IMG/VR virus record: IMGVR_UViG_3300023082_000098
Span: 1-22,426 of that record
DNA: 22,426 bases
Source: a virus
Direction: 5' to 3' (one strand)
Shown here: one piece after another, positions 1 through 22,426 of the stretch
Layout: every line of letters starts with the position of its first letter
How positions within the stretch are numbered: position 1 is the first letter of the stretch
Program-made: the position numbers and the translations under genes
The notes under the pieces: generated by a model
Database searches by the model: none
Told to the model about the DNA's origin: nothing
What the model saw: only the letters and a program-made list of their open reading frames with translations

Positions 1-1
1 C

Positions 2-541
2 GTGGGCGAGATGTTCCTTGCTCGTGGGTATGATGTGTTCACTGACGTAACAGACCTGTCACAGGCCAACCTCGTGTGTTTTACAGGGGGTTCTGATGTA
101 AGCCCGTACATCTACGGTGAGGAACCAAACGGTGCCCGTGGTTGTGACCCAGTTCGTGATGAAGTTGAATGCGTTCTTTACCACGCTGCAAAAGATCAGG
201 GCATTCCCTGTGTTGGGATTTGCAGGGGTGGTCAGCTTCTAAATGTACTGAATGGTGGGTCGATGATTCAGCATTTGGGTAAGACAATCTCCGGAGATAT
301 TGAGGTCTGGAATGATTGGGGTGACGAATCTTTCGTGGTGAGGGTGGATCATCATCAGGGAATGGTCGCTTCAGAAAAGGGTGACATGAGTCTCACCTAT
401 GGTTTTCAAGAAGGTGATCCTCATTACGAAATCTGGTATCCTGAAACCAAGAGTCTGTGTGTCCAGTATCACCCTGAGTGGGGTCATGAAGGCACTGAGG
501 CTCGTTTCTTTGAACTATTAACCCGGTATATTGGAGACTAG
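2..541 (+). CDS. Class I glutamine amidotransferase-like protein (peptidase C26 type), 5' partial
   Basis: The reading frame is open to the left edge, so the N-terminus is probably missing; the GTG at position 2 need not be the start. The visible 179 residues show a class I amidotransferase/gamma-glutamyl hydrolase fold. There is a TGGSDV segment (residues 28-33), a nucleophile elbow GICRGGQ with Cys74, and the distal His157 and Glu159 in YHPEWG, giving a complete Cys-His-Glu triad. A DHHQG segment (116-120) resembles the substrate region of gamma-glutamyl-GABA hydrolases of the PuuD type. Known members either release ammonia from glutamine or hydrolyse gamma-glutamyl amides. Given the amidoligase, cyclotransferase and ATP-grasp genes downstream, I infer a hydrolytic or editing role on a gamma-glutamyl product. 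The next gene starts 1 base after the stop, so the two are probably cotranscribed. Confidence 0.85.
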   Translation: MGEMFLARGYDVFTDVTDLSQANLVCFTGGSDVSPYIYGEEPNGARGCDPVRDEVECVLYHAAKDQGIPCVGICRGGQLLNVLNGGSMIQHLGKTISGDIEVWNDWGDESFVVRVDHHQGMVASEKGDMSLTYGFQEGDPHYEIWYPETKSLCVQYHPEWGHEGTEARFFELLTRYIGD

Positions 542-542
542 C

Positions 543-974
543 ATGGGGTGGAAAGAAAGCATCCATTTCGAAGAAGATGAGTCTGTAAGTGTGTGCTCTC
601 GAATGTTCCTTTCAAGCTTCGGTGAACGAGGACCTTCGTATGAAGTCGGTGACTACACTGGCACCAAAAGTAATCATGCAAAGGACTTGGCAGAGTTCAA
701 AACACATCTTGTCACAATTTCCAAACTCTGGGACAAACGATGGAAGGACTATGCCAAAGACGCAGGACAAAACAAATCGATGCATCGAATGGCTTTTGTT
801 GAAGCTGTGACATGCGATTTGCAACCTAAGGCTGAGGAGTATCTTGAACAGCTTGGGTTCACAAAGATTGGTCCTTTCAAGAAGCTCAAACACCCTGATT
901 CTGACATCACATTGTGGGTCATGGGGTGCCCTGAGTTTATGGAAGCCATCGGTTACGAAGGGGACAACAAGTGA
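543..974 (+). CDS. Hypothetical protein of the amidoligase block (143 aa)
   Basis: I chose the ATG at 543 because GGAG at 533-536 lies six bases upstream; an in-frame TTG at 531 has no such site. The protein has no signal peptide or membrane segment. The C-terminal third, with the pattern VEAVTCDLQPKAEEYLEQLGF followed by a KLKHPDSDITLW stretch, looks like the end of a small alpha/beta domain, loosely reminiscent of an acetyltransferase (GNAT) tail. I do not see the acetyl-CoA loop, so I do not assign that function. It sits between the class I amidotransferase and a 58-residue gene that overlaps its stop. A role in the same pathway follows only from this position. Confidence 0.8.
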   Translation: MGWKESIHFEEDESVSVCSRMFLSSFGERGPSYEVGDYTGTKSNHAKDLAEFKTHLVTISKLWDKRWKDYAKDAGQNKSMHRMAFVEAVTCDLQPKAEEYLEQLGFTKIGPFKKLKHPDSDITLWVMGCPEFMEAIGYEGDNK

Positions 975-1147
975 TCAGTTATTGGATTCAAACTAATAGG
1001 GGTGGGAAGGATTGGTTCGATATTGTCCCTTTCTCCCAACAGTATCTGGCTGAGTACGTCCTCCGTACAATACGAAAAACCCCTAGTGAAAAGAAGTATC
1101 GTCTGGTCAAACGGACTAACATTCGTAACGAAGAGTTCATTGGCTAA
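971..1147 (+). CDS. Small hypothetical protein (58 aa)
   Basis: The start GTG overlaps the previous stop as GTGA, and the stop overlaps the next start as TAATG, the same coupling used throughout this block. AGGGG lies seven bases before the GTG. The protein begins ISYWIQTNRGGKDWF and is rich in aromatic and basic residues (TIRKTPSEKKYRLVKR), so it could be a small beta-rich or nucleic-acid-contacting protein. No family is recognised. The tight overlaps on both sides are the main evidence that it is translated. Confidence 0.7.
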   Translation: MISYWIQTNRGGKDWFDIVPFSQQYLAEYVLRTIRKTPSEKKYRLVKRTNIRNEEFIG

Positions 1148-1935
1148 TGTGTGGACTTGCAGGGGTTGCTGGCCATGGTATCCTAGGGTTTCACCTAGAT
1201 GCCTTTCAAGAACTACTCTATCTCACTGCTCTACGGGGTCGTGACTCGACTGGGGTCTATGCTGTACGGTCTCGCTATGACAATGCACCATCGATCCTCA
1301 AGAAGAATATCGATGAGGCCAATGATTTCCTGAAGGACTATGCTGGTCGTCATGGGTTTCTCAACGATATGTCTTGGGATGTGATGATGGGCCATTGCCG
1401 TTGGGCAACTGTTGGCAAGATCACTGCAAAGAATGCTCATCCATTCGATGTAGGCCCATTGGTTGGTGCTCATAACGGGACACTGACGGACAAAATGTTC
1501 CTATCACCAAACAAGACCGACTCTGAGATGATGTTCGAAAGGATGGCATCTGTAGGGGTCAAGGAGACCCTTGAGGGGCTTTCTTGGTGGGATGCATATG
1601 CAGTATCCATCTGGCTCAAGGAAGAACGTAGGCTCATCCTCGCTCGGAATACATCACGTCCATTGTTCACTGCAATCTGCAAGAATAGTGATGTCATGTT
1701 CTGGGCATCTGAGGCTGAGGCATTGTTTATGATCAGTCATCGTCACAAGATGCCGGTCAGTGTCTTCAAGATGGAACCAAACAACATCTACGAAATTGAT
1801 CCCGCCGAAATCAAGGCTGGTTCTGATGCACCTTGGAAGATGACTTCTGTCGAACCCAAGGTAGAGTATACGAAGATCATCAATACATCGGGTACTGCTG
1901 ACATGGACGGTGTGCCATGGGGTAATGCCCTTTAA
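1147..1935 (+). CDS. Class II (Ntn-hydrolase) glutamine amidotransferase, copy 1
   Basis: The protein starts Met-Cys-Gly, so removal of Met1 would expose Cys2 as the N-terminal nucleophile of the class II family. The other active-site positions known from GlmS-type domains are present: Arg85 in CRWATVG, His98 in NAHPF, Asn110 and Gly111 in the HNG oxyanion element, and Asp125 in the following TDSE motif. It therefore probably hydrolyses glutamine to glutamate and ammonia, or acts on a related amide. At 262 residues it is a single domain with no fused synthetase. Ammonia would have to be passed to a separate partner, and the amidoligase two genes downstream is the obvious candidate, though this is inference. 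It is coupled to the preceding gene by TAATG. Confidence 0.92.
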   Translation: MCGLAGVAGHGILGFHLDAFQELLYLTALRGRDSTGVYAVRSRYDNAPSILKKNIDEANDFLKDYAGRHGFLNDMSWDVMMGHCRWATVGKITAKNAHPFDVGPLVGAHNGTLTDKMFLSPNKTDSEMMFERMASVGVKETLEGLSWWDAYAVSIWLKEERRLILARNTSRPLFTAICKNSDVMFWASEAEALFMISHRHKMPVSVFKMEPNNIYEIDPAEIKAGSDAPWKMTSVEPKVEYTKIINTSGTADMDGVPWGNAL

Positions 1936-1949
1936 AGAGGAGCACTGAG

Positions 1950-2582
1950 TTGCTTAAGAATCGGTTTGACGACAAGATGTCGTGTAAGTACACTTTGCAT
2001 AGCGACCTTGACACCCGTCTGAACAATACTATCTGCCGTTTGGACGGGATGCCAGTGTACGTTAAAGTGAGTAGCCCAACGGATATTACTCTCTATGAAG
2101 TTGAAAATCGCAATGCCAAGGTTGCGACTATCTCCCCTAATGACCCTCGTTTCGACATCAGTCATATGGACTTGGGTTACATGAATTGGGACATGACCAA
2201 GTTCGAAGGGCAGGGTGCCCCTAATCGAGTCGTCTATCTGCAACGTAGCCCTTCGAAGAAATACAAGCAGGGGACTTGTGGAAATCATACGACTGCCTGT
2301 GACCTCACTGGTAAGCCCAGTCATTACAGTGCGAGTGATGTGCTCTACACAAAGGGCTTTGTCGACAGCATCCTTGGGAACTTCCCCAAGTTGTCTGACC
2401 TGAAGGTTGGCCAGTTGGCATTGTCTCAGGATGTTGCTGCTGAAACCGACGAGCTTGGTCTTGTCAAGCTGTACTACAGAGGCACAGCAGTTGCCTACAA
2501 ACTTCCCAATGACTCTAAGTTGCACACTCTCCGCAACGATATGTCTTGGGTAATCGATCGTTTCCTTGGAGATCTGGAATGA
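1950..2582 (+). CDS. Hypothetical protein between amidotransferase and amidoligase (210 aa)
   Basis: The TTG start at 1950 is favoured by a strong GAGGAG at 1937-1942 with seven bases spacing; the in-frame ATG at 1977 has nothing comparable. The 210-residue protein is soluble, of mixed charge, and has no transmembrane segment. It contains a Cys/His cluster (GTCGNHTTAC, near residue 110) that could bind metal, but there is no recognised motif. Its last codons overlap the amidoligase start (ATGA). Its fixed place between an amidotransferase and a ligase makes it a candidate substrate, carrier or scaffold of the pathway; the sequence does not show which. Confidence 0.82.
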   Translation: MLKNRFDDKMSCKYTLHSDLDTRLNNTICRLDGMPVYVKVSSPTDITLYEVENRNAKVATISPNDPRFDISHMDLGYMNWDMTKFEGQGAPNRVVYLQRSPSKKYKQGTCGNHTTACDLTGKPSHYSASDVLYTKGFVDSILGNFPKLSDLKVGQLALSQDVAAETDELGLVKLYYRGTAVAYKLPNDSKLHTLRNDMSWVIDRFLGDLE

Positions 2583-3787
2583 GTGTATACAAAGCACTAC
2601 GCAGGAATGTCCAGTGGAAGCCCAAACAGGGCACCTACGGGATTGAGATTGAATGTGAAACGAAACATGCTTCAGACTACCCTGATGGTTTTCTGGAAAA
2701 TCCGAGGGACCACAACAGTCGTCCTATCACGGTTTACGATACTCCAATGATCGTCGATTGGGAGGCCAACAGTGACGGCTCTCTTCGTGACTTTGGCATG
2801 GAGTTCATCCTTAAGGAACCCCTCTTCTACTTGGATGCAGTGGCAGCACTGGATGATTTCGGTGTCAAGACCAAGACTGTCAAGTTCCTTGAAGGTACCC
2901 CTTCGACTTCTGTTCATGTCCATGTGAATATGGCAGAAGAGACTCTCTTGACGATGGCAAATTTCATTGTTGCCTATGCTCTCTATGAGAACCTGTTGCT
3001 TGAGTACTCTGGTGAGTCTCGTAGGAGCAACTTGTTTGCCTTGGGTATCCGTTCTGCTGAGGGTTCGTTGCATAACATCCTCAAGCTGTTCACTGGTGCC
3101 AACGAAGGCAAGTATCAGGCCCTTGTCCACAGTGAGTCGTATGTCAAGTATGCTGCACTGAACATCGCTACGCTCGCTCGTTTCGGTTCGATTGAGATTC
3201 GTTGTTTCCGTGGCACGACAAATGTCAAGGAGATTCAGGAATGGCTCTCGATCATCAATAAGCTATACCTCTTTGCAAAGTCTCCGGGTCTAACACCAAA
3301 GCGTATGCTGTTGGAGTTCAATGCAAAGGGTGATGAGCTTCTGTCGGACATCTTCGGAGAGTATTCGGAGAAGCTTAAGTGCCTTGATTACAAGTCGATG
3401 ATTGATCGCAATCTGTACTATGCCTACAAGATGGCTACTTGTGTGGACAATTGGGAAACCTTTGGTCTGGAGTTCGATAAGATTCCTGATCCGAAGCCGC
3501 GAAAGAAGAACGGCAGTGGCGTGCAGATCGGTGACATTGTTCAGGTCTCTGATTCACCAATGGTCGAACTCACTGGTACCAAGCTCTTTTACAATCCAGA
3601 GAATGGTCTGTACGAACTTAAGGTGCATAATCTGAGCAAGTATGTCTATGGTCTGTCTCTTGCACAAGCTCAGCAGGACGTAGTAAGTCATTCGGGATTG
3701 TTTGGTATTCCATTGCAGCCTATCCCCCAACCTTGGGCAAGTGCCCCTACACCAGCTTTCCATGCCAATGAAGAGGACGATATCTAA
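2579..3787 (+). CDS. Amidoligase_2 family COOH-NH2 ligase
   Basis: The ATG at 2579 overlaps the upstream stop (ATGA) and follows GGAG at 2567-2570 with a good spacing, so I reject the TTG further upstream. The 402-residue protein shows the glutamine-synthetase/ATP-guanido-fold features of the amidoligase family. These are GIEIECE at residues 21-27 (paired metal/ATP-binding glutamates), a DGSL...EF element at 66-76, SVHVHVN at 111-117, and RFGSIEIRCFRGT at 201-213. The family was defined computationally as ATP-dependent formation of amide or peptide bonds on proteins or small metabolites; no substrate can be read from sequence. After about residue 310 there is a basic, probably beta-rich tail (DIVQVSD, KYVYGLSL) of unknown role. 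The two flanking Ntn amidotransferases could feed it ammonia or release its products. Confidence 0.9.
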   Translation: MSVYKALRRNVQWKPKQGTYGIEIECETKHASDYPDGFLENPRDHNSRPITVYDTPMIVDWEANSDGSLRDFGMEFILKEPLFYLDAVAALDDFGVKTKTVKFLEGTPSTSVHVHVNMAEETLLTMANFIVAYALYENLLLEYSGESRRSNLFALGIRSAEGSLHNILKLFTGANEGKYQALVHSESYVKYAALNIATLARFGSIEIRCFRGTTNVKEIQEWLSIINKLYLFAKSPGLTPKRMLLEFNAKGDELLSDIFGEYSEKLKCLDYKSMIDRNLYYAYKMATCVDNWETFGLEFDKIPDPKPRKKNGSGVQIGDIVQVSDSPMVELTGTKLFYNPENGLYELKVHNLSKYVYGLSLAQAQQDVVSHSGLFGIPLQPIPQPWASAPTPAFHANEEDDI

Positions 3788-4890
3788 TGTGTGAAATTCT
3801 ATACCTTAAGGCTGGTGTGATGCCTGTTGAAGAAGAGTTCCGTAACATGTGCCACAACAACTGGCATAGCTATGGTATGGTCACTCTGATCGATGGCAAG
3901 ATGGACATCAAGAAGAAGGTCCCTGCGTCTGGTGAGATCGATCCTGATGAACTCCTGAAGCTTGTTGAGGCTGACATAGCATATGATCGCTTCGTTCATG
4001 TTCGTCACAACACAGCGGGGGCTACCACCCTTGAGAACTGCCATCCATTCGATGTGTTCTATTCGAACAAGAGGCAGATCGTCTTCATGCACAACGGTAC
4101 TATGTATGAATACAAGTCGGTGACTTACACTGCACAGGGAGTCAAGCAGGATGACAATCTCGGCCCGAGTGATACTCAGAACTTTACTAACCGAGTTCTT
4201 GTACCTTACCTCTCTGGTCTCGACTTCGGTAACGGTCATGGAGATATTGAGGATGAGCGTGTAATCACTCTGATCAAGAAGTTCTTCCCTGCAACTGGTA
4301 ATCGTGGTCTCTTGATTAGTAGTGATCAGAAGCCACTGTTCCTAGGTGACTGGAAGAAGACTCAGGGTACCAAGGGTGAAGAGATCATCTGCGCCAACGC
4401 TGACTACTTCAAGAAGGTTATCCGTGGTCCTGAAGATACACGGAGGGTAGCCCGGCTCAAGCAGCTTGAACTCGAAGCAGCAGCGGCGAAAGGCTCGCAG
4501 GTTCAAACGAAGGGAACAGTGGGGCAGGAGGTAGTACCTTTCACCCTCTTCAACTTTCCGACACCTAACAAGCCTTCTAACAACCATGGTGTCTTCCATC
4601 TCAAGGAATCCTTGAAGGGTATCCTGAATGACTACAACATCTGGGATCGTAGCTGTGCAGTTGCTCTTGGTGCTGCTACCCATGCAGAACTCAGGGAAAT
4701 TGCTTCGGTACCTGAGACTGCAGCCACACTCATGGACTGGATCTTTGCGGACTATGCAACCATGAATGAAGAACTTGAAGAAACAGAGGCCAAGCTCAAG
4801 AAGGCAACAATGCACATTGCAACGATGCAGGAAGAACTCAAGGACTTGCGTAATGCAATGTTCCCTAAGAAAGAAACGAAGGTAGGCTGA
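3787..4890 (+). CDS. Class II glutamine amidotransferase, copy 2, with C-terminal coiled coil
   Basis: This is a second Ntn-type amidotransferase, started by TAATG overlap with the amidoligase gene. Catalytic Cys2 follows Met1. Arg73 (HVRHNTAG), His86 (CHPF), Asn103-Gly104 (HNG) and Asp129 (SDTQ) match the GlmS-like constellation. It is only distantly similar to the first copy, so this is not a recent duplication. It is longer (367 residues). After the catalytic domain come an Ala/Glu-rich linker near 230-250, an unrecognised region and a terminal heptad-rich helix (from about residue 325, ELEETEAKLKKA...) that should form a coiled coil. The coiled coil suggests oligomerisation or docking to a partner, which the first copy lacks. 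Confidence 0.88.
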   Translation: MCEILYLKAGVMPVEEEFRNMCHNNWHSYGMVTLIDGKMDIKKKVPASGEIDPDELLKLVEADIAYDRFVHVRHNTAGATTLENCHPFDVFYSNKRQIVFMHNGTMYEYKSVTYTAQGVKQDDNLGPSDTQNFTNRVLVPYLSGLDFGNGHGDIEDERVITLIKKFFPATGNRGLLISSDQKPLFLGDWKKTQGTKGEEIICANADYFKKVIRGPEDTRRVARLKQLELEAAAAKGSQVQTKGTVGQEVVPFTLFNFPTPNKPSNNHGVFHLKESLKGILNDYNIWDRSCAVALGAATHAELREIASVPETAATLMDWIFADYATMNEELEETEAKLKKATMHIATMQEELKDLRNAMFPKKETKVG

Positions 4891-4892
4891 AT

Positions 4893-5468
4893 ATGGCAGT
4901 TTATAGCAGCATCACTCCCCTTGAAACTCTGGAAAAACGTCTTCTCCAAAGGGAGACGCCAGACTTTCTTGAACGGAAGCTTGAGGGACTGATCCCTGTG
5001 TTCGTCTATGGTAGCCTTCGTGAGGGTTTCCATAATCATGATGTTGTCAAGGGGAATTTCTTCCTTGGTTCAGCAGTGACATCCATTGAGAAATATGAGA
5101 TGCGTGAGCCTAACCACGGGGGCTTCCCCTTGGTATTCGAAAGATCTTCAGATGCATCTTGTACGACCAAGGGTAAGATCAACGGTGAAGTCTATGTCGT
5201 TGATCCTATCACGCTTCTGAACCTTGACCAGCTTGAAGGCAACGGTCGGATGTACACTCGCAAACAGCAGTGGGTGTACCTGAAAGACCAACAGCTTGGC
5301 AACAAGACCAGCATTCGTCCAAGCATCTTCGTTTGGATGTATATGGCTCAACCCAAGTATTGGGAACACAAGGGTCATTATCAATGTGCCAACAAGGTCA
5401 CTGAGGGTAAACGAGTATACGACTGGGCAGATTGTGCAACTTACAACGATCAGGGGACATGGCAGTGA
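4893..5468 (+). CDS. Gamma-glutamyl cyclotransferase-like (AIG2/GGCT fold) protein
   Basis: The protein carries the hallmark FVYGSLR loop (residues 37-43) that binds the gamma-glutamyl moiety in GGCT-fold enzymes. It is followed by GGFPLVFE, GEVYVVDP (98-105) and LDQLEG with Glu115, the likely catalytic acid/base by analogy to the family, then a Tyr-Thr-Arg. Known members cyclise and release gamma-glutamyl groups as 5-oxoproline from gamma-glutamyl amino acids, glutathione or gamma-glutamylamine crosslinks. An N-terminal helix of about 33 residues precedes the domain. The protein is 191 residues against about 110-150 for minimal members. In this operon it would reverse or trim gamma-glutamyl bonds made by the ligases, which is inference. 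It starts two bases after the amidotransferase stop. Confidence 0.87.
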   Translation: MAVYSSITPLETLEKRLLQRETPDFLERKLEGLIPVFVYGSLREGFHNHDVVKGNFFLGSAVTSIEKYEMREPNHGGFPLVFERSSDASCTTKGKINGEVYVVDPITLLNLDQLEGNGRMYTRKQQWVYLKDQQLGNKTSIRPSIFVWMYMAQPKYWEHKGHYQCANKVTEGKRVYDWADCATYNDQGTWQ

Positions 5469-5629
5469 TCATTTACAGAGCTTTGTACATTGATGACGGT
5501 GGCCGAATAAAGAAAGACTCTTTCCACAAAACTAAAGATGGAGCTATTCACAAGACTTGGGAGTGGGAGCCAAAAGAATTTGAGCATTCCTACTTCACAA
5601 CGGTAAAAAAGGTCAAGGTCGATGACTAA
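5459..5629 (+). CDS. Small hypothetical protein (56 aa)
   Basis: The ATG at 5459 sits within the last codons of the cyclotransferase gene and is preceded closely by AGGGG. The reading frame extends further upstream, but that part overlaps the cyclotransferase gene in another frame and is unlikely to be used. The protein begins MAVIIYRALYIDDGGRIK and is strongly charged (Lys/Asp/Glu) with several aromatic residues. It resembles a small single-domain protein with an initial beta-strand. No family is recognised. Its stop overlaps the ATP-grasp start, so it belongs to the same translational chain. Confidence 0.7.
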   Translation: MAVIIYRALYIDDGGRIKKDSFHKTKDGAIHKTWEWEPKEFEHSYFTTVKKVKVDD

Positions 5630-6395
5630 AATGGCTCGTATTTGGTCTTACAACAAGGAATCCGAGGGGGCTAAGAACCTCTCGGAAGCTCTTGGAGTCA
5701 AGAGACTCAAGCATCAGGGTAGCACATGGAAACCTGCAGGTAAGACTGTGATCAACTGGGGTTCTTCTCAATTGCCTGCAGGACTTCTGAGCGCAGCGAA
5801 GATACTCAACAATCCTGTGTCTATCAAAGTCAACTGTGACAAATTGGCTTTCTTCAAGCGTATGCCAGAATTTCTGATCCCTGAGTGGACAGATGACGTG
5901 TCAATAGCCTCTGGTTGGCTCACAGAGGGCCATACAGTGGTTTCTCGTGCAATTCTGAATGGACATAGCGGGGAAGGCATTACGCTCACTGACAGTACCT
6001 CTACGGCTCCTTTGCCAGAAGCACCTCTGTATACCAAGTATTTCAAGAAGAAGGAAGAGTATCGAGTTCATATCGTCAATGGTGAGATCATTGATGTTCA
6101 ACAGAAGAAACGAAAGACTGAAGTTGCAGACGATTCTGTAAATTGGAAGATCCGTAATCTTGCTGGCGGTTTCATCTATGCGAGGGATGGCGTTGAGCCG
6201 CCTGAACAGGTGAAGGATGTAGCCCTTCAGGTTCACAGTTGCACTGGACTAGACTTTGGTGCCTACGATATCATTTTCAATGCAACTGCACAGAAAGCTA
6301 TTTGCTTGGAAGTGAACTGTGCTCCGGGGATTACAGGGACAACAGTAGAGAACTATTCCCTTGCACTCAAGAAGCTTCTTGAGGAAATTGCTTGA
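5622..6395 (+). CDS. ATP-grasp domain ligase (RimK/YheC-like)
   Basis: The C-terminal half shows ATP-grasp features: a KYFKKKEEYRVHIV strand-turn typical of the nucleotide-binding subdomain near residue 140, an LDFGAYDI stretch, and the metal-binding AICLEVNCAPG with Glu230 and Asn232 followed by the GITGTT loop. At 257 residues it is a compact ATP-grasp without an obvious extra domain. The family activates a carboxylate as an acyl-phosphate and joins it to an amine or thiol; RimK-type members add glutamate residues to proteins. Two different ligases in the same block (this and the amidoligase) suggest two successive couplings or two substrates. ATG 5622 overlaps the upstream stop. It is the last gene of the block and its stop coincides with a promoter-like TTGACA. 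Confidence 0.88.
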   Translation: MTKMARIWSYNKESEGAKNLSEALGVKRLKHQGSTWKPAGKTVINWGSSQLPAGLLSAAKILNNPVSIKVNCDKLAFFKRMPEFLIPEWTDDVSIASGWLTEGHTVVSRAILNGHSGEGITLTDSTSTAPLPEAPLYTKYFKKKEEYRVHIVNGEIIDVQQKKRKTEVADDSVNWKIRNLAGGFIYARDGVEPPEQVKDVALQVHSCTGLDFGAYDIIFNATAQKAICLEVNCAPGITGTTVENYSLALKKLLEEIA

Positions 6396-6420
6396 CATTG
6401 AAACAGAATGATGTTAGACA
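6392..6420 (+). promoter_or_regulatory. Promoter-like element P1 (duplicated in the window)
   Basis: A perfect TTGACA box at 6392-6397 is followed after nine bases by AATGATGTTAGACA (6407-6420). With a 17-base spacer the -10 position would be TAGACA at 6415-6420, a weak match to TATAAT. The identical arrangement, TTGACA-N9-AATGATGTTAGAC, occurs at 10536-10563 upstream of the first metallophosphoesterase. Conservation reaches into the spacer, which ordinary sigma70 promoters do not need. It may be an operator or a phage-factor-dependent promoter. Confidence 0.6.
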
Positions 6421-6431
6421 TAACTCTAAAG

Positions 6432-6455
6432 GTGCAATGATTATGCCAATTGCAC
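6432..6455 (+). promoter_or_regulatory. Hairpin covering the start of a tiny ORF
   Basis: GTGCAAT at 6432-6438 and ATTGCAC at 6449-6455 are perfect inverted repeats separated by ten bases, extendable by one G-U pair. In RNA this hairpin would enclose the ATG at 6437 just downstream of an AAAGG ribosome-binding sequence. As DNA the same dyad lies just after the expected transcription start of P1 and could be an operator. There is no following T-run, so it is not a terminator. Confidence 0.45.
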
Positions 6456-6502
6456 TAGTTCTCTCCGCAATTATTTATCTCTTCTGTCAACTTAGTGCTT
6501 GA
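6437..6502 (+). CDS. Tiny hydrophobic peptide or leader (21 aa)
   Basis: An ATG preceded by AAAGG starts a 21-codon frame encoding an almost entirely hydrophobic peptide (MIMPIALVLSAIIYLFCQLSA), consistent with one transmembrane helix or a signal-like peptide. It lies directly downstream of promoter element P1, and its stop overlaps the TTGACA of the next promoter candidate. The twin promoter element at 10536 also has an ATG at similar distance (27 versus 22 bases from TAGAC), which supports real expression. It may be a small membrane toxin or inhibitor, a regulatory leader, or chance; length alone gives little statistical support. Confidence 0.4.
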   Translation: MIMPIALVLSAIIYLFCQLSA

Positions 6503-6532
6503 CAATTGGTAAAAAGTATGCTACGCATGCGT
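6499..6532 (+). promoter_or_regulatory. Second promoter candidate with palindromic -10 region
   Basis: TTGACA at 6499-6504 is followed 17 bases later by TACGCA at 6522-6527. The candidate -10 is overlapped by the ten-base perfect palindrome ACGCATGCGT (6523-6532), which would place a dimeric repressor site on the promoter. The -10 match is poor, so promoter activity is uncertain. It would drive the small genes from 6658 with an untranslated leader of over 100 bases. Confidence 0.4.
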
Positions 6533-6535
6533 GTT

Positions 6536-6620
6536 AATAGTATTACTTATAGTAATTACTAATAGTAGTTCTATAAGTTTCCCTTTAAGTTTTTCTAATA
6601 CCTAAGTTATACAAATAGTA
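6536..6620. repeat. AT-rich region with AATAGTA repeats and palindrome
   Basis: AATAGTA occurs at 6536-6542, 6561-6567 and 6614-6620, with a variant TATAGTA at 6548-6554; the first three are spaced 12-13 bases apart. The perfect palindrome TAGTAATTACTA lies at 6550-6561. The stretch is clearly more AT-rich than its surroundings and contains no gene. Short phased repeats in an AT-rich gap fit a replication origin or a cluster of regulator sites. With only three or four copies, chance in low-complexity DNA cannot be excluded. Confidence 0.4.
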
Positions 6621-6657
6621 AAGCTTATGGTATTCCCTTAGTAAGAAAGTAGAGCAA

Positions 6658-6864
6658 ATGCGTTGTGTTATCTGTGACACCGAATCGAATGGCCTATCAA
6701 ACTTTCGTCCTGATGGGCGAGTTGCACACACCTACCACAGTAAGTCCAATGGCGATTATCTCTGTGACGAATGTAATACATGGGAAGATGAGGTCATGTC
6801 TGACTTCTATGATTCCGATCTAGTCAACGAAGAAGATGATGGAGCTTTTGAAAATGCCGAGTAG
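6658..6864 (+). CDS. Small zinc-ribbon-like protein (68 aa)
   Basis: Two CxxC knuckles (Cys3-Cys6 and Cys36-Cys39) separated by about 30 residues suggest a single structural zinc site, with His24 and His27 between them. The C-terminal third is strongly acidic (Asp/Glu-rich, EEDDGAFENAE). Such small zinc-finger phage proteins often bind host proteins or nucleic acid, but the specific function is not recognised. It is the first gene after the AT-rich control region and heads a run of small, overlapping accessory genes. Confidence 0.75.
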   Translation: MRCVICDTESNGLSNFRPDGRVAHTYHSKSNGDYLCDECNTWEDEVMSDFYDSDLVNEEDDGAFENAE

Positions 6865-7087
6865 TTTTTCGAGACTTGAAAAATGGTCTGTAGATGAACT
6901 CGATAATGCAATTTGGGGTCGTCTGTACAATGACTGGACTGGAAACTATTACGAAGGTGAATTTGTGAAGGTCTCTGGTATCAGCAATGACCTTTCTAAG
7001 ATCAAAGCAGGGGACACAGTTTACACGTACACTTCTTCGGCTTGGATACTAGGTGAAAAGTATGACCCGGAGGTACATGGTCTATGA
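6854..7087 (+). CDS. Small hypothetical protein (77 aa)
   Basis: I place the start at ATG 6854, preceded by GGAG at 6841-6844 (nine bases spacing); in-frame ATGs at 6836 and 6839 are alternatives. The gene overlaps the zinc-ribbon gene by a few codons and is coupled to the next by ATGA. The N-terminal half (LEKWSVDELDNAIWGRLYNDW) looks helical. The rest (GEFVKVSGISNDLSKIKAGDTVYTY) looks beta-rich, like a small barrel. No family is recognised. Confidence 0.7.
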   Translation: MPSSFSRLEKWSVDELDNAIWGRLYNDWTGNYYEGEFVKVSGISNDLSKIKAGDTVYTYTSSAWILGEKYDPEVHGL

Positions 7088-7260
7088 AGAAGTTTCGTTT
7101 GTGGAAAGATGGAGTCTATTGGCGAGTAGACTATCAGAAAAATGGTTGGAACGATTGGTACATTGAAAAATTGTTTTTCTACAAGTGGACCGCCAAGCGT
7201 TATATCAAGAATGAACTCGAAAAAATCAATTCCACTCCTGAATATGAATATTATCCATGA
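7084..7260 (+). CDS. Small basic aromatic-rich protein (58 aa)
   Basis: The ATG overlaps the previous stop (ATGA), and the stop overlaps the following ATG in the same way. The product begins MKKFRLWKDGVYWRVDY and is unusually rich in Trp and Tyr (five Trp in 58 residues) and in Lys, without a membrane segment. It may be a small nucleic-acid- or protein-binding factor. The overlaps on both sides and unbroken coding over this length support it. Confidence 0.68.
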   Translation: MKKFRLWKDGVYWRVDYQKNGWNDWYIEKLFFYKWTAKRYIKNELEKINSTPEYEYYP

Positions 7261-7388
7261 GTATCGTAGCCCTTCGTGAAGTCCTGACTATCCAGATGAG
7301 ACAGCTAGACGTTCAGCAGTTGCTCATCCTCCAGAAAGAGCTGAACATGGAAATCAACCGCCGTATGGCAGAGGTAGTAGACCTATGA
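7257..7388 (+). CDS. Small helical protein (43 aa)
   Basis: A 43-codon frame tied to both neighbours by ATGA overlaps. The peptide (from MSIVALREVLTIQMRQLDVQ) is predicted to be nearly one continuous amphipathic helix with a Leu/Gln-rich heptad-like pattern, so it may form a small coiled coil or bind a partner. No family is recognised. Confidence 0.6.
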   Translation: MSIVALREVLTIQMRQLDVQQLLILQKELNMEINRRMAEVVDL

Positions 7389-7756
7389 AAACAGTACTCG
7401 TACGATTTAACCGCAGTGGTCCTCAGTATGGTGTTCCGAAGGATTACGAATATTATATCCCAGATGATCTCGTTCTTGTCGAAGGTGACTCGGTTGTAGT
7501 CGATAGCCCAATCGATGGCTACACTGTGACCAAGGTAGTCTCCACTAAGCTTCAGGGTAAGGCATCCAAGTCTATCGTCTGCAAGGTCGATGATGTTGCA
7601 TACAAGGCTCGTATCGAAGCTGACAAGGAGCGGGCAGCAATCTTCAAGGAACTCGAAAAGATTTCCAAGCAGGTTGAAGAATCGACCAAGTATCAGTATC
7701 TCGCCAAGATGTCCCCTGCAGCCGCTGAGTTGCTGCGTAAGTTGGAGTCCCTCTAA
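7385..7756 (+). CDS. Hypothetical protein, beta N-domain plus helical tail (123 aa)
   Basis: The first ~60 residues alternate short strands, with LVLVEGDSVVVDS and YTVTKVV stretches suggesting a small SH3-like or OB-like barrel. This is followed by a charged helical segment (about 75-123, DKERAAIFKELEKISKQ...) likely to be a coiled coil. There is no catalytic motif and no signal peptide. The start overlaps the preceding stop (ATGA) and its own stop overlaps the next start (TAATG). Confidence 0.78.
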   Translation: MKTVLVRFNRSGPQYGVPKDYEYYIPDDLVLVEGDSVVVDSPIDGYTVTKVVSTKLQGKASKSIVCKVDDVAYKARIEADKERAAIFKELEKISKQVEESTKYQYLAKMSPAAAELLRKLESL

Positions 7757-8112
7757 TGATCAAGAAACTTCTTATTACTGCAGGACTATTCCTATCACTA
7801 GCCGCACCTACCCTTGCCCTTGAGTGTAAGCAGGGTGAAGCACCACTTGCAACTCTTATGACTGAGTCAGCAGCCACCCCTGATATCAAGACGATCACAA
7901 TCAATGGTGATTATGTAGCTCCCCTCAAAGAGATCGTCAAGGGTCTCAGCAATGGTCAGGAACCTGTAGACTTCGATACCAATACCTTCGTTGTCAAGAA
8001 GGGTGCCGCTCAGGTACTTGTTGTCCTTTCCAAGGATGGATGTATCTTCTCTGTAGGCACACTGACCAACGAGATGTTCAAAATGATCATGACAGCCTTG
8101 AAGGGTATGTGA
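7756..8112 (+). CDS. Exported small protein with signal peptide (118 aa)
   Basis: A classical signal peptide is visible: Lys3-Lys4, a hydrophobic core LLITAGLFLSLAAPTLA, and a probable signal peptidase I site after TLA (about residue 22). The mature part of about 96 residues has two cysteines, one just after the cleavage site (in LECKQGE) and one near residue 95 (SKDGCIF), which could form a disulfide in the periplasm. GGAG lies eight bases before the ATG. No family is recognised. It opens a run of four consecutive exported or membrane peptides. Confidence 0.8.
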   Translation: MIKKLLITAGLFLSLAAPTLALECKQGEAPLATLMTESAATPDIKTITINGDYVAPLKEIVKGLSNGQEPVDFDTNTFVVKKGAAQVLVVLSKDGCIFSVGTLTNEMFKMIMTALKGM

Positions 8113-8219
8113 TGGAACACAAATGGACGCAAATTGCTTGGATATTCTTTTTCATCTCGATCTCTAGTTGTACTGCTGTGACAAATATGCATGGCTGTAA
8201 TATTTATGGGTGTTGGTAA
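8112..8219 (+). CDS. Tiny predicted lipoprotein or membrane peptide (35 aa)
   Basis: Starting at the ATG overlapping the previous TGA, this 35-codon frame has a short N-terminus with Lys4 and a hydrophobic stretch AWIFFFISISSC whose end (ISSC) fits a lipobox. A very short Cys-containing tail follows (NMHGCNIYGCW). If processed, the mature lipopeptide would be only about 16 residues. Stop and next start overlap as TAATG. It resembles an Rz1-type outer-membrane peptide in size, but no partner Rz-like gene is adjacent. Confidence 0.55.
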   Translation: MEHKWTQIAWIFFFISISSCTAVTNMHGCNIYGCW

Positions 8220-8320
8220 TGAGTGATGGTGGTTGGGTATTCCTTTGGGGAATGCTATTGACATTCTTTGTAACTAATTGCATTTGGGTTAGTGTAGTTT
8301 ATCACTTGGCTAATCGATGA
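8219..8320 (+). CDS. Tiny single-pass membrane protein (33 aa)
   Basis: A 33-codon frame between two overlapping starts and stops. Nearly the whole peptide is one hydrophobic helix (VFLWGMLLTFFVTNCIWVSV) with Asp3 before it and His/Arg at the end, suggesting N-out/C-in or a small pore-like peptide. No homologue is recognised. It is coupled on both sides to other membrane peptides, which is the main support. Confidence 0.55.
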   Translation: MSDGGWVFLWGMLLTFFVTNCIWVSVVYHLANR

Positions 8321-8424
8321 ACAAGTTTCTGACAGTTGTATTGCTTGTGACTGCAGCATGGGTTGGTGGATCTATCGTACTATCCCTGATACACTCTCAG
8401 CAGGCCACAGAAGCCCACCAGTGA
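8317..8424 (+). CDS. Tiny single-pass membrane protein (35 aa)
   Basis: ATGA overlap with the preceding gene; 35 residues with Lys3, then a hydrophobic helix (FLTVVLLVTAAWVGGSIVLSLI) and a polar C-terminus (HSQQATEAHQ). It could be an uncleaved membrane anchor or a signal peptide with a very short product. It ends the membrane-peptide run. The following 63 bases hold a promoter candidate and the ribosome-binding site of the next gene. Confidence 0.55.
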   Translation: MNKFLTVVLLVTAAWVGGSIVLSLIHSQQATEAHQ

Positions 8425-8449
8425 GCATCAGGGGTATCTCTGGTACAAT
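8421..8449 (+). promoter_or_regulatory. Candidate extended -10 promoter before the replication genes
   Basis: TGGTACAAT at 8441-8449 fits an extended -10 (TGnTACAAT). The -35 position at 17 bases spacing is GTGAGC, only a partial match. The same nine-base string TGGTACAAT occurs at 12989-12997, upstream of the SSB gene. It precedes the small Cys-rich gene and the primase-helicase. Confidence 0.4.
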
Positions 8450-8487
8450 CTACCATTAAACAGTGAACCGCTTAACAGGAGGCTTCT

Positions 8488-8676
8488 ATGAGAGCTTATG
8501 GTATGAATAGCCGGAGAGATTCTCCTTGTTGTTGTCCGGGTCACGATAAATTCTCTTTGGAAACTTATAACAACAATCGTTCCAAACGTGCTCAAACTCG
8601 TGATACTAAAGTTCTTCATAGACGTGGACGTAGGGTAGACAAACTCAAACTTCAAAAGGAACTGAATGAGTCGTAA
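8488..8676 (+). CDS. Small Cys-rich basic protein upstream of primase (62 aa)
   Basis: It has the best ribosome-binding site in the region, AGGAGG at 8477-8482, five bases before the ATG. The product has a CCCPGH cluster near residues 14-19 and a strongly basic helical C-terminus (RSKRAQTRD...HRRGRRVDK), suggesting a metal-dependent nucleic-acid-binding peptide. I recall similar small proteins near replication genes in other podophages, but the function is not established. Its end overlaps the primase-helicase start by 11 bases, so the two are probably translationally coupled. Confidence 0.72.
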   Translation: MRAYGMNSRRDSPCCCPGHDKFSLETYNNNRSKRAQTRDTKVLHRRGRRVDKLKLQKELNES

Positions 8677-10228
8677 GTTTGAAGAGATGGGACTACCCTG
8701 TCCCTGTGGTCAGTCAAGTGACGCATATGCAATTGATTACAGTGGACGGGGATTTTGCTTTAGTTGTGGTAAACCAGTTCAACAGGAGAAAGAAATAGAA
8801 GAGACGACAGAAGTTTTGGAAACCCCATTCGTAGGGGAGACAGTGGACTATGTACTCAAGGCTCATCGTGGACTCTCCCGAAGTACCGTTGAGTTTTACA
8901 ACATCACAACAAAGGTAGTAGACGGCAATGACTATGCCTACGGATTTGTCTACCCCAATGGTGCCACCAAAGTTAAAAGAATTGGGGACGTACCTCGAAA
9001 GGAACGATATAAGTGGTCAGGAGAAGCAAACGCTGCTGGCCTCTTTGGTAAAGATCTGTTTGCTGCAGGGTCCAAAAAGTCTATCACAATTACGGAAGGA
9101 GAACACGATGCACCGTCTTTCTACGAGATCTCCGGTGGGTCCACGGCTTCCGTAAGCGTACAGTCATCCTCCACTGCTCTCCGAGACATTGACCTCGAAC
9201 GAGACTATGTAAATAGCTTCGATAAGATCATCCTTGCATTCGATAACGATGAGGCTGGTCAGGCAGCAACCAAGAAGGTCATGGCGTCTGGTCTCTTCGA
9301 CTTCAACAAGATGTACTATGTTCCATTCACCAAACACAAGGATGCTAATGCCTATCTTCAGGCAGGCGACATCAATGATCTTGTAAGGGACTGGAAGGCA
9401 GCCAAGAAGTACACACCTGATAACATCATTAGCACCTTTGACGAGATCCGTAATGCGCTCTCAGAGGCTCGTGAGGATGAGATTGGTACCTACCCTACCC
9501 AGAAGCTAAATGAGATGCTCTACGGGTTCCACAGGGGTCAGGTAGTGGTGTTTAAAGCTCAGTCAGGTATCGGTAAGACTGAAGTGTTCCGAATGTGTGA
9601 ACATCATCTTTTGAAAACTACCACTTGTAAGCTTGGTCTAATTCACATGGAGGAAGACAAGTCTACTACAATCAAAGGAGTTGCAACCTATGAATTGGGC
9701 ATACCTTGTGCGCTACCTGATACTGGGGTGTCCGAAGAAACAATTCTCTCGGCATATTCTTCTGCAGTTAGCGGGCAAGAAGATAGAGTCTTTCTTTACA
9801 CTATGTTCGGTGGCGATGATCCTAACGATGTCCTCGATAGTATTCGTTTTCTTGTTAGTAGTGGTGGCGTTGACATTGTATTCCTTGATCATATTACTAT
9901 GCTCGTTACTGGTGTAGAGGAAGGCGATGAGCGACGTAAGCTAGACTATATGTCTACCAAGCTTAAGAAGATGTGCAAGGAGCTTAAGTTCTGTCTGTGT
10001 ATGATCACTCATGTGAATGATGATGGTCAGACCCGTGGTTCCCGTAACATTGAGAAGATTGCAGACGTTATGATCGATCTTAGCCGTGATAAGCTTGCAG
10101 ATGACGAGTACGAAAAGAATACGACTTACATCACAGTTGAGAAAAATCGTATGACTGGTCGTACTGGTAAGGCAGGTAAATTGTATTTCAATAGTTCTAC
10201 ATTCAAACTTGAGGAGATTCCGTCTTGA
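8666..10228 (+). CDS. DNA primase-helicase (T7 gp4-like)
   Basis: A bifunctional primase-helicase of 520 residues, close to T7 gp4 (566). Domains in order: a zinc finger CPC...CFSC (Cys12, Cys14, Cys31, Cys34) that reads the priming site; a TOPRIM primase fold with catalytic Glu144 in ITITEGEHD and Asp193-Asn194-Asp195 in ILAFDNDEAG; then a RecA-like DnaB-family helicase with Walker A SGIGKT (300-305) and Walker B VFLDH with Asp408. A NDDGQTRGSRNI segment follows as the probable DNA-binding or arginine-finger region. It unwinds the fork and makes primers for the polymerase encoded downstream. The start overlaps the Cys-rich small gene. No anomaly is seen. Confidence 0.95.
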   Translation: MSRKFEEMGLPCPCGQSSDAYAIDYSGRGFCFSCGKPVQQEKEIEETTEVLETPFVGETVDYVLKAHRGLSRSTVEFYNITTKVVDGNDYAYGFVYPNGATKVKRIGDVPRKERYKWSGEANAAGLFGKDLFAAGSKKSITITEGEHDAPSFYEISGGSTASVSVQSSSTALRDIDLERDYVNSFDKIILAFDNDEAGQAATKKVMASGLFDFNKMYYVPFTKHKDANAYLQAGDINDLVRDWKAAKKYTPDNIISTFDEIRNALSEAREDEIGTYPTQKLNEMLYGFHRGQVVVFKAQSGIGKTEVFRMCEHHLLKTTTCKLGLIHMEEDKSTTIKGVATYELGIPCALPDTGVSEETILSAYSSAVSGQEDRVFLYTMFGGDDPNDVLDSIRFLVSSGGVDIVFLDHITMLVTGVEEGDERRKLDYMSTKLKKMCKELKFCLCMITHVNDDGQTRGSRNIEKIADVMIDLSRDKLADDEYEKNTTYITVEKNRMTGRTGKAGKLYFNSSTFKLEEIPS

Positions 10229-10326
10229 CAACTATTGTAACCATTAATGGCATCCGCTATTTCAAAGTTACCCCACCATGGATTAATGGATATCGTCCTG
10301 TGACGACTTACAAGGAAATTCTCTGA
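10225..10326 (+). CDS. Tiny hypothetical protein (33 aa)
   Basis: TTG start overlapping the primase stop as TTGA, with GAGGAG at 10211-10216 eight bases upstream. The peptide (TTIVTINGIRYFKVTPPW...) reads like two beta strands and ends with LTTYKEIL-type polar residues. There is no recognised family. Support comes from the ribosome-binding site, the overlap geometry shared by the whole window, and the absence of any other gene here. The TTGACA at the start is part of the coding sequence and has no -10 partner. Confidence 0.55.
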   Translation: MTTIVTINGIRYFKVTPPWINGYRPVTTYKEIL

Positions 10327-10550
10327 CAGACATTCTCGGTAAAAGAGTACAGATCACCAAGGGTAAGAAGAGTCATCCTTGGAGGAACAGACTAAGAGGA
10401 TTCTACGGATTGCATGGGATTGTCATTGAGATCAGATTGGTGACACCCTCTAGTGCAGTTCCTGATGGGTCACTCTACAAGGTTAAGTTCGGACACAATA
10501 AAGAATCTGAATTTACAATAAATGAACTTAGGGTATTGACATCCCAGTAA
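10323..10550 (+). CDS. Small SH3/KOW-like protein with probable CTG start (75 aa)
   Basis: A 75-codon open frame reads like a real protein: GKRVQITKG, GLHGIVIEIR, YKVKFGH and FTINELRVL are the strand-turn pattern of a small SH3-like (KOW-type) barrel. No ATG, GTG or TTG exists in frame between the upstream stop at 10284 and the conserved-looking part. The CTG at 10323 has AAGGA at 10312-10316, six bases upstream, and overlaps the previous stop as CTGA, the same geometry as the ATGA/GTGA/TTGA junctions elsewhere. A rare CTG start is therefore likely. The second copy of promoter element P1 overlaps the gene's 3' end. Confidence 0.65.
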   Translation: MTDILGKRVQITKGKKSHPWRNRLRGFYGLHGIVIEIRLVTPSSAVPDGSLYKVKFGHNKESEFTINELRVLTSQ

Positions 10551-10564
10551 AATGATGTTAGACC
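10536..10564 (+). promoter_or_regulatory. Promoter-like element P1', second copy
   Basis: TTGACA at 10536-10541, nine bases, then AATGATGTTAGACC (10551-10564), the same arrangement as at 6392-6420. With 17 bases spacing the -10 is TAGACC; alternatively TATTAT at 10565-10570 may contribute. An AGGAG at 10573-10577 and the metallophosphoesterase ATG follow closely. The TTGACA part is inside the 3' end of the preceding small gene. Confidence 0.6.
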
Positions 10565-10585
10565 TATTATATAGGAGAGTGAGAA

Positions 10586-11104
10586 ATGGCAGACATCTGG
10601 GTTATCAGTGATACCCATTTCAATCATCAAAATATTATTCAGTACTGTGGACGACCCTTTGCTAACCCAGACCTTATGAATGAGTTCATGGTTGACAAGT
10701 GGAACTCTGTAGTCAAGCCACAGGATAAAGTCTATCATCTAGGTGACGTCTACATGGGCGGTGGTTATTCCAAGGAAGATACCACTCGACTGCTCTCAAG
10801 TCTTAATGGCAAGAAGCGGTTGATCCTAGGTAATCATGACAATGGCAAAGATCAGATCCTGCAGAGATGCTTTGAGAAGATCGATATGTGGCGGATGTTT
10901 ACAGAGTTTGGACTTCTGTTGACTCATGTCCCTGTCCATGAAAGTGCCCTAGTCAAGGGGTCACGATCTGGTCAAGATCGTAGTCTAGTGAATGTACATG
11001 GCCATATTCATGATAACCCAAGTCCAGAGGGTCCATATCGCTGCGTGTGTGTTGAGCATATTGATTACACACCAATTAACATTGAGGAATTGAGGGTTGT
11101 ATAA
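10586..11104 (+). CDS. Calcineurin-like metallophosphoesterase 1
   Basis: All five metal-site blocks of the calcineurin-like fold are present in 172 residues: Asp9-x-His11 (SDTHFNH), Gly53-Asp54, GNHD at 82-85, His114 (LLTHVP) and GHIH at 139-142. Such small phage enzymes are usually phosphodiesterases or phosphatases acting on nucleotides or nucleic acid. The substrate cannot be read from sequence. It is the first gene downstream of promoter element P1' and lies immediately before DNA polymerase, so a role in nucleotide or DNA turnover during replication is likely. The ribosome-binding site AGGAG is well placed before the ATG. Confidence 0.9.
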   Translation: MADIWVISDTHFNHQNIIQYCGRPFANPDLMNEFMVDKWNSVVKPQDKVYHLGDVYMGGGYSKEDTTRLLSSLNGKKRLILGNHDNGKDQILQRCFEKIDMWRMFTEFGLLLTHVPVHESALVKGSRSGQDRSLVNVHGHIHDNPSPEGPYRCVCVEHIDYTPINIEELRVV

Positions 11105-12958
11105 TTGTTTGGATGTGTATTTGATGTTGAGGCAGATGGACTAGACCCCACTAAAATCTATGTCATGTCAGCGACAACTGATGGTGAGACAATTGGTTCT
11201 ACACCAGACTACAGTGACATGCAGAAGCTCCTTAGTGAGCAAGAAGTCTTAGTAGGACATAACATAGCCCGATGGGACATACCAGCACTAGAGAGGCTCC
11301 TAGAGGTCAAGATACCTGAGGATACACTGATTGTCGACACCTTGGCATTGAGTTGGTATCTGTCACCCACCAGACCTAAGCATGGTCTTGAGAGTTATGG
11401 TGATGAGTTTGGTATCCCTAAACCTGAGATCGACGACTGGCATAACCTAACCTATGATGAATACAAACACAGGTGTACAGAAGATGTCAAGATCAACACT
11501 AGACTATGGCAAGAGCAGTATGCACACTTACTTGAGTTATACGGCACTCATGAAGAGGTCGTCAGATTTCTTAGATATCTTGCATTCAAAATGGACTGTG
11601 CCAGAGAACAGGAACGGTCACGATGGAAGCTTGATGTCGAAGCCACCACAACATCCCTAGACAAACTCTTAAAGATTGAAGAGGAAAAGCTTCATGAGCT
11701 CAGAACGATCATGCCTCCTGTCCCGATTAGAGAAGTTAGAAACCCGCCGGCAAAACCATATCGAAAGGATGGAACTTGGAGCAGTGCCGGTCTTCAATGG
11801 AAGGGACTTCTCAATGATCAAGGACTCCCCCCAGATCACATGGGTTCTGTCGGATATATTAAAGGATATGACGAACCAAATCCAGGATCTCATCAACAAA
11901 TTAAACGATGGCTCTTTGACCTAGGTTGGGTTCCTGTAACATTCAAAACCAACAAGAAGAAACAAGAAGTCCCTCAGATCAACAAGTCTAAGCAAGATGG
12001 TGGTGGTCTGTGTGACTCAGTAAAGGATTTGTATGATAAAGAACCTAATCTACATGTTCTGGACAACCTTTTTGTCGTACAGCATCGGATTGGTATTCTG
12101 CGTGGCTTTCTCGACTCTGTATCTGAGGATGGGTATGTAGTTGCAAAGATCCAAGGTCTAACGAATACTCTTCGTTTCAAGCATGCAGAAGTTGTCAACC
12201 TACCTAAGATTGACGCTGCATATGGTGAGGATGTTCGAGGGGCACTGATTGCTGATGAAGGCATGGAGCTGTGTGGATCAGATATGTCAAGCCTTGAGGA
12301 TCGTCTCAAGCAACACTTCTGTTTCAAGTACGATCCTGAGTTCGTGAGAGAAATGATGATCCCCGGATTTGACCCTCATCTCGACTTGGCTCAGTCTGCA
12401 GGTAAACTGTCCAAGAAGACCGTAGAAGACTATAAGAACAATGTCTACACTGCAATCACTAAGACAATTCGAGGTATCTTCAAGAATGGTAACTATGCAT
12501 GTCAATATGGCGCATGGCCTCCGAAGATCGCCAAGACTTGTGGTATCACACTAAAGGAAGCTCAAGTAGTATTCGATGCGTATTGGAAGAGAAACTGGTC
12601 AATTAAAGCTGTCGCAGACTCGTGCAAAGTTAAGACTGTACGGTCATCTCAATGGCTCTTTAACCCCATTAGTAAATTCTGGTACTCCCTTAGATCGGAG
12701 AAGGATCGTTTTAGCACTCTTGTACAAGGATCAGGAGTCTTTTGTTTCGATACTTGGGTCGCGGTTATTCGAAGAGATCGTCCACAAATTACAGGACAGT
12801 TTCACGACGAAGTAATCCTAGAGGTTAAGCAGGGTCACAGAGAGGAAATCACCGAGTGGCTTAAGGGGACTATCAAGGAAGTTAATGACATACTAAAACT
12901 CAACAGAGAACTAGACATAGGGATAGATTTTGGGAACCGTTATTCAGAAATTCACTAA
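11105..12958 (+). CDS. Family A DNA polymerase with 3'-5' exonuclease (T7 gp5-like)
   Basis: The TTG start directly after the upstream stop places the first exonuclease motif near the N-terminus, as in T7 gp5. Proofreading residues: Asp7 and Glu9 (FDVEAD), Asp58 (GHNIARWD), Asp127 (CTEDVKIN). Polymerase motifs: A with Asp393 (GSDMSSLED); B as Arg456-x3-Lys460-x3-Tyr464-x3-Tyr468-Gly469, with Tyr at the dideoxy-discrimination position as in T7; C as His567-Asp568-Glu569. At 617 residues it is shorter than T7 gp5 (704). This would fit loss of the roughly 70-residue thioredoxin-binding insertion, so it may use another processivity mechanism; that is inference. It is the replicative polymerase working with the primase-helicase and SSB. 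The ribosome-binding site before the TTG is weak. Confidence 0.95.
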   Translation: MFGCVFDVEADGLDPTKIYVMSATTDGETIGSTPDYSDMQKLLSEQEVLVGHNIARWDIPALERLLEVKIPEDTLIVDTLALSWYLSPTRPKHGLESYGDEFGIPKPEIDDWHNLTYDEYKHRCTEDVKINTRLWQEQYAHLLELYGTHEEVVRFLRYLAFKMDCAREQERSRWKLDVEATTTSLDKLLKIEEEKLHELRTIMPPVPIREVRNPPAKPYRKDGTWSSAGLQWKGLLNDQGLPPDHMGSVGYIKGYDEPNPGSHQQIKRWLFDLGWVPVTFKTNKKKQEVPQINKSKQDGGGLCDSVKDLYDKEPNLHVLDNLFVVQHRIGILRGFLDSVSEDGYVVAKIQGLTNTLRFKHAEVVNLPKIDAAYGEDVRGALIADEGMELCGSDMSSLEDRLKQHFCFKYDPEFVREMMIPGFDPHLDLAQSAGKLSKKTVEDYKNNVYTAITKTIRGIFKNGNYACQYGAWPPKIAKTCGITLKEAQVVFDAYWKRNWSIKAVADSCKVKTVRSSQWLFNPISKFWYSLRSEKDRFSTLVQGSGVFCFDTWVAVIRRDRPQITGQFHDEVILEVKQGHREEITEWLKGTIKEVNDILKLNRELDIGIDFGNRYSEIH

Positions 12959-13070
12959 TTGGTTTAAGACTGAAGAGACACAGTGGCGTGGTACAATGTG
13001 GTTGTATCGTATCTCTGCAGTTGCAGTCTTAGTTCTTGCTACACTCAATTACATCAACAAAGGTATTTAA
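12930..13070 (+). CDS. Small single-pass membrane protein (46 aa)
   Basis: A TTG at 12930 with AGGGA six bases upstream starts a 46-codon frame overlapping the polymerase 3' end by 29 bases and filling the gap before the SSB gene. The peptide has an amphipathic N-terminus (VIQKFTNWFKTEETQWRG) and one hydrophobic helix (ISAVAVLVLATLNYI) with a short Lys-containing tail, so it is probably an inner-membrane protein. No family is recognised. No other gene occupies these bases. Confidence 0.6.
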   Translation: MGTVIQKFTNWFKTEETQWRGTMWLYRISAVAVLVLATLNYINKGI

Positions 13071-13073
13071 TAT

Positions 13074-13598
13074 ATGACTAATTTGATTCTGACTGGTAAG
13101 GCATACTGGGCTCGTGTATATGAAGGTAATCATGACGAGTTTGGTGGTAAGGAGTTCTATAAGATCACAGTTGCACTGGATAATGAGTCTTGGTCCAAGT
13201 ACTCGACAAGTGGTCTCGGTCTGAAGCCTAAGGCCGTCTCTACAGACGATGAGACACTTGGTATTACCTTCCGTCGTGATGTCCATGCAAAGAGTGGTGT
13301 TGGTAAGAACGGTAAGCCTTGGTCGCTTGGTGGTGGTCCTCCTCTAGTCATTGATGAAGATGGCAATGAGATGGACGATTTGATTGGTAACGGTTCCTTG
13401 GTTCAGGTTAAGATCGATACATACAAGGTTGCCAATGGTCCTATGAAGGGTAAGTCGGGTCATCGACTTGAAGCTGTTAAGGTTCTTGAGCTGGTCTCTT
13501 ATGAACCACCTGAGGATGATGCAGAAGACGAAGTAGTTGTTGAAGAAGCTAAGCCTACTACAAAGTCATCGAGTGTAAAGAAGGGATTGCCGTTCTAA
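13074..13598 (+). CDS. Single-stranded DNA-binding protein (T7 gp2.5-like role)
   Basis: The 174-residue protein has an OB-fold-like beta-rich body (GKAYWARVYEG, KEFYKITVALD, LVQVKIDTYKV). It ends with a Glu/Asp-rich tail (EPPEDDAEDEVVVEEA) followed by a basic patch and a terminal Phe (KKGLPF). An acidic tail ending in Phe is the hallmark of T7-type SSBs, which use it to bind polymerase and helicase. T7 gp2.5 is longer (232). Position between polymerase and exonuclease fits. The terminal codon overlaps the next start (TAATG). Confidence 0.82.
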   Translation: MTNLILTGKAYWARVYEGNHDEFGGKEFYKITVALDNESWSKYSTSGLGLKPKAVSTDDETLGITFRRDVHAKSGVGKNGKPWSLGGGPPLVIDEDGNEMDDLIGNGSLVQVKIDTYKVANGPMKGKSGHRLEAVKVLELVSYEPPEDDAEDEVVVEEAKPTTKSSSVKKGLPF

Positions 13599-13750
13599 TG
13601 ACTATTTGTGCAGTTATACATTACTCAGACGGTGCTCAGGCATTTTTTAAATCATATGAGTCAGCCAAGCTATATCTCAAAAGCTGTGTAGAGCAGGGGT
13701 TGGGTGAAGACGTTGATTATTACATAAGCACAGGGACTCTTCGGGATTGA
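13598..13750 (+). CDS. Small hypothetical protein (50 aa)
   Basis: TAATG overlap with the SSB gene and TTGA overlap with the exonuclease gene. The peptide begins MTICAVIHYSDGAQAF and continues with a helix (KSYESAKLYLKSCVEQ) and a short acidic and Tyr-rich end, like a compact alpha/beta mini-domain. No family is recognised. The overlaps at both ends are strong support for translation. Confidence 0.68.
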   Translation: MTICAVIHYSDGAQAFFKSYESAKLYLKSCVEQGLGEDVDYYISTGTLRD

Positions 13751-14601
13751 ATAAATCAATTGAAACACTTGTCGAAGACATTCATGAAGTACTCCTAAAC
13801 GGCTCAGAGAACGTCACCACTGAGCTTTGTGATGAGTATGGACATAAATTTGCAGAGCTACTCAAGTCTCGCTTCGGAGCACCCCGGGAGGTTAAACGGG
13901 GTACTCTGAGAATGAGTAACATCGGCAGCCCATGTGAACGTAAGCTCTATTATTCTGTAAATACTCCAGAGGATGGGGAAGAACTTCCAGCATCTACCAT
14001 CTTCAAGTTTAGCTTTGGCGACACTATTGAATTGCTGTTGCTATTCCTATCACAAGCAGCGGGGCATTCAGTTGAGGGCACTCAGGACACCCAAGAAATC
14101 GAAGGTATCAAAGGCCACAGGGATGCGGTTATTGATGGTGTCATCATCGATGTCAAATCGGCCTCTACTTACTCATACCAGAAGTTTGCAAGTGGCACGC
14201 TGGAACAAGGCAATGATGCGTTTGGATACATTGATCAGCTTCAATCGTATCTATATGCTGGGCAGTCCGACCCTAAAGTCATTGACAAAAGTCGTGCCGG
14301 ATTCTTGGTGGCCGATAAAACACTGGGACACATCTGCCTAGATATTCATGAAAAGAAAAGCATTCCTTATGATCTCATCTACAAGCACAAAAAGGAAATG
14401 GTTGCAGCCCCTAATGAACCACCAAGGGGTTTCACAGCAGTCCCTGACGGTAAGTCCGGTAATGAGAAACTTGGAGTCAACTGCAGTTATTGTGACTTCA
14501 AAGACAAATGCTGGCCGGGCCTTCAGACGTACATCTATTCAACAGGACCTAGGTATTTGACCAAGGTAGTCCGTGAACCAAAGGTAGAACAACATGGTTG
14601 A
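13747..14601 (+). CDS. Cas4/RecB-like PD-(D/E)XK exonuclease with probable Fe-S cluster
   Basis: The core nuclease motif is visible: Asp126 in GHRDAVIDG, then Asp135-Val-Lys137 in IIDVKSAS, followed by the YIDQLQSYLYA helix typical of RecB/Cas4 nucleases. Four cysteines, Cys63 (NIGSPCERKLYY) and Cys246, Cys249, Cys255 near the C-terminus, match the split Cys1 + Cys3 arrangement that holds a 4Fe-4S cluster in Cas4/AddB-type enzymes. At 284 residues it fits single-domain phage exonucleases, replacing T7 gene 6 in this position. It probably degrades DNA ends for recombination, replication or host-DNA recycling. The TTG start overlaps the upstream stop. Confidence 0.88.
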   Translation: MNKSIETLVEDIHEVLLNGSENVTTELCDEYGHKFAELLKSRFGAPREVKRGTLRMSNIGSPCERKLYYSVNTPEDGEELPASTIFKFSFGDTIELLLLFLSQAAGHSVEGTQDTQEIEGIKGHRDAVIDGVIIDVKSASTYSYQKFASGTLEQGNDAFGYIDQLQSYLYAGQSDPKVIDKSRAGFLVADKTLGHICLDIHEKKSIPYDLIYKHKKEMVAAPNEPPRGFTAVPDGKSGNEKLGVNCSYCDFKDKCWPGLQTYIYSTGPRYLTKVVREPKVEQHG

Positions 14602-14779
14602 TCATTACGGAACTTACGATCCGTGGGAAGATATTGATGAAGAGTTGGCACGTAAGTGCAGAGAGTCTGGAGGATTTGTCATGAGGACTGGTACACTGGA
14701 TCTAGGAACTGGCCTTCACAAAGGTGATGGATTGCAGTACGTAATGTTCACGGAGGAGCCAAGAGTTGACCAAGCTTAA
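14594..14779 (+). CDS. Small hypothetical protein (61 aa)
   Basis: ATG within the last codons of the exonuclease gene; 61 residues, acidic in the first half (HYGTYDPWEDIDEELARKC) and without a membrane segment. No known motif. Its end overlaps the next gene's start by 14 bases. Confidence 0.65.
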   Translation: MVDHYGTYDPWEDIDEELARKCRESGGFVMRTGTLDLGTGLHKGDGLQYVMFTEEPRVDQA

Positions 14780-15014
14780 GGGTACAAAACTGTGGGGACT
14801 GCAGAAGGGCAATCCCGTGGAATGGCACAATGGGCATATCAAGGGAACTGGTACTGTGGTCAAACCAATCTTTGAAACCCCATACGACATTGTAAATGGC
14901 TGCCCTCGTTACGGGTACATGCCGGATGCATACCAAGTACTTGATGACGCTACTGGGATTGTATCTACATTCCTTCTGAAAGATCTTGCAGTCGCAGAAA
15001 AGGGTTACCGATGA
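14766..15014 (+). CDS. Small beta-barrel-like protein (82 aa)
   Basis: The TTG start at 14766 is preceded by GAGGAG with about seven bases spacing. The segment NPVEWHNGHIKGTGTVVKPI followed by spaced strands resembles an SH3/KOW-like fold, similar in style to the small proteins at 10323 and 17967. No catalytic motif is present. It ends as ATGA into the next gene. Confidence 0.68.
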   Translation: MTKLKGTKLWGLQKGNPVEWHNGHIKGTGTVVKPIFETPYDIVNGCPRYGYMPDAYQVLDDATGIVSTFLLKDLAVAEKGYR

Positions 15015-15229
15015 CCAAGCTTAATAAACTCTACCACGAACTATTCGATGCACAGATGAGGAAAGATTGGAAATCAGTTAATGCGATTCAGGAAGCGATC
15101 CGCGAAGAAGAAACCCTTCAAGGGAACGAAAGTCGGAACGAAGACTATCAAGAACGAGTTCGAGGAACAGACCTATTCGATGTTGTTGGACAGGTGCCCC
15201 CAAGTCGAGTACGAGTCGCAAAAGCTTGA
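15011..15229 (+). CDS. Small hypothetical protein overlapping endonuclease I (72 aa)
   Basis: The start overlaps the preceding stop (ATGA). The first ~36 residues (MTKLNKLYHELFDAQMRKDW...) look like a genuine helical protein. From 15081 the frame runs for 149 bases in a different frame beneath the endonuclease I gene. The second half (RVRGTDLFDVVGQVPPSRV) is less convincing as an evolved domain. The gene probably ended earlier in ancestors, or the resolvase gene start has moved into it. Confidence 0.6.
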   Translation: MTKLNKLYHELFDAQMRKDWKSVNAIQEAIREEETLQGNESRNEDYQERVRGTDLFDVVGQVPPSRVRVAKA

Positions 15230-15521
15230 ATATACACTCTCCTACAATTACATCCCTGATTTCCGAGTTACTACAGCAAGTGGAAAATCCTTTTTCATTG
15301 AAACAAAAGGAAATGGGCGTAGTTGGAGCCCCTCCGTTCGAAAAAAAATGGCAGCAATCCGAACACTGTACCCAGACCTTGACCTCAGGTTCCTATTTTA
15401 TACCGATGGAGAATTTGGAACTAAACGTAAAGATGGTAGCAGAGCATCACAATCAGAGTGGGCTACTAAACACGGATATCAATATGCAATTAAGCATCTC
15501 CCAGAAAGTTGGCTAGTTTGA
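15081..15521 (+). CDS. Endonuclease I / Holliday-junction resolvase (T7 gp3-like)
   Basis: The catalytic pattern of T7 endonuclease I is complete: Glu28 (NEFEEQ), Asp60 (YIPDFRV), Glu74 and Lys76 (FFIETKG), matching T7 Glu20, Asp55, Glu65 and Lys67. The length of 146 residues equals that of T7 gp3 (149). The C-terminus HLPESWLV also resembles T7's LIPAEWI. It resolves branched DNA and helps degrade host DNA. Start ATG 15081 follows a weak GGA sequence and lies inside the preceding small gene. A basic N-terminal extension (RFRKRSAKKK) precedes the domain. Confidence 0.9.
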   Translation: MRFRKRSAKKKPFKGTKVGTKTIKNEFEEQTYSMLLDRCPQVEYESQKLEYTLSYNYIPDFRVTTASGKSFFIETKGNGRSWSPSVRKKMAAIRTLYPDLDLRFLFYTDGEFGTKRKDGSRASQSEWATKHGYQYAIKHLPESWLV

Positions 15522-16303
15522 CAAATATCATCACGAGTAAACAACCACAGATCCATCTAGTCATCCCTGATCCACATGCTCACCCTGAGTACAACAATGA
15601 TCGTGCAGACTGGCTAGGGAAGCTAATCCTTGATCTTAAGCCTGATACAGTCATCAACCTAGGTGACATGTGGGATATGCCCTCGATGGCAGGCTATGAC
15701 AAGGGCAAGAAGTCTTTCTGGGGTAAGACCTACAAGAAGGATATTGACTCTGGCCTAGACTTCGATGAACGTCTCTGGGATGCAGTCAAGAAGGCCAAGA
15801 AGAAGCGTCCACGGGCAATCTTCTGTGAAGGGAACCATGAGTTTCGACTGAAGCGTGCTATTGATATGCAGCCTGAGCTTGAAGGAACCATTGGGTTTGA
15901 TCAGTTCGACTTGAAAAGGAACTACGATGATGTGGTCGAATATGAAGGTAACACTCCCGGAACTATTAAGGTCGATGGTGTTAATTACGGGCACTTCTTT
16001 GTTAGTGGCGTTATGGGTCGTCCTATCGGTGGAGAGCATCCAGCATATTCTCTCATTACGAAAGAATTTGAGTCCTGCACATGCGGTCATATTCATATAT
16101 CCGATTATTCAATTCGGACTAATGTGGCTGGTAAGCGCATCATGGGTTTGGTGGCTGGAGTATATCAGGACTACAACTCGGGATGGGCAGGCGAAGTGAA
16201 CAAGCTTTGGTGGCGTGGTGTCATCATTAAGCGTCAGGTAGAAGATGGTTCTTACAGCCCACAGTGGGTTTCAATTGAAGAACTGAAAAGGCATTACGGC
16301 TAA
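15518..16303 (+). CDS. Calcineurin-like metallophosphoesterase 2
   Basis: TTG 15518 overlaps the resolvase stop (TTGA); an in-frame TTG at 15509 has no space for a ribosome-binding site. In 261 residues the metallophosphoesterase blocks are seen as Asp18-x-His20 (IPDPHAH), Gly49-Asp50, GNHEFR at 105-110, a later His (YGHFF) and CGHIH. GNHE instead of GNHD and a longer body separate it from the first phosphoesterase, so the two are not a duplication. Enzymes of this type in phages lie in replication or repair clusters, and the substrate is unknown. Placement after the nuclease pair suggests nucleic-acid processing. Confidence 0.87.
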   Translation: MTNIITSKQPQIHLVIPDPHAHPEYNNDRADWLGKLILDLKPDTVINLGDMWDMPSMAGYDKGKKSFWGKTYKKDIDSGLDFDERLWDAVKKAKKKRPRAIFCEGNHEFRLKRAIDMQPELEGTIGFDQFDLKRNYDDVVEYEGNTPGTIKVDGVNYGHFFVSGVMGRPIGGEHPAYSLITKEFESCTCGHIHISDYSIRTNVAGKRIMGLVAGVYQDYNSGWAGEVNKLWWRGVIIKRQVEDGSYSPQWVSIEELKRHYG

Positions 16304-16304
16304 T

Positions 16305-16754
16305 ATGCCTAAACTAATTATAGACGAGTTTACAGATAGAACAGATTTGAGTCCTTCTCAGAAGTGGGCCAAGAGAAACCCAGAGAAACACGAGGCTAAT
16401 AACAAATCTGAACATAGAGTAACCTATAAGAAAAATTACAGAGTCAAAAATCGAGAAGAACTAAACGGATACAGGAGAGAGTGGATCGAACAAAGACCGG
16501 GTAAAGAAAAAGATTATTACCTAAAATCTTTGTATGGAATCAGTCTTGAAGAATATAACAAAATCCTAGAGAACCAAGGTGGTGTATGTGCAATTTGTGA
16601 AAAACTTAATGACAAAATGCATGTAGACCATTGCCATGAGACTGGGGCTGTTAGGGGTATCCTTTGTATGCCGTGCAACACGTCACTCGGTATTTTCGGA
16701 GACAATGTTATTGGTATAAAGAAAGTACTAGAATACCTAGAGAAGAGTAATTAA
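16305..16754 (+). CDS. Endonuclease VII-like HNH endonuclease, probably free-standing homing type
   Basis: The C-terminal half is a typical endonuclease VII/HNH domain: YGISLEEY, then GGVCAICE (Cys95, Cys98), DHCH (108-111), and RGILCMPCN with Cys121, Cys124 and Asn125, giving a Cys4 zinc site and a beta-beta-alpha metal nuclease core. The basic N-terminal half (many Lys/Arg/Asn) may bind DNA. Codon use is more A-rich (AGA, AAA, ATA) than in the flanking phosphoesterase gene, consistent with recent arrival. Either a mobile homing endonuclease or a phage resolvase is possible; a dedicated resolvase is already present at 15081, which favours the first. Confidence 0.85.
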   Translation: MPKLIIDEFTDRTDLSPSQKWAKRNPEKHEANNKSEHRVTYKKNYRVKNREELNGYRREWIEQRPGKEKDYYLKSLYGISLEEYNKILENQGGVCAICEKLNDKMHVDHCHETGAVRGILCMPCNTSLGIFGDNVIGIKKVLEYLEKSN

Positions 16755-16934
16755 ATGAACAAAGACCTTAAGAATCAGATTAACACAGTAGTGTCTATGG
16801 CACTAGAGGATGAGTCCTTCGAAGACTATCTGGAACGATTTGATCTGACACCTCAGGAGGTATTTCTATTCCTTTACGAAGGTGGTCATATCGACACAGA
16901 ACAGTTCGAACAGGTGCTTACAGAAGAGGAATAA
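16755..16934 (+). CDS. Small acidic protein (59 aa)
   Basis: ATG directly after the endonuclease stop. The peptide is acidic and helical (MALEDESFEDYLERFD, LTPQEVFLFLYEGGHID), like a small helix-bundle regulator. No membrane segment and no recognised motif are present. The 42 bases following it are AT-rich and contain only the ribosome-binding site of the next gene. Confidence 0.68.
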   Translation: MNKDLKNQINTVVSMALEDESFEDYLERFDLTPQEVFLFLYEGGHIDTEQFEQVLTEEE

Positions 16935-16976
16935 ACCATAATTTATCAATATAACAAAAAGAAAAGAGGCTAAATT

Positions 16977-17144
16977 ATGTTCTACACAGTAATTACAAAA
17001 GAAACATTCGACAGGGTAATGACACTCTTCTTCAGAAACCTAGGACTATTAGATGGTCAAGCTCAACTTAAAGTCAATGAACTTAACATTCAGGGGGAAG
17101 AGGTTGTGATCGAGGCAGAGGTAGAATCGGAGACACTTCAATAA
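16977..17144 (+). CDS. Small hypothetical protein (55 aa)
   Basis: AGAGG at 16965-16969 precedes the ATG by seven bases, and the stop overlaps the next ATG (TAATG). The 55-residue product (MFYTVITKETFDRVMTLFFRN...) has a helical N-terminal half and an acidic, beta-like C-terminal half. No family is recognised. Confidence 0.65.
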   Translation: MFYTVITKETFDRVMTLFFRNLGLLDGQAQLKVNELNIQGEEVVIEAEVESETLQ

Positions 17145-17410
17145 TGGCTAAACGAGTATACAAGAAGGGTGCTGCTGGTTCTGAGTATGATGCGTACCAA
17201 GGGAAGCCCGAGCAGATTGCCCGAAGGGCACAGCGTAATGCAGCAAGAGCAGCCGCAGTGAAGTCTGGTAAGGCATCCCCCGGTGACGGTAAGGAAGTCG
17301 ATCATCTTGGATCTAACAGGACTGGAAAACTCAATAACAAACGAACAAAAGTTGTATCCAAAGCAGCCAATCGAAAACGACAGCCCAAGCGAGATGGCTC
17401 CCAAGACTGA
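17144..17410 (+). CDS. Basic HNH-like small phage protein (88 aa)
   Basis: A strongly basic protein whose centre reads GDGKEVDHLGSN and then NNKRTKVVSKAANRKRQPK. The DH...N...N spacing recalls the core of HNH nucleases without their zinc cysteines. I recall closely similar proteins of about 70-90 residues in many podophages, usually annotated as HNH-like or hypothetical. Nuclease activity is not certain; a nucleic-acid-binding role is likely from the charge. Start by TAATG coupling. Confidence 0.75.
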   Translation: MAKRVYKKGAAGSEYDAYQGKPEQIARRAQRNAARAAAVKSGKASPGDGKEVDHLGSNRTGKLNNKRTKVVSKAANRKRQPKRDGSQD

Positions 17411-17495
17411 GATCAAGTGGGTCAAGGGCCGACTTACTTATGATGAACATATGAAATTGATTGAGGCAGGGTATGATTTCAGATCAAGAAATTAA
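17394..17495 (+). CDS. Tiny hypothetical protein (33 aa)
   Basis: ATG 17394 lies in the end of the preceding gene, and the frame continues 33 codons to a TAA. The peptide (APKTEIKWVKGRLTYDEHMK...) looks like a short strand plus a helix. In-frame sequence extends upstream but overlaps the HNH-like gene, so I use the internal ATG. Support is moderate: it fills the gap between two genes, with overlaps on both sides. Confidence 0.5.
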   Translation: MAPKTEIKWVKGRLTYDEHMKLIEAGYDFRSRN

Positions 17496-17844
17496 AGACT
17501 TCCAAGGCAAATACCTAGGAGACATCATTCAGGAACTCCAGTTTGAGGTAGGGCTACTACGAGAGTGGTTTCGAAGTGACTTCCCAGAGTCTGACCTCAA
17601 GGTAGTTGTTGATGCAGACAATATCACTCGAACCCTTAGCATCACTACTAGCGTCCTTATGGGTGAGGAGATGGTGGACAATCGAGGGTTCTTCAAGAAT
17701 ACTCTAGTGCTTCAAGAAAAAGAAATCATCAATCCTCTGTTCATGCGAGGGTTCTTTAAGGAGTTCAATAATGGGTATCGTAAACAAATATCTGAAGCCG
17801 TTAATCGACACTATATGGCAGAGTCTCAAAAAAACTTGGGCTAA
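17473..17844 (+). CDS. Hypothetical protein (123 aa)
   Basis: ATG 17473 follows GAGG with six bases spacing; an upstream in-frame TTG at 17461 is less likely. The soluble 123-residue protein is acidic in its first half (KYLGDIIQELQFEVGLLREWF) and mixed alpha/beta after that. No catalytic motif, membrane segment or signal is seen. The last 74 bases overlap a predicted lipoprotein gene in another frame. Confidence 0.75.
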   Translation: MISDQEIKDFQGKYLGDIIQELQFEVGLLREWFRSDFPESDLKVVVDADNITRTLSITTSVLMGEEMVDNRGFFKNTLVLQEKEIINPLFMRGFFKEFNNGYRKQISEAVNRHYMAESQKNLG

Positions 17845-17977
17845 TGGTGCCATCCTCTGGCTGTGGCTTGCAGTAGCGATTGTCCTTAGCTGCATCTTTA
17901 GTGGATGTACTTCACGAGAAGATCGCTATTGGGCTCAAGTTACTCCTCATATTAAGAAAGAGCTTAATGGACATTAA
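17771..17977 (+). CDS. Predicted small lipoprotein (68 aa)
   Basis: AAGGAG is seven bases before ATG 17771. The protein has a cytoplasmic stretch of about 25 residues with several Lys, a hydrophobic helix (AILWLWLAVAIVLSCIF) and a lipobox FSGC near residue 46. A short mature tail follows (TSREDRYWAQVTPHIKKELNGH). The N-terminal region is long for a signal peptide, so it could instead be a membrane anchor. Part of the gene overlaps the preceding one. Rz1-like function was considered, but no Rz partner is seen. Confidence 0.65.
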   Translation: MGIVNKYLKPLIDTIWQSLKKTWANGAILWLWLAVAIVLSCIFSGCTSREDRYWAQVTPHIKKELNGH

Positions 17978-18149
17978 TGTAGGAACAAAAGTCTATAAAA
18001 TCTCTGGGGAATATCAAGGTCCCGGAATTGTAAAGGCTATAATTACCAAGGATGACGGAAGCCTGCGGTATTTAGTAGGTCACACTATTGAGGGTGGAAA
18101 AGGCCAATTTCTCCACATATACTCAAGGAATAACATCGAGGTAATTTAA
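17967..18149 (+). CDS. Small SH3/KOW-like protein (60 aa)
   Basis: ATG 17967 follows an AAGAAAGAG sequence and overlaps the lipoprotein gene's end. The sequence VGTKVYKISGEYQGPGIVKAI, then RYLVGHTIE and QFLHIYSRNNIEVI, is the strand pattern of a small SH3-like (KOW-type) barrel, very like the protein at 10323-10550 in layout. It may bind nucleic acid or a host protein. Coupled to the next gene (ATG overlapping TAA). Confidence 0.68.
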   Translation: MDINVGTKVYKISGEYQGPGIVKAIITKDDGSLRYLVGHTIEGGKGQFLHIYSRNNIEVI

Positions 18150-18706
18150 TGAAAGACCTACGATCAATCTATATTATTGGGTCTCTCCGTAATGAGAAGA
18201 TCCTTGAAGTTGATAAAGCACTAACCAATATTGGACTTGAAACATTTTCAGACTGGTATTCAGCAGGCAGAGATGCAGATGATTACCTACGAGATTATTA
18301 TCGTAAAAAGAATTTATCATACAGTGAGGTATTAGCCAGTTATTCAGCGCAACATATATTCGGATTTGACAAGTTACATCTCAACCGCTGCGATAGTGCT
18401 ATTCTGGTGCTTCCTGCTGGCAAGTCTGGGCACCTTGAGTTGGGATATGCTACAGGGCTTGGTAAACCTACTTACATCCTAATGGATGAGGAACCTGAGC
18501 GTGTTGATATCATGCACAACTTTGCAACTAAAGTCTTTATGAACGATGGAGATATGATTGACTACTTTCAGTCAAGCCGAGGCAGCACAAGCAGTATACA
18601 AGAAGAAACAGGAAGCTCTGGAGATCGACAAGAACCTGTACATCGAAACCCCCTACACGACAACAGTGTCTGGTCAGAATGGGTCAGCAGGGTCAACGGG
18701 GCGTAA
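18149..18706 (+). CDS. Nucleoside 2-deoxyribosyltransferase-like protein with read-on C-terminus
   Basis: The first ~137 residues fit the nucleoside deoxyribosyltransferase/RCL-type fold: IYIIGSLRN at the N-terminus, Asp42/Asp44 region (GRDADDY), Asp82 in RCDSAILVLPAGKSG, and the catalytic-type Glu97 in HLELGYATGLGKP. Such enzymes transfer or hydrolyse deoxyribose on nucleosides or nucleotides, here plausibly for salvage or destruction of host nucleotide pools. After residue 137 the frame runs on about 48 residues (SSRGSTSSIQEETG...) that overlap the next gene in another frame and do not look like an evolved domain. Loss of the original stop or a frameshift is likely. It is coupled to its upstream neighbour. 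Confidence 0.78.
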   Translation: MKDLRSIYIIGSLRNEKILEVDKALTNIGLETFSDWYSAGRDADDYLRDYYRKKNLSYSEVLASYSAQHIFGFDKLHLNRCDSAILVLPAGKSGHLELGYATGLGKPTYILMDEEPERVDIMHNFATKVFMNDGDMIDYFQSSRGSTSSIQEETGSSGDRQEPVHRNPLHDNSVWSEWVSRVNGA

Positions 18707-18992
18707 AGACGACTCTGGTAAAATTCAGGCTGCAATAATCTTTGAAGATTTTCCACTAGCCCTTCGGGAGCTAATGAAAGTAGCCACATTCGGTGCTCAG
18801 AAATATTCACGAGCAGGGTGGAAGACAGTACCAGATAAAGAAACTCGCTATAGTGATGCCAAGGTTCGACATCAGATTGACTCCACACAGGAAGATAATG
18901 ATGAAGAGTCTGGTTGTGATCATCTTGCACATGAAGCATGGAATACACTAGCACTACTGCAAATGAAATTGGAGAAGAAAACAAGTGAATAA
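18558..18992 (+). CDS. MazZ/DUF5664-like dATP/dGTP diphosphohydrolase-type protein
   Basis: TTG 18558 has GGAG at 18548-18551 six bases upstream. The 144-residue protein has a polar N-terminal stretch and then, from about residue 48, the family pattern GRKDDSGKIQ, LRELMKVATFGAQKYSRAGW, RYSDAKVRHQID, and DEESGCDHLAHEAWNTLALL. This resembles the N-terminal dATP/dGTP diphosphohydrolase domain (DUF5664), best known from the MazZ enzyme of phages with 2-aminoadenine DNA. No PurZ is present in this window, so a general nucleotide-pool role is as likely. The first 149 bases overlap the deoxyribosyltransferase-like gene in the +1 frame relative to it. Confidence 0.78.
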   Translation: MTTFSQAEAAQAVYKKKQEALEIDKNLYIETPYTTTVSGQNGSAGSTGRKDDSGKIQAAIIFEDFPLALRELMKVATFGAQKYSRAGWKTVPDKETRYSDAKVRHQIDSTQEDNDEESGCDHLAHEAWNTLALLQMKLEKKTSE

Positions 18993-19221
18993 AGTACTTA
19001 GAGAAATCGAAGTTGAAGTAAACGGTGCATTGTCTAAGCTCCCTGAAGGATACGAGGACAAGAACACACAGAATGACTACATTGCTTATGCCACAGCTTA
19101 CCTCGGGCGAGCAGCTCATGGAGTTTTTCGAAATGAACGAGAGGAGCTGGACTCAAGAGATTTCTTGGTAAAGGCTGCTGGTATCCTAGTCTCAGCAATC
19201 GTAGCTTACGATAAACGATAA
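18985..19221 (+). CDS. Hypothetical protein (78 aa), last plus-strand gene
   Basis: GTG 18985 overlaps the preceding stop and has GGAG at 18971-18974. The soluble protein (NKVLREIEVEVNGALSK...) is helical, with a YATAYLGRAAHGVF stretch in the middle and a hydrophobic helix near the end (VKAAGILVSAIVAY). That helix could pack against a partner rather than cross a membrane. No family is recognised. The gene ends ten bases before the bidirectional terminator. Confidence 0.72.
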   Translation: MNKVLREIEVEVNGALSKLPEGYEDKNTQNDYIAYATAYLGRAAHGVFRNEREELDSRDFLVKAAGILVSAIVAYDKR

Positions 19222-19230
19222 GACAAAAAG

Positions 19231-19275
19231 AAACCCCGGCGTCCTTAGGCTCATCACCTTTGGATACCGGGGTTT
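19231..19275. terminator. Bidirectional intrinsic terminator between convergent gene sets
   Basis: AAACCCCGG (19231-19239) pairs perfectly with CCGGGGTTT (19267-19275). The 27-base loop contains an imperfect inner stem (TCC..AGG with CCT..GGA). On the plus strand the stem ends in GGGGTTTTTC; on the minus strand it ends in GGGGTTTCTTTTTG, so both sides carry a T-run. It sits between the last plus-strand stop and the minus-strand virion gene stop. Confidence 0.88.
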
Positions 19276-19278
19276 TTC

Positions 19279-21864
19279 TTATTTTCCAGCTACTATAGTT
19301 TCACGTCCTACTTTGAACCCTTCGACTCGTTCCATAGCATTTAGCATACGGACACGTTGCTCTTGAGTCAACTCAGAGACAGGAGTGTCAGCAGAAACGC
19401 CAACAGCTCTTGCTACAGCATTTGTGTAGGCATTGGTATTGTTCTCAAATGGAGGGGCATATCTATCGATAGCTCCTGCAATTGTCTTGCTACGATATCC
19501 GGGGCTCTCGAAGAGGAGTTTAGCTTTTGCTTCTCTTCCAGCTTCATAGCTTGGGAATACGGCAAACCTACCGTCACTCCCTACGGCACCAGCGCTTTTG
19601 GCAAACTTACCGTACTCAATGTTACCGGGGTTATTATTCCTCCAGTTACGAGCACCAGTCCTACGTACTACAGAACCGTCAGACTGTCGAGTTTCTGTGT
19701 AACCCGGACCTGCTCTCAGAACTGCATCGAAGGGGCTAGACTGAGTGTTATCTCCTGTGGAAGCGTACGCTAGAGCACCACCAATGTTTTCTCCTTCAGG
19801 CATTTCCCAAGAAACATCCTCTGAATCATCAGTGTTGGTTGCACCTACGTCTTCCCAAGTGCCGGTTTGATTAGGATCAGTCTTGGTTTTCCTATCACCT
19901 TCAGTCTCATTGGCTCCAGCACCAAGGGCACCTAGAGCATCATTGATGTACCAGTAGAAGCCTTCCTTATGTTCTCCCTGTAGGTTGAGAGCAAGGTTCT
20001 TGGCAAGCTGTTGTACACCTTCAGTCTCGTCACCACCATTAGCTTCAATGATTGGAGCCATAGTCGTCAGAGCCTGATTGAACGCATCTACACCCTTGAC
20101 AAGTTCACCCTTCCAAAGGTTCTGATCTCCACGCTGGAAGAATCCCTGATTACCGAGAGCTTCCTTGTTGACCTGAACAACCAGTCGATTTTTCTCAGGA
20201 TCGTAATTGACACGAGCATACTTATTCCACTCGATAGCTTCATTGAGTGTTGAGCCAGCTCGACGGAACTCTGGGATCTGCTGAAACTTATCCATAGCAG
20301 CAGCAGTGTATGTCCTTATAGCTTCAGCATCGCCTAGTGCAGCAATCTGCTTAGTGATTGTAGGATTGAACATCTTATTGTACAGACGAGCTCTCTGGGA
20401 TAGACCCTTAGAACCTGTACTGTCATCGACTACCTTCCACACTGCATCCAGATCGTCACTGTAGACATTCTGTACAGTTTGCTTGACGATAGCAGGGTCA
20501 GCAGTAGGAGCTGCAATAACAGCAGTTGCACTGTCCAATACAGAAGAAAGAAGTTGTTCTTTTTCCTTGCCAGTCTTACCTGAGGCACCAGTGACACCCT
20601 CAACTACCTTACTCATAGTCATCTGACCACCAGTGACAGCAGAACTGAAGTCCTTACCAAGAGTCTTGTTGAGGAAGCTCATGCCACCCCCAGACTTCTC
20701 GTAGACTTTATCAATCAGTGTATCCGCACCAACCTGACTTACATTCTTAATTGCACCAGCAACAAGGATCTCTGGGAATTTCTCGTAGATATCAGCAGTA
20801 GCCTGATCAGTCAATGCCTTGTTACGAGCAGCAATCTGTGCAGCACCACTAAGGTTATCAGAAGTGATCATAGCCTCCATCTCATCTAGAGGAGTCAAGG
20901 CATTCTTTACTTCTTCATTGATTTCAGCAGCAGTGAAGTTGGAACCCCAAGCAGCATTGGCACTCCGCTTCCGGATGTCACCAGTTGCAGAAGCTCTGAT
21001 CTGAGCGATAACTCCAATCAATCCTTCCTTCTCATTCTGGTCTACCTTACCATCCGCCAGAGCCTTGGTCATCATAGACTGGACATTAGGCTGATCAATG
21101 CCAGCAGCTTCTGAACCACCCACGATATAGCCATTGACCACAGTGCTAAACAACTTACCGACCTGAGGCTTAGCCACGGCCTTGTCTGCAGACTGAAGCT
21201 TGACAGTATCTTCTGCAATACGGGTACGACCCTGATACTGAGATACCTGAGACCTGATATTAGCCTTAGCTTCCTCACTGGCATACTTCTCCTGATTGGT
21301 AAAGTAATCAGGGAACAGGACGCCAAGGACCTCAGAATTTTCTTTCTGTGAAGTCCACTGATCCCACTTGTTAGCACCAGTTGCAAGAGCCTGTTCAGTG
21401 TTCTGGATATTCTGGAACAGAGCATCACGATAGGCATTGGCAGGGCGGGTACCAGTTACATTCTGTACAATCTCATCAACCTGCTTCTCATATCCGGGAT
21501 ACCTTGTACGGAGTCCCTTGAGTGTTGCAGACAGACGACTGTAGTAATATTCCTGAGTTACCTTGCCCTGCATCTGAGCCATAGCCAACTTCTGCAGTCC
21601 ACCAGCACTCCGAGTGAGTTCGGCAGGTACAGTATCATTGGTCAAGTTCATTTCATCGTTCGTAGATTCAAACCCGTAACGAGCTTCATCTTCGATCTTG
21701 TTCTGGACAAAGGTGTCTGCAGTTGACACACCAGCATTAACTGCATCACCAATGCCCGAGAAGAGAGCTTCGAATGACTGATTAGGTCCAGTACCTCTGG
21801 AATCCCCTAGGTTACTCTGAAGTTGGGTATCGGAGACTTGAGCATTTGGATTAAATTCAGCCAA
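19279..21864 (-). CDS. Large virion protein with C-terminal P5-like/cell-wall-active-type domain
   Basis: I place the start at TTG (plus coordinates 21864-21862): GAGGA precedes it with suitable spacing and it follows the upstream gene's stop by five bases. The longer frame to 21909 has no such site. The 861-residue protein is mostly Ala/Gln/Asn-rich helix, as in T7-type internal (ejection) proteins, with no signal peptide or membrane segment. The last ~115 residues (NWRNNNPGNIEYGKF, GSDGRFAVFPSYEAG, IDRYAPPFENN) form a compact domain common in phage virion proteins. It is related to P5-type and lysozyme-superfamily domains thought to cut or bind peptidoglycan; catalysis is not certain. A role in DNA ejection across the cell wall is likely. 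Confidence 0.82.
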   Translation of the reverse strand: MAEFNPNAQVSDTQLQSNLGDSRGTGPNQSFEALFSGIGDAVNAGVSTADTFVQNKIEDEARYGFESTNDEMNLTNDTVPAELTRSAGGLQKLAMAQMQGKVTQEYYYSRLSATLKGLRTRYPGYEKQVDEIVQNVTGTRPANAYRDALFQNIQNTEQALATGANKWDQWTSQKENSEVLGVLFPDYFTNQEKYASEEAKANIRSQVSQYQGRTRIAEDTVKLQSADKAVAKPQVGKLFSTVVNGYIVGGSEAAGIDQPNVQSMMTKALADGKVDQNEKEGLIGVIAQIRASATGDIRKRSANAAWGSNFTAAEINEEVKNALTPLDEMEAMITSDNLSGAAQIAARNKALTDQATADIYEKFPEILVAGAIKNVSQVGADTLIDKVYEKSGGGMSFLNKTLGKDFSSAVTGGQMTMSKVVEGVTGASGKTGKEKEQLLSSVLDSATAVIAAPTADPAIVKQTVQNVYSDDLDAVWKVVDDSTGSKGLSQRARLYNKMFNPTITKQIAALGDAEAIRTYTAAAMDKFQQIPEFRRAGSTLNEAIEWNKYARVNYDPEKNRLVVQVNKEALGNQGFFQRGDQNLWKGELVKGVDAFNQALTTMAPIIEANGGDETEGVQQLAKNLALNLQGEHKEGFYWYINDALGALGAGANETEGDRKTKTDPNQTGTWEDVGATNTDDSEDVSWEMPEGENIGGALAYASTGDNTQSSPFDAVLRAGPGYTETRQSDGSVVRRTGARNWRNNNPGNIEYGKFAKSAGAVGSDGRFAVFPSYEAGREAKAKLLFESPGYRSKTIAGAIDRYAPPFENNTNAYTNAVARAVGVSADTPVSELTQEQRVRMLNAMERVEGFKVGRETIVAGK

Positions 21865-21869
21865 TTCGA

Positions 21870-22426
21870 TTATTCCTCTGTATTGAACAAGTTGTACTTG
21901 CGATTCCACTTTTCGAGATTGTTCTTGATGTTCTCGTCAAATGGTGCTTCGTTAAAGTAACGACGATTGATTTGGTTTACTTCAGTTGGTGTAAGGTCAT
22001 AGGCGATCTTAGCTGTGTCCCTACGCTTGGCATAGATACGGTAACTGTCTTCATCACCAGCAACAAGGGCACGAATAGCCTTACGATGACTATCTTCGTA
22101 TTCCTTCATGCCAGTCTGTCGAGCAGCTTTCATATCCTTGAGAGCACTAGCCGAGGCAAATGTCTCAGCAACTCGGTCAGGACTGGTACCTAGGATGCTC
22201 TGTAGAACAGCCTCAGTCTGATTAACATCAGTGATGTAGGTTCCCTTGCGAGACAGATACTTCCCTGTGTTCAGGGCCACATAGGTCTTAGCAAAGTTAT
22301 CCACTGTACTGATGTTACGAGCAAATGACAATAGGTCATCACCAGTAACATTACCATCCTTGAAGCCATAGCCATAGGCCAAGTTAGCTAAGGTGGCACC
22401 TGATCCGATAAGGTCTCCTATCACAC
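21870..22426 (-). CDS. Virion-type protein, C-terminal part (5' truncated by window edge)
   Basis: The frame is open to the right edge, so this is the end of a longer gene; the GTG near the edge need not be a start. The visible ~184 residues are helical and highly charged in the second half (KEYEDSHRKAIRALV, YRIYAKRRDTAKIAYDL) with a small Gly-rich hydrophobic stretch at the visible N-terminus (LIGSGATLANLAYGYGF). The gene directly upstream of a large ejection-type protein, in the same strand and nearly touching it, suggests another internal virion protein, but no motif confirms this. Confidence 0.7.
   Translation of the reverse strand, partial: VIGDLIGSGATLANLAYGYGFKDGNVTGDDLLSFARNISTVDNFAKTYVALNTGKYLSRKGTYITDVNQTEAVLQSILGTSPDRVAETFASASALKDMKAARQTGMKEYEDSHRKAIRALVAGDEDSYRIYAKRRDTAKIAYDLTPTEVNQINRRYFNEAPFDENIKNNLEKWNRKYNLFNTEE

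Follow-up and report, generated by a model that had tools for sequence, protein, structure and literature searches.

The gene run at positions 2–6395 of the window (the whole stretch analysed, 22,426 nucleotides of the viral record IMGVR_UViG_3300023082_000098) is another copy of the known phage amidoligase/ATP-grasp/GATase cassette, truncated at the contig edge, and not a new system. We are highly confident of the identity of the cassette and of its chemical class, glutamyl or peptide amide ligation. The best overall explanation, which we regard as likely, is a cytoplasmic, early-gene pathway that ligates and trims gamma-glutamyl or peptide bonds; its substrate is probably some soluble peptide, for instance a precursor of the cell wall. 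The same cassette has been described as a 'peptidoglycan modification cassette' (PMC5498523), which credits Iyer et al. (2009) and Hardies et al. 2013, and as the peptide-bond module of phages PhiM6, PA11 and RIO-1 (PMC6256558). An earlier note on this DNA was right that the family grouping is known from comparative genomics, and its remark that there is no established substrate holds in part, since both papers propose peptidoglycan as a hypothesis. Hundreds of phage genomes carry the cassette, among them those of well-studied phages of Pseudomonas and E. coli; the window is one further environmental example.

Organization of the cassette

All ten open reading frames of the run lie on the plus strand, each start either overlapping the preceding stop or following it within a few bases (Table 1), which bears out the chaining described earlier; the run is co-directional and translationally coupled. 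The encoded enzymes are a C26/PuuD-like hydrolase of class I, a pair of class II amidotransferase-type enzymes with Cys2, two ligases (Amidoligase_2 and ATP-grasp) and a gamma-glutamyl cyclotransferase (GGCT), and these earlier calls are supported by family matches together with intact catalytic residues. Against a previous count of 'two ammonia-type enzymes', the GATase-type proteins number three, one of class I and two of class II. For the amidoligase, a start at 2579 is more likely than one at 2546, because it forms an ATGA overlap with the stop codon of the gene at 1950–2582.

Table 1. Coding features of the cassette and the downstream primase/helicase gene in the window
Position	Strand	Assignment	Matches and remarks
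2..541	+	Class I glutamine amidotransferase-like/Peptidase C26, PuuD-like gamma-glutamyl hydrolase	PF07722 7.9e-21; phrog_7218 8.8e-31
543..974	+	Small accessory protein, rare	No family match; HMM matches in loci L099, L026/L145
971..1147	+	Orphan small ORF	No relatives found; GTGA overlap with upstream gene
1147..1935	+	Class II (Ntn, Cys2) amidotransferase-type enzyme 1, catalytic domain only	PF13522 GATase_6 1.3e-12; phrog_4736 1.2e-50
1950..2582	+	Core module protein, phrog_11055 family, beta-rich	phrog_11055 5.4e-10
2579..3787 (mechanical ORF from 2546)	+	Amidoligase_2, glutamine-synthetase-fold carboxylate-amine ligase	PF12224 1.4e-5; phrog_7469 4.3e-41
3787..4890	+	Class II (Cys2) amidotransferase-type enzyme 2	PF13230 GATase_4 1.6e-7
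4893..5468	+	Gamma-glutamyl cyclotransferase (GGCT/AIG2-like)	PF06094 3.7e-18
5459..5629	+	Orphan small ORF	No relatives found
5622..6395	+	RimK-like ATP-grasp amide ligase	phrog_2599 2.9e-80
8666..10228	+	Primase/helicase	phrog_239 1e-108; same strand as cassette, downstream

The description of the cassette as complete proved wrong for this contig. The 5' end of the class I gene is absent because the contig ends there, and its product matches the 219-position profile only from about position 58 onward. Furthermore, of the 79 fully flanked relatives, 78 have a third ligase, the COOH-NH2 ligase (PF14395), which is absent from the whole 22 kb window. Since this gene lies just upstream in the closest relative, at the point where the contig ends, it is probably off-contig in the window phage.

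The cassette sits beside replication genes, upstream of the primase/helicase gene. Among eligible loci, a primase was present in 121 of 138, never on the opposite strand, at a median of 1.0 kb downstream of the cassette. No strongly hydrophobic (transmembrane or signal-like) segment occurs in any cassette protein, and a search for gene fusions joining module members found none. The sole match to the PADLOC anti-phage defence models was weak (E 0.006, HamC DUF3223, on 1950–2582) and is not counted as a defence match.

Catalytic residues and structural relatives

The catalytic residues of the cassette enzymes are intact in the window and near-invariant across 15–160 relatives. This holds for C74, H117/H118/Q119, H157 and E159 of the C26 protein (103 relatives), for C2, R85, T88, N110, G111 and D125 of the first class II enzyme, which are invariant or nearly so in 130 relatives, and for C2 of the second, kept in 15 of 15. 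In the GGCT, G40 is conserved in 58, L42 in 51 and the catalytic E115 in 56 of 61 relatives, while E146, R148, D216, E230 and N232 of the ATP-grasp enzyme are invariant in 160 of 160. The amidoligase keeps its ExExE, DxSLR, HxH and ExR motifs.

The nearest solved relatives act on glutamyl bonds. They are PuuD for the C26 protein (which is also near Lin1909), the RimK-type S6/alpha-L-glutamate ligases for the ATP-grasp enzyme and an AIG2-like domain-containing protein 1 for the GGCT (E 8.5e-4); an AF2 model of the amidoligase matches YbdK, glutamine synthetase and Dop. The gamma-glutamyl or peptide amide chemistry put forward earlier is thus supported by families and catalytic residues. The family resemblances behind the gamma-glutamyl reading are of low identity.

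Distribution and comparison with known cassettes

Scans of viral contigs with a single amidoligase or 1950–2582 protein as query found nothing; relatives were recovered with alignment queries for these two proteins. Amidoligase, ATP-grasp and class II enzyme occur together in 79 of 79 fully flanked loci, accompanied by the C26 protein in 67 and the GGCT in 41. The scattered, independent genes that would have told against the earlier reading are not seen, because the three families always co-occur. The order of the genes varies somewhat, and a divergent enzyme fills the ATP-grasp slot in the two IMG/VR contigs 3300048929_000021 (L099) and 3300020138_000007 (L100), as might be expected of unrelated auxiliary genes adjacent by chance. 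However, the likelihood of such chance adjacency is practically negligible, being contradicted by the constant co-occurrence and by an order that is near-constant over many phage lineages. The analysis defines a near-constant set, made up of the three ligases, one class II enzyme and a partner protein (the 1950–2582 family), with the C26 protein, the GGCT and the second class II enzyme as variable members. It thereby narrows the genes worth deleting or purifying in tractable phages to a few.

The same core is carried by PA11, RIO-1, CW02, LUZ24, SU10 and others. Sinorhizobium phage PhiM6 (MH700630) shares with the window the C26 protein, a class II enzyme, a 1950–2582 homologue, the amidoligase, the ATP-grasp enzyme, class II enzyme 2 and the GGCT, followed by the primase/helicase, at about 30–43% identity. 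PhiM6 alone has an HNH gene and a divergent COOH-NH2-ligase-like gene before the 1950–2582 homologue, and its ATP-grasp gene is placed differently, whereas the window adds the ORFs at 543, 971 and 5459 and has no COOH-NH2 ligase on the contig. RIO-1-like podoviruses, PA11, LUZ24, CW02 and phiEco32 (PMC5498523) resemble the window in amidoligase, ATP-grasp, class II enzyme, GGCT and a site among DNA-metabolism genes. Their clusters include the COOH-NH2 ligase, and the class II enzyme in them is usually single and extended at its C-terminus, whereas the window encodes two, the first lacking the extension. The second is a lineage-specific addition common to PhiM6-like phages, with relatives in PhiM6, RHph phages, L099 (51%) and L100 (43%). 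These two contigs also carry the nearest amidoligases (about 43%), and L099 has the same gene order as the window, the 543 homologue included. In both, the COOH-NH2 ligase precedes the C26 gene and the ATP-grasp enzyme is divergent (28–32%; R2K-like in L099); in L100 it directly follows the amidoligase.

The 1950–2582 protein and the small ORFs

Four proteins had been left unrecognised, and searches against phages divided them: the 1950–2582 protein is a core, amidoligase-linked component, whereas the 543 protein is rare and the ORFs at 971 and 5459 are orphans. The 1950–2582 family is found in 75 of 79 fully flanked loci, and the next match is an amidoligase in 135 of 136 cases. Its AF2 model is confident (pLDDT 90.8, pTM 0.86; the alignment behind the modelling excluded rows from annotated phage records), with no structural match in the PDB at E≤0.001 and significant matches to phage proteins only. 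Neither a Ser, a Cys nor a terminal motif is conserved in the family, and its commonest conserved Lys column, at 77%, has Arg in the window protein; the suggested role as a carrier is thus unsupported. We consider it quite improbable that this protein, with a fold of its own, serves an amino-acid ligation system confined to phages as its dedicated acceptor or adaptor, making the cassette a separate phage tagging pathway rather than one of cell-wall editing. An SspH-like N-terminus was rejected, as it fell below the Pfam cut-off in the members inspected. The 543 protein occurs in 4 of 154 loci, the window included, and lies between the C26 and class II genes where the order is readable; tblastn against 50,697 phages gave zero matches.

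Proposed pathway and its target

In the pathway we favour, Amidoligase_2 and the probably off-contig COOH-NH2 ligase (both of glutamine-synthetase type) and the ATP-grasp enzyme would couple glutamate or some other amino acid to amines or peptides in the cytoplasm after ATP-dependent activation of a carboxylate, with the 1950–2582 protein perhaps acting as dedicated partner or substrate-binding subunit of the amidoligase. The C26, class II Ntn and GGCT enzymes could provide ammonia, but more probably they would strip off gamma-glutamyl groups for deprotection or glutamate recycling. Nothing shows that the modification is reversible, as had been proposed; the cleaving enzymes may take off a protecting group or serve in recycling. 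The most likely target would be a soluble peptide, foremost a cell-wall peptide precursor, and a changed precursor might hinder later phage attack or alter lysis. Peptidoglycan itself is a tentative candidate: the window cassette contains no recognisable gene specific to peptidoglycan, such as one for a Mur ligase or a transporter, and we found no published assay of any cassette enzyme or of peptidoglycan modification by the cassette.

Glutamate might instead serve as a removable protecting group in making or remodelling a small metabolite, such as a gamma-glutamyl polyamine, a gamma-glutamyl peptide or a modified thiol. A PuuD-like C26 protein and a cyclotransferase beside ligases recall protect-and-deprotect pathways, of which PuuA/PuuD, butirosin BtrJ/BtrG and EgtA/EgtC are examples. 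Yet no polyamine, thiol or acyl-carrier genes were recognised in the window, and a cellular pathway for comparison is absent because the ATP-grasp family is almost confined to phages (among 84,980 genomes it turned up on just 4 small MAG contigs, all of which carry the module), so that we think a metabolite target rather unlikely. Glutamylation or peptide modification of a host or phage protein, as RimK does on ribosomal protein S6, could redirect transcription or translation, with the cleaving enzymes editing the chain. Such a role would suit the ATP-grasp enzyme's closeness to S6 ligases, the site beside replication genes and the match of the glutamine-synthetase fold to the Pup system enzyme Dop. 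It seems a still less likely target, since two or three ligases of differing folds and several trimming enzymes would exceed the needs of simple tagging, and the 1950–2582 protein has no conserved acceptor Lys or terminal motif.

The neighbouring replication genes would also suit hypermodification of phage DNA bases through amide ligation, one of the targets suggested earlier. This is very improbable, at least as bulk modification, because the DNA of phage tf, a listed carrier of the cassette (PMC5498523), is cut by HaeIII and has been cloned after digestion with the blunt cutters RsaI, HpaI, EcoRV and SmaI; moreover, the scanned proteins of the window include neither a recognisable thymidylate synthase homologue nor a recognisable enzyme of base modification.

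Whatever its target, the pathway is dispensable in some phages, as neither the ATP-grasp enzyme nor the COOH-NH2 ligase has a match in Puniceispirillum phage HMO-2011, whose group is related to PhiM6. Halobacterium phage ChaoS9 was rejected as a carrier in a murein-free host, having a class II domain only and no match to either ligase. The hosts listed for phage records carrying the ATP-grasp enzyme are Gram-negative.

A truncated member of a described phage cassette

The cassette of this viral contig (22,426 bases; Table) is real, conserved and previously described. It lies in a run of ten open reading frames (ORFs), all in the same direction and many joined by overlaps. Family scans confirmed the enzyme families proposed in the earlier note, but the cassette, there called complete, proved not to be so: the class I gene lies at the contig edge, where its match starts part-way through the profile, and no COOH-NH2 ligase gene (PF14395) was found within the window. 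Since the nearest relative, L099 (contig 3300048929_000021), has a PF14395 gene (E 4.2e-7) directly upstream of C26 and L100 (3300020138_000007) has a partial one there, the missing ligase gene probably lies just beyond the left end of the contig.

A seven-gene 'peptidoglycan modification cassette' has been named in RIO-1-like phages, with RIO-1, phiEco32, 7-11, PA11, tf, MR299-2, LUZ24, PaP3 and CW02 given as carriers and superinfection prevention as its hypothesized role (PMC5498523), and the module of Sinorhizobium phage PhiM6 is described likewise (PMC6256558). Further papers annotate cassette genes with putative functions; we found no experimental test in the literature searched, which was largely open-access. 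The window cassette is of the same kind, a further, truncated member. New here are the core/accessory tally of its genes and the recognition that the 1950 family (relatives of ORF 1950) is nearly constant in the cassette and has no known relatives in fold.

Features of the window and of two related contigs
Feature	Position	Strand	Remarks
Peptidase_C26/class I (C26)	2-541	+	
ORF 543	543-974	+	
ORF 971	971-1147	+	GTGA overlap at 971
Class II Cys2 enzyme 1	1147-1935	+	TAATG overlap at 1147
ORF 1950	1950-2582	+	phrog_11055 member
Amidoligase_2	2579-3787	+	ATGA overlap at 2579, the probable start
Class II Cys2 enzyme 2	3787-4890	+	TAATG overlap at 3787
Gamma-glutamyl cyclotransferase (GGCT)	4893-5468	+	
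ORF 5459	5459-5629	+	
RimK-like ATP-grasp ligase	5622-6395	+	
Primase/helicase	8666-10228	+	
Large protein, 876 aa, and partial neighbour	19279-22424	-	C-terminus of the large protein endolysin-like (phrog_873)
L099, ATP-grasp slot	11881-12732		R2K-like
L100, ATP-grasp slot	4444-5364		

Gene content and catalytic residues among relatives

ATP-grasp and amidoligase alignments served to gather relatives, both in IMG/VR and among annotated phages; iterated profiles were built and 154 non-redundant loci tallied, 79 with full flanks. Scattered genes or unconserved catalytic residues, which the earlier note held would refute its proposal, were not what we observed. The amidoligase, the ATP-grasp and a class II enzyme each occurred in 79/79 fully flanked loci, although one of the first two is present by construction, having served as the query that fetched nearly all loci. 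The class II enzyme is free of this constraint, as are the remaining families: COOH-NH2 ligase 78/79, 1950 family 75/79, C26 67/79 and GGCT 41/79. The commonest order was C26, class II enzyme, COOH-NH2 ligase, 1950 family, amidoligase, ATP-grasp, to which PhiM6-like phages add class II enzyme 2 with GGCT. Of the 138 eligible loci, 121 had a primase, in every case on the same strand and with a median downstream distance of 1.0 kb.

In C26, Cys74, His117, His118, Gln119, His157 and Glu159 are nearly unchanged among 103 relatives. Cys2 is kept in 126/126 class II enzyme 1 sequences having a letter at that position and in 15/15 relatives of enzyme 2. The amidoligase motifs ExExE, HxH and ExR are kept across relatives, as are E146, R148, D216, E230 and N232 of the ATP-grasp (160/160). 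Modelled with AlphaFold2 (pLDDT 81.5), the amidoligase had its best matches among solved structures in YbdK, glutamine synthetase and Dop, with modest TM-scores near 0.3, a result consistent with the glutamine-synthetase superfamily. The nearest solved structures were S6/alpha-L-glutamate ligases for the ATP-grasp, Lin1909 and PuuD for C26 and, weakly, AIG2-like domain-containing protein 1 for GGCT.

The window ATP-grasp shares 51% identity with its counterpart in locus L019. In L099 and L100, the closest relatives of the window cassette, its slot holds a divergent enzyme (28-32% identity); here the enzyme appears to have been replaced and the activity kept. In PhiM6-like phages (L005, L006, L046, L101 and L106) the 1950 homologue is preceded by a divergent COOH-NH2-ligase-like gene, and contigs L046, L101 and L106 have a second such gene upstream.

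The 1950 family and the small ORFs

Of the four unrecognized ORFs, for which co-occurrence with the amidoligase had been suggested as a check, 1950 belongs to a near-constant family; 543 is a rare accessory (four loci), and 971 and 5459 had no relatives in the loci set. A 1950-family gene was followed by the amidoligase in 135/136 cases, with a median overlap of stop-to-stop frames of 28 bases. The predicted structure of the 1950 protein (pLDDT 90.8, pTM 0.86) had no PDB match at E<=0.001 and matched only phage proteins significantly. Conserved positions are internal (G76, R99, P101, R/K103, G108 and P146). Neither Ser nor Cys nor any C-terminal motif is conserved in the family, which disfavours for 1950 a classic carrier role, such as the earlier note had considered for one of the unrecognized proteins; we infer a partner subunit or a substrate-binding role. 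Pfam SspH (small acid-soluble spore protein H) was matched by 8/58 members of the alignment (best E 2.9e-5), in inspected members within the N-terminal third and under the curated cut-off.

Proposed chemistry and target

Since no cassette protein has a strongly hydrophobic stretch, the chemistry would most likely be cytoplasmic. Ligases of two folds may extend an amine or peptide by glutamate or other amino acids, with the glutamyl-cleaving enzymes subsequently trimming gamma-glutamyl groups, a pathway that would fit the presence of both kinds of enzyme. PuuA/PuuD, BtrJ/BtrG and EgtA/EgtC follow protect-and-deprotect logics, and the proposed pathway would resemble them in working, with no membership claimed.

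As the target we tentatively put a cell-wall precursor foremost. A small metabolite is a somewhat less probable recipient, and a protein slightly less probable still. Bulk modification of DNA is very improbable, because several restriction enzymes cut the DNA of phage tf.

Distribution and neighbouring genes

HMO-2011 gave no ATP-grasp or COOH-NH2 ligase match, so the module is accessory. Against 84,980 cellular genomes, the ATP-grasp alignment matched four MAG contigs (L180-L183), each with the module, which are probably phage sequence binned with cells; two of these are labelled Patescibacteria/Dojkabacteria.

Downstream of the cassette lie genes for the primase/helicase, a family A polymerase, an SSB-like protein, a Cas4-type exonuclease and endonucleases. 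The polymerase shares ~55% identity with its counterparts in PA11-like phages, 57% with the L099 enzyme and 51% with the PhiM6 enzyme, so that on its replication genes the phage falls near Zobellviridae and PhiM6. Near the right end, on the strand opposite to the cassette, lie the large protein and a neighbouring partial protein, as expected for podovirus internal virion proteins.
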